Assembly (NCBI GenBank): GCA_029263715.1
Contig: JAJUFP010000012.1
Location: 1-41,656, forward strand
Reading direction: 5' to 3'
DNA length: 41,656 nt
From: Nitrososphaera sp.
GTDB lineage: Archaea > Thermoproteota > Nitrososphaeria > Nitrososphaerales > Nitrososphaeraceae
The notes under the pieces were generated by a model. That model was given only the letters and a program-made list of their open reading frames with translations, did not search any database and had not been told where the DNA came from. Of the stretch, positions 1 through 41,656 are shown piece by piece (position 1 is the stretch's first letter; every line of letters starts with the position of its first letter). Position numbers and translations under genes: made by a program.

Positions 1-2
1 AG

Positions 3-94
3 CGGGCCCGTCGGGATTCGAACCCGAGACAGCCGGATCTCTTTCTTTAGAGAAGTTAAAAGTCCGGTACTCTACCTGGCTGAGCTACGGGCCC
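3..94 (-). tRNA. tRNA-Lys(TTT) with an 18-nt intron
   Basis: Read on the minus strand, a 7-bp acceptor stem (GGGCCCG/CGGGCCC), a D arm, an anticodon stem CCGGA/TCCGG and a T arm all form. The loop CTTTTA-A gives anticodon TTT. An 18-nt intron lies at plus positions 39-56, at the canonical 37/38 site. It fits a bulge-helix-bulge: loop CTTT pairs with AAAG in the intron, the bulges are TA|A and AG|A, and the inner helix is CTT/AAG. The discriminator is G at position 3 and CCA is not encoded. Mature length is 74 nt. An AT-rich element around 119-130 is a plausible TATA box about 30 nt upstream. Confidence 0.93.
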
Positions 95-177
95 AAGCAG
101 TTTTACGCTCGTATGCAGCATAATTTAATGGTATTTCAACCTCTACACTTAATTAGCCAGCACGCATCATTATCATA

Positions 178-1143
178 ATGGCTGACCTGGTTTATGGCCG
201 CGGGATAACTGACCTTATCCGTGAGATGCCGTTTTACATCAGCATTTTCAAAAAGATCGCCGCTTACAGGATGTTCAAGATCAAGGCGCCGATGTATGGC
301 TCTGTTGACGTAAACAACGTTTGCAATCTGCACTGCACCCACTGCTACTGGTGGCTTAACAGAAAGGAAGAGCAGGATCTTTCTGCCGAGGACTGGCGCA
401 AGATAATCCGCGAAAAGATAAACAAGAACCACATATTCGTCGTCACCTTGGTGGGAGGTGAGCCAACCCTCCGGCCGGACGTAATAGAGATGTTCTGCAA
501 GGAGATGCCCAAGCGGGTCTGTGTGGTCACCAATGCCACGTTCCCGCTAAAAAGGTTTGACGACCTGTACTTTTACTGGGTCTCGATGGACGGAACCGAG
601 GAAACCCACGACAAGATAAGGGGCAAGGGATCCTACGCAAAGACCAAGAAGAACATACTTGATTACATAGCAGGCCCCGACCGGCATGGCAAGCCAGCAT
701 GGAAGGACATCTGGATAACCATGACCATAAACTCCCAGAACTATGCCACGGTTCAGGATCTTGTCGAGGAATGGCGGGGCAAGGTAAACAAGATCGGCTT
801 TCAGTTCCACACCCCCTTCATGAAAGGAGACCCGCTTTTCATGCCCTTTGGGGAGAAGCGCAACGAAGTGGTGGACGGCATAATAGCGCTGAAGAAAAAG
901 TATCCAGACTTTGTAATAAACGACATCAGGCAGATTTCCCTGATGAAGGGCAACTGGGGCGGAATCGGGACCACCCCGGTGGACTGCCCATCGTGGGCCA
1001 TACTTTCGCTTGACCACATGGGGCGCGTAAAGCAGCCATGCTGCATAGGAAGCGCAGACAGCAAGGCCATGAAGCCCATATGCGAGGAGTGCGGCCTTGG
1101 CTGCTACTCGATACTTGTGGCGCAGGGAATAGTAGGCAACTAG
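178..1143 (+). CDS. Radical SAM protein with C-terminal cysteine cluster (SPASM-like)
   Basis: The 321-aa protein has the radical SAM signature CX3CX2C (C49, C53, C56), followed by a GGEPTLRPD stretch that matches the family's SAM-binding GGEP motif. The C-terminus holds six further cysteines (C270, C288, C289, C302, C305, C309), a pattern typical of SPASM-like auxiliary iron-sulfur clusters. The expected chemistry is therefore radical-based modification of a peptide or small molecule in the cytoplasm; the substrate cannot be read from the sequence. A TTAATTAG element at 148-155 sits about 26 nt before the ATG, so the transcript is probably leaderless. The stop codon overlaps that of the convergent cyclase gene. 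Family call is firm, function unknown. Confidence 0.85.
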   Translation: MADLVYGRGITDLIREMPFYISIFKKIAAYRMFKIKAPMYGSVDVNNVCNLHCTHCYWWLNRKEEQDLSAEDWRKIIREKINKNHIFVVTLVGGEPTLRPDVIEMFCKEMPKRVCVVTNATFPLKRFDDLYFYWVSMDGTEETHDKIRGKGSYAKTKKNILDYIAGPDRHGKPAWKDIWITMTINSQNYATVQDLVEEWRGKVNKIGFQFHTPFMKGDPLFMPFGEKRNEVVDGIIALKKKYPDFVINDIRQISLMKGNWGGIGTTPVDCPSWAILSLDHMGRVKQPCCIGSADSKAMKPICEECGLGCYSILVAQGIVGN

Positions 1144-1766
1144 AGGACGGCCAGCGCGCGTACCGGCGAGCCGCTGGCTCCGGCCAGCTTTAGCGGTGTC
1201 ACGACAAGGGTAAACCGGCTTTTCGTTATTTTGTCCAAGTTGCAGAGGTTTTCAACAACCAGCACCCCGGCAGGAAGCAGTATGTTGTGTGCTGTGAAAT
1301 CAGGATCGTATGCAGGGTCGATGCTGGGCCCGTCTATTGCCACGGCATTGACCTTCCTTTCCACCAGGTACTTGGCGGCCTCCCCCGAGAGCCCCGGGTT
1401 TTCTTTCATGTAGCTGTCTTTTTCGTAGCTGTGCTCCCAGCCGGTGGCAAGCACCACAGTATCGTTTTTCCGTATCTTGCCCTTGATATCGGAGACTTGG
1501 ACTGTCTCGTTGGCCTTCAGAGGCACTCTTAGCAGCAGGGCGCTTCCCAGAAATCTGTCGGCAGAGATCATGTCGATGGACTTGCTTCCAGGGCTAAAAT
1601 GCGACGGCGCATCCATGTGCGTTCCGGTATGGGTGCTCATGTGCACCACCTCCGAGTCGTACTTGTGGACATCAAACCTTGACCAGGCAATAAACGTCGG
1701 CTGCGGCGAGCCGGGAAAGACCTTGATATCTGGAGAGACGCTCATCGTCAGGTCTATAATCCGCAT
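1140..1766 (-). CDS. Cyclase family protein (kynurenine formamidase-like hydrolase)
   Basis: The 208-aa protein carries the metal-binding motif of the cyclase/KynB family, HTGTHMDAPSH (H46, H50, D52, H56). This family consists of divalent-metal amidohydrolases that open or form cyclic amides, for example N-formylkynurenine formamidase and isatin hydrolase. The length and N-terminal start (IIDLT, then a proline-rich stretch) match the family. The neighbours do not form an obvious kynurenine pathway, so the substrate is left open. The gene is convergent with the radical SAM gene; their stop codons overlap by about 3 nt. Confidence 0.8.
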   Translation of the reverse strand: MRIIDLTMSVSPDIKVFPGSPQPTFIAWSRFDVHKYDSEVVHMSTHTGTHMDAPSHFSPGSKSIDMISADRFLGSALLLRVPLKANETVQVSDIKGKIRKNDTVVLATGWEHSYEKDSYMKENPGLSGEAAKYLVERKVNAVAIDGPSIDPAYDPDFTAHNILLPAGVLVVENLCNLDKITKSRFTLVVTPLKLAGASGSPVRALAVL

Positions 1767-1818
1767 GCTTTTGGATCCAGAAAAGTTCCTAATAAGCAGA
1801 TGCAGTACAGATGACGAA

Positions 1819-1826
1819 TTTTAAAT
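1819..1826 (+). promoter_or_regulatory. TATA box of the RAM-domain gene
   Basis: A TTTAAATG element lies about 40 nt before the ATG at 1864 and is the best archaeal TATA candidate in the gap. It implies a short untranslated leader. Confidence 0.45.
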
Positions 1827-1863
1827 GCGATTTGTTTAATAACCAAGGTTTTGATAATAGCGT

Positions 1864-2115
1864 ATGCCAACAGCTTATGTCCTTATCAACTGCGATCTCG
1901 GATCTGAGGAAGACATTATCCGTGATTTGAAGAAGCTGCCAGAGGCCGTCGAGGTAAGCGGTGTGTACGGCGTGTACGACATCATCGCCAAGATCAGGGC
2001 AGACACCATGGACAAGCTTCGGGAAACCATAACCTGGCATGTAAGAAAGATAGACAAGGTCAGGTCGACTCTGACCATGATAGTTATAGAAGGTCAGGGA
2101 GAGAAGAAAAAGTAA
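1864..2115 (+). CDS. Stand-alone Lrp/AsnC ligand-binding (RAM) domain protein
   Basis: The 83-aa protein is a complete RAM domain (the regulatory ligand-binding half of Lrp/AsnC regulators) with no helix-turn-helix. It shows the usual alternation: a first strand AYVLINCDLG, an acidic helix, the VYGVYDIIAKI strand, and a last strand TLTMIVIEG. Stand-alone RAM proteins are common in Thaumarchaeota; family members bind amino acids or assemble into ring oligomers with full-length Lrp proteins. A paralogue is encoded at 7494-7724 and shares the GVYDI and STLTMIV blocks. The Lys-rich tail GEKKK is specific to this copy. The ligand is unknown. Confidence 0.88.
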   Translation: MPTAYVLINCDLGSEEDIIRDLKKLPEAVEVSGVYGVYDIIAKIRADTMDKLRETITWHVRKIDKVRSTLTMIVIEGQGEKKK

Positions 2116-3279
2116 TCATATCAGGCTCTTTACCTGGCTTGCCACCTGCAAGGCTTCCTGCTGGCTGTTGAAAAAGTGCGGCGCGGCTCTAACCCCCTTC
2201 TTTCCTTTTCCTATATCGCGTTCAGCAAGCACGATGTTGTTGCTTTCCAGCTTCTTGACCATCGATGAAGAATCTGCAGATGAAGTAAAGGTGACTATGG
2301 ATGTTCTTTGGTCAGGGTCGTCTGGGCCGTGCATCGTGATTCCAGGGATCTTGGCAAGTTCATCATGAAGTGTGTTGGCCACCTTCATGTTTCTGCTCCG
2401 GATGTTATCCAATCCTAGCCGGAGAACGTATCGGATGGATGCTTCAAGCCCAGCAGCTCCGGGGTAGTTGCGAAAGCCTGTCTGAAGGCGCGCCGGCATG
2501 TCCATGTACGCCAAGATGCCGGTGCTCGACAGTGTTGCGGATTCTCCTCCTATCGATGGTGGGGTAAGCAGTTCCGACGCTTCCTTGCTGCAGTAAAATA
2601 TTCCAATGCCGGTAGGCCCGCAAAGCCATTTGAATCCGGGAAAGGCCATAAAGTGGCAGCCAATTTTCTTGACGTCTATTTTGATGGTGCCGGCAGTCTG
2701 CGCCGCATCCACAAAGAAGAGCAGGTTGTTTTCTCTTGCAATCCTGCCCACCTGTTCTACCGGCATTATGGCGCCGGTGTTGTACAGGGCATGGCTCATG
2801 GCAACAAGCCGGCTTCCCTTGGTCATCTTTTCAAGCTGCCCCATATCAAACATGCCGTTTCCGTCTATGTCCAGCTCCTTGAGGGCCACGCCCCTTGTCT
2901 GCGACAGGCGCAGCCAGGGCAGGTAGTTGGCGTAATGCTCGTGCCGGCCTCCCCTGACGACGATGGAATCGCCCTTCTTCCATTCAATGCCGTTGGCCAC
3001 CAGGTTTATGCCGTCGGTGGTGCTCTGCACAAGGACCACTTCTTCCGGCTCGCAGCCTATTAGATGCGAAACCCTCAGTTTAAGCTCGCCAAGAAGCGAG
3101 GTGATATACTCGGCAGTGCTTGACGAATCAGGGCCTTCCTCCGCGCACTTGAGCATGAAATCGGTCATGGTCTTGATGGTTACCAGCGGCGTGGGAGCTA
3201 TCGCACCGTTGTTCATGTAGACAATCTTTTTCGTTACTGGAAAATCAAGGCGGATCTGTTCGCTGTTTTCGTCTGTCAT
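2116..3279 (-). CDS. PLP-dependent class V aminotransferase (cysteine desulfurase-like fold)
   Basis: The 387-aa protein has the class V layout: an early MNNG substrate loop, a FVDAAQ motif (D191, Q194) that holds the PLP ring, and the Schiff-base lysine in FPGFKWLCGPTGIG (K217). It resembles SufS/Csd and isopenicillin N epimerase-like proteins. Near the C-terminus the SufS active-site loop, which normally contains a catalytic Cys, reads RAAPHFFN, so a canonical cysteine desulfurase role is doubtful. A more general lyase, epimerase or aminotransferase function is likelier. The start is supported by an AGGAGGT Shine-Dalgarno-like element about 13 nt upstream (around 3293-3299). It lies only 30 nt from the divergent gene at 3310. 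Confidence 0.83.
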   Translation of the reverse strand: MTDENSEQIRLDFPVTKKIVYMNNGAIAPTPLVTIKTMTDFMLKCAEEGPDSSSTAEYITSLLGELKLRVSHLIGCEPEEVVLVQSTTDGINLVANGIEWKKGDSIVVRGGRHEHYANYLPWLRLSQTRGVALKELDIDGNGMFDMGQLEKMTKGSRLVAMSHALYNTGAIMPVEQVGRIARENNLLFFVDAAQTAGTIKIDVKKIGCHFMAFPGFKWLCGPTGIGIFYCSKEASELLTPPSIGGESATLSSTGILAYMDMPARLQTGFRNYPGAAGLEASIRYVLRLGLDNIRSRNMKVANTLHDELAKIPGITMHGPDDPDQRTSIVTFTSSADSSSMVKKLESNNIVLAERDIGKGKKGVRAAPHFFNSQQEALQVASQVKSLI

Positions 3280-3309
3280 ATTGTTATATCAGACCTCCTA
3301 CAACAATGG

Positions 3310-3945
3310 ATGGTGGACTCCTATAACCATGATCGTATCCTGAGCAGAAAGGGCCTTAACACCTTGATGTTTGACGACCCCTACTCCAAGCTTGGATACA
3401 TATCCAGCCTGATACAGTCCTTTGACAAGGTGGTGTACATAGACCTTGATACGGCATTAACCGCGTACCTGCGCGCCGGTCTTGTCAAGTGCAACAGGAT
3501 GGATCTTTATCTTCCCTCCGAAGGCAGGTTTGCCCCGATACTCAAAGATGTGCTGGCAGCCGTGCAGGCAAGCTCGCTGGTGGTATTTGATTCTGTCAAC
3601 AGCTTTTACAGCGTTTATTACGACTACTTCAGCAGGCAGGAGCAAAGGGCCATTGGAGACCTGAACCACCTGCTGTCGGTTTTTTTGATGCTGCTTTTAA
3701 GACAGGGAATTTCGTATGGCGTGCCCGTCCTGGTTACAAGCATGCTCAGGTACAGAAAGGTCGGTGGGTGGAAGCAGTCGCCGGCAAGCAGGAGGCTGCT
3801 GCAGCAAAAAAGCGCAACAAGGATGAACGCCAGGCAATCAGAGGACAGCATACTGGTGGAGATTATCCAGCACGAGACCATACCGGCAGGGACCATCTTT
3901 TCTTGCCGGCCTACAATTTCACGTTTACAAGCAGGTAGCCAATAA
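3310..3945 (+). CDS. Degenerate RecA-superfamily (RadA/RadB/KaiC-like) protein
   Basis: The 211-aa protein has the core strand order of RecA-like ATPases: a GLNTLMF strand, then KVVYIDLDT, then a Walker B-like strand SLVVFDSVNSFYS, then a strand VPVLVTSML. The P-loop expected after the first strand reads DDPYSKLG, not GxxxxGK[ST], so ATP binding is probably lost. Residues after about 150 are basic and end in an untypical tail that overlaps the convergent gene by 35 nt. An alternative ATG exists 4 nt upstream in another frame. It could be a regulatory paralogue of a recombinase. The fold call rests on motifs only. Confidence 0.55.
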   Translation: MVDSYNHDRILSRKGLNTLMFDDPYSKLGYISSLIQSFDKVVYIDLDTALTAYLRAGLVKCNRMDLYLPSEGRFAPILKDVLAAVQASSLVVFDSVNSFYSVYYDYFSRQEQRAIGDLNHLLSVFLMLLLRQGISYGVPVLVTSMLRYRKVGGWKQSPASRRLLQQKSATRMNARQSEDSILVEIIQHETIPAGTIFSCRPTISRLQAGSQ

Positions 3946-4237
3946 AGGTAGCAATTCCAAGCGTGCCAAAGCCAGCAGCAAGAAAAGTTGTCTGGGTTTT
4001 TGGCACCGGGGACTGGCCTGACCGGTAAAGCAAAAAGACCCCTGCCATGCCGATGAAAAGGATCATGGTGATGGCAGCAGTCTCGCCCATGGTTTGGACG
4101 CCTCTTGTTGGGAGAAGGAAGGCTCCAATGCCAGACCCCTCTGTTGCGGCGTTGACCAAGCCTGAAGCCAGAGCAAAGAAAGCAATAAGGTAGGCTCCGG
4201 CCACTACGATTACTGGCTTTGGGACACCGGCAAGCAT
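3911..4237 (-). CDS. Small membrane protein with three TM segments
   Basis: The 108-aa protein has three hydrophobic segments (about residues 8-29, 52-70 and 84-104), joined by short polar loops. No family could be recognised. A TATA-like element on the minus strand (around 4254-4263) sits about 25 nt before the ATG, which supports this start and a leaderless transcript. The 3' end overlaps the convergent RecA-like gene. Archaeal membrane proteins of this size are often lineage-specific, so only the membrane location is inferred. Confidence 0.65.
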   Translation of the reverse strand: MLAGVPKPVIVVAGAYLIAFFALASGLVNAATEGSGIGAFLLPTRGVQTMGETAAITMILFIGMAGVFLLYRSGQSPVPKTQTTFLAAGFGTLGIATFIGYLLVNVKL

Positions 4238-4253
4238 GGTTGCGGCTACAAGC

Positions 4254-4263
4254 CTTAAAATCT
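4254..4263. promoter_or_regulatory. Central TATA-like element shared by two divergent genes
   Basis: The AT-rich element CTTAAAATC lies midway between the ATG at 4237 (minus) and the ATG at 4285 (plus). It is about 20-26 nt from each, the distance expected for leaderless transcription in both directions. Confidence 0.4.
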
Positions 4264-4284
4264 GCTTGATAAATAAATTCTTTC

Positions 4285-4491
4285 ATGAAGTGCCAGGCCT
4301 GCAGCAGGGAGGCCCAGGACAAGTACTGCAAGTACCACGGCCGCGCGCTGCAAGGCCTGCAGGAACATTACAAGGTATGGGAAAAGGCGTACGGTCAGAT
4401 CTCCTGGCTAGATTTCTTGGCAAGGCTGCTGGAGATGAAAGAAACAGGAACGTGGGCAAAAGAAGTGATATCTGCAGAATTGAAAAAGTAA
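4285..4491 (+). CDS. Small zinc-binding protein, function unknown
   Basis: The 68-aa product begins with a compact putative zinc site, CX2C (C3, C6) followed by C15 and H18, and continues as an amphipathic helical region rich in Glu and Lys. The codon use matches neighbouring genes, and the TATA-like element about 26 nt upstream supports the start. No family was recognised. The protein fits the small zinc-finger proteins often seen in archaea, which may bind nucleic acid or protein partners. Confidence 0.6.
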   Translation: MKCQACSREAQDKYCKYHGRALQGLQEHYKVWEKAYGQISWLDFLARLLEMKETGTWAKEVISAELKK

Positions 4492-4512
4492 GGAATTTGG
4501 GCCATGGACCCC

Positions 4513-6171
4513 TTACATTTCCATGCCGCCCATTCCACCCATGCCGCCCATACCGCCGGGTGGTGCGGGTGGTCCGCCGGACTTGGTTGAAGCAATCACA
4601 TCGTCGATCCTGAGGATCATCGATGCAGCCTCGGTGGCAGACTTGATTATCTGCTCCTTTACTGCCAGCGGCTCTACGACATCAAGCTTGGACATGTCAG
4701 ATACCTTGTTGTTTCTTGCGTCTACCCCGGTCCATTTGGCGCCCTTGCTCTGCTTTGCGCGAAGCTCTGTCAGCGTGTCAATGGGATCCATGCCGGCATT
4801 CTCTGCCAGTGCCAGCGGGATGACTTCAAGGGCCTCGGCGAATTTTTCTGCGGCCAGCTGCTCCCTTCCGGAAAGGGTGCTTGCCCACTCCCGCAGCTTT
4901 GAGGCTGCGTAGGCTTCTGGAGCTCCGCCGCCTGCAACGATGGCCGGCTTTTCGATGACGTCTTTGGCCACCATCAGTGCATCGTGGACGGACCTGTCGG
5001 CCTCATCAACAACGCGCTGTGAGCCGCCGCGAATCAGTATTGTAACGGACTTGGGGTGCTTGCAGCCCTCGATAAAGACCCACTTGTCTGTCTCTACCTT
5101 GCGCTCCTCGACCAGATCTGCAGAACCAAGGTCCTTGGATGTCAGGTCATCAAGATTGTTGACTATCCTTGCACCGGTGGCGCGGGACATCTTGGTCATG
5201 TCGCTTTCCTTGACTCTTCTGACGGCAAGGATGCCGGCCTTGGCCAGGTAGTGCTGCGCAATGTCATCGATTCCCTTCTGGCAGACGACGACGTTGGCAC
5301 CTGCAGAGACGATCTTGTCGACCATGCTCTTGAGTATCTTGTTCTCTTCTTCCAGGAACATCTTCATCTGTTCTGGAGAGCTGATGTTGATCTTGGCATC
5401 GAATTCTGTCTTCTCGATCTCAAGGGCAGAGTTGATGAGCGCAATCTTGGCCTTTTCCACGCGCTTTGGCATGCCGCCGTGAACTACTTCCTTGTCAAGA
5501 ACGATTCCCTTGATGAGCTTTGTATCTCGGATGGAGCCGCCGGCCTTCTTTTCCACCTTGATGTCGTCGACATCCATCTTGCCTGCGTTGTCTGCCTTCT
5601 CGGATACTGCCAGTGCGGCGTTGACCACGATTGCGGCAAGGTCGTCTGCCTCTTTTGAGACCAGCTTGGTCTGCATCGAGGTTCTGGCTATCCTTGTCAG
5701 TTGGTCTTTTTCATTGCCGGAAACCTTCTGGGCGATGTCGTTCAAAACTTCGATGGCTTTAGCGGCGCTTTTTCTATAACCGTCAACAATTATGGTAGGA
5801 TGCACGTCTTTGCTGATAAGCTCCTCGGCCTTTTCCAGCAGGGCACCGGCAAGCACCACCACGGATGTGGTACCGTCTCCGACCTCGTTGTCGGTGGCCT
5901 TGCTTATCTCCACCATCATCTTGGCCGCCGGGTGCTGCACGTCAATCTCCTTGAGAATGGTGGCACCATCGTTGGTGATGGTGACATCGCCAAGCGAGTC
6001 TACCAGCATCTTGTCCATGCCACGTGGTCCAAGAGAAGTCCGTACGATCTCTGCGATAAGTTTGGCCGCAGTTATGTTATTCTTCTGGGCATCTCGACCC
6101 TTTGTCTGCGATGCTCCTTCCTTCAGTATCAAAACGGGAACTCCGCCAGCTGATGCTTGCTGTATTGACAT
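4513..6171 (-). CDS. thsA: Thermosome (group II chaperonin) subunit
   Basis: The 552-aa protein is full length for an archaeal chaperonin subunit. It shows LGPRGMDKMLVD near the N-terminus, the ATPase motif GDGTTSVVVLAG, and the apical region with the helical lid, and ends in the usual flexible GGM-repeat tail. It assembles into a double ring with a built-in lid that folds proteins using ATP. The start is set by an AGGAGG Shine-Dalgarno element (6182-6187 on the plus strand) ten nt before the ATG, and by a TATA box at 6221-6229. It is transcribed alone as a monocistronic unit. The symbol denotes the family; alpha or beta type was not resolved. Confidence 0.97.
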   Translation of the reverse strand: MSIQQASAGGVPVLILKEGASQTKGRDAQKNNITAAKLIAEIVRTSLGPRGMDKMLVDSLGDVTITNDGATILKEIDVQHPAAKMMVEISKATDNEVGDGTTSVVVLAGALLEKAEELISKDVHPTIIVDGYRKSAAKAIEVLNDIAQKVSGNEKDQLTRIARTSMQTKLVSKEADDLAAIVVNAALAVSEKADNAGKMDVDDIKVEKKAGGSIRDTKLIKGIVLDKEVVHGGMPKRVEKAKIALINSALEIEKTEFDAKINISSPEQMKMFLEEENKILKSMVDKIVSAGANVVVCQKGIDDIAQHYLAKAGILAVRRVKESDMTKMSRATGARIVNNLDDLTSKDLGSADLVEERKVETDKWVFIEGCKHPKSVTILIRGGSQRVVDEADRSVHDALMVAKDVIEKPAIVAGGGAPEAYAASKLREWASTLSGREQLAAEKFAEALEVIPLALAENAGMDPIDTLTELRAKQSKGAKWTGVDARNNKVSDMSKLDVVEPLAVKEQIIKSATEAASMILRIDDVIASTKSGGPPAPPGGMGGMGGMGGMEM

Positions 6172-6220
6172 TTTTCACATTCCTCCTAAAATTGTACAAT
6201 AATTTCAAAGTCGCGGGATA

Positions 6221-6229
6221 TTTTAAACT
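6221..6229 (-). promoter_or_regulatory. Thermosome promoter (TATA box)
   Basis: On the minus strand the sequence AGTTTAAAA lies about 50 nt before the chaperonin ATG. An AGGAGG ribosome-binding site at 6182-6187 follows it, so this gene has a leader, unlike many neighbours. Confidence 0.6.
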
Positions 6230-6248
6230 TGCTGTACTTGGCGCCGCT

Positions 6249-7244
6249 TCATTTGGTGAGTCGGATCCTTGCTATTCCGTTAAGGTAGTGTATGTACTCC
6301 ACCACGGGATTTGCCGCAGAGTCCGGTAGCTTTGCCGTAGTCTCGTATTTTCGCTGGCCGCGGGCGGTGATTCTTACCAGCCGGGTATCCGGATCGTATC
6401 TGGCCTCTATCTCTGATGCGTCGGTAACGCCCCTTATCTCGGCAATAATCTCGTAGTAGTTTGAACCCTCGATGACCTCTGGTGCAGACTCGGACACCAC
6501 GTCTTCTAGCTTGGGCCGCACTTTCTTGACCGGCGGCTTTCTGAGAACCGGGCCCTTACCACCAGGGACCTGCAGCTTTGGAAGGATCATGCCCCGGCCC
6601 ACAAAACCTGCTGCAACGCCAGCAACAAAGCCGCCAATGTGGGCAAGGTACGCGACGCCGCTGGTATCACCGATCAGCACGAATATGACCTGCAGAACGA
6701 ACCAGAAGGGTATGTAGGCAATGGCAGGAATGCGTACCGTGGTGATAAAGAAAGCCATGATTATCGTAAAGATCTTGGCCCGGGGGAACATGACCAGGTA
6801 CGCTCCAAGTATGCCGGATATGGCCCCGGACGCGCCCACTGCAGGCACCATCCCATCGCCGGTGGACACGGCGTACACGCTGTGTATCAGCGCTGCCGCA
6901 GCTCCCCATGCCAGGTAAATCAGTATGTATTTTACGCGTCCAAACTTGTCCTCGATGTTGTCGCCAAATACGAAGAGGAATACCATGTTGCCTATGATGT
7001 GGGCAATGCCGCCGTGCATGAACATCGAAGTAACCATGCTCAGCGCACCAGCAGGAAAGTTGGAGAAAAGCAGGTCAGGGACAGTCCCGTAAGTCAGGAA
7101 AAGGTCTCTTACAGCCTGCTCATCGGTAAAGAAGCTTGTTGATGCGGCCTCCCAGAGAAAGACAATGGCGTTGATGGCAATCAGTGCATAGTTCAGGTAC
7201 GGCCTGCCGTGAATCCGCTCTGTATCATCATGAATTGGGAACAT
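6249..7244 (-). CDS. Rhomboid intramembrane serine protease with C-terminal Hsp20-like domain
   Basis: Residues about 15-220 form a six-helix rhomboid: HGGIAHIIGNM in TM2, the nucleophile in GASG (S139), and the partner His in AHIGGFVAG (H202). Family members cut transmembrane helices within the membrane. A basic linker (about 221-250) leads to residues 256-331, which look like an alpha-crystallin/Hsp20 fold: YYEIIAEIRGV, then RLVRITARG, a TTAKLP strand, and a closing LNGIARIRLTK that matches the NGxLxIxxxK signature. The fusion suggests that substrate recognition or anti-aggregation is tethered to the protease. The rhomboid call is firm; the tail domain is inferred from pattern. The gene is transcribed alone. 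Confidence 0.88.
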   Translation of the reverse strand: MFPIHDDTERIHGRPYLNYALIAINAIVFLWEAASTSFFTDEQAVRDLFLTYGTVPDLLFSNFPAGALSMVTSMFMHGGIAHIIGNMVFLFVFGDNIEDKFGRVKYILIYLAWGAAAALIHSVYAVSTGDGMVPAVGASGAISGILGAYLVMFPRAKIFTIIMAFFITTVRIPAIAYIPFWFVLQVIFVLIGDTSGVAYLAHIGGFVAGVAAGFVGRGMILPKLQVPGGKGPVLRKPPVKKVRPKLEDVVSESAPEVIEGSNYYEIIAEIRGVTDASEIEARYDPDTRLVRITARGQRKYETTAKLPDSAANPVVEYIHYLNGIARIRLTK

Positions 7245-7290
7245 GCCGCCGGCTTTCTACCTCTAGAACAAACCTATCAGAAATAAGTCT

Positions 7291-7452
7291 TTAGCTAAAT
7301 CCAAATGGATTCGTGTTAGGCATGTCGCCGCCCCTTTCGCTGTGTGCCTTCCTCATATGCCGCTGCATACGCTCTTTTTCGTCAAAAGTCATGTTGCAAT
7401 ACTGACACTTGAATGATCCTTTGCCCTCTTCTTTCTTTTTAAATAGGCCCAA
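7291..7452 (-). CDS. C2H2 zinc-finger mini-protein
   Basis: This 53-aa gene starts with TTG (plus-strand CAA at 7450-7452) and stops at 7291-7293. Its core is one classical C2H2 finger: C16-X2-C19-X12-H32-X4-H37, with an aromatic residue before the first Cys (F14) and a Phe inside the finger (F23). A basic GLFKKKEEGKG leader precedes the finger and a GGDMPNTNPFGFS tail follows. An in-frame TAG lies six codons before the TTG, which limits the possible starts. The gene sits 41 nt downstream of the RAM-domain gene on the same strand and may be cotranscribed with it. Single C2H2 fingers are frequent in Thaumarchaeota; the role is unknown. Confidence 0.72.
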   Translation of the reverse strand: MGLFKKKEEGKGSFKCQYCNMTFDEKERMQRHMRKAHSERGGDMPNTNPFGFS

Positions 7453-7493
7453 CGGATCTATTGACTAGATACTGCCTGATTAAAGTTGCGGAT

Positions 7494-7724
7494 TTATTCC
7501 ATGACAATCATGGTCAGGGTGGACTTGACGCCATTAAGCTTTCGAAGCTTCCACGTGATTATCTCCTTGGTCTTCTCCATCGTGTCAGATTCAACCTGCG
7601 CCACGATATCGTAGACTCCGTACACCTGGTACACTTCTTTAACGCCGTCTATTTTTTTCAACTCGTTAACAAGGGAGTCTTCAGACCCCAGTTCGGCGTT
7701 CATTAAAACAAAGGCTTTTGGCAT
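7494..7724 (-). CDS. Stand-alone Lrp/AsnC ligand-binding (RAM) domain protein, second copy
   Basis: The 76-aa protein is a paralogue of the one at 1864-2115: both begin MP-x-A-[YF]-VL and share VYGVYDI and the final KSTLTMIV/RSTLTMIV strand. It lacks a DNA-binding domain. It probably forms dimers or higher rings and could sense an amino acid or sequester full-length Lrp proteins (an inference from the family). A TATA-like GTTTTTATAC element on the minus strand (about 7740-7751) sits roughly 22 nt from the ATG, so the mRNA is probably leaderless. The C2H2 mini-protein follows downstream. Confidence 0.88.
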   Translation of the reverse strand: MPKAFVLMNAELGSEDSLVNELKKIDGVKEVYQVYGVYDIVAQVESDTMEKTKEIITWKLRKLNGVKSTLTMIVME

Positions 7725-7762
7725 ACGATCTAATTGCTTGCGGCGTATAAAAACTTGAATGT

Positions 7763-8572
7763 TCAGACCTCATGCTTCAGCTTGTTTTCATCGAAGGGGC
7801 CTGCCATCTCCCACTGGTATGCAAAAAAGTCCGAACACCATTCCAGAAACTGCGGATCCTCGCCGTAAAACATCACGTTCAGGTCAGGCTCGCCCTTCTG
7901 GTTTGGGAACAAAACGCATCCCTGCTTCTCGTTAAAGATGACCATCACGCTGACGTCTGGAAGCATCCGCCTTTCCACAAAACCCTTCGTGATAAAGTTC
8001 CGCCAGCCCACCTTCTGGAGAAGCTGCGTCCTCCCCTTTGGGACGACGGCGTTACTGGAAAATATGTAGGAAAACTTGACTCCCTGCTGCACCTTGTTGC
8101 TGACCGTTTCAATGAGATCCAAGGGAACCTGGGCCATGATCTCCTTGATGTGCTTGTCAGAACTGCTGTAGAGCTCCTTCCAGCGCTGCAAAATGGCCAT
8201 CACGCCGTGGACAATTTCGCAATTTCTAAACGCGCCCAGCCGCTGCACAAACTTGAGAGGAAGGTCGCCTAAGCTGTGGTCTAGGAGGAATTCCCGGTTT
8301 TTGTACAGAAAGTCGTAACTTGGGATAAGAGAAACCACGGTCTTGCCGTATGAAGTAAGTACAAGTTCGCCTTCCTTGCCCTTGGATACGAGGCCGGATT
8401 CTATCAGCCGGGTCATGTTTCTGTGAGCTTCCTGCATGGTCGCGTCCAGTTCTGATGCCAGCTGCGATAGCCTGTAATCCTTTTGATTCAGCCTTGCCAG
8501 CATCGAAAGGCGCAGATCTCCTGCCAGCTCGAAAAACAGCGTGCCGACGCCTTCGTTTGGTTCTTCTGACAT
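7763..8572 (-). CDS. Winged-helix regulator with FilR1-like (DUF1724) C-terminal domain
   Basis: Residues about 10-75 form a winged helix (LSMLARLNQKDYRLSQL, then ATMQEAHRNMTRLIESGLVSK, then a wing ending in LTSYGKTV). The remaining 190 residues resemble the methanogenesis regulator FilR1 domain, including a C-terminal stretch PNQKGEPDLNVMFYG and FLEWCSDFFAYQWE. Such proteins are archaeal transcription regulators that probably sense a small molecule. The ORF opens at 8596, but a GGTGG element just before the ATG at 8572 favours the shorter form, which starts MSEEPNEG. It is divergent from rpl11, so the two share an upstream region. Confidence 0.8.
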   Translation of the reverse strand: MSEEPNEGVGTLFFELAGDLRLSMLARLNQKDYRLSQLASELDATMQEAHRNMTRLIESGLVSKGKEGELVLTSYGKTVVSLIPSYDFLYKNREFLLDHSLGDLPLKFVQRLGAFRNCEIVHGVMAILQRWKELYSSSDKHIKEIMAQVPLDLIETVSNKVQQGVKFSYIFSSNAVVPKGRTQLLQKVGWRNFITKGFVERRMLPDVSVMVIFNEKQGCVLFPNQKGEPDLNVMFYGEDPQFLEWCSDFFAYQWEMAGPFDENKLKHEV

Positions 8573-8623
8573 AATACCACCAAGTCTACAATACACATGT
8601 TTAAAAATCTGTCAACAGGAACG

Positions 8624-8636
8624 ATTATAATTTGGA
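8624..8636 (+). promoter_or_regulatory. rpl11 promoter (TATA box)
   Basis: GATTATAATTTGG lies about 30 nt before the L11 ATG at 8661, the expected spacing for an archaeal TATA box with little or no leader. Confidence 0.55.
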
Positions 8637-8660
8637 TAACCTGGCATTGTAGGCATCACT

Positions 8661-9143
8661 ATGGGAGACAAAAAGTCTGTTTCTGCGCTTGTAAGCGGCG
8701 GAGAGGCTAATGCAGGCCCGCCTCTTGGTCCAGCCTTGGGCCCAATGGGTGTCAACGTCCTGCAGGTAGTCAATACCATTAACGAGAAGACCAAGGATTT
8801 TCCAGGGATGAAGGTCCCAGTCAAGGTAGAGGTCGATAGCGAGACAAAGAAGTTCACTGTCGAAGTAGGTATCCCGCCAACCGCAGCACTGGTGGCAAAG
8901 GAATCCGGCATTCCAAAGGGATCCGGCACCGCAGGCAAGGATTATGCTGGCGACCTGTCCATGGCCAGTGCAGTCAAGATAGCCAAGATGAAGATCGACG
9001 GCTCGTACGCCAAGGATGTCAAGGGCGCAACAAAAGAAGTCATTGGCTCCTGTGTCAGCATGGGCGTCAAGGTGGAAGGCAAGCCGGCCAAGGAAGTCTA
9101 TCCGGACGTCAACGGTGGCAAGTACGACGATCTGTTCAAGTAA
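8661..9143 (+). CDS. rpl11: Large-subunit ribosomal protein L11 (uL11)
   Basis: The 160-aa protein carries the L11 signature: ANAGPPLGPALGPMGVNVLQVV near the N-terminus (the proline helix that meets the GTPase centre), the strand IPPTAALVAKESG, and the C-terminal rRNA-binding half with ASAVKIAKMK and VIGSCVSMGVKVEG. It binds the 23S rRNA GTPase-associated region and helps recruit elongation factors. The length is normal for archaea. It is transcribed alone here, not next to L1 or L10, and a run of T bases follows the stop. Confidence 0.97.
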   Translation: MGDKKSVSALVSGGEANAGPPLGPALGPMGVNVLQVVNTINEKTKDFPGMKVPVKVEVDSETKKFTVEVGIPPTAALVAKESGIPKGSGTAGKDYAGDLSMASAVKIAKMKIDGSYAKDVKGATKEVIGSCVSMGVKVEGKPAKEVYPDVNGGKYDDLFK

Positions 9144-9162
9144 TTTTTTAACACTCTTTTTT
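9144..9162 (+). terminator. Oligo-T terminator after rpl11
   Basis: Two T6 tracts (9144-9149 and 9157-9162) directly follow the L11 stop codon. T-rich tracts without a hairpin are the usual archaeal termination signal. Confidence 0.55.
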
Positions 9163-9211
9163 GGTCCGACGAAATCGTAATAACCCAGACGTACTATCCC
9201 TATCTTGATCT

Positions 9212-12200
9212 TTGATCAAAACCGCTGTTGTAGTGGCTGTCATTCTGGCTATGTCTGTATTTATCGCGCCAGCTTATTCCCTACCAGCAACAGATTCTGC
9301 TTCTGTCGAATCTGGTCCGCAGGTGTATCAGTTTGAACAGCTTCCCTCTCTTGATGCTGTAAATATTTACGGCTTTACTGTCCCTAAAAGCGCGATAAGG
9401 TCGGATTTTGGCGCCATCCATCTTGGCGATTTGGAATATAACGGCAACCCTGGGAGGACTCTGGTCTTTGGCAAAGGCGACGCAAGCCTTCTTGCCGGAA
9501 ACGCGCATGTCGTTGGTCTTGGCGGCGGCATGGAAAAGGGCATGCCGTTTATGGGCGTCGCCATGTCCCAGGCGCCGCTTCCTGCTGGCACCGGGTTTAT
9601 GTATTCTCCAGACGCGCCGCTACAGTTTGATTCCATTTCATACAACGTTCCGTCCAACTATTCCGCGCCTATAGACGCCGGCAGGTATTCCGGTTCGTCA
9701 ATAATCGGATCCGATGCCGTGGCTCAAAAGTACAACATCACAGGAGACGGGACGACGGTGGCCATAGTGGACACCGGCACTGACTTTTCAAACCCGGATA
9801 TGCAGCACGCAGTGGCAAGGGACGATAACAACATCCCCATCATGCTGGACGCCGACGGCCAGGGAATCGTGCTTACGCAGGCCAAGTACATAGCCAAGAT
9901 CGACGAGCAATCCGGCCGGATAATGAATTACACTTCTCCGTCCGTCAATGCAACCCTGCCGGAGGGCATCACTTCATATGCCTATGTCAACGGGACCGGC
10001 GTTTTCCTCAGAACGTCGGAGGGCGTGATACCGGTCTACAACTCGATCTACCCGTACTTTGCGACTCCCACTCTTGAGGCCACTGCCAGCATAGACTGGA
10101 AGATAGGCAACAACAGCCAAGACTACATAAAGTCGAAGAGCGGCATCTACAGGTTCGGCGTTATTTACCAGCTGCACATGCAGCTTGGCTACCTTGTCAT
10201 AGAGATAGTCCCCGTGCTCGTAGTCGATAGCGAGGAAGCCGGCGTGTACGATACGATAATACCGGACATGTCATTTGGATGGTCCCTGTTTAGCCAGACC
10301 ATTTCCAGAACACACCCGCAGGCAGGGCATCTTTTAACAGAGCCAACGTACGACTTTACTGATGAAAGGCCGATCAGGATTGGAGAAGGCAGCGAATTCA
10401 TGATATACGACCATGACAAGGATGGTTTTCCTGACTACAGCATAGGCACAGCAGGAGCGAGGGTGCTGGACGTATGGCGCGTTGTAGAAAACAAGACCAG
10501 TCTGGATATAGACACTGCATACGGTAGCACCGTCGAGGCCAAGCTGCTTGAGCCAATAGACCCCGGCGGCGATTACTTTGGCCTGATGTTCGATTTTCAG
10601 GGTCACGGTACGAGCACGGCAGCAACCGTGGCATCCAAGGGCATCGGCCAGTACTCCCTGTACAACAATGAAACCGAATACCACCTTGCAGGGATGGCGC
10701 CGGATGCAAAGATAATCCCGGTCAAGGCGCTTTGGCTAGGAGACACCATTTACGGCTGGCTTTATGCGGCAGGGTTCGACCTGCAGGATGAAAGGTGGCA
10801 GTACACCGGCGATCACAAGGCCGACATCATCAGCAACAGCTGGGGCATATCCAACTTCCCACTCCTCAAGGCCGGACCGGGTTACGACTTGCTCAGTGTC
10901 ATGTCATCCCTTCTGGTGCTGCCCAAGGTGCTGGACGATCAGTACGAAGGGACACTGATGGTAGACAGTGTCGGCAACAGCGGTCTTGGATACGGATCTG
11001 TCGGCTCCCCCAACGCCTCCCCGCTGACAATTTCCGTGGGGGCAACCACCAACAATGTTCATGTGGGGTACGACGGATTTGCCAACATCACCAGGTTTGG
11101 CTCTTCTGCAGCCGCCTACGACGAAGTTGCTGACTTTTCCAGCAGGGGCCCAAGCCTGCTAGGGGATCCAAAACCGGAGCTTATGGCTATCGGATCGTAC
11201 GGGTTTACTCCTGCCTCGGTGGTGGTCAAGAACCCCGAGTCGAGGCTAGACAACCCCAGAAATGATGCCGCGTTCACGTTGTTTGGGGGCACAAGTATGG
11301 CCGCGCCAATGGTTGCCGGGACCGCCGCTCTGGTCATACAAGATATGAAGGACCGCGGCGAGCCTATCAACCCGCTAAAGGTCAAAAGCATACTGATGTC
11401 CTCGGCCAAAGACCTCAAAAACGATCCCTTCGTCCAAGGAGCCGGCAGGGTTGACGCAATGTCGGCCATCGAACTGTCAAGAGGTACGGAGGGCATGTTC
11501 TCTGTTTACACTGAAGACACGGTAAGAAACATCCTGACGACCATTTCGCCGGCCATCTCAAGGTATGATTTCACGGGAATTATCGGCGATGAATCTTTAT
11601 CCGGCAGCAATCTTGTTGAAGCTGCTGCCGGTCTCCAAGAGTCCCGCTGGTTTGCCGGCCAGATAGAGCAGGGCAACTCTGCAATAACAGAGATAGTGGT
11701 GGAAAACCCGTCTTCGGAGAGGATCAAAGTCGAGCTATCCAGCACTGTTGAAAAGCTTTTGGACAGACACGAGATGAACAGCACCACCCGGCTGTTTGAA
11801 AGAGATCCGACCCACAGCGACGAGGAGTTCGGATACACGCCCAACTACTACAACCTGACAGAGATAATCGGCGGTCCCATTCCGGAAGACGCTGACCTGA
11901 TGGTGGCCAGGGTAAACTTCCCCTTCTCCAGCTTTTTGAACTCAACGGAACTTTTTGCAGACTATATGAGAATCGCGTCCGTGTACAGCTACGACTGGCA
12001 TGACAGCGACCAGAACGATGACGTTGCATTCAAAGAGATCACCATGGTCAACCGCGGCGGCTCATGGGGGACAATCCAGGAACTGAGAGTATCGGATCCG
12101 GCCAGCAAGTTCGCCGGAACCCCGGTTATCGGTGTGTACCCGGTACCGTCCATATTCTCGTTCTGGCGCGGCGACAGGGAGATCAACGCTACTGCGATGG

Positions 12201-13879
12201 ATTACACGCTGACTGTCGAATTCTACAAACGCATGCCCAACCCCGACGTACAGTTTGACCAGAACATTGTGAAGGACAAGGCCTTTCTGACCGTCGAGCC
12301 GCACAGCAAAGCAAGCGTGGGCGCATCCGTTGTAACTAAGGAGGACACCGTTCCCGGCATACACTATGGTGAGATAATAGCCAGCGGCAAATCAGGCCAC
12401 AAGGTCGTCATGCCGGTAAGCTACGTGGTTGCTGCCAGCCAATACTCAAAGCAAGTTCCGCTAGTGATCTCTCCATCCGCAGAGAGCGCTGACAGCCTGA
12501 GGCCAAACGGCTATGTCGGCGGACTTTCAGACATGACATCAAGGTACACCACCGGCGACTGGCGGTCGTACTACTTTAGCATACAGGACAAAAGCATCAC
12601 GACGATGAGTCTAGAGATATTCTGGCCGCACAACTCGACAAGCATAAGCGTAATGGCGTTTGGCCCGGACGGCCGTCTAGTCGCAACAACTGTTCCGTCT
12701 GGAGTATTCGAGGAATTTGCCGGCTGGCCCAGCAACGATTGGCTTGGAACTTCCAGCTTCAGCGAGGGTGGAGCATTCTTTTTCAGCCAGAACAACGGCG
12801 GCAACTCGACGGTGCTTCATGTGCCGGTGAACCAGACTGGAACTTATTCTGTATTGCTGCACAACACACTTTTCCATGGCCAGAACCTCAACGAACCTGT
12901 AACGGTAGAGGCCAAGTTCTCAACGCTGCTGCCGGACACAACACCACCCAGGATTGCGGCCGATGTTCCTAGGTACATTATCGGAAGACATACAGTGCCA
13001 GTCACTGTTGACGATGATAACCCGGCAGGCCTAAGCTATTCCATAGACGGAAACGTCTTTACCCGCCAACCTGCAGCCTCCGATCCAACCCAAAAGTTTG
13101 ACATAGTTCTGGACGGCGAGAGCCTAGCTGAGGGGCCGCACCGCCTGTATGTTGAGACGACGGACACTGTGGGGCATTCATCAACCGTGGTATCAGAGTT
13201 TGATGTTGACAGAACGCCACCGGCTGCTGAAATCTTGTTGCGCTATGAAAACGGAACCGAGATCATTCCTGCGGACAACACCATCGTTTCCGGCAACGTG
13301 ACGCTGATCTGGAACTTGACTGACAGAAACGGGGTGGCAGAGCCGGTAAAGGTGTCTCTCCCCAATGCCGCTTTGCCTGTTGAATCAACCGAAGCATCGT
13401 CTCTGGCCATAGATTCAACGCTGCTTGCCGATGGGCAGCACCAGGTATCCATAACATCGACAGACATTCCTGGCAACAGCATGACAAAGAGCCTGCAGTT
13501 GCTGGTTGACAACACCGCTCCAACGACTTCGATAGACGCGCCAGACGGCTCGGAACTGAAGGGCAAGATCCAGATAGGAGTAAAGGCAGAAGACCCCAAC
13601 CTCCGGCTTGTTACGCTGACAGTGGGGGACAAAAAGTCCATCGACGTGACTGGCCTAGAGAAGTACGAGCTTGACACTGCCGACCTTCAGGACGGCAAGT
13701 ACGAGCTAAAGCTTACTGCGGTAGATGCCGCCGGTAACAGCAGCAGCGCCGCAACCACCATCGCGGTAGCCAACGTCAGGCCCCAGATAGAGTCTGCAGC
13801 CATGTTGGGAGTGCTTGGTGGTCTGGCCATTGGAGCTGCAGTAGCATGGTTTATTGCTTCACGGCGGCGCAGAAAGTAG
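9212..13879 (+). CDS. Large cell-surface subtilisin-like (S8) serine protease
   Basis: The 1555-aa protein starts at TTG with a signal peptide (about residues 1-23, ending AYS). The S8 triad is intact: D187 in AIVDTGTDF, H465 in GHGTSTAATVASKG, and S695 in GGTSMAAPMVAG; the oxyanion Asn sits in SVGNSG. The gap of about 278 residues between Asp and His is far larger than in subtilisin and contains an inserted domain. After the protease come long beta-rich regions with Ig-like repeats (DTTPP, DRTPP and DNTAP linkers near 1240-1510). A single TM helix near 1527-1549 and a RRRRK stop-transfer end follow. It is therefore an anchored extracellular protease that probably digests or matures S-layer or environmental proteins. 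Confidence 0.93.
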   Translation: MIKTAVVVAVILAMSVFIAPAYSLPATDSASVESGPQVYQFEQLPSLDAVNIYGFTVPKSAIRSDFGAIHLGDLEYNGNPGRTLVFGKGDASLLAGNAHVVGLGGGMEKGMPFMGVAMSQAPLPAGTGFMYSPDAPLQFDSISYNVPSNYSAPIDAGRYSGSSIIGSDAVAQKYNITGDGTTVAIVDTGTDFSNPDMQHAVARDDNNIPIMLDADGQGIVLTQAKYIAKIDEQSGRIMNYTSPSVNATLPEGITSYAYVNGTGVFLRTSEGVIPVYNSIYPYFATPTLEATASIDWKIGNNSQDYIKSKSGIYRFGVIYQLHMQLGYLVIEIVPVLVVDSEEAGVYDTIIPDMSFGWSLFSQTISRTHPQAGHLLTEPTYDFTDERPIRIGEGSEFMIYDHDKDGFPDYSIGTAGARVLDVWRVVENKTSLDIDTAYGSTVEAKLLEPIDPGGDYFGLMFDFQGHGTSTAATVASKGIGQYSLYNNETEYHLAGMAPDAKIIPVKALWLGDTIYGWLYAAGFDLQDERWQYTGDHKADIISNSWGISNFPLLKAGPGYDLLSVMSSLLVLPKVLDDQYEGTLMVDSVGNSGLGYGSVGSPNASPLTISVGATTNNVHVGYDGFANITRFGSSAAAYDEVADFSSRGPSLLGDPKPELMAIGSYGFTPASVVVKNPESRLDNPRNDAAFTLFGGTSMAAPMVAGTAALVIQDMKDRGEPINPLKVKSILMSSAKDLKNDPFVQGAGRVDAMSAIELSRGTEGMFSVYTEDTVRNILTTISPAISRYDFTGIIGDESLSGSNLVEAAAGLQESRWFAGQIEQGNSAITEIVVENPSSERIKVELSSTVEKLLDRHEMNSTTRLFERDPTHSDEEFGYTPNYYNLTEIIGGPIPEDADLMVARVNFPFSSFLNSTELFADYMRIASVYSYDWHDSDQNDDVAFKEITMVNRGGSWGTIQELRVSDPASKFAGTPVIGVYPVPSIFSFWRGDREINATAMDYTLTVEFYKRMPNPDVQFDQNIVKDKAFLTVEPHSKASVGASVVTKEDTVPGIHYGEIIASGKSGHKVVMPVSYVVAASQYSKQVPLVISPSAESADSLRPNGYVGGLSDMTSRYTTGDWRSYYFSIQDKSITTMSLEIFWPHNSTSISVMAFGPDGRLVATTVPSGVFEEFAGWPSNDWLGTSSFSEGGAFFFSQNNGGNSTVLHVPVNQTGTYSVLLHNTLFHGQNLNEPVTVEAKFSTLLPDTTPPRIAADVPRYIIGRHTVPVTVDDDNPAGLSYSIDGNVFTRQPAASDPTQKFDIVLDGESLAEGPHRLYVETTDTVGHSSTVVSEFDVDRTPPAAEILLRYENGTEIIPADNTIVSGNVTLIWNLTDRNGVAEPVKVSLPNAALPVESTEASSLAIDSTLLADGQHQVSITSTDIPGNSMTKSLQLLVDNTAPTTSIDAPDGSELKGKIQIGVKAEDPNLRLVTLTVGDKKSIDVTGLEKYELDTADLQDGKYELKLTAVDAAGNSSSAATTIAVANVRPQIESAAMLGVLGGLAIGAAVAWFIASRRRRK

Positions 13880-13884
13880 CTGGA

Positions 13885-13895
13885 AATTTTAAATA
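13885..13895 (+). promoter_or_regulatory. Thioredoxin promoter (TATA box)
   Basis: AATTTTAAATA lies about 27 nt before the ATG at 13920, the classical TATA distance for a leaderless archaeal gene. Confidence 0.6.
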
Positions 13896-13919
13896 GCGAG
13901 TAGATCATTTTTACCACAC

Positions 13920-14273
13920 ATGAGCGAGGAAAAGAAATCACCCCACGCAGCAAACCCGAACCTCATAGAGCTGGCAGAAAAGAACTTTGACAACATCATA
14001 AACGGTACCAAGCCAGTCCTAGTGGACTTTTGGGCCACATGGTGCGGCCCCTGTCAGTTCATGCTGCCCATATTCGACAAGATGGCCAAAAAGTACGGTG
14101 ACAAGGTGACCTTTGGCAGGGTCAACGTGGACGACAATCAGGGAGTAGCCATGAGGTATGATGTTTACGCAATACCCACCTTCATAATGTTCATGAACGG
14201 CAAGGCGGTCGACAGGGCCATAGGCGCCGTCGGAGAAAAGGGTCTTGAAGGCCTGCTGCAAAAATACCAGTAA
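13920..14273 (+). CDS. trxA: Thioredoxin
   Basis: The 117-aa protein is a single thioredoxin domain with the redox motif WCGPC (C42, C45), a preceding VDFWATW strand and the cis-proline in YAIPTF. It reduces protein disulfides in the cytoplasm. A polar N-terminal extension of about 15 residues (EEKKSPHAAN) precedes the fold, with no signal peptide. The start is supported by the TATA box at 13885-13895. It is convergent with infB, with stop codons directly adjacent (14273/14274), which leaves no terminator space. Confidence 0.95.
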   Translation: MSEEKKSPHAANPNLIELAEKNFDNIINGTKPVLVDFWATWCGPCQFMLPIFDKMAKKYGDKVTFGRVNVDDNQGVAMRYDVYAIPTFIMFMNGKAVDRAIGAVGEKGLEGLLQKYQ

Positions 14274-16067
14274 CTAGAGGTACCCGAACGCGGGATCCTC
14301 AGCCCTTTTTAGAGCCAGAATCCTGTTAAAGATCTCTTTTTCCTTTTCGTTTAGCCGGTGGAGGAATCTTTCCGATATCTGTTTGGCCTGCCGGCTGTTA
14401 AGGTCCGTGTAGAAAACTTCTCCTTCGTTGATCTGCCGGCCTATGGTGGGCTCTTTTAGCGATACTGCCACCTGCATGCCAGCAGTAGCCTCTTCCATGG
14501 ATTTGCCGCTCTCCTGAATCTGGTGCACGGTCCCTACTTTTTTGCCGGATTCGTTTATTACCTGAACCTTCTGCCGGAGTTTGCCCACTTGGATCTCTGC
14601 TCCAAACACGGCAGGGTCGTTTCGCCGGAATACAAAGCCCTTCATGAACTGGAACTGGCACACCGGCGGCAGTTCATTAAAGAGGATGGATTCTTCGTGT
14701 TCCTTCTGGTAGGTAACCCAGTCGGTGTAGCTTCTAACCAGATTGTAGATTATCCGCTCGTTAAAGATCTTGACGCTTCGGTCTATGGATTCCTTCTCCG
14801 CGTCATCCAGCACCTTGACGTTGAATCCCAGCACGACACCGCTGTACCTGTCGCTTTCCCTTACCGCAGCGGCCTCGATTATGTCCCTTCTCGTGATGTT
14901 GCCAATATCGGCCGTCCGTATGGGAACGTTATCCTTTTTCAAAAGATCGATGATGGCTTCAAGTGAGCCGATGGTATCGCATTTCAGTATGACACCGGTC
15001 GTGTTGGTATTGCTGACGATGGCGTTCTTGACTTCGCCTTCTACAAGCGACGTGAGCCTTCCCAGTTCGGTTTCGCCCTTTTCCTTTTCATAGACGTAAA
15101 GCGGGCTTCCCGCCAGCACGCCATCAAGGTCCGGCGAGGTTATCTTTAAGCCGGCTGCGGCGATAACCTCGGTTACAGGCTTGAATTTGTCACGGGGGTC
15201 GCGCATTTCATCCAACGGCTTTGGTAGCAGAATTGCCTTGACCCGGGTGGCTATCGCGCCGTCCCTTTTTGCCATGACAACGCTGTCGCCCTGCCGGAGT
15301 ATGCCGTCTAGCAGGATAACGTTGGCCGACGGGCCAAGGCCGGGCTCCTCGTTTACTTCAAGCACTATGCCCCTTGCAGCGCCGGCATGCCGTTCAAGCC
15401 GCCTGGCCATGTACTGCTGGGTCAGGCCGACAAGCACTGCCAGGAGCTCTGGAATTCCAACTCCAGTCCTTGCGCTTACCGGGACGATGGCAACCTCCTT
15501 GGTGAAGTCCCGGACCCGCCAGAAGGCTTCTGACGAAAAACCCAGCCGGGAAAGGGATCCCAACACTGAGTAGATTTTTTCATCAAGCATCGTCTGTATG
15601 TGGGCCTCTTGCTTTTTCACCTCTTCTGAGATAAACCGTGAATAGGGCCGCCAGCCGGTAATCATGTCCACTTTATTTAGCGCAATGACGAACGGAACCT
15701 TTCTTTTTTTCAGGATCTCGATGCTCTCCACAGTCTGGGCTTCAAAGCCCTTGTTGACGTCTGCCACCACGATGGCGATATCCGCTGCAGAGCCTCCACG
15801 GGCCCTCAGATTGGCAAATACTTCGTGGCCCGGCGTGTCAATTACAAGAAGGCCCGGTATCGAGGTCTCCGCCTTTGCCAGGCTGGAATAGAGGGCGCCG
15901 GTGACCTCCTTTATAGTCTCAATGGGGAAAAAGCTGGCCCCGATGTGCTGAGTAATGCCGCCGACCTCTCTGGCCTGCACTGCAGTCCCCCGGATCTTGT
16001 CCAGCAGAGACGTCTTGCCAGAGTCTACGTGACCGAGAACTACTACTACGGGCTGCCTGAGCTCCAA
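14274..16067 (-). CDS. infB: Translation initiation factor aIF5B (IF2-like GTPase)
   Basis: The 597-aa protein has the GTPase set: G1 GHVDSGKTSLLD, G3 DTPGHEVF and G4 NKVDM, followed by domains II-IV as in archaeal/eukaryotic eIF5B. It lacks the long N-terminal region of eukaryotic eIF5B, as is normal in archaea. It joins the ribosomal subunits and promotes initiator tRNA binding during initiation. It is the last gene of the L7Ae - S28e - L24e - ndk - infB operon, seven nt after ndk. Confidence 0.97.
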   Translation of the reverse strand: MELRQPVVVVLGHVDSGKTSLLDKIRGTAVQAREVGGITQHIGASFFPIETIKEVTGALYSSLAKAETSIPGLLVIDTPGHEVFANLRARGGSAADIAIVVADVNKGFEAQTVESIEILKKRKVPFVIALNKVDMITGWRPYSRFISEEVKKQEAHIQTMLDEKIYSVLGSLSRLGFSSEAFWRVRDFTKEVAIVPVSARTGVGIPELLAVLVGLTQQYMARRLERHAGAARGIVLEVNEEPGLGPSANVILLDGILRQGDSVVMAKRDGAIATRVKAILLPKPLDEMRDPRDKFKPVTEVIAAAGLKITSPDLDGVLAGSPLYVYEKEKGETELGRLTSLVEGEVKNAIVSNTNTTGVILKCDTIGSLEAIIDLLKKDNVPIRTADIGNITRRDIIEAAAVRESDRYSGVVLGFNVKVLDDAEKESIDRSVKIFNERIIYNLVRSYTDWVTYQKEHEESILFNELPPVCQFQFMKGFVFRRNDPAVFGAEIQVGKLRQKVQVINESGKKVGTVHQIQESGKSMEEATAGMQVAVSLKEPTIGRQINEGEVFYTDLNSRQAKQISERFLHRLNEKEKEIFNRILALKRAEDPAFGYL

Positions 16068-16074
16068 AGTCCAG

Positions 16075-16479
16075 CTAGGCGAAGATGACCTTCGACTCTT
16101 TTATGAAGCTTTCAGGCGAGTCAGAGGCGTGTATGATGTTGTCGGTAAAGCCCAGACCAAAGTCGCCCCTTATTGTTCCTGGTGCTGCTTCAAAGGATTT
16201 GGTTGCGCCGATCATTATCCTGACGGTGTTGACGGCGTTGTTCCCCTCAAGGATGCAGGCCACCACCGGGCCGGAGGTTATGAAGGAAACCAGCTCGCCA
16301 AAGAACGGCTTTTCACTGTGGACTGAGTAAAACTCCTCGGCCTTGGCCTTGGTAAAGTTGTAGTACGTCAGGTTCTTTATGACAAAGCCCTTCTCTTCAA
16401 AGCGGGCCAGCACCTTGCCGGTAAGGCCGCGCCGAAAGCCGTCTGGCTTGATTACTATCAGTGTATTTTCTACTGCCAC
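16075..16479 (-). CDS. ndk: Nucleoside diphosphate kinase
   Basis: The 134-aa protein matches the NDK fold from [10 protein letters not shown] at the N-terminus to the active-site His in [11 protein letters not shown] (H117), with the conserved GDFG nearby. It transfers the gamma phosphate from ATP to other NDPs and so balances nucleotide pools. It lies between L24e and infB, a gene order widely conserved in archaea, which ties GTP supply to translation genes. The spacing to L24e is only 3 nt, which implies cotranscription. Confidence 0.97.
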
Positions 16480-16482
16480 CGT

Positions 16483-16698
16483 TTACGCACCCTTCTTGCG
16501 CAGGCCGCCCTTGGCGTACTTTTTGGTCCATTTAAGCTTCCTTGGGTCGCGCTTGAGCGTTCGGAGGTTCTTTTTGCATTTGCTGCTGCAGGTCCATTCA
16601 ATCTGGCCGTCGTTTTTCACGAGCATAATGCCGTGGCCAATGGATATCTGGGTGCCGCAGAAATTGCATACACGAAGCGAAGATGCTGCTCTGCTCAT
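16483..16698 (-). CDS. rpl24e: Ribosomal protein L24e (eL24)
   Basis: The 71-aa protein shows the L24e zinc site: C11-X2-C14 in VCNFCGTQI and CX3C in TCSSKCKKN, followed by the basic KLKWTKKYAKGGLRKKGA tail. It belongs to the large subunit and is found in archaea and eukaryotes. It lies five nt after S28e and three before ndk within the same operon. Confidence 0.97.
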   Translation of the reverse strand: MSRAASSLRVCNFCGTQISIGHGIMLVKNDGQIEWTCSSKCKKNLRTLKRDPRKLKWTKKYAKGGLRKKGA

Positions 16699-16703
16699 CT
16701 AGA

Positions 16704-16922
16704 TCACCTTATCTTGCGAGCCTCGCGCTCGGTCTCTCTAAGCATAAGCACGTCTTTCATCCTTACTGCACCCTTGACGTTTCTGGTGAGTATACGGCCC
16801 TTGTCCTTTCCTTCTAGGACCTTGACCCTGACCTGGATAACCTCGCCGGCGATTCCGGTCCTTCCAACGATCTGGATGACCTCGGCGGGGGTAACCTTCT
16901 CTTCAACTGCCTTGCTGCTCAT
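16704..16922 (-). CDS. rps28e: Ribosomal protein S28e (eS28)
   Basis: The 72-aa protein carries the S28e core [21 protein letters not shown] and ends with the family signature [12 protein letters not shown]. It is a small-subunit OB-fold protein near the mRNA exit site. It is the second gene of the L7Ae-led operon. Confidence 0.97.
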
Positions 16923-16940
16923 CTGGCCTCAGCCCCGGTT

Positions 16941-17321
16941 TTACTCCTTCTTGGCTTTCAGGCTTGCAATAGAGTTGACTACCTGTTCAACTATATGCTG
17001 GGCTTCTCCAGCATCCACGATGGTTGCAGCCGCAGAGCCAACGTCTATTCCAAGGGACACGCCAAGCTGCTGCTTGCTTGGAACAAAGATGTACGGCGAA
17101 TTCCGTTCCTCGCAGAGTATGGGAAGATGTGCCACTACTTCTGGCGGCTCCACATCCTCGGCGATTACCACCAACTTTGAGATGCCACGCTCGATGGCTT
17201 TGGTGGTTTCGTTGGTACCCTTGCGTACCTTGCCGCTCTGCTTTGCCACGCGTACTGCTTCGTAAACAGCGTTTACGAGATCCTTAGAAGCTTCAAATTT
17301 TACATAATATGGTTTGCTCAT
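16941..17321 (-). CDS. rpl7ae: Ribosomal protein L7Ae (kink-turn binding protein)
   Basis: The 126-aa protein has the L7Ae RNA-binding loop GTNETTKAIERG, the VVIAEDVEPPEVVAHLPILCEE block, and SKQQLGVSLG. It binds kink-turns in 23S rRNA and is also the core protein of box C/D and H/ACA guide RNPs and of archaeal RNase P. As the first gene of the leftward operon it likely carries the promoter. The region 17322-17393 between it and the phosphomutase is AT-rich and holds no gene. Confidence 0.97.
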   Translation of the reverse strand: MSKPYYVKFEASKDLVNAVYEAVRVAKQSGKVRKGTNETTKAIERGISKLVVIAEDVEPPEVVAHLPILCEERNSPYIFVPSKQQLGVSLGIDVGSAAATIVDAGEAQHIVEQVVNSIASLKAKKE

Positions 17322-17393
17322 TTCATATCACCCTATGGGATCATCCGATTGCTCTGTTACTGATTAGAAAGCGTATTAAAAACGTTGTCCAAG

Positions 17394-18764
17394 TCATGCA
17401 CCTATCCTGGACCTGACGATGCGGCTGTACTCGTCGACCTTGGAATCAAGCAGGCTCTTGTCCGTGGACTCGGCGTACATCCTTATCAGGGGCTCCGTGC
17501 CGCTGGGCCGGACCATCAGCCAGGTCTCCTCATCGATCCAGATCTTGGCGCCGTCCAAGTCCTCTATCCGTTTTGGGCTTCCATGCTCGGCGCAAGCCCT
17601 GATGGCCTTTTCCACGGCTTGCCGGGAGCTGCATTCAAACTTGGACTTGAACTGGTACGTCCTTGGAAGGCCGGATGCAAGCTGCGAGAACGATTCGGAT
17701 GCTGCAGCCAGCATGTCAAGGACCAGCGCGGTGGTCATGGCGCCGTCTCGCACCTGGTTAAGTCTGCCGTACATAAAGCCGCCGTTCTCTTCAAGCCCAA
17801 GAAGGCTTGAGCGCTGGACCATGGTCCTTGAGACCTCGACGCTTCCCACTTTTGTATGAAAGACCCTTCCTCCTGCCTTGCTGACGGCCATGTCCAGAAC
17901 CATCGACGAGTTTATCGGGCAGACCACCTCTGCGCCGGGATGCTTTTCCATTATATGCCGGGCTATCAGCGCACCAGTCTTGTCACCCCAGTACACCACG
18001 CCGTTGTTGTCGCAGAAAAGGCTCCTGTCGCCGTCGCCATCAAATGCTACGCCAAAGTCAGCCCTCCCGTTTCGAACTGTTTGTGTAAGCACCGACAGGT
18101 TGTCCGGCGTAGGCTCTGAGCCGCGGCCTGGAAAGTCGCCGTCCAGCTGGCCGTTGATGACGATGACCTTGCACCCAAGCTGCCGGGCAAGCAATGGAGC
18201 AACCGCAGCCTGCGCGCCGTTTCCCGTGTCCATCGCCACGGTAAAGCGTCGGGAGCGGATCCTGTCAGCGTCTACAAGCGAGAGCACGGCTTTCAGGTAC
18301 GAGCTGACAACGTTCTGATCCAGATAATCGCGGCCCGTGCCATCTGTACTGGCAAATTTTTTGGAATAGTAAATCTCCTCTACCTGTATTTCGTCTTCTC
18401 TTGAAATCTCGACGCCGTCTCCTGCGGCAGGCTTGATGCCGTTGTATTCCGGCGGATTGTGGGATGCAGTGATCATGATGCCGCCTTTGTACCCCAATCG
18501 CTTGGCCGCGTACTGCAGGCAGGGCGTTGGCAGAAGGCCGGCGTTTCCAACGTCCAGCCCTGCCGAGTTAAGCGTGGCCCTGACGATCTTAGACAGAGCA
18601 TCACTGGATTTTCGGGCGTCGTTGCCAACGACGATGGGCCCCTGGCCGTAGTAGGTGGCCAGTGCGTATGTGAGGTCGATAGCAAGTTCAGCCGTCAGCT
18701 GTTTACCATAAATGCCGCGGACCCCGTTGGTTCCAAACAGGCGCGGTCGGCTATCTGTTTGCAT
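17394..18764 (-). CDS. glmM: Phosphohexomutase (phosphoglucosamine/phosphomannomutase family)
   Basis: The 456-aa protein has the catalytic phosphoserine loop TASHNPPEYNG (S101), the Mg2+ loop DGDGDR (D242-R247), the sugar-binding loop EENGG near 325 and the phosphate-binding RPSGTEP near the C-terminus. It interconverts hexosamine or hexose 1- and 6-phosphates and feeds UDP-GlcNAc and other surface-sugar precursors. The sugar loop is EENGG, not the usual E-x-SGH, so the exact substrate is open. The ORF is open to 19043, but the upstream part lies antisense to the tRNA-Leu gene. The ATG at 18764 (start MQTDSRPRLFGTNGVRG) matches the family, and a TATA-like element lies about 28 nt upstream. 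Confidence 0.92.
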   Translation of the reverse strand: MQTDSRPRLFGTNGVRGIYGKQLTAELAIDLTYALATYYGQGPIVVGNDARKSSDALSKIVRATLNSAGLDVGNAGLLPTPCLQYAAKRLGYKGGIMITASHNPPEYNGIKPAAGDGVEISREDEIQVEEIYYSKKFASTDGTGRDYLDQNVVSSYLKAVLSLVDADRIRSRRFTVAMDTGNGAQAAVAPLLARQLGCKVIVINGQLDGDFPGRGSEPTPDNLSVLTQTVRNGRADFGVAFDGDGDRSLFCDNNGVVYWGDKTGALIARHIMEKHPGAEVVCPINSSMVLDMAVSKAGGRVFHTKVGSVEVSRTMVQRSSLLGLEENGGFMYGRLNQVRDGAMTTALVLDMLAAASESFSQLASGLPRTYQFKSKFECSSRQAVEKAIRACAEHGSPKRIEDLDGAKIWIDEETWLMVRPSGTEPLIRMYAESTDKSLLDSKVDEYSRIVRSRIGA

Positions 18765-18788
18765 TTCCGATATCTTGGGTACAACAAT

Positions 18789-18799
18789 AGATAAATTTG
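18789..18799. promoter_or_regulatory. TATA-like element shared by glmM and tRNA-Leu
   Basis: The sequence AGATAAATTTG lies between the glmM ATG (18764, minus) and the tRNA-Leu 5' end (18823, plus). It is about 28 nt from each and can be read as a TATA box on both strands. Confidence 0.45.
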
Positions 18800-18822
18800 G
18801 CTGCAAAGCGCTGCTGTGCTGG

Positions 18823-18956
18823 GCGGGGGTTGCCAAGCCTGGCCAACGGCGCAGGTCTCTTTTACGAGTGCGAAGCTTAGAACGGGTCAGGCAGACAAGC
18901 TGGCTCCTACAACCCTGTTCCTTAGGGATTCGTGGGTTCAAATCCCACCCCCCGCA
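18823..18956 (+). tRNA. tRNA-Leu(TAG) with two introns
   Basis: Acceptor GCGGGGG/CCCCCGC, a long variable arm (TCC TTA GGGA) and T stem GTGGG/CCCAC identify a class II tRNA. Removing 18856-18874 (19 nt) and 18882-18911 (30 nt) yields an 85-nt tRNA with anticodon stem CAGGG/CCCTG and loop CTTAGAA, anticodon TAG. Intron 1 is at non-canonical position 30/31 and fits a perfect bulge-helix-bulge: CGCA pairs with TGCG, bulges GG|T and AA|G, inner helix CTC/GAG. Intron 2 is at canonical 37/38 and contains a 7-bp helix (GGGTCAG/CTGGCTC); its central helix (TAG/CTA) is relaxed, so its exact edges could shift by 1 nt. CCA is not encoded. Confidence 0.9.
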
Positions 18957-19094
18957 CCTTTTTGCTGATGGGCTTTGCAATCGGCTAATGATCCCGGTGA
19001 CGGTTGCAAAGACAAAACAGCAGTCATCTACAGACAAAAGCATTGGTAAAACTTTATTGCAAAGGCGTTATGCAAAACCTGCAAGGACTTATTG

Positions 19095-20237
19095 ATGTCG
19101 CTCCCACTGACTCCGGGCAATAGATTCGTAGTAGGACTAAACGAGGCAATGTTTCATGAGGAATACGATCATGATTTTGGCCGCAACCAGTTCTCTATGC
19201 TCAGGATCTTCCGTTCCACAGTCCCCGATCCTCTCCTTCCGGACCCGCAGCCCGATGATCCATACATTTCATCCAACAGTAATGCCTTGGACAGCTTTTT
19301 TCAGGGCAGTCAGACCCCGCAGGGAAACATTGCAGTGGTAAGGGTGTGGGCGTTTGAAAGGTTTGAGGCGCTGAAATTTGACCAGGACGGGTTTGTCACC
19401 GGCATAGACGAGGAACATTTCTTTCCCAATCTTGAAAGGTTGTTTGAAGTCGCAAACAACCACGGGATGCGTGTGTATCTTTGCCTTAACTCTTGGTCTA
19501 TTCACGACAGTCCTGAGAAGCTTGGCCTGGACTCGGTCAGGAAGCCCCACTACCTTGCATTACAGAGAACTTGGAAGCGCAACATGCGGTTGCTCCTGAA
19601 AGACCCTTCCGCGCTTGACAGGTTCATAACCAACGCCGTCATGCCACTTCTTGACAGGGTGGGCAGGCATCCCGCGCTGTTTGCCATAGACGTGATGAAC
19701 GAGCCGGACAACATACTTGACAATGAACGTGACGACACTTCTGTGACAGGAGCTGAAAAGGTTACCGAGAACGACGTCAAAAGGTACATCAAGTCCTGCA
19801 GCACCGCCATCCACGGGTTTGACAGTTCCATAAAGGTCTCCTGCGGATTCGTCAGGTATGCAACAGCCAAAGCTTACTCAGCCGAGCTGGCCCAGTACCT
19901 GGATTTCTTTGATTATCATGAATATAACAATGAAGGGAGGCTTGAGCCGTACAAGCCATCGGACTTTGGCAACAAGCCGTGCATAATAGGTGAATTCGGG
20001 CCTTACATCAAAGGTCATGAAAGATATGAGCAAGGAAAGGAGGTCTCAGCCGTACAGAACTTTATGGTAAATGCCCAGAAGGCCGGCTACGCTGGATGTC
20101 TTGTATGGATGTCCAAGGACTACAACAACTGGAGTGGCATGCTGCAGAGCCTGCAGAACTTTGCCGATGAAAAACGCCCGATATTGGGAGCGCCAACACC
20201 ACCCCCACCGCCTCCTCCCCCAAGGGAGGGTCATTAG
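19095..20237 (+). CDS. GH5-like glycoside hydrolase (cellulase/mannanase fold)
   Basis: The 380-aa protein resembles a GH5-type (beta/alpha)8 barrel: the acid/base Glu lies in AIDVMNEPDN (E203) and the nucleophile in IIGEFGPY (E300), with RVWAFERF, FFDYHEYN and CLVWMSKDYNNW blocks in family order. The expected reaction is hydrolysis of beta-linked glucans or mannans. No signal peptide is visible, which is odd for a polysaccharide hydrolase. After the barrel the protein ends in a run of eight prolines and REGH. The proline run normally acts as a linker, and a CFI-box-like tail continues out of frame just downstream. The start is ATG; a TTG precedes it directly. Confidence 0.75.
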   Translation: MSLPLTPGNRFVVGLNEAMFHEEYDHDFGRNQFSMLRIFRSTVPDPLLPDPQPDDPYISSNSNALDSFFQGSQTPQGNIAVVRVWAFERFEALKFDQDGFVTGIDEEHFFPNLERLFEVANNHGMRVYLCLNSWSIHDSPEKLGLDSVRKPHYLALQRTWKRNMRLLLKDPSALDRFITNAVMPLLDRVGRHPALFAIDVMNEPDNILDNERDDTSVTGAEKVTENDVKRYIKSCSTAIHGFDSSIKVSCGFVRYATAKAYSAELAQYLDFFDYHEYNNEGRLEPYKPSDFGNKPCIIGEFGPYIKGHERYEQGKEVSAVQNFMVNAQKAGYAGCLVWMSKDYNNWSGMLQSLQNFADEKRPILGAPTPPPPPPPPREGH

Positions 20238-20544
20238 ACACTTACAATTCCTTCGAGATTATAGGGATTCTGTGATATTGCAATCAGAGTACAAGGATGC
20301 GTTTGAAAGACTGCTCTCCGCATATTACAGGTATAGCCCAGCCGTGGCATACTCTATGAAAAGATACAAGCCACTGAAGCTAATGCTCAGGTACGGCCTC
20401 GTCATCCTCCTTGTGTTTTCGCTAAAATTGCTGGTGGCTTTGTTCAAATTGATGAGGACTTTTTTAATAACTGAAAGGCTTGGAGCTGAACCCACAGATT
20501 GCAAGATCGCTGTTAGCGCAGATGCAACCTCTGTAAAGGATTAA
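20238..20544 (+). pseudogene. Out-of-frame CFI-box-like tail of the glycosidase gene
   Basis: One base out of phase with the glycosidase, the sequence encodes FLRDYRDSVILQSEYKDAF, then AYYRYSPAVAYSMKRY, then a hydrophobic stretch YGLVILLVFSLKLLVALF. This resembles the C-terminal part of CFI-box-CTERM proteins (FLRxFRD ... YYxxSPxVA ... TM-like end). The cysteine-bearing CFIATAAYGS part that normally follows the proline linker is missing. I see no good start codon for an independent gene; the open frame only begins inside the glycosidase. It most likely remains from a longer protein after an indel and a small deletion. Family resemblance is by eye. Confidence 0.5.
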
Positions 20545-20577
20545 AAAAAATGGAGTCTAGCTGATCGGCTAGACTCC
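20544..20577 (-). terminator. Hairpin plus T8 intrinsic-type terminator after osmC
   Basis: A perfect 10-bp stem, GGAGTCTAGC / GCTAGACTCC with a 6-nt loop (20552-20577), is followed on the minus strand by a run of eight T bases (20543-20550 read as A on plus). It lies ten nt past the osmC stop. This bacterial-looking arrangement is unusual for an archaeon, where T tracts alone usually suffice. Confidence 0.7.
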
Positions 20578-20587
20578 CTGTCAGTAT

Positions 20588-21163
20588 TCAGTCTTCTTCC
20601 AGACGGATCTTAACCGGCGTCCCATGTGAAACAACATCTGCTACTGGGGATCGGCGCTCTGCTATCTGCACCAGCTCGGCCAACTTTTCCTTTGGCGCAT
20701 CGCCTTTGACTTTTAGCTTTATTTGGATGCTTTTGTACCCTGGTCGTACTTCGTCTGACATTCCCAGAAGGCCCTGTATGTCGAGGTCTCCGTCCAGCTT
20801 GGCATCTACCTGCGTTATGCTGATCCCCCTTGCTGCCGCATGATAGACCAGGGTCGTAGTTATGCAGCCTGCCAGGCCCACGAGCAGGTATTCTACCGGG
20901 TTTGCCCCACGATCATCACCAAGAAGGACTGGGTGTTCATCCTTGTCATAGACAAAGAAGGTCCTGTCCCGCCGGTGCCTCTGGGTCGCCCCATAAAAGT
21001 CACTTACGATTGCCCGGTTGTGTGCGCCGTTTATCCAGTAATTGTCGATCCTGAAGTTGAACTTTGATATCTCTGGGTTATGCCGGATGGCCTCCATGGT
21101 CTGGGTCAGCTTGTCGACGTTTACCCCGTTTACAATTTTCTCAACACTTGCTGCCTTGGCCAT
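20588..21163 (-). CDS. osmC: OsmC/Ohr family protein
   Basis: The 191-aa protein has the OsmC fold features: a substrate-facing GDDRGANPVEYLLVGLAGCITTTLVYHAAARGI helix holding the single catalytic-type Cys, and a C-terminal strand pair KIRLEE. Many OsmC/Ohr proteins have two redox Cys and reduce organic hydroperoxides; the second Cys is not seen at the usual site (GANPVE has no C), so peroxidase activity is uncertain. The open frame begins at 21184, but the ATG at 21163 overlaps the stop of the upstream gene (TAATG), which points to translational coupling. A strong hairpin terminator follows. Confidence 0.82.
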   Translation of the reverse strand: MAKAASVEKIVNGVNVDKLTQTMEAIRHNPEISKFNFRIDNYWINGAHNRAIVSDFYGATQRHRRDRTFFVYDKDEHPVLLGDDRGANPVEYLLVGLAGCITTTLVYHAAARGISITQVDAKLDGDLDIQGLLGMSDEVRPGYKSIQIKLKVKGDAPKEKLAELVQIAERRSPVADVVSHGTPVKIRLEED

Positions 21164-21777
21164 TATTCCTGAATCCCTCCCCACTTGTATAGCTCAAAGC
21201 CAGGCGCGTCGAGAAGAACGTATCCGTGGGTTGTTATCAGCTTCACCAATGTTGCATCGCTGAGGTTCTTTCTCTGGTCCATGCAAAACAAAGACAGCTT
21301 CTGGTCTACCTGCCTTCCCAGCAGCTCCTCTGTGCTCAGCACTTTGCCTTCCAATCCCCTTGCCATTAGCCATGTATCATCTTCAAAGGCAGCCCTTGTG
21401 CTCTTCTTGCTCATGTTCATGGACACGGCTCTTGAAACCTTGTCAACCGCTTTTTCAAGGAATTCTGCCTTGTGGGTGTTGTAGAAATCCGGGTATGTCA
21501 CGTTCTTTACCATGGGCATGTCCCTGGGAACCACGGAGAACAGGGCATTTGACTCTCCCCTGTGTTCTGCGCTGAATAGCTCTTGCACTATCATGTTCCT
21601 GTTCTCTTCTTTCTCCCAAAGGAACAGGATGTGCTCGCTTCCCTTCAACTTCCTCACGTACTGTACTATGCAGTCTCTTCCTTCGGACACCTTTTCGTAG
21701 TTGTTCTGCTGCAGTGTTGTTGCAATCAGTTCGTCTTGTTTTTCGGTCTTGAGGACCGTTTGATTTATCTGATTCAT
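21163..21777 (-). CDS. MEDS-like signal domain protein (no DNA-binding domain)
   Basis: The 204-aa protein has a central core starting EHILFLWEKEENRN and ending LVKLITTHGYVLLDAPGFELYKW. The layout parallels the divergent gene at 21836 (an HHLILYDND-type start; FCTYK ... LFEHHDQVFIIRDSDVYKL at the end), so the two are probably distant paralogues. The layout resembles MEDS-type sensory domains found in archaeal and bacterial regulators. The ORF opens at 21810, but the operator covers the first codons and a TTAATATAT element lies about 26 nt before the ATG at 21777, so I chose this start. It is coupled to osmC by TAATG. The domain name is tentative. Confidence 0.6.
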   Translation of the reverse strand: MNQINQTVLKTEKQDELIATTLQQNNYEKVSEGRDCIVQYVRKLKGSEHILFLWEKEENRNMIVQELFSAEHRGESNALFSVVPRDMPMVKNVTYPDFYNTHKAEFLEKAVDKVSRAVSMNMSKKSTRAAFEDDTWLMARGLEGKVLSTEELLGRQVDQKLSLFCMDQRKNLSDATLVKLITTHGYVLLDAPGFELYKWGGIQE

Positions 21778-21784
21778 ATTGCAT

Positions 21785-21828
21785 GCTATCATGATATCAT
21801 ATATTAACATAGCGATAGCATGATATCA
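21785..21828. promoter_or_regulatory. Twin palindromic operator in the divergent promoter
   Basis: Two copies of CATGATATCA (21790-21799 and 21819-21828), each containing the perfect palindrome TGATATCA, lie 29 bp apart. They are flanked by GCTATC at 21785 and its inverse GATAGC at 21814. The AT-rich element ATATATTA lies between them, midway between the two start codons (21777 and 21836). Ribbon-helix-helix proteins bind short palindromes as tandem dimers, so the neighbouring RHH protein is the natural candidate ligand; this is an inference. Confidence 0.65.
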
Positions 21829-21835
21829 CATTTAT

Positions 21836-22522
21836 ATGGCCCGGACCGATAGCATTCACATGACAAAAAACCTCATAGTGAGGGGCTTTGACGACAAGGT
21901 GCATGCTGAACTTGGTGAGCTGGCCCGGCGAAAGGGTGTATCGATAAACTCCATCGTCAAAGACGCGGTTGACGGGTGGCTGCAGCAACAGCAAACAGCT
22001 GTACCAAAGAAGCATCATCTTATCCTGTATGATAACGATGACTCGATGATTGCACTCCTAAAATCAATGGATGGGCTTGCAAAAGATAGCGGGTGGTTTC
22101 GCTCATACGCAGGACCCCCTTCTTCGCGCTCTTTACAGTATCTCAATAATCTGGGATGGTTTGAAGGCACCATCCTGCCGTATAACCCGGACCAGCAAAA
22201 TATCTTGAAATACTGCGGCGCAACAATGGAAAAGATAGCAAAGGGCGCCAACAACAAACAGGTATGCTGTATGGATTTCCTTATCAACGATGTGGCCAAA
22301 TCCTCCTTGAAGCAGGCCATCCACATAGAGCACGCTTATGACGAAAATAGAATTTCAGGCTACATGTTCTGCACATACAAGACAGAGACTTTGCTTGGTG
22401 CAGATATGAGCAGCATCATCGACCTGTTTGAGCACCATGACCAGGTGTTTATTATACGGGATTCTGATGTGTACAAGTTGCATATGACCAGGGAAAGTGT
22501 CCACAAATTCTTTCTGAGTTAA
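21836..22522 (+). CDS. Ribbon-helix-helix regulator with MEDS-like sensor domain
   Basis: Residues about 9-50 form a CopG/Arc-type ribbon-helix-helix: strand TKNLIVRGF, helix DKVHAELGELARRKG, turn VS and helix INSIVKDAVDGWL. The remaining about 175 residues start with KHHLILYDND and contain LDLFEHH-like and FIIRDSDVYKL segments similar to the divergent partner at 21163-21777. The architecture suggests a one-component transcription factor that controls the divergent promoter, and thereby osmC, in response to a signal sensed by the C-terminal domain. Cys residues (CCMDF, FCTYK, YCG) might act in redox sensing. The RHH call is good; the sensor is a guess. Confidence 0.72.
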   Translation: MARTDSIHMTKNLIVRGFDDKVHAELGELARRKGVSINSIVKDAVDGWLQQQQTAVPKKHHLILYDNDDSMIALLKSMDGLAKDSGWFRSYAGPPSSRSLQYLNNLGWFEGTILPYNPDQQNILKYCGATMEKIAKGANNKQVCCMDFLINDVAKSSLKQAIHIEHAYDENRISGYMFCTYKTETLLGADMSSIIDLFEHHDQVFIIRDSDVYKLHMTRESVHKFFLS

Positions 22523-22649
22523 AACTGTATAGAGAAATAGACGCTCCACCGCGGAATTTAACGTGGGCAGGTTAGGTTGAGCAGCACACAAGCACTATAG
22601 CGACATACAAAAGCTGACTATTTTCGTTTAACTGATATTCTATGTACAT

Positions 22650-24302
22650 TTATCTCAACAGAATCTGCCTTTTGTAGATCGTCTCAACTTTTTCCAAAGT
22701 GTCGATGTCATCGGCCGGCTTGTCGGTGCGAATGCGCTTTATCCTCGGGAAACGCAGTGCATAACCGCTGTCGTGCCGCTCACTTTTCTGTATGCTATCA
22801 AATGCTACCTCAAGTACTATCTCCGGTTTGACCAGCAGCCTGTAGCCTTCGTCCTTGATGGCAATTGACCGCAGCTTTTCAGTCATTTCGTCAATTTCAT
22901 CATCGGTCAGGCCAGAGTACGCCTTGCCGATCACCTTCAGATCGTCTCCGTCTTTTACCGCAAAGGTATAGTCTGACAAGAGGCCTGCCCTTTTTCCATG
23001 GCCGTATTCCGCAGCCACGATGACTGCATCGATGGTGTCAAGCTCCCTTTTCAGCTTTGCCCAGTGCCTTCCACGCTTGCCGGGATGGTACTGAGACTCG
23101 GGTTCTTTTACCACCAGACCCTCGTGGCCGATCTCCCTGCTCTGGGCAAACGCCGCAGCTATCTCCTGTGCAGAGGATACCATCCTGTATCCAAGGTCCG
23201 TTATCGGCTTTTGAAAATTGATGCCCGACAGGATCTTTTTCCTTTCCCCCAGAGGAAGGTCGATAACCTGCCGGCCGGCGATGTACAGTATGTCGTACGG
23301 CACATAGATGACTGGGATCTCGCTTATCATCTGCTCCGTGACTGCCTTTCTTCTGAGCCTCTTTTGCAGCTCCTGGAAAGGAAGCGGCATGCCGTCCTTG
23401 AATGCAAGGATTTCGCCGTCCAAAACGAAATCATCAGGGATGCGGGACGCCGCGTCGACCAGCTCGGGGAATGACTCAGAAATGTCCTCAAGCTTCCTTG
23501 AAAAGATCCTGGCGGCGGCTCCAAGCTTGTGCATCTGCGCGCGTATGCCGTCGTACTTGTATTCGCAGACAAGGGGCTTTTGGTAGTATTCTGCAATTTC
23601 TTCTGGGCTGAACATCACGTCAGCCAACATGAAGCTCAAGGGCGTGAGCGGCTGCATTTTGGCTTCAGACAGCGCATCGCGCTTGGCAAGAAGGGCCACG
23701 CGCGCGATGTCGCCGGAGACAAGCACGGCCTGCCGGACCTGCTCTGGGTCCCTGCCAAAAGCCTTTGATATGGCAAGCTCGACTAGGCCTTCCACAGCGC
23801 CTGTCCTCATTTCACCTTCAGCGATCTTGACAAGGTACTTTGCCTCAAGGGGTGAGCAGCTGAGGAGCAGGCCTGTCAGGATCTTCTTTTTGGTCTCGCC
23901 TGCTCCGGAACCCGATGCGCCTGCAATCTTTTTCAGCTGCTCGTAGAGTCCGGCAAGCGTCAGCTTTTGTTCCACAAGAGGCGAGACTTCCTTTTTTGAT
24001 ACTGTATGCTGTGCCAGCGCGCCCATGTCGCCATGCTTCAGGTATATCTGCTGTATCTCCTCCGGCTCCAGCCTGGCGATCTCTGAAAGGGAGCGCATTA
24101 TTGCACTAAAGCCCACATTCAGAACAAGACTTGAGCCCCTTGGAAACACGTTGCCGGACAAAAACAACACGGCGATCTGCAGCGAGGCATCGTCAAGGCT
24201 AGACAGGTATTCTGCGATGATGGCAACCTTGGCATTTTTACTAGTGATGGAACGCACGCTCTCACATGCATCGACGAAATGCGAGAAATCATCTGCTGCC
24301 AT
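22650..24302 (-). CDS. lig: ATP-dependent DNA ligase
   Basis: The 550-aa protein has an N-terminal helical DNA-binding domain, the adenylation motif CEYKYDGIRAQ with the nucleophilic lysine K249, motif III (FVLDGEILAF), motif IV (HEGLVVKEP), motif V (WAKLKRE), and an OB-fold ending LRFPRIKRIRTDK. It seals nicks in replication and repair using ATP. The length is slightly shorter than many archaeal ligases (about 560-600), but all catalytic motifs are present. It has no operon partner; 127 bp of unremarkable sequence separate it from the RHH gene. Confidence 0.96.
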   Translation of the reverse strand: MAADDFSHFVDACESVRSITSKNAKVAIIAEYLSSLDDASLQIAVLFLSGNVFPRGSSLVLNVGFSAIMRSLSEIARLEPEEIQQIYLKHGDMGALAQHTVSKKEVSPLVEQKLTLAGLYEQLKKIAGASGSGAGETKKKILTGLLLSCSPLEAKYLVKIAEGEMRTGAVEGLVELAISKAFGRDPEQVRQAVLVSGDIARVALLAKRDALSEAKMQPLTPLSFMLADVMFSPEEIAEYYQKPLVCEYKYDGIRAQMHKLGAAARIFSRKLEDISESFPELVDAASRIPDDFVLDGEILAFKDGMPLPFQELQKRLRRKAVTEQMISEIPVIYVPYDILYIAGRQVIDLPLGERKKILSGINFQKPITDLGYRMVSSAQEIAAAFAQSREIGHEGLVVKEPESQYHPGKRGRHWAKLKRELDTIDAVIVAAEYGHGKRAGLLSDYTFAVKDGDDLKVIGKAYSGLTDDEIDEMTEKLRSIAIKDEGYRLLVKPEIVLEVAFDSIQKSERHDSGYALRFPRIKRIRTDKPADDIDTLEKVETIYKRQILLR

Positions 24303-24421
24303 CGCCGGCTAGCTGATCCACACTTTTGCTTAAATTGTTGACGTTGCTTGATTGGTGCAGGTAATCAATTACGCCTTACGTGCAAAGGCACGACTTGCTG
24401 CACCAAAGGACTATTTTCATA

Positions 24422-24664
24422 CTACCGCCGGTTCTTCTTTTCTCTGGAATCGTAAATTACCGTGTCACCAACCTTGCGGAATACCAAAACGCCTTGCATC
24501 TCTTTGCCGCAGCCGCATACGAGCGTCCTAACATTGTGTATGTTCTGATAACCGCAATTGCCGCAGTGAAAGGAATAAAGCTCGTTGGTTCTTTCCGGCC
24601 TGCTAAAGTCGGTGCCAATATCCCTGGCCAGCTTGTTGTAGCGGTCATCGTCTATCTGTGACAA
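24422..24664 (-). CDS. Small zinc-ribbon protein
   Basis: The 80-aa protein contains CX2C (CGNC) and CXC (CGC) spaced about 16 residues apart, a possible zinc-ribbon, followed by a short beta-like C-terminal segment and a KKNRR tail. The start is TTG (plus-strand CAA at 24662-24664). No function is recognised. The positively charged end and the zinc site would suit RNA or DNA binding. It lies alone between the ligase and a tRNA-Lys gene on the same strand. Confidence 0.6.
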   Translation of the reverse strand: MSQIDDDRYNKLARDIGTDFSRPERTNELYSFHCGNCGYQNIHNVRTLVCGCGKEMQGVLVFRKVGDTVIYDSREKKNRR

Positions 24665-24790
24665 TCTAGCTTATCTGCGCATAAAAGGCATAAAGACCCT
24701 TTTGTTGTGGCAGGTTGTATGCTGGTCACGAAAGATGCCAGCCCTCTTGACACAATAGCACAAGTCTTTATGCAGAACCCAGAATTTAAG

Positions 24791-24882
24791 CGGGTCCGGT
24801 GGGATTCGGACCCACGACATTTTAACCCAGATTAACTGATTGGTTAAGAGCCAAACGCTCTACCTGGCTGAGCTACGGACCC
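24791..24882 (-). tRNA. tRNA-Lys(CTT) with a non-canonical intron at 42/43
   Basis: On the minus strand, acceptor GGGTCCG/CGGACCC, D stem GCTC/GAGC, T stem GTGGG/CCCAC and discriminator G are clear. The anticodon loop is CTCTTAA with anticodon CTT. The uninterrupted 3' side breaks after CCAA; removing plus positions 24822-24839 (18 nt) restores the stem TTTGG/CCAAA and a 74-nt tRNA. The intron fits a perfect bulge-helix-bulge: AACC pairs with GGTT, bulges AA|T and AA|A, inner helix CAG/CTG with loop TTAAT. A TTTAAATATC TATA box lies about 30 nt upstream (24907-24918). Confidence 0.93.
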
Positions 24883-24906
24883 GCAGAACAACTTGCAAGA
24901 AAATCA

Positions 24907-24918
24907 GATATTTAAATG
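24907..24918 (-). promoter_or_regulatory. TATA box of tRNA-Lys(CTT)
   Basis: Read on the minus strand, TTTAAATATC lies about 30 nt before the tRNA 5' end at 24882, the normal archaeal spacing. Confidence 0.55.
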
Positions 24919-24933
24919 AAACTAAAAGAAAGT

Positions 24934-25527
24934 TTAGTTGGCTTTCGCCAGTGCCTGCTGCCTTTCCTTGATGATCTTGATGATCGCCTCGGAGACAGAG
25001 CATGCCATCTCTTCCTTTTCCTTGAGGATATGTCGGTAGGCGTCCAGAGTGATGTACACAGGAATCGAGCCGGTACCTTCAAGGAGTGCCTTGACCCGGA
25101 GAAGCCCGTTTTCCATTCCACGCTCTGCAATGTTCTTGAGCTTTACCTTGTCGATAAAGCTGCCTAGAGGCCCCATGGGCATGTCATAGTCGACTTCAAG
25201 GGTGACCCTGCTCTTCTTTTCTTCAAGCTCTTCAAAGTTTGCTGTTATCTGCCATCTCTTGAAGGGGCCTTCAATCATCTTGGCCACTATCCTGCGCAGA
25301 TAGTCGTATTGTACGGTTTCGCAATCCCATTCAAGCCTCTTACCATCGAAATCTCCGCTTATCCTAAAGATAGTACCAACGCCCATGCCGGCCTTGACAT
25401 CTACCGGTACAACATTGAGTCCTATGTTCTCCGGAAACTGGTCGGACATGTGTTCCGGTCTGGCAAAATAAGTGAATGCTTCATTGACAGGAACCTTGAT
25501 CTCTACACTCTTCTTGATAACGGTCAT
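24934..25527 (-). CDS. SRPBCC (START-like) domain protein with C-terminal RHH-like segment
   Basis: Residues about 1-150 form an SRPBCC/polyketide-cyclase-like fold: VIKKSVEIKVPVNEAFTYF, a central strand set, and the long C-terminal helix FIDKVKLKNIAERGMENGLLRVKALL. Such domains bind hydrophobic ligands. Residues 153-197 then read like a ribbon-helix-helix unit: strand IPVYITLD, helix AYRHILKEKEEMA, turn CSVS, helix EAIIKIIKERQQ. The combination would give a ligand-sensing DNA-binding protein, though this tail could also be a simple helical extension. A TATA-like GAATTTAAAGG at 25551-25561 lies about 27 nt upstream. Confidence 0.72.
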   Translation of the reverse strand: MTVIKKSVEIKVPVNEAFTYFARPEHMSDQFPENIGLNVVPVDVKAGMGVGTIFRISGDFDGKRLEWDCETVQYDYLRRIVAKMIEGPFKRWQITANFEELEEKKSRVTLEVDYDMPMGPLGSFIDKVKLKNIAERGMENGLLRVKALLEGTGSIPVYITLDAYRHILKEKEEMACSVSEAIIKIIKERQQALAKAN

Positions 25528-25592
25528 TGCTACAGGAAAATCGGCAATCAGAATTTAAAGGTTTTGAAATGATATTGGCCTGCCGGCCTCGT

Positions 25593-26543
25593 CTAGGCCA
25601 GCGGGTTGGAGTTCACTATTTCATCCAGACACTTGATGATGTCTTCCTTAGTGACCGGGATCGGGTTGTTGTCCAGATGGCCCCTGTCAGGCATGATGAC
25701 ATCTGCTGCCTGGTCCAGCGGCTGCTTCAGCTTCATGGGCTCAAATTTCAGTTTCTGGCATATTTTCTTGAAGCGTTCGTAGTAGACAGACTTGTTGAAC
25801 TTGTGGGCCACCGTGGTACAAGAGGACAGCGCGTATCCGTGCGGCACACCCTCATTTGAAAAGACGTACGAAAGGGCATGTCCAAGTGTGGTGGAAGCGT
25901 TTCCAAATCCGATGCCAGACAGCATTGAGCCGTAGGGCAGAAGATGTGGTTTGTCATTCATTATAGCGTCTTCAAGGATGTCAAATGCCTCTTTGCAGAA
26001 GAACTTGGTGAACGGGTTTGCCAGCTTGCTGTCGTAAGCCTCAGATGCCTGGGCTGCTGCATCGCATGCCGAGTTTCTCATTATGTTAAACGGCGTTCCC
26101 GGTAAAAAGTATGGGTCAACGATGGCAGCATCGGCCAAAAAGGCCTCGTCCTGCAAGAGTTTCTTTTTGTGCTCAAAGCTGACAACGGCATAGGTTGTCA
26201 TCTCGGCCCCTGTTCCAAAGGTTGTCGGGATAAGGATCTTTGGTATGCCGGTCAACTTGCCAAGGTACTTGCACACGTCCATCGAGCTTCCACCGCCAAG
26301 GCCGATGTAGGCCGAGACTTCCTTTCCTTCATACTTTTTGCGGATGTCCTCTATAGTCTCGATGGCTGGATCCGGTGTAACCTTGTCGTACACCTCGTAG
26401 TTCTTGATCCCCATGTAATCAAGCCACTTATTGTAAATGTCCGGCGTAGTCGTTGTAATCACGAGAGCGTTCTTTGGGTACTGAAATTCCTTTGCGGCAT
26501 TTTCGCCAAAGGCGATCTTCCTTGGCATTAGAACTTTCCACAT
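25593..26543 (-). CDS. Iron-type alcohol dehydrogenase family (possible malonic/succinic semialdehyde reductase)
   Basis: The 316-aa protein has the Rossmann GGGSSMD motif (84-89) of Fe-ADH enzymes and IPTTFGTGAEMT. In the metal site, D161, H222 (TTLGHALSY) and H235 (VPHGYALSS) are present, but the position of the second usual ligand (DAxxH) is Q165, so the metal may not be iron or may be held by fewer side chains. The protein is also shorter than typical members (about 380 aa), missing the extreme C-terminus. In thaumarchaea a member of this family is known to reduce malonic semialdehyde in the 3-hydroxypropionate/4-hydroxybutyrate cycle; that role is the leading inference. Confidence 0.82.
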   Translation of the reverse strand: MWKVLMPRKIAFGENAAKEFQYPKNALVITTTTPDIYNKWLDYMGIKNYEVYDKVTPDPAIETIEDIRKKYEGKEVSAYIGLGGGSSMDVCKYLGKLTGIPKILIPTTFGTGAEMTTYAVVSFEHKKKLLQDEAFLADAAIVDPYFLPGTPFNIMRNSACDAAAQASEAYDSKLANPFTKFFCKEAFDILEDAIMNDKPHLLPYGSMLSGIGFGNASTTLGHALSYVFSNEGVPHGYALSSCTTVAHKFNKSVYYERFKKICQKLKFEPMKLKQPLDQAADVIMPDRGHLDNNPIPVTKEDIIKCLDEIVNSNPLA

Positions 26544-26569
26544 GACGTAGGGGTTTCTCTTCAGGTGTT

Positions 26570-27601
26570 TTATGTTTTACTAGATATCCGTTCCTGCAGC
26601 TTTTTCTTTTCAAACCGCATCAGGTACAGAATACCCACAACCAGGAATGCTTCAAGCGACTTGGCAAGGGCCCCGGCTAAGGAGACAGATTCAGGCGCAT
26701 TAGTGGGTGAAAGGGGCGGTGCGATTATGGTGGAATACGCATACAACCCCAGGAGGACAAACGTGCCAGTCAGGCCAAACAGGTTCAGGATCAGCGTCTT
26801 TCTGTAGTACTGGGCAGGCCCGATGCTGCCGGCTTCCGATGTCAGGGTAAGCAGCACGTACATCATGCCGTACGAAACTTGCATGCCGCCGGCAGATATC
26901 AGGAATATCGGGTACTCTAGTCTTAGCGAGCCGTGCTCAGAGTACACCGCAAAATGAACCATGCCGCCGGCAATGGCGGCAAGCATGATGGCGTACTTGG
27001 CTATCTCGCCAGGTGTTCTCAGCTGGCCGGCGCCTCTTTTCTTTCGGTAATTCAGCCACAGGATAATCCCCAGGCCAGCCAGAGGCAGGGTCAGCGCCCC
27101 AAGAATGGTTGTGGTAAAGACGGCACCAAACGTCTTGGAAATGTTGACGTTGAATACCACGCGCTCACAGTTGCATCCAAGAGAGCTTACAAGCGTGCTT
27201 CTTGGAGGGTCCACAGTGTTAGAGTTAACCGGCCCGTTGGCAACGCTTAGCACGATTTGGTAAATGCCGATATCTGGAAAGTTGTAAAAGAGACTGAAAT
27301 CACCTACTTCCTGCTTTGTCCAGGGAAAAGCTGCCAGTCGCTGACCGTTGGTATAGATTTCTACCATGGTTTCTACATCTTTCACATCCTTACCATCGAA
27401 ATCTTGGATGCTGAAGGTTATGGCGGTTGGCTCGCCGGGCGCCGCATATTCCGGATCTAGCGCCTGATAGATGAAGTACTTTTCAACATGTCCTTCATTC
27501 CCGTTATAATGCGGCAGATGTTCTAGATGAGCAAAAGCTGCTGGCGCCGCAAATAAAATTAAAGCTGCAAGAGACAACGCGTAAGGCCAGACGGAAGCCA
27601 C
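26570..27601 (-). CDS. Membrane protein with copper/ectodomain-like N-terminus, oxidase-cluster associated
   Basis: The 343-aa protein begins with a signal peptide (about 1-24), followed by an extracytoplasmic domain rich in beta structure (about 25-150) that holds a CNC cysteine pair, and then five TM helices. His-rich HLEHLPHYNGNEGH at the mature N-terminus could bind metal. It follows ctaA by 31 nt and lies last in the oxidase operon, so a role in oxidase assembly or copper handling is likely. No named family could be assigned by eye. Confidence 0.7.
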   Translation of the reverse strand: MASVWPYALSLAALILFAAPAAFAHLEHLPHYNGNEGHVEKYFIYQALDPEYAAPGEPTAITFSIQDFDGKDVKDVETMVEIYTNGQRLAAFPWTKQEVGDFSLFYNFPDIGIYQIVLSVANGPVNSNTVDPPRSTLVSSLGCNCERVVFNVNISKTFGAVFTTTILGALTLPLAGLGIILWLNYRKKRGAGQLRTPGEIAKYAIMLAAIAGGMVHFAVYSEHGSLRLEYPIFLISAGGMQVSYGMMYVLLTLTSEAGSIGPAQYYRKTLILNLFGLTGTFVLLGLYAYSTIIAPPLSPTNAPESVSLAGALAKSLEAFLVVGILYLMRFEKKKLQERISSKT

Positions 27602-27632
27602 GTGTTGATAGTATGCGTTTGGCAGTATAAAC

Positions 27633-28082
27633 CTAATCTTGGACGGCGCGGATTGCCTTCCTAGAAGGTATCCTGTATGCGTAGAGGAAGGTTACAAGGA
27701 CCATCGAAAACAGGACCAGTCCCAAGCCCAGATGCGCAGTAACAAGGACAGCGTGCAGACGCTCAAATATCACCATCGCACCAAGGACAATCTGGCCAAT
27801 GACGGCTCCTGCAGCGATAAGCGATGTGATCTTCATTCCGGTTGGTCCCTCCTTTGATTTCACTGCAAAGACGGTTGTTGCTATCACCAGCATGCCAGTC
27901 GTGGCAGCCACGGAGCGATGTATGTACTCAATGATAAAATCTGCACCGGGAGCAAGCCCTTGGGGGCAGAGCGGCCAGTCAGGGCACGTTAAACCGACGC
28001 CAGATGCATTAACATATCCGCCTATGAAAATAAGAGAAAAGAGAACGGCAAGCGTCGTAAAAGAGAGGGGTTTGAGGATCAT
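27633..28082 (-). CDS. ctaA: Half-size heme A synthase (CtaA-like)
   Basis: The 149-aa protein has four TM helices and the CtaA motifs GGYVNASGVGLTCPDWPLC (C33, C39), EYIHR (H55) and ERLHAVLVTAHLG (H110, H117). CtaA converts heme O to heme A for terminal oxidases. Bacterial CtaA has eight TM helices from an internal duplication; archaeal half-size forms with four TM are known and probably act as dimers. It overlaps the cupredoxin gene by 4 nt (ATGA), so the two are translated together. It sits in the oxidase cluster, which matches its role. Confidence 0.9.
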   Translation of the reverse strand: MILKPLSFTTLAVLFSLIFIGGYVNASGVGLTCPDWPLCPQGLAPGADFIIEYIHRSVAATTGMLVIATTVFAVKSKEGPTGMKITSLIAAGAVIGQIVLGAMVIFERLHAVLVTAHLGLGLVLFSMVLVTFLYAYRIPSRKAIRAVQD

Positions 28083-28924
28083 TCGGTTACGATGAGCTTG
28101 CCCTTCATGTATGGGTGGACGATGCAGTAGTATGGGTAGTCGCCGGGACTCAGGTTGGATGTAGATATTTCGATCCTGTCTCCTTCCATGAGCAGTCCAG
28201 AGTCGAAAGCCGTGCCAGAGTTTGCGTCTTCAGGGCCTGTTCCTGATGTGACAGAGTGTGGCGCGTTATCAGCGTTTATGACCAGAAATGTGTTACCCTG
28301 TTTGATGCTGAACTCAGCCGGATCGTATGATGGGTTGCCCTGTATTGATGCGCCGCTGGGTATGGTTATGGCAGCTTCTATTGGACTTTGGTTTGTGGCG
28401 CCTCCTGCTTCAGCCTCAACTATGGTAATCTGTGACGTCATGTATGGGTGTACTAGGCAGTAGTATGGGATTACGTCGCCAACCTTGACATCCTTGAGCT
28501 CCAATTCAGCTGATTTTTCTCCTCCGTTGATTATGCTTGTATCGAACACCGCTCCAGAATTGGGGTCTTCAGGACCTGTGCCAGATGTAGCAGTATGAGG
28601 GGCAGTATCAACGTTGTTCCACATCACCTTGTTGCCAAGGGGTACTTTTGCATCATCAGGGTCGTAATCAGGATTTCCTTGAACAGCAGCGCCGGAGAGT
28701 ATGGTTATTGTGGTGACTCCTGCAGCCGCCGGTGGCGGTGGTGGAGGCGGCGTAACCTGCAGTCTTGCAACAGGTGGCGGATTTGCAAAGAGCGCATTAA
28801 AGTTCGTTATCAGGAATGCAGCTCCTATTGCCAACGTCACAACGACTATGATGATGCCCCGTGCCATTCTGCCGGAACTTGTCATTAACACCGGTTCTTT
28901 GTGTTCATGATCATGCTCTGTCAA
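28079..28924 (-). CDS. Membrane-anchored double cupredoxin (two blue copper domains)
   Basis: The 281-aa protein has an N-terminal anchor (about 20-45), a proline linker (PPPPPPP near 60) and two tandem plastocyanin-like domains. Each has a complete type 1 copper set: H110, C156, H159, M162 and H223, C267, H270, M273, both in the form PH-x-[AS]-TSG ... YYC-[LI]-VHPYM. The domains are close copies of each other, so an internal duplication occurred. It probably carries electrons on the outer face to the CuA site of CoxB. The start is TTG, eight nt after an AGGAGG that overlaps the coxA stop, so translation is coupled. Confidence 0.93.
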   Translation of the reverse strand: MTEHDHEHKEPVLMTSSGRMARGIIIVVVTLAIGAAFLITNFNALFANPPPVARLQVTPPPPPPPAAAGVTTITILSGAAVQGNPDYDPDDAKVPLGNKVMWNNVDTAPHTATSGTGPEDPNSGAVFDTSIINGGEKSAELELKDVKVGDVIPYYCLVHPYMTSQITIVEAEAGGATNQSPIEAAITIPSGASIQGNPSYDPAEFSIKQGNTFLVINADNAPHSVTSGTGPEDANSGTAFDSGLLMEGDRIEISTSNLSPGDYPYYCIVHPYMKGKLIVTE

Positions 28925-28936
28925 CTCTAATTCCTC

Positions 28937-30463
28937 CTAGTGATGCGGCTCCTTGCGCGTATGGTCGTAGTACACTTCTCCGATCTTGAACGGATCGTTC
29001 ATGTCTGCTGGCTTGCCGCGTCCTGCACTGTAGATCAGGTTGCCCATCAGCAAGGCTGCGCCTGCTGCAGCTATCCATGCTCCAACGGTAGATATCTGGT
29101 TCATCACTATCAAGGGCTGCACCGGGATGTAGTCAAAGACCCTTCTTGGTTGTCCGTATAATCCCAGGACGTGCTGTGTCAGGAATATCACCGATACTCC
29201 AACGAACAGCAGCCAGAAGGTGATCATGCCTGCCTTTTCGCTGTACATCCTGCCGGTTATCAGCGGGAACAGATAGTGTAGCATGCCGATGAATCCGAAG
29301 GATATCAGCCCCATGACGAACAGGTGGAAGTGTCCTACCACCCAATAGCTGTCGTGGGTCAGGAAGTCAAGCGGCATCTGCGCGTTGACCACACCACCGG
29401 CTCCTGCGTAGAAGAACAGCACGACGCCTCCAACTACAAAGGACATGGGTGTTGCAAACTTGATCCTGCCACCCCACATCGTTGCTATGAAGTTAAACAC
29501 GTGCATAGCTGATGCAGGCACCGCTGCCAGAGTTCCTACCATGAAGACAGTCTTTTCAGTAAAGTTCATGCCTGTCGCGTACATGTGGTGAGCCCAAGAA
29601 GAGAAGGCCACAATGGCCAGTACCACGAACGCCGTGACACCGGATTGATAGCTAAAGATCGGCTTTCTTGAGAACTTGGGTATCAGCTCGTACATCATTC
29701 CAATTGCAGGAATCGCAAAGATGTATACTTCGGGATGGAATGTGAACCAGAACAGATGCTGGTATGCAATTGGATCGCCTCCCATGCTGGGGTTGAAGAA
29801 CCCTGTAACTCCAAGCCTGTCTGTAAACAGCATGATAAGCGCAGCTGCAAAGGTTGGGATTGCCACAAGGATCATGATCGAAGTCACCAAGGTTGCCCAG
29901 ACAAAGAGCGAGGTCTTCATCAATGGCAGGTCAGGATGCTTCATCTTGAGGATTGTTACTATGAAGTTGATGGCACCAAGAATCGAGCCAATGCCCAGGA
30001 TCTTTATACCAAAGATCCACATTTCAGCTGCTGGACCCGGAGCTCTAAGGATAGAATACGGCGGAGTGGCATACCAGGTAAAGTCTGCCATACCCAGCCA
30101 GACCAGCGCCATGCCCACCGGAGTCATCCAGAACGCCACGGCGTTCAGTTTGGGCCATGCCATGTCTTTGTACCTGATCATTATGGGTATCAGGTAGTTA
30201 CCAACACCGGATGCGAACGGAAGCAGCCACAGGAACAGCATGTTGGTACCATGCGTCGTCATGATTCTGTGGAAAGTGTTAGGATCAGGAATTATACCCT
30301 GACTTCCAGGCAAGAATAGCTCAGTGCGGATGGCAACTGCCAGAGCACCACCGATCATTAACGCCACGAGGCTGAGAACAATATAAAGCAGCCCTACATC
30401 GGTGTGGTGGGTTGAAAAGAGTATCTCCCACATCGGACGTGGTTTCTTAACTTCTAGAACCAA
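28937..30463 (-). CDS. coxA: Heme-copper oxidase subunit I
   Basis: The 508-aa protein has about 12 TM helices and the subunit I signatures: the low-spin heme His in ATHGTNMLFLW-like TTHGTNMLF, the CuB HPEVY motif (H243, Y247), WAHHMYATG (two CuB His), and VVGHFHLFVMG with the high-spin and low-spin heme His. It reduces O2 to water and pumps protons. The start is TTG with a GGAGG Shine-Dalgarno eight nt upstream. It is the central gene of the operon and is similar in arrangement to the thaumarchaeal complex IV. Confidence 0.96.
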   Translation of the reverse strand: MVLEVKKPRPMWEILFSTHHTDVGLLYIVLSLVALMIGGALAVAIRTELFLPGSQGIIPDPNTFHRIMTTHGTNMLFLWLLPFASGVGNYLIPIMIRYKDMAWPKLNAVAFWMTPVGMALVWLGMADFTWYATPPYSILRAPGPAAEMWIFGIKILGIGSILGAINFIVTILKMKHPDLPLMKTSLFVWATLVTSIMILVAIPTFAAALIMLFTDRLGVTGFFNPSMGGDPIAYQHLFWFTFHPEVYIFAIPAIGMMYELIPKFSRKPIFSYQSGVTAFVVLAIVAFSSWAHHMYATGMNFTEKTVFMVGTLAAVPASAMHVFNFIATMWGGRIKFATPMSFVVGGVVLFFYAGAGGVVNAQMPLDFLTHDSYWVVGHFHLFVMGLISFGFIGMLHYLFPLITGRMYSEKAGMITFWLLFVGVSVIFLTQHVLGLYGQPRRVFDYIPVQPLIVMNQISTVGAWIAAAGAALLMGNLIYSAGRGKPADMNDPFKIGEVYYDHTRKEPHH

Positions 30464-30530
30464 TCAATTCTCCTCCCGATTATCACCCATGGATTTTGCT
30501 TGCAATAAAAGTATTTTGTTTGCAAGTTTA

Positions 30531-31028
30531 TCAGTTGCTAGCAATTACTGGTTTCGCCTCTTGCAGACTGACTGGAACATCAACTGCGGTGTTTTCTCCG
30601 CTCACTGGTATTGATTCTTCTACGAACAGTTTTGCCCGCATTTGATAGTGGCTGAATCCACAGTACTCCCTGCATTGGATAAGGTACTCGCCGGCCGTAT
30701 CAGGCATCACCCACATGTGGTTTATCCTGCCCGGAACAGCGTCCATCAGGACAGTCAGGTCAGGAATGTTAAATGAATGGTTTACATCTCTTGAGGTAAT
30801 CTCAAACACGTACGGAACGCCCTTTACCAGGTGCAGCTCGCCAAGTTCTTTCTTGCCATCCTCATGCTCAAAGGTCCAGAACCATTGCTGACCAATAACT
30901 TTGACTACTTTGGCTTCCTTTGGAGGATGGTCCAGGAATCTCTCCACCTCCCAGGCAGAAGCACCGAGGTATATCAAAAGCGCAATGACTACACCCACAT
31001 AGACCCATTCAATTGTTGCATGCCCCAT
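30531..31028 (-). CDS. coxB: Cytochrome oxidase subunit II, CuA domain part
   Basis: The 165-aa protein has one N-terminal TM helix and a cupredoxin with the complete CuA binding motif CREYCGFSHYQM plus an upstream VNHSFNIP His. It passes electrons from the blue copper carriers to subunit I. The usual subunit II has two TM helices; here only one is present, and the other appears to be supplied by the adjacent 86-aa gene, which ends directly at this ATG (TAA then ATG). A 67-nt AT-rich gap separates it from coxA. Confidence 0.94.
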   Translation of the reverse strand: MGHATIEWVYVGVVIALLIYLGASAWEVERFLDHPPKEAKVVKVIGQQWFWTFEHEDGKKELGELHLVKGVPYVFEITSRDVNHSFNIPDLTVLMDAVPGRINHMWVMPDTAGEYLIQCREYCGFSHYQMRAKLFVEESIPVSGENTAVDVPVSLQEAKPVIASN

Positions 31029-31289
31029 TTAGCGATGTCCCTCCATTGAGCCACGCTGGACGTTCCGTGGGTTCGATTCTCTAAACCGGAATACAACAAA
31101 CGCAATGACACCCATCAGAATGGCACCGATTGTGAATGCTATGACCATGCCTTTGTAAAAGAGCCCCCATACCTCGACGCGGTTGATGATGATCCGCTCA
31201 TCTTCTTGCGAAAAAGCTGGTTGGAGGATTGAAAATACTACGACAACAGGAATTGCCACTAGCAAAACCTGCCTTAGTGGGACACCCAT
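31029..31289 (-). CDS. Small oxidase membrane subunit (likely split N-terminus of subunit II)
   Basis: The 86-aa protein has a signal-like N-terminal TM (about 6-28), a short external segment, and a second TM (about 43-69) followed by a basic end. The second part, GLFYKGMVIAFTIGAILMGVIAFVVFRFRE, resembles the first TM helix of CoxB. The stop codon TAA is immediately followed by the coxB ATG. It is the first gene of the cluster and carries a minus-strand TATA element (about 31306-31316) roughly 22 nt upstream. Its role as a separate oxidase subunit is inferred from position and hydrophobicity. Confidence 0.78.
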   Translation of the reverse strand: MGVPLRQVLLVAIPVVVVFSILQPAFSQEDERIIINRVEVWGLFYKGMVIAFTIGAILMGVIAFVVFRFRESNPRNVQRGSMEGHR

Positions 31290-31305
31290 TTGGGCGGTAT
31301 ACGAC

Positions 31306-31316
31306 TTTATATCTTA
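31306..31316 (-). promoter_or_regulatory. Promoter of the oxidase operon (TATA box)
   Basis: Read on the minus strand, AAGATATAAAG lies 17-27 nt before the ATG at 31289, so transcription probably starts close to or at the start codon. Confidence 0.5.
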
Positions 31317-31332
31317 TTTAATGTTTTTGGAA

Positions 31333-31956
31333 TTATTCAAATGGATAGCGGTGCATGGACATCACATTAACGCCGGACAGTGTGTAGAATTTGCTTTCAT
31401 GCTTTAGGATCGTCAAAGATGCGTTGCGTATGTGCCATCGGTACAATGCCTCAGGCTTTAGATCCAGCAGAGAGGCAATGGCCGCCTTTATGGGATCGAG
31501 GTGGGTGACACACAAAATGTTCCTGTCTGGATGCTTTTCCGCAGCTTCATCTAGCAGGCTTTTGACCCGCTTTTTAACAGATGTGAAAGACTCGACGCCA
31601 AAACTTTCAAGGACAGGGTCATGCTCGTCGTAGAACTTCAGGAAAAGGTTGCCGTATCGGGTTACGACCTCCTCGTAGTTCATGCCCACCAGCTTGCCCA
31701 GCTCTATTTCATAAAGCCGCTCATCGATAGTGTAGTCGATTCCAACTGTCTTGCAGACTATATCTGCCGTTTCACGGGCCCTTATAACCGGCGAAGCGTA
31801 GACTTTGTCTATCTTTATGCTCTTCAACTGCTTTGCCGTATCCGCCACCTGCTGCCGGCCCTGCTCTGTAAGATGGGCCTCTATATGGCGGCCGACCAGC
31901 ACCCTGCTAACGTTGTTTTCGGCCTGCCCGTGGCGCATAAAGACGACTAGGGGCAA
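31333..31956 (-). CDS. Histidine phosphatase (phosphoglycerate mutase-like)
   Basis: The 207-aa protein begins MPLVVFMRHGQAENN with the catalytic RHG (R8, H9, G10), and has the second family block SPVIRARETA and the second His in VTHLDPI. The fold includes dPGM-type mutases, alpha-ribazole phosphatases and general phosphatases. The substrate cannot be settled by sequence; archaeal genomes often use such enzymes in cobalamin salvage or phosphosugar removal. It is convergent with nothing and lies alone upstream of the oxidase operon in the same orientation. Confidence 0.85.
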   Translation of the reverse strand: MPLVVFMRHGQAENNVSRVLVGRHIEAHLTEQGRQQVADTAKQLKSIKIDKVYASPVIRARETADIVCKTVGIDYTIDERLYEIELGKLVGMNYEEVVTRYGNLFLKFYDEHDPVLESFGVESFTSVKKRVKSLLDEAAEKHPDRNILCVTHLDPIKAAIASLLDLKPEALYRWHIRNASLTILKHESKFYTLSGVNVMSMHRYPFE

Positions 31957-32037
31957 CCTGAGAAGACAGGGTAGTCACCGTTACTTAATTTTTCGGAATG
32001 TGTAAAGTTAATATCCACAGCCGATGTGAACGACTCC

Positions 32038-32718
32038 ATGAAGATAGGCATAGTTGGCGGCACCGGCGGCATGGGCGAGGGATTTGCCCTCAGATGGTGC
32101 TTAAAGCACGACATCATAATTGGTTCAAGGGAAGCCCAGAAGGCAAAAGAAGCTGCAGAGAATTACACTAATACAGCAAAACAGGCGTACGGCCTAGATA
32201 CAACCATTGCAGGAAGCATAACCGGCGATGACAATATATCGCTGGCAAAGAACTGTGACATGCTGATACTCTCAATTCCGTACGAATTCATTGACGATAT
32301 GTGCGGCAAGCTAGCCAGTCAGGTCAGAAGCGACTGCATAGTTGTCTCCCCCATAGTCCCCATGACCAGAACGGATACGGGGTTTATCTACATCCCGCTT
32401 GAGCAGGGCAAGAAACCAGCAGCAGAAATGGTGGCCGAGCGCATGGCTCCCAGGTCTAGGGTGGTCTCTGCCTTTCATACCATTTCTGAAGTAAAGCTGA
32501 AGAAGGTGGGCATGAGCCTGGATGCCGACACATACATCTGCTGCGACGACCAGAACGTTGTCGCAAGGCTCAGCCAGCTTGTATCTGAGATAAGCGGCCT
32601 AAGACCAGTTTACCTTGGCCCGCTGTCCCTGACGTACCAGGCAGAAGTACTTACACCGATGCTCCTTAACGCAGCAAAACAGAACAAGATGAAGCACCCC
32701 GGCATCAAGCTTACATAA
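32038..32718 (+). CDS. npdG: F420-dependent NADP oxidoreductase
   Basis: The 226-aa protein starts MKIGIVGGTGGMGEGFA, the NADP-binding GxGxxG-type loop with the shape used by F420H2:NADP oxidoreductases, then SREAQKAKEAA for the NADP ribose phosphate, and a C-terminal helix region. It moves hydride between coenzyme F420 and NADP. The ORF can start at GTG 32026, but the family begins at the MKIG ATG at 32038, and the TATA-like AAGTTAATAT at 32004-32013 lies about 26 nt before it. F420 synthesis is typical of thaumarchaea. Confidence 0.86.
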   Translation: MKIGIVGGTGGMGEGFALRWCLKHDIIIGSREAQKAKEAAENYTNTAKQAYGLDTTIAGSITGDDNISLAKNCDMLILSIPYEFIDDMCGKLASQVRSDCIVVSPIVPMTRTDTGFIYIPLEQGKKPAAEMVAERMAPRSRVVSAFHTISEVKLKKVGMSLDADTYICCDDQNVVARLSQLVSEISGLRPVYLGPLSLTYQAEVLTPMLLNAAKQNKMKHPGIKLT

Positions 32719-32759
32719 CGCAAACGTTATCAGCAGAGTCATCCACATACCTTGTAAAG

Positions 32760-33050
32760 ATGAGCTCGAAGGGTCGAGAAGGGCAGCGCGGAAAAAACTG
32801 GATGTCTGCCATGGGCGTCATGTTCATAGTTGTCGCCGCAATCATTGCTCTGCGCAACCTTTACCTTATAACTTCCCAGTCATCATTCGGATTTTATCTT
32901 GACAATTATGTCAATGCAGAGATAAACAATGAAAAATTTGTCATAGGCATGGTCATTGGAGGAGTCCTTCTGCTTTACTGGGGCTACTACAAAAAGAAGG
33001 AGGATTACGGACCACCTGACGAGCATGAATGGCGCAGGTTCAACAGATAA
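32760..33050 (+). CDS. Small two-TM membrane protein, unknown
   Basis: The 96-aa protein has a basic N-terminus, two hydrophobic segments (about 15-38 and 61-77) separated by a short loop, and a charged C-terminus KKKEDYGPPDEHEWRRFNR. It lies 41 nt after the F420 reductase and may be cotranscribed. The N-terminus is predicted inside by its positive charges. No family was recognised. Confidence 0.6.
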   Translation: MSSKGREGQRGKNWMSAMGVMFIVVAAIIALRNLYLITSQSSFGFYLDNYVNAEINNEKFVIGMVIGGVLLLYWGYYKKKEDYGPPDEHEWRRFNR

Positions 33051-33201
33051 TGCATCCGGTTTGATTGCTGGCGAATTTACGATATTCCAGTAAAAATAAC
33101 CGATGCTTTCAAGAATATTAATGAAAACATGTTTTGATTAGAATTATTATAAAACTGGGCCTGTCTATCAAGGAATTAGCAAAGTTAAAGACAAAGCGAG
33201 G

Positions 33202-33678
33202 GTGAAGACTATAGCAAGTGTCGTGATGAAGAGCAAAACCAGCAAGACCAAAAAGAGTCCCCGACTCGGGTCGAAAACAAAGTCACGCCTGCCAAGAAAA
33301 TTGCGTAAAAGGGCGGATTATCGTAAGTCTGCTCTGAAAAAGAGAGTCTCAAGACCAAAAAAATCCGTGAAAGAAAAGCGCGTAGTTACCAGAAAGATCG
33401 TAAGAATCATGGGCCATGGCCAGTTCGACGTCGGTGCCAGAACTCTGAAACGTCTTGACAAGATAGACGATTCTCTGGTAGCTATGGTCAGGATGGAGAA
33501 ATTCGATGATTCAGAGTTCAAAAAGAGGCTAACAGAGCTCAATGAGCTGGTGATGAAGGAGGGAAAACCCATCGACTCCAAAGAAATGATCAAAACGGAC
33601 ATCATTTTGCCTAGCGCAGACCTGTCCATAGACGAGGCAAAGAGGCTCTTTAGGGACGGCGTAATCCCCGAAATGTAG
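33202..33678 (+). CDS. PspAA-domain protein with a basic N-terminal tail
   Basis: The 158-aa protein has two parts. Residues about 1-65 are packed with Lys, Arg and Ser with almost no acidic residues. Residues about 66-158 match the PspA-associated PspAA domain: IVRIMGHGQFDV, then LDKIDDSLVAMV, a helix, then IKTDIILPSADLSIDEAKRLFRDGVIP. In bacteria and archaea PspAA proteins accompany PspA-type membrane-stress proteins; here no pspA gene is in the window. The tail could bind nucleic acid or acidic membrane lipids. The start is uncertain: GTG at 33202 or ATG at 33226. Confidence 0.72.
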   Translation: MKTIASVVMKSKTSKTKKSPRLGSKTKSRLPRKLRKRADYRKSALKKRVSRPKKSVKEKRVVTRKIVRIMGHGQFDVGARTLKRLDKIDDSLVAMVRMEKFDDSEFKKRLTELNELVMKEGKPIDSKEMIKTDIILPSADLSIDEAKRLFRDGVIPEM

Positions 33679-33692
33679 ATGCTTTTCTGGCC

Positions 33693-34877
33693 TCAGCTTG
33701 GTGCAGATTGAACGAATTTTTCCAGCTTGTCCATCGCTTTTTCCAGCACGTCTTCTGGCGGCAGATAGACTATTCTAAAGTATCCAGAACCGTATGTTGA
33801 GCCAAAGCCGGAACCATGGACGGTGAGTACCCCGGTCTTGTTCAGCAGGTCGATGACGAAATGCTGGTCGTCCTTCCATCTTGTACCCAAGTTAATCTTG
33901 GGGAAAACATAGAATGCGCCGCGCGGAACCCTGCACTGGAAGCCCATCGCGTTGAGACGTTTGACAACGTAATCTCGCCGTCTGCGCAATTTCTCCACCA
34001 TCTGTGGAATATGATCCTGCGGGCCTCGCAGCGCCTGAACTGCTGCTATCTGGACTGGAAGGTTGGTTGCTATCCTCACCCTTGCCAGCTTTGGCACATC
34101 CCGCCGAAATTCGTCCAGTTTTCTTGACTTGCTGTTCATGCAAATGTAGCCGCACCGCCAGCCGGTCATAAGATAGCCTTTTGAAAAGCCGTTTAGCAGG
34201 ACCACAGGGGCGTCTTTGGCCACCTTGCCGATGCCTGTAAACTGCGAGTCAAAGACGATCTTGTCGTATATCTCGTCACAAATAATGTAAAGGTCATGCT
34301 CCGTGGCGATATCCACCAGCTGCTGCAGGCTTTTGCGGTCAAACACTTCGCCGGTGGGATTGTTTGGGCTTATGATGCACAATGCCCGAGAACGCGTGGT
34401 TATTTTTTTGCGCAGATCTTCAAGATCCGGTCTTCCGTCTTCATGGAGGCGGAATTCCACCGGCTTGCCGCCGTAGAACTTGACGTAGGAAGAGTAAGGC
34501 GGGTAGTAAGGGCCGGGCATCAGAACCTCGCTGTTTGGGTCCACTATCGATGCCATGGTCATGTCAAGCCCTTCAGAAACGCCGTTGGTGACCAGGACAT
34601 CGTCCTCGGTTACATCCAGGCCCTTTTCTGACTCTTTTTCCACTATTGCGCGGCGCAGCTCCGGCAGGCCTTCAGAATCGGCGTAATAGTTTTCGTCTCC
34701 AAGCACCGCGTTTACAAGCGCCTGTTTTATGTGGTCAGGCGTCTTGAAGTCGAACTTGACAGGATCACCAATGTTAAGGTAGATTATTTCTCTGCCGGCA
34801 GCCTTGTACTTGTTTGCATACGCGGTAATATCGCGTATTGCATACTCTACGCCACGTGTTCTGTCAGAGACTTTCAA
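33693..34877 (-). CDS. PLP-dependent class I/II aminotransferase (alanine/aspartate type)
   Basis: The 394-aa protein has the fold-type I motifs: LNIGDPVKFDF at the N-terminus, SPNNPTGEVF, CDEIYDKIVF and the Schiff-base lysine in NGFSKGYLMTGWRCGY. It most resembles archaeal alanine aminotransferase-like enzymes that transfer amino groups between alanine or aspartate and 2-oxoglutarate. The start at 34877 (MKVSDRTRGVEYAIRDI) is family-typical. It is divergent from glyS with 122 bp between. Confidence 0.9.
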   Translation of the reverse strand: MKVSDRTRGVEYAIRDITAYANKYKAAGREIIYLNIGDPVKFDFKTPDHIKQALVNAVLGDENYYADSEGLPELRRAIVEKESEKGLDVTEDDVLVTNGVSEGLDMTMASIVDPNSEVLMPGPYYPPYSSYVKFYGGKPVEFRLHEDGRPDLEDLRKKITTRSRALCIISPNNPTGEVFDRKSLQQLVDIATEHDLYIICDEIYDKIVFDSQFTGIGKVAKDAPVVLLNGFSKGYLMTGWRCGYICMNSKSRKLDEFRRDVPKLARVRIATNLPVQIAAVQALRGPQDHIPQMVEKLRRRRDYVVKRLNAMGFQCRVPRGAFYVFPKINLGTRWKDDQHFVIDLLNKTGVLTVHGSGFGSTYGSGYFRIVYLPPEDVLEKAMDKLEKFVQSAPS

Positions 34878-34999
34878 TTAGCATATTGCAAACTATATGA
34901 CAGAGATAAATTGTTATGGCTCTTCTTGACTGAGCCAGAACATCCAGCCCATGATTCAGGGAATAAATTTATTGCCTGTCTGGTCCGTCTGCTTGTTGA

Positions 35000-36475
35000 A
35001 TGTCGAATTACGACAAAGTGATGAAGCTGGCCCTTGAAAGGGGATTCTACTTTCCAAGTTGCGAAATTTACCCAGATGCGCCCGCAGGCTTTTGGGAGTA
35101 CGGCCCGACGGGTACAAACATGAAGAACAAGTTCATCGAGCTCTGGCGGCGCGAGCTTGTAAGACGCGATGGCATGATGGAGATTGATGGCTGCCAGATA
35201 ATGAGCAAGAGCGTATTTGTTGCCTCCGGCCACATCAGCAATTTTACTGACCCGGTAGTCAAGTGCACGAAATGCGGATCCACCTTCAGGATCGACAGAT
35301 ACATAGAAGAAAAAACAGGCCAGCGCGTGCCGGAAAGGATGGCCGATTCTGATATCGACGCATTGATCCAGAAGCACAACCTAAAGTGTCCAAACTGCAA
35401 AGGAGATTTTGGAAAGGTTGGCCGGTTCAACATGATGTTTGGAGTCGGCATCGGGCCTGCCGCTGAGGAGGCGTACCTGCGGCCCGAAACATGCCAGACA
35501 ATATTTGTCGACTTTAGCCGTGTTTTCAAGACCATGCGCGGCAGGCTCCCCCTTGGCATAGCACAAGTAGGGAAGAGCTTTAGAAACGAGATTGCGCCAC
35601 GGCAAAGCCTACTCAGACTGAGGGAGTTTTACCAGGCTGAAATCGAGGTATTTTGCAACCCCAATCGCCTGGATGAAGTGCCCAAGTTTGATGAAGTCAA
35701 GTCCACAATTCTCCGGCTTTACCGCGACGGAGACTCGGGAATCACAGAAGTGACGGCACAGGACGCCATAAGCAAAGGTCTCGTTCCAAACAAGCTTGTA
35801 GCGTACTATCTTGCACTGCTGACAGAATTTTACGAGAAAACCGGCATCGACATCAAACGCAGTCGGTTCAGAAAGCTTTCCGACGAGGAAAAGGCGTTCT
35901 ACGCCTCCGTGGCGTTTGACTTTGAGGTAGAGACCAGTATCGGCTGGCTTGAACTTGTGGCCTGCAACTACAGATCTGACTACGATCTTAAGGGGCATGC
36001 CACAACAAGCAAGCAGAATCTGGAGGTTGTGGACCCGGCAGACCAGAGCAAGGTGCTCCCACACATCTTTGAGCTGTCCATGGGCATAGACAGGAGCATC
36101 TACACAATCCTTGAACACTCGTACTACGAAGAGAAGGTAAAGGAGGAAACCAGGGCGGTTTTGAGGTTAAAGCCGTACCTCGCACCGGTGCTGGTAGGCA
36201 TACTGCCGCTCATGACCAAGGACGGCCTTGGCGAGAAGGCCCGCAAGATACACTCGGAGCTGAAGCTTGACTTTGACACCTTCTACGACGAGTCCGGCTC
36301 CATTGGTCGCAGGTACAGACGACTTGAAGAAGTCGGCGTGCCCTTTGCAGTCACCGTAGACCAGACAACCATGCAGGACGACACTGTGACGGTACGGTAC
36401 CGCGACACCATGCAACAGGACAGGCTCAAGGTTACCGATCTGCGGCGGTTCCTGAACAACGCGCTGCGCATCTAG
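35000..36475 (+). CDS. glyS: Glycyl-tRNA synthetase (class II, archaeal/eukaryotic type)
   Basis: The 491-aa protein has class II motifs: GFWEYGPTGTNMKNKF near the N-terminus, motif 2 FRNEIAPRQSLLRLREFYQAEIE, and motif 3 GIDRSIYTIL. Two cysteine pairs (CTKC and CPNC) in the insertion mark a zinc site. The C-terminal anticodon-binding domain starts with YLAPVLVGILPLM. It charges tRNA-Gly. The following zinc-finger gene begins 1 nt after its stop, so it is cotranscribed. Length is slightly short, but all parts are present. Confidence 0.97.
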   Translation: MSNYDKVMKLALERGFYFPSCEIYPDAPAGFWEYGPTGTNMKNKFIELWRRELVRRDGMMEIDGCQIMSKSVFVASGHISNFTDPVVKCTKCGSTFRIDRYIEEKTGQRVPERMADSDIDALIQKHNLKCPNCKGDFGKVGRFNMMFGVGIGPAAEEAYLRPETCQTIFVDFSRVFKTMRGRLPLGIAQVGKSFRNEIAPRQSLLRLREFYQAEIEVFCNPNRLDEVPKFDEVKSTILRLYRDGDSGITEVTAQDAISKGLVPNKLVAYYLALLTEFYEKTGIDIKRSRFRKLSDEEKAFYASVAFDFEVETSIGWLELVACNYRSDYDLKGHATTSKQNLEVVDPADQSKVLPHIFELSMGIDRSIYTILEHSYYEEKVKEETRAVLRLKPYLAPVLVGILPLMTKDGLGEKARKIHSELKLDFDTFYDESGSIGRRYRRLEEVGVPFAVTVDQTTMQDDTVTVRYRDTMQQDRLKVTDLRRFLNNALRI

Positions 36476-36476
36476 G

Positions 36477-36845
36477 ATGAAGAACAAGATTGCAGGCGAC
36501 GGCGACCTGCCGCAGGAAAAGTGGCTTGTCGCCTACCGGAAAAGCTCTTCAAAAAAGGGGCCTGAAGGGTCCGTGTTTGTCAGGCAATTCTTTGCCCCCG
36601 GCTACTACGAGGCGTACGACACTGTTCTATCGTATGCCGAAAAGATGAACCTCGAAGTTCTTTGGTTCCGCGAAAAGCGCCGGTGCGGCCAGTACATGAA
36701 CCGCGACTTCCCCGGCCTTGGCGGCCGGTGCACGTGGTGCAACAGAAAGTTTGACACGGAACCGATACCCTGCGGGCAGGACGATTGCGAATCGGAGTTC
36801 TGCTCCAGAGAATGTATGAAGGAGCATTCATCGCACAGGCACTAG
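36477..36845 (+). CDS. Zinc-finger protein of unknown function, coupled to glyS
   Basis: The 122-aa protein ends in a cysteine- and histidine-rich site: CTWC near 85, then C, C, C, C and C, and a closing EHSSHRH, a MYND/HIT-finger-like arrangement. The N-terminal half contains WLVAYRKSSS and FVRQFFAPGYYEAY. The ATG follows the glyS TAG after 1 nt, so translation is coupled and a role in tRNA or translation is plausible. The family is not named. Confidence 0.66.
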   Translation: MKNKIAGDGDLPQEKWLVAYRKSSSKKGPEGSVFVRQFFAPGYYEAYDTVLSYAEKMNLEVLWFREKRRCGQYMNRDFPGLGGRCTWCNRKFDTEPIPCGQDDCESEFCSRECMKEHSSHRH

Positions 36846-37412
36846 TCAGGCCTTTGCAAGATCCAGCGTTATCAGGCGTATCCTTTCAGGATCGCCCCTG
36901 AACTGGTCTAGGCAACGCGACGAATACTCTTCCGGCGAGCCTTCCTTCATGCCTGCCACTATGAAACCGATGGAACGAAAGGCGGATGCAAGCCATATCG
37001 ACCAGCGGTCAAACGCGTCATTGCCCACCGGCTGCAAAAGTTCATCAGTAATTTCTGTCACCAGCCTGAACGCGCCGGGTCTTTTCAGTTTTGCATAGAC
37101 GGTCCTGTAAAAGGGCGCCCATGACGGTTCCTTTTTCTCATCGATGTACGACGGGTCTGGAAGCACGGCAATAAAGCCGTCGATGGAGCTGTCTGGGAAT
37201 TTCGGCACGATCTCTTCAAACGACCCCTTGATCACAAATGTGTTCTGCAGCTTTATGCGGGACCTTGCCTGCTGGTACTGATCGTTGTCTAGTTCTATTC
37301 CGATGTAGACGGTCTCGGGGTCCTTTGCGGCAAGGGCTTCAAGCACCGTGCCGTTGCCCATCCCAAGTTCCACTATCGTCCTTGTGTGTGGAGGAACAAT
37401 AAGATCGGACAT
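36846..37412 (-). CDS. SAM-dependent methyltransferase (TrmB-like)
   Basis: The 188-aa protein has the class I motif I VELGMGNGTVLEAL, followed by IGIELD for the SAM ribose and LPDPSY at the catalytic position, which recalls the [FL]PDPW of tRNA m7G methyltransferase (TrmB). The protein is shorter than TrmB and lacks its N-terminal extension, so RNA substrate is only a guess. The ATG overlaps the stop of the upstream DUF59-PqqD gene by 1 nt (TGATG), which suggests one unit. It is convergent with the glyS-linked zinc finger; the two stop codons are directly adjacent (36845/36846). Confidence 0.75.
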   Translation of the reverse strand: MSDLIVPPHTRTIVELGMGNGTVLEALAAKDPETVYIGIELDNDQYQQARSRIKLQNTFVIKGSFEEIVPKFPDSSIDGFIAVLPDPSYIDEKKEPSWAPFYRTVYAKLKRPGAFRLVTEITDELLQPVGNDAFDRWSIWLASAFRSIGFIVAGMKEGSPEEYSSRCLDQFRGDPERIRLITLDLAKA

Positions 37413-38017
37413 CAGGCCTTCAGCAGTTCTGCCTCAAGCAGCTGCTGCACCAGCTGGACGACTTCCTGCTCAACCTGCTGGCGCGGCAGACCCAGTTTGG
37501 CAGAGAACTGGTCCGTCAGCTGGGTGATGGTCTTGGTCCCGTCGCAGCTTTTCCAGAATTCAATTATAGCTTCATTGACCATGAATCCCTGGTCCTTGTC
37601 ATTTGCAAGTATCAGCGATCCATCCTCATGGGTTGTGGACCGCCCCACTTTCAGGGGCTTTGACTTTTCATAGTCTATCTGGAAGCGAAGCTTGGGCTTT
37701 CCAAATCCAAGCTGTTCGCGAACTGCCGGATTCATCTTTTCCAAGCTCCATGGCGGGTCCCAGACGATCTCGACGTTGATATCGCCAACGCCGGAGATTT
37801 TTCCCACGTACCTCTTTACGTCGCTGACCAGAGTATCATGAAGTGGGCAGCCTCTGGTGGTCATGGTCATCTTGATGTCAACATTCTTGCCGTCAGCAAT
37901 GTTAACGCCGTAGATCAAGCCCAAGTCGACTACGTTTACCGGAATTTCTGGATCCATGCATTTTTTCAATGCAGCATAAACCTGCTCCTCAGTGATGCTC
38001 TGCTGACCGGCTGTCAT
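37412..38017 (-). CDS. DUF59 (MIP18/SufT-like) domain fused to a PqqD-like domain
   Basis: The 201-aa protein has two modules. Residues about 8-110 match the MIP18/DUF59 family: ALKKCMDPEIPVNVVDLGLIYGV and MTTRGCPLHDTLVSDVK, with the conserved Cys; such proteins act in iron-sulfur cluster assembly (SufT, PaaD). Residues about 128-201 resemble PqqD: a strand GSLILANDKDQGFMVN, then FWKSCDGTKTITQLTDQF and QEVVQLVQQLLEAELLK. PqqD-like domains present peptides to radical SAM enzymes. The fusion suggests a link between Fe-S maturation and such an enzyme. It is coupled to the methyltransferase downstream. Confidence 0.8.
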   Translation of the reverse strand: MTAGQQSITEEQVYAALKKCMDPEIPVNVVDLGLIYGVNIADGKNVDIKMTMTTRGCPLHDTLVSDVKRYVGKISGVGDINVEIVWDPPWSLEKMNPAVREQLGFGKPKLRFQIDYEKSKPLKVGRSTTHEDGSLILANDKDQGFMVNEAIIEFWKSCDGTKTITQLTDQFSAKLGLPRQQVEQEVVQLVQQLLEAELLKA

Positions 38018-38073
38018 TGGTTTCCGTGGATAAGGTACGTAAAAGACGATAAATACTTTATCGCCGCTGATCT

Positions 38074-39123
38074 TTACCCCAGCAGAGCCTTCAGGTTCTT
38101 TTCAAAGGGCGGCTTTAACACACCTTTTTCGGTGATTATGCCGGTAATGAGCTCCGGCGGAGTCATGTCAAACGCAGGATTAAAGATTCTGACACCCTTT
38201 GGGGCAACCCTTTTTCTTCCAACCTTGACGACTTCATCTATAGACCGTTCTTCGATTACCACGTCCTCCGGGTTGCTCTCAAAATCAAACGTAGACAGCG
38301 GTGCAGCCACGTAGAAGGGCACTTTGTGCTTGTTGGCCAGAATCGCGACCTGGTAGGTTCCGATCTTGTTAAAGACATGGCCCGTGCGGAGGACCCTGTC
38401 TGCACCGACGATGACGCGTTTTATCACGCCTCTGGCCATCATGTGGCCTACTGCAGTGTCCGGTATCAGGCTTACATCCACGCCGTCATGCTGCAGTTCA
38501 AACGCGGTCAGTCTTGCGCCCTGCATCACCGGCCTTGTTTCGGTGGCTATAACGCTCACGCGTTTGCCTGCCTCCCTTGTTGCCCGTATCACCCCCAGGG
38601 CAGTGCCGTACGCCACCGTGGCCAGTGAACCGGCGTTGCAGTGAGTGAGAACGACATCCCCGTCCTTGAACAGCTTGGCGCCGTTGGCCCCCATCTCCCT
38701 GTTGGCCTGTATGTCTTCTTGGGCCATCCTGATGGCCTCGTCCAGCACTGCTTTTTTGGCATCCTCAACGGTCTTGACGCCCTTGACTTTGTCCATCACC
38801 CTTTCAAGTGCCCAGAACAGGTTGACGGCAGTGGGACGTGTTGCCCGAAGAACCTTGAAGGCGGTGTCCAGATCCGTCATCAGCTCCTGCATTGATTTTG
38901 CCTTGCTTTGCTTGGCGGCAAGGGCAAGGCCCAGTGCAGCGGTCACGCCTATTGCCGGCGCGCCCCTCACAACCATGCTCTTTATAGCATCAGCGACCTG
39001 CCGGTAGTCCGTGCACTTGACGTATACCATTTTATTTGGAAGCTTTGTCTGATCAATGAGAACGACGGCATCGTCCTTCCATTCCACCGTCAGCAAGAGA
39101 TCGAGGCTCTTTTCTTTGGCCAA
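38074..39123 (-). CDS. mtnA: MtnA-type aldose-phosphate isomerase (eIF2B-like fold)
   Basis: The 349-aa protein has the MtnA/eIF2B-like signatures: RGAPAIG (53-59), the catalytic Cys in LTHCNAGSL (C162) and the catalytic Asp in VGADRV (D242), followed by NKIGTYQ. MtnA isomerises methylthioribose-1-phosphate in methionine salvage; archaeal members of this family may also act on ribose-1,5-bisphosphate. The length and motif order are those of MtnA. It is transcribed alone, 56 bp before the DUF59 gene in the same direction. Confidence 0.9.
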   Translation of the reverse strand: MAKEKSLDLLLTVEWKDDAVVLIDQTKLPNKMVYVKCTDYRQVADAIKSMVVRGAPAIGVTAALGLALAAKQSKAKSMQELMTDLDTAFKVLRATRPTAVNLFWALERVMDKVKGVKTVEDAKKAVLDEAIRMAQEDIQANREMGANGAKLFKDGDVVLTHCNAGSLATVAYGTALGVIRATREAGKRVSVIATETRPVMQGARLTAFELQHDGVDVSLIPDTAVGHMMARGVIKRVIVGADRVLRTGHVFNKIGTYQVAILANKHKVPFYVAAPLSTFDFESNPEDVVIEERSIDEVVKVGRKRVAPKGVRIFNPAFDMTPPELITGIITEKGVLKPPFEKNLKALLG

Positions 39124-39157
39124 GCAGGAAAAAATCGGCTTTCAGGCCATATTAAAT

Positions 39158-40510
39158 CTATATCTGACGCCCAATGCCTGCAAACCTGGCGAATTTCGAG
39201 CTGTCCAGAATGCCGCGCCCATCGTAAACGGGTACGTCTCCAAGCTCTTTGTTTGAGAGTTTGCCGTACTGCTGGTGATCGGTTATCAGCATGACCAGGT
39301 CTGCAGACTTGACCGCTTCGCCAAGGTCGGATGTTAATTTGATGTCCGGCGGCAGTGCAGGATCATCTAGTACTAGAGGATCGTGGATCCGGATCTCTTT
39401 TACCCTGATTTTTTTCAGCTCTTCGATGACTTTGTACGTGGGCGAGAAACGTGTATCAGAAACACCGCCTCTGAAGGCCAGTCCAAGCAGCGCCACCACG
39501 AGCTGGGAAGGCTCGATTCCGTCTACAAGCTTTATCGCCTGCTCCACGCAATAGGCGGGCATCGAATCATTGATGTTCCTTCCAAGCCGGGTGATGTTAC
39601 AGTCCGCCTTTGCCAGCTCTGCAGACTGTATGATAAAGCGCGGGTAAACCGGGATGCAGGCGCCGCCCACACCGGCGCCGCTTCTGTGTATATGGCAGAA
39701 GGGCTGCGAGTTTGCAGCTTCTCTGGCCTCCCAGAAATCAACGCCAATCTTTTCGCAGAGCTTGGCCATCTCGTTGGCCAAGGCGATATTGACGTCCCGG
39801 TAAACGCCTTCCAGAAGTTTTTCAGTCTCGGCAGTACGGATGTTCCTGGTTGTAATGACCCCTTTTTTAAATACGATTGAGAACAGGCGCGATCCTGCCT
39901 CCAAGCTCTTTGGACCGGCTCCGGCCACTATGGCAGGATACCGCTCTTCAATATCCTCTATGGCCCGGCCTTCGTAGATCCGCTCCGGGTTGTAGACTAG
40001 GAAAAAATCTCTTTCCACCTTCAGGCTGCTTTCCTTCTCCAGGATTGGAATTACCATATCCTCTGTTGTGCCCGGAGGCACGCTTGGATTCATTACAACA
40101 ACATCGCCCGGCTTCAAGCCGCGGCCAATATCAGTAGCAACCTGCATCACTGCGGCAAGACTGGCAGAGACAGGAAAATCTGTAAGCAGCACCGGCACGC
40201 AGATCATCTTGATTTGCGAGTCTCTGGACGCCTGGATGGGGTCGTCGTAAAGATGGAATCGTTTTTCCTTCAGCCCTTTCTCAAAGGCTTGGCTTACTCC
40301 CGGCTCCGGGATGTGTGTCTTGCCATTCCTAGCGTTATCTAGAACCGTTGCCGACTTGTCAACGCCTATCACATGGGCGCCGGCCCTCAGCCACACCGAT
40401 GCTATCGGCGATCCAACATGACCAAGCCCGTAAACAGCTATTTTGAGTTTGCCGGATCTGATCTTTTCCATCAGCTCGGCTGTTTGGGACCTGCTGCCTT
40501 TCTTTCTCAT
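39158..40510 (-). CDS. wecC: Nucleotide-sugar dehydrogenase (UDP-N-acetyl-D-mannosaminuronate dehydrogenase-like)
   Basis: The 450-aa protein shows the UDPG/GDP-mannose dehydrogenase layout: an NAD-binding GLGHVGSPIA loop near residue 28, VMNPSVPPGTTED, the middle-domain helices, and the catalytic Cys in VGGACIPVYP (C285). The VPPGTT and GGxCIPVYP forms are typical of UDP-ManNAc dehydrogenases. It makes an acidic sugar used in N-glycans or the S-layer coat. The start is the ATG at 40510; a minus-strand TATA-like AAATGTAAATA lies about 33 nt upstream. Substrate is inferred by family. Confidence 0.85.
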   Translation of the reverse strand: MRKKGSRSQTAELMEKIRSGKLKIAVYGLGHVGSPIASVWLRAGAHVIGVDKSATVLDNARNGKTHIPEPGVSQAFEKGLKEKRFHLYDDPIQASRDSQIKMICVPVLLTDFPVSASLAAVMQVATDIGRGLKPGDVVVMNPSVPPGTTEDMVIPILEKESSLKVERDFFLVYNPERIYEGRAIEDIEERYPAIVAGAGPKSLEAGSRLFSIVFKKGVITTRNIRTAETEKLLEGVYRDVNIALANEMAKLCEKIGVDFWEAREAANSQPFCHIHRSGAGVGGACIPVYPRFIIQSAELAKADCNITRLGRNINDSMPAYCVEQAIKLVDGIEPSQLVVALLGLAFRGGVSDTRFSPTYKVIEELKKIRVKEIRIHDPLVLDDPALPPDIKLTSDLGEAVKSADLVMLITDHQQYGKLSNKELGDVPVYDGRGILDSSKFARFAGIGRQI

Positions 40511-40601
40511 CTTGGCAGGAAAGGATGGCCTGGCTGTTCATATTTACATTTCCTGCCCCTGAATCGTTAGATTTATTGATTCAGGCGTCTTTGGCAGATT
40601 G

Positions 40602-41456
40602 TTGGAAATACCGGCCGCAGTCAAGGACTATGTCATAAAAAATATCCCGTATCCTTCCGGATTGATAGGGTGTCGCATCAACGGTTCATGGTCCTTTGAT
40701 TGCTGCGAGTACGACATTGCGGTCTTTGCCGAAGGGACCAACCAGGTCATAAAACTCCCCGGCTACACAATAGAGGCAATATACCTTGGCAAGCCGGTCA
40801 GAGATTACATGGTTGACCTTAAAGGGATGGCGATCATCAAGGACTCCAGAGATCTGGCGCTGTCGTCGGCCATGCAAGAAATAACCGATGCCAAATACAG
40901 CAGGCTTTTGGCTGCGATGGGCAGGAAATGGCTTGTAAGCTCGTTGTTTTACCAGCAGAGAATGAAAATATCGCGGCAGCCTGCCCTGTCTGCGATGTGG
41001 CTCAAGGTTGCTGCCTACCACTACATAGCCGGTACGCTGGCCATCTCCGGTTCTAGGCCGATGCCGCTTCACGAGCTGGCGCAGATAAGGCAGGAGGACC
41101 TGTCTGTTGAGGCGGCCGACGGTTTGCATGCAGCCCTCGAATGCATTGGAATAGAGAGGGCAACCCGCCCGTCGATTGCAAGATCCATGGAGGCAGCGGC
41201 CGAGATCAAATCCAACGATTATGACAGGGATTTGGCGATCTCAAAAATGAACCACATGCTTGAAAATGGCATGCTGACTGACTGCTACTACTACATCGGC
41301 AGAGTCGTTGCAGAAAATGTATCGGCCAGACAGGATGAATTCCTCAATCGTTATGTCAAGCTTGTTCAGATCGGAATGGACCTTAGCAATGATGTCCAGA
41401 ACATGGAAAAGATTCAAAAGAGTCTATTTAGGGCCACTAAAAAGAGCCTAAAATAG
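40602..41456 (+). CDS. Thaumarchaeal protein of unknown function (possible nucleotidyltransferase-like N-terminus)
   Basis: The protein is 284-285 aa, starting at one of two adjacent TTG codons (40599 or 40602). Residues 24-44, GCRINGSWSFDCCEYDIAVF, look like a nucleotidyltransferase core (G-S-x-x-x-D, then D-I), but key residues are not certain. The rest is helical and contains no motif I recognise. A TATA-like GATTTATTGATTC near 40570-40582 lies about 25 nt upstream of the start. Its neighbour wecC is divergent. It is convergent with the zinc-ribbon gene at the window edge. Confidence 0.55.
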   Translation: MEIPAAVKDYVIKNIPYPSGLIGCRINGSWSFDCCEYDIAVFAEGTNQVIKLPGYTIEAIYLGKPVRDYMVDLKGMAIIKDSRDLALSSAMQEITDAKYSRLLAAMGRKWLVSSLFYQQRMKISRQPALSAMWLKVAAYHYIAGTLAISGSRPMPLHELAQIRQEDLSVEAADGLHAALECIGIERATRPSIARSMEAAAEIKSNDYDRDLAISKMNHMLENGMLTDCYYYIGRVVAENVSARQDEFLNRYVKLVQIGMDLSNDVQNMEKIQKSLFRATKKSLK

Positions 41457-41458
41457 AC

Positions 41459-41656
41459 CTACTTTTGGCGTACAGCAATAACTGGTGTGGATGTTTCCAG
41501 CATCTTGCCGGTCTTGGCCCGAAGCTTTGCCTTGTACTTCAGGTTCCTTGGCTTGGTCCGAAGACGATAGCCGCAGCATGGGCACCACAGACCATCCCAC
41601 TTGATAAAGATCTCACATATCTGGCAGCGTTTCTGTCCACTGGCGTACCTTCCAGA
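41459..41656 (-). CDS. Zinc-ribbon protein, N-terminus beyond the window
   Basis: Read on the minus strand the last 65 codons before TAG (41459-41461) are open up to the window edge. The visible part contains two CX2C-type pairs (KRCQICEIF and WCPCCGYRL), followed by a basic region RTKPRNLKYKAKLRAK and a C-terminal VIAVRQK. The zinc-ribbon and basic tail suggest a nucleic-acid or ribosome-associated protein. The start is off the window, so length and family are not known. Confidence 0.72.
   Translation of the reverse strand, partial: SGRYASGQKRCQICEIFIKWDGLWCPCCGYRLRTKPRNLKYKAKLRAKTGKMLETSTPVIAVRQK

What the first reader, a model, noticed from the sequence alone, without database searches (positions are those of the whole stretch)
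18823..18956. tRNA-Leu(TAG) interrupted by two introns, one at position 30/31
Seen in sequence: a 134-nt gene folds to an 85-nt tRNA only after removing 19 nt at 30/31 and 30 nt at 37/38. The first intron makes a textbook bulge-helix-bulge (CGCA/TGCG central helix; GG|T and AA|G bulges; CTC/GAG inner helix). The second has a 7-bp internal helix but a relaxed central helix. Multiple and non-canonical tRNA introns are best known from Thermoproteales, and this requires a splicing endonuclease with broad specificity.
Basis: partly seen in the sequence, partly recalled or inferred. Interest (0 to 1): 0.75.

Follow-up and report, generated by a model that had tools for sequence, protein, structure and literature searches.

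The report
Leucine tRNA gene with two introns
A leucine tRNA gene of a soil ammonia-oxidising archaeon is interrupted by two short introns; close relatives share the arrangement and both kinds of intron are already known, so it is real and looks functional but is largely ordinary.

Summary
18823-18956 (+) is a class II tRNA-Leu(UAG) gene that yields an 85-nt tRNA only after removal of 19 nt at 30/31 and 30 nt in the anticodon loop. Folding of the one sequence does not prove it; comparison does. Of 36 Leu(TAG) genes parsed, 28 have both introns, 3 only the loop intron, 3 only the 30/31 intron, 2 neither; all 36 give 85 nt. Helices beside both splice bulges far exceed shuffles.

The second intron more likely lies at 38/39 (18883-18912) than 37/38; both give the same tRNA. 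Its central helix is the anticodon itself (UAG/CUA). The endonuclease has a catalytic and a structural subunit, as predicted.

No second Leu(TAG) copy was found by the patterns used in the 93.6%-complete genome. Multiple non-canonical introns in Thaumarchaeota, position 30/31 and the two-subunit enzyme there are in print: a new member of a known kind. Side observation: base 37 is A, not G, in every Leu(UAG) and Leu(CAG) gene read from genomes of this family.

The parts
18823..18956 (+). tRNA-Leu(UAG) precursor gene, positions 1-73 with two introns
   Evidence: read by hand; 36 of 36 parsed TAG genes give 85 nt
18823..18855 (+). exon 1, tRNA positions 1-30
   Evidence: homologues without intron 1 (L059, L062, L063) join CAGG directly to GCTTAGA
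18856..18874 (+). intron 1, 19 nt, position 30/31
   Evidence: central helix CGCA/TGCG, inner helix CTC/GAG; 31 of 36 parsed TAG genes carry intron 1
18875..18882 (+). exon 2, positions 31-38 (31-37 if the intron is at 37/38); anticodon UAG at 18878-18880
18883..18912 (+). intron 2, 30 nt, most likely position 38/39 (18882-18911 if 37/38)
   Evidence: base after A37 is A in 35 of 35 family rows, base before the 3' stem varies (26 A, 8 T, 1 C); reverse pattern in Leu(CAG)
18913..18956 (+). exon 3, positions 39-73 (stem CCCTG, variable arm, T arm, acceptor, discriminator A)
18850..18872 (+). BHB of intron 1: central helix 18850-18853/18869-18872, inner helix 18857-18859/18866-18868
18878..18909 (+). 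relaxed BHB of intron 2: anticodon 18878-18880 paired with 18907-18909, inner helix 18884-18890/18900-18906
   Evidence: bases checked; intron triplet CTA in 27 and CTG in 1 of 28 distinct introns; one exception, ATA, in L126 among 31 named loci
18790..18798 (+). TATA-like GATAAATTT, about 25-33 nt upstream
   Evidence: sequence; same or similar words upstream of several relatives' genes, by eye; not tested
18959..18963 (+). oligo-T run, possible terminator
   Evidence: sequence; not tested
17394..18764 (-). divergent phosphoglucomutase/phosphomannomutase gene used as synteny anchor
   Evidence: Pfam hits, translation; Leu gene upstream in 66 of 80 named loci

Best explanation
This is the genome's working tRNA-Leu(UAG) gene (reads CUA, and probably CUG by wobble). 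The transcript carries two bulge-helix-bulge type introns. A heteromeric (alpha-beta)2 splicing endonuclease cuts both bulges of each intron, and an RtcB-type ligase joins the exons to an 85-nt tRNA. Intron 1 sits at 30/31 and pairs exon bases 25-28 with its own 3' end. Intron 2 sits in the anticodon loop, most likely at 38/39, and pairs the anticodon UAG with CUA in the intron, so the pre-tRNA should not decode until it is cut. Shown: sequence, conservation, pairing across relatives, presence of the enzyme genes. Inferred: cutting, order of removal, ligation, enzyme assembly.
For: 28 of 36 parsed Leu(TAG) genes carry both introns and all 36 give 85 nt. Three relatives lack intron 1 exactly (L059, L062, L063). 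Helices beside the bulges of both introns beat 2000 shuffles. The gene is orthologous by position: of 80 named loci with the neighbouring PGM gene, 30 have the two-intron gene upstream, 1 the loop-intron gene and 31 an intron-free one. The host's Leu(CAG) has a 30/31 intron with a changed but matched central helix, CGTG/CACG. EndA catalytic subunit with Tyr119/His127/Lys158 and Lys37-Pro-Lys aligned to A. pernix Lys44-Pro-Arg; second subunit lacking the His; RtcB.
Against: No RNA data. The drawn BHB structure (without D arm, variable arm and anticodon stem) scores -37.6 against -52.9 kcal/mol for the best precursor fold, and the cloverleaf is not the best fold of the spliced tRNA either. Intron 2 lacks a full 4-bp central helix (3 pairs plus U33 opposite C); the outer helix of intron 1 is weak. 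The genome is 93.6% complete, so a second copy cannot be excluded.
Confidence: 0.94

Rival explanations
1. Same gene, but the second intron is at the canonical 37/38 (18882-18911).
For: 37/38 is the commonest archaeal site (PMC8450103, passages) and fits the sister Leu(CAG), where 29 of 32 family rows make all four canonical pairs.
Against: In 35 family Leu(TAG) rows the base that would open the intron is always A, while the base that would be exon position 38 varies (26 A, 8 T, 1 C; 31 A against 23 A and 8 T in the overlapping named set). No canonical pair of 32-35 forms in this gene (by hand). With 38/39 the 3' bulges of both introns follow one rule, A N^.
Confidence: 0.25
2. A pseudogene or decayed copy, another gene supplying Leu(UAG).
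For: ARAGORN and Rfam at gathering scores do not report it.
Against: No second Leu(TAG) in the genome by the patterns tried; exons conserved over the family; helices kept while intron sequence changes.
Confidence: 0.02
3. The introns do more than get removed, for example they hold back the tRNA or guide a modification.
For: The loop intron masks the anticodon with a nearly invariant CUA; intron-borne modification guides exist in other archaea (PMC11408192, passages).
Against: Length is free (18-47 nt for intron 2, 15-57 nt for intron 1 in the parsed set); intron 1 is absent in three relatives; pairing with the anticodon also follows simply from where a loop BHB must form; one named locus lacks the full CUA/CUG (L126).
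Confidence: 0.05

Closest known systems
Non-canonical and multiple BHB introns of archaeal tRNA genes (Thermoproteales, Thaumarchaeota)
   Same: Two introns in one gene, one at 30/31, a position already listed in PMC4090602 (passage); Thaumarchaeota with multiple non-canonical introns and a dedicated BHB model in tRNAscan-SE 2.0, PMC8450103 (passages).
   Different: Kept as a pair across one family of ammonia oxidisers; loop intron apparently one base off the canonical site.
Canonical archaeal anticodon-loop intron 37/38
   Same: Loop position, BHB-like, presumably removed by the same enzyme.
   Different: Central helix uses 34-36 rather than 32-35; comparative boundary 38/39.
(alpha-beta)2 splicing endonuclease of Aeropyrum pernix (PDB 3p1z, 3ajv)
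   Same: Catalytic subunit aligns over residues 3-181 (E 1.7e-48), with the catalytic residues and a loop lysine followed by Pro and a basic residue, as described in PMC12397907 (passages).
   Different: The structural subunit (204 aa) matches M. kandleri 5x89 and M. jannaschii 1a79 best and A. pernix catalytic chains only weakly.

Membership tests
BHB-type archaeal tRNA intron, relaxed forms included (intron 1) | 4-bp central helix between exon and intron 3' end | tested here: met
   CGCA/TGCG here; 25 of 28 distinct TAG intron 1 sequences have TGCG, 3 have GGCG with one mismatch
BHB-type archaeal tRNA intron, relaxed forms included (intron 1) | two 3-nt bulges and an intronic inner helix | tested here: met
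   GG^T, AA^G, CTC/GAG; inner helices beat shuffles, 3 of 28 with one pair only
strict hBHBh' motif (intron 1) | stable outer exon helix | tested here: not met
   only G24-C32 and G23-U33 by hand in the precursor; so filed as BHB-type, not as the full strict motif
strict hBHBh' motif (intron 2) | 4-bp central helix | tested here: not met
   3 pairs (UAG/CUA) plus U33 opposite C; U33 opposite G or A in 6 of 28 distinct introns; relaxed form only
BHB-type archaeal tRNA intron, relaxed forms included (intron 2) | inner helix beside the bulges; removal restores a 7-nt anticodon loop | tested here: met
   7-bp inner helix; CTTAGAA between CAGGG and CCCTG, mature 85 nt
BHB-type archaeal tRNA intron (both) | excised in the cell | not testable with these tools
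   needs RNA data
tRNA-Leu | class II tRNA with long variable arm, Leu anticodon, discriminator A | tested here: met
   same exons as the intron-free Leu(TAG) genes L069, L070 in layout
(alpha-beta)2 splicing endonuclease | separate catalytic and structural subunit genes | tested here: met
   two PF01974 genes; Tyr/His/Lys kept in one, His missing in the other
(alpha-beta)2 splicing endonuclease | heterotetramer that cuts these introns | not testable with these tools
   needs protein and RNA

The most novel reading that the evidence does not exclude
In Nitrososphaeraceae the loop intron of Leu(UAG) sits one base on, at 38/39, uses the anticodon itself as its splice helix, and its A37-A38 splice bulge has displaced the G37 that is normally methylated (m1G37) to hold the reading frame on CUN codons. 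CUA and CUG would then be read by Leu tRNAs without m1G37, a natural test of whether that modification is needed there.
Probability: 0.15. Interest if true: 0.5.

Novelty: new member of a known kind. Interest (0 to 1): 0.27.

Why it matters
It shows that a double-intron leucine tRNA is the usual state in a family of soil ammonia oxidisers, that a bacterial-mode and an Rfam scan miss it, and that intron boundaries can be placed by comparing sister isoacceptors. Three relatives that lack intron 1 exactly are natural controls for gain or loss. The A37 side observation offers a testable exception to the m1G37 rule for Leu(CUN) tRNAs.

Tried and rejected
Rejected: a Thermoproteales origin (titles are Nitrososphaera, Nitrososphaeraceae and other Thaumarchaeota); pseudogene; chance pairing; strict coupling of A37 to the loop intron, because Leu(CAG) has A37 without an intron in families f2, f6, f9 and f13 and two Leu(TAG) genes have an intron with G37 (G051, G063).

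Led nowhere: folding of the single sequence. Paper searches for prior reports of this gene: searches gave the general tRNA-intron papers that I then read in passages or left as listings; (tRNA intron + Nitrososphaera) gave one paper and four, none about this by title; on position 37 gave no paper that, by listing, deals with this family. A full tRNA inventory of the genome was only begun; L083-L100 were not read.

Dropped rows; of 47 sequences, 5 did not fit the parser (L065, L075, L076, L079, L080; L065 is by eye a Leu(TAG) with the loop intron and another intron elsewhere) and 6 were other anticodons; L056 was left out beforehand as the same gene as L073; 8 of 43 rows are outside the family; one family row (G011:C1:55701) was dropped as not tRNA-like; this pattern is loose, with chance matches also in its control columns; 14 of 80 loci had no Leu gene found upstream, 4 unparsed. 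The sets overlap in genomes and must not be added up.

Full report
What is there. The 134 bases at 18823-18956 (+) read as a class II leucine tRNA precursor. Removing 18856-18874 (19 nt, between positions 30 and 31) and 30 nt in the anticodon loop leaves an 85-nt tRNA with anticodon UAG. A TATA-like GATAAATTT lies about 25-33 nt upstream and an oligo-T run follows the gene (sequence; neither tested). tRNA position numbers here were assigned by hand.

Chance. Folding of the single sequence does not settle it: the precursor has z = -1.67 (14 of 200 shuffles fold as well), two inner pieces have z = +0.64 and +0.38, and the drawn BHB structure (no D arm, variable arm or anticodon stem) scores -37.6 against -52.9 kcal/mol for the best fold. 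Comparison settles it. A DNA search of 61 genomes (own plus 60 relatives; the match list was cut off) gave full-length homologues in many family genomes. I parsed 47 Leu sequences: 36 are Leu(TAG); 28 carry both introns, 3 (G013, G014, G015) only the loop intron, 3 (L061, L066, L071, other families) only the 30/31 intron, 2 (L069, L070, other families) neither; all 36 give 85 nt. In 28 distinct intron 1 sequences the helix directly beside the bulges sums to 147 bp against a shuffle mean of 18.4 and maximum of 39; in 28 distinct intron 2 sequences 134 against 20.1 and 40; 0 of 2000 shuffles reach either. 3 of 28 intron 1 sequences have only one pair there. The sequences are related, so the counts are not independent events.

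Distribution. In 161 genomes of the order the loop-intron pattern matched 43, including 35 of 37 of the window's family; of the two family misses, G028 has a longer loop intron (L057) and G024 is unresolved. The 30/31 pattern matched 34, of which 31 of 37 in the family; of the six family misses, three lack intron 1 (G013, G014, G015), one has a longer one (G023, L073), two (G024, G093) are unresolved. An intron-free loop matched 14 of 161, three of which have the 30/31 intron (G038, G046, G054). The remaining 104 genomes matched neither loop pattern; these patterns are tight, so nothing follows from that. Named genomes: of 80 loci holding the neighbouring phosphoglucomutase gene, 30 have a Leu(TAG) with both introns upstream, 1 (L106) with the loop intron only, 31 an intron-free one, 4 were unparsed and 14 had none found. 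Titles of the intron-bearing ones are mostly Nitrososphaera, Nitrososphaeraceae or Nitrososphaerales; intron-free ones include Nitrosopumilus, Nitrosotalea, Nitrosarchaeum and unnamed Thaumarchaeota, with an exception by title, L167, labelled Nitrososphaeraceae. In 12 of the 62 parsed loci the tRNA is more than 300 nt from the PGM match, otherwise close. So the gene sits in an orthologous place and differs by introns.

Sister isoacceptors. The host's own Leu(CAG) (L074) also has a 30/31 intron, with central helix CGTG/CACG instead of CGCA/TGCG, and so have Leu(GAG) or Leu(CAG) genes of other families (L064, L068, L072, L077). The exon half changes and the intron half follows in L074 and L072; L064 and L068 show one mismatch. 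Shared ancestry or intron transposition between paralogues, as proposed for Thermoproteales (PMC4090602, passages), could explain this; I did not test which.

Where the loop intron ends. In this gene an A repeats at both ends, so 37/38 and 38/39 are equivalent by sequence. In 35 family rows the base after A37 is always A, and the base before the CCCTG stem is A in 26, T in 8 and C in 1. In 32 family Leu(CAG) rows (31 genomes) it is the other way round: the base after A37 varies (15 T, 14 A, 2 G, 1 C) and the base before the stem is always A. The simple reading is 37/38 in Leu(CAG) and 38/39 in Leu(UAG). With 38/39 the 3' bulge obeys A N^, as in intron 1. A Fisher test on the Leu(TAG) counts gave p = 0.002, ignoring relatedness. 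The central helix is then UAG of the anticodon with CUA of the intron: 27 of 28 distinct introns CTA and 1 CTG; in the overlapping named set 28 CTA, 2 CTG and 1 ATA, which breaks one pair (L126).

Enzymes. The genome has two tRNA_int_endo genes. The 182-aa one aligns with A. pernix EndA over residues 3-181 (E 1.7e-48) and keeps Tyr119, His127 (the column altered in 3ajv) and Lys158, and Lys37-Pro-Lys aligned to Lys44-Pro-Arg of A. pernix (columns counted by hand), the loop linked to broad specificity (PMC12397907 and PMC6379350, passages). The 204-aa one lacks the His. RtcB is present. Thaumarchaeota are already said to have the alpha2beta2 type (PMC4090602, passage).

Position 37. All 31 loop-intron genes parsed and all 35 family rows have A37; the 14 intron-free-loop genes have G37, as do the 31 intron-free named ones. 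In one search, 4 genes of family f13 and G079 also have A37, G051 and G063 have G37 despite an intron, and G060 is ambiguous. For Leu(CAG), 32 of 32 family rows have A37, but so do intron-free genes of four other families. So A37 is a lineage trait, not strictly tied to the intron. m1G37 is described as conserved in Leu(UAG), (GAG) and (CAG) (PMC8384417, passages), but a survey of archaea says tRNAs for C-starting codons have unmodified A37 or mostly modified G37 (PMC7668247, passages), which lowers the surprise. A Trm5/TYW2-family gene is present.

Verdict. Position 30/31, multiple introns and Thaumarchaeota as hosts are in print (PMC4090602, PMC8450103, passages), so it is a new member of a known kind.

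Noticed in passing
window 2-94 (-): ARAGORN calls this tRNA-Stop(tta). Read by hand it is tRNA-Lys(TTT) with a canonical 37/38 intron (central helix CTTT/AAAG), so the anticodon is misassigned.
   Followed up: partly
window 24790-24882 (-): tRNA-Lys(CTT) with, by hand, an 18-nt intron outside the anticodon loop near 42/43 and a BHB with central helix AACC/GGTT.
   Followed up: partly
L074 (own genome C14, about 127767-127890): Leu(CAG) of the same genome also has two introns, at 30/31 and in the anticodon loop, with matched helices.
   Followed up: yes
L075 (own genome C3, near 176310-176430): Leu(TAA) is 120 nt and seems to carry two introns, one in or near the D arm; boundaries not worked out.
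   Followed up: no
L065 (G048): Leu(TAG) of another family has the loop intron, but its other intron seems to lie in the D arm instead of 30/31.
   Followed up: no
position 37 of tRNA-Leu(UAG) and Leu(CAG), family-wide: A37 where a G that becomes m1G is described as conserved.
   Followed up: partly
own genome, one search hits: Several further tRNA genes are longer than intron-free ones (ARAGORN labels: Ala, Asn, Arg, Cys, Pro, Ser; some labels probably wrong because of introns), so the genome looks rich in tRNA introns; not counted.
   Followed up: no
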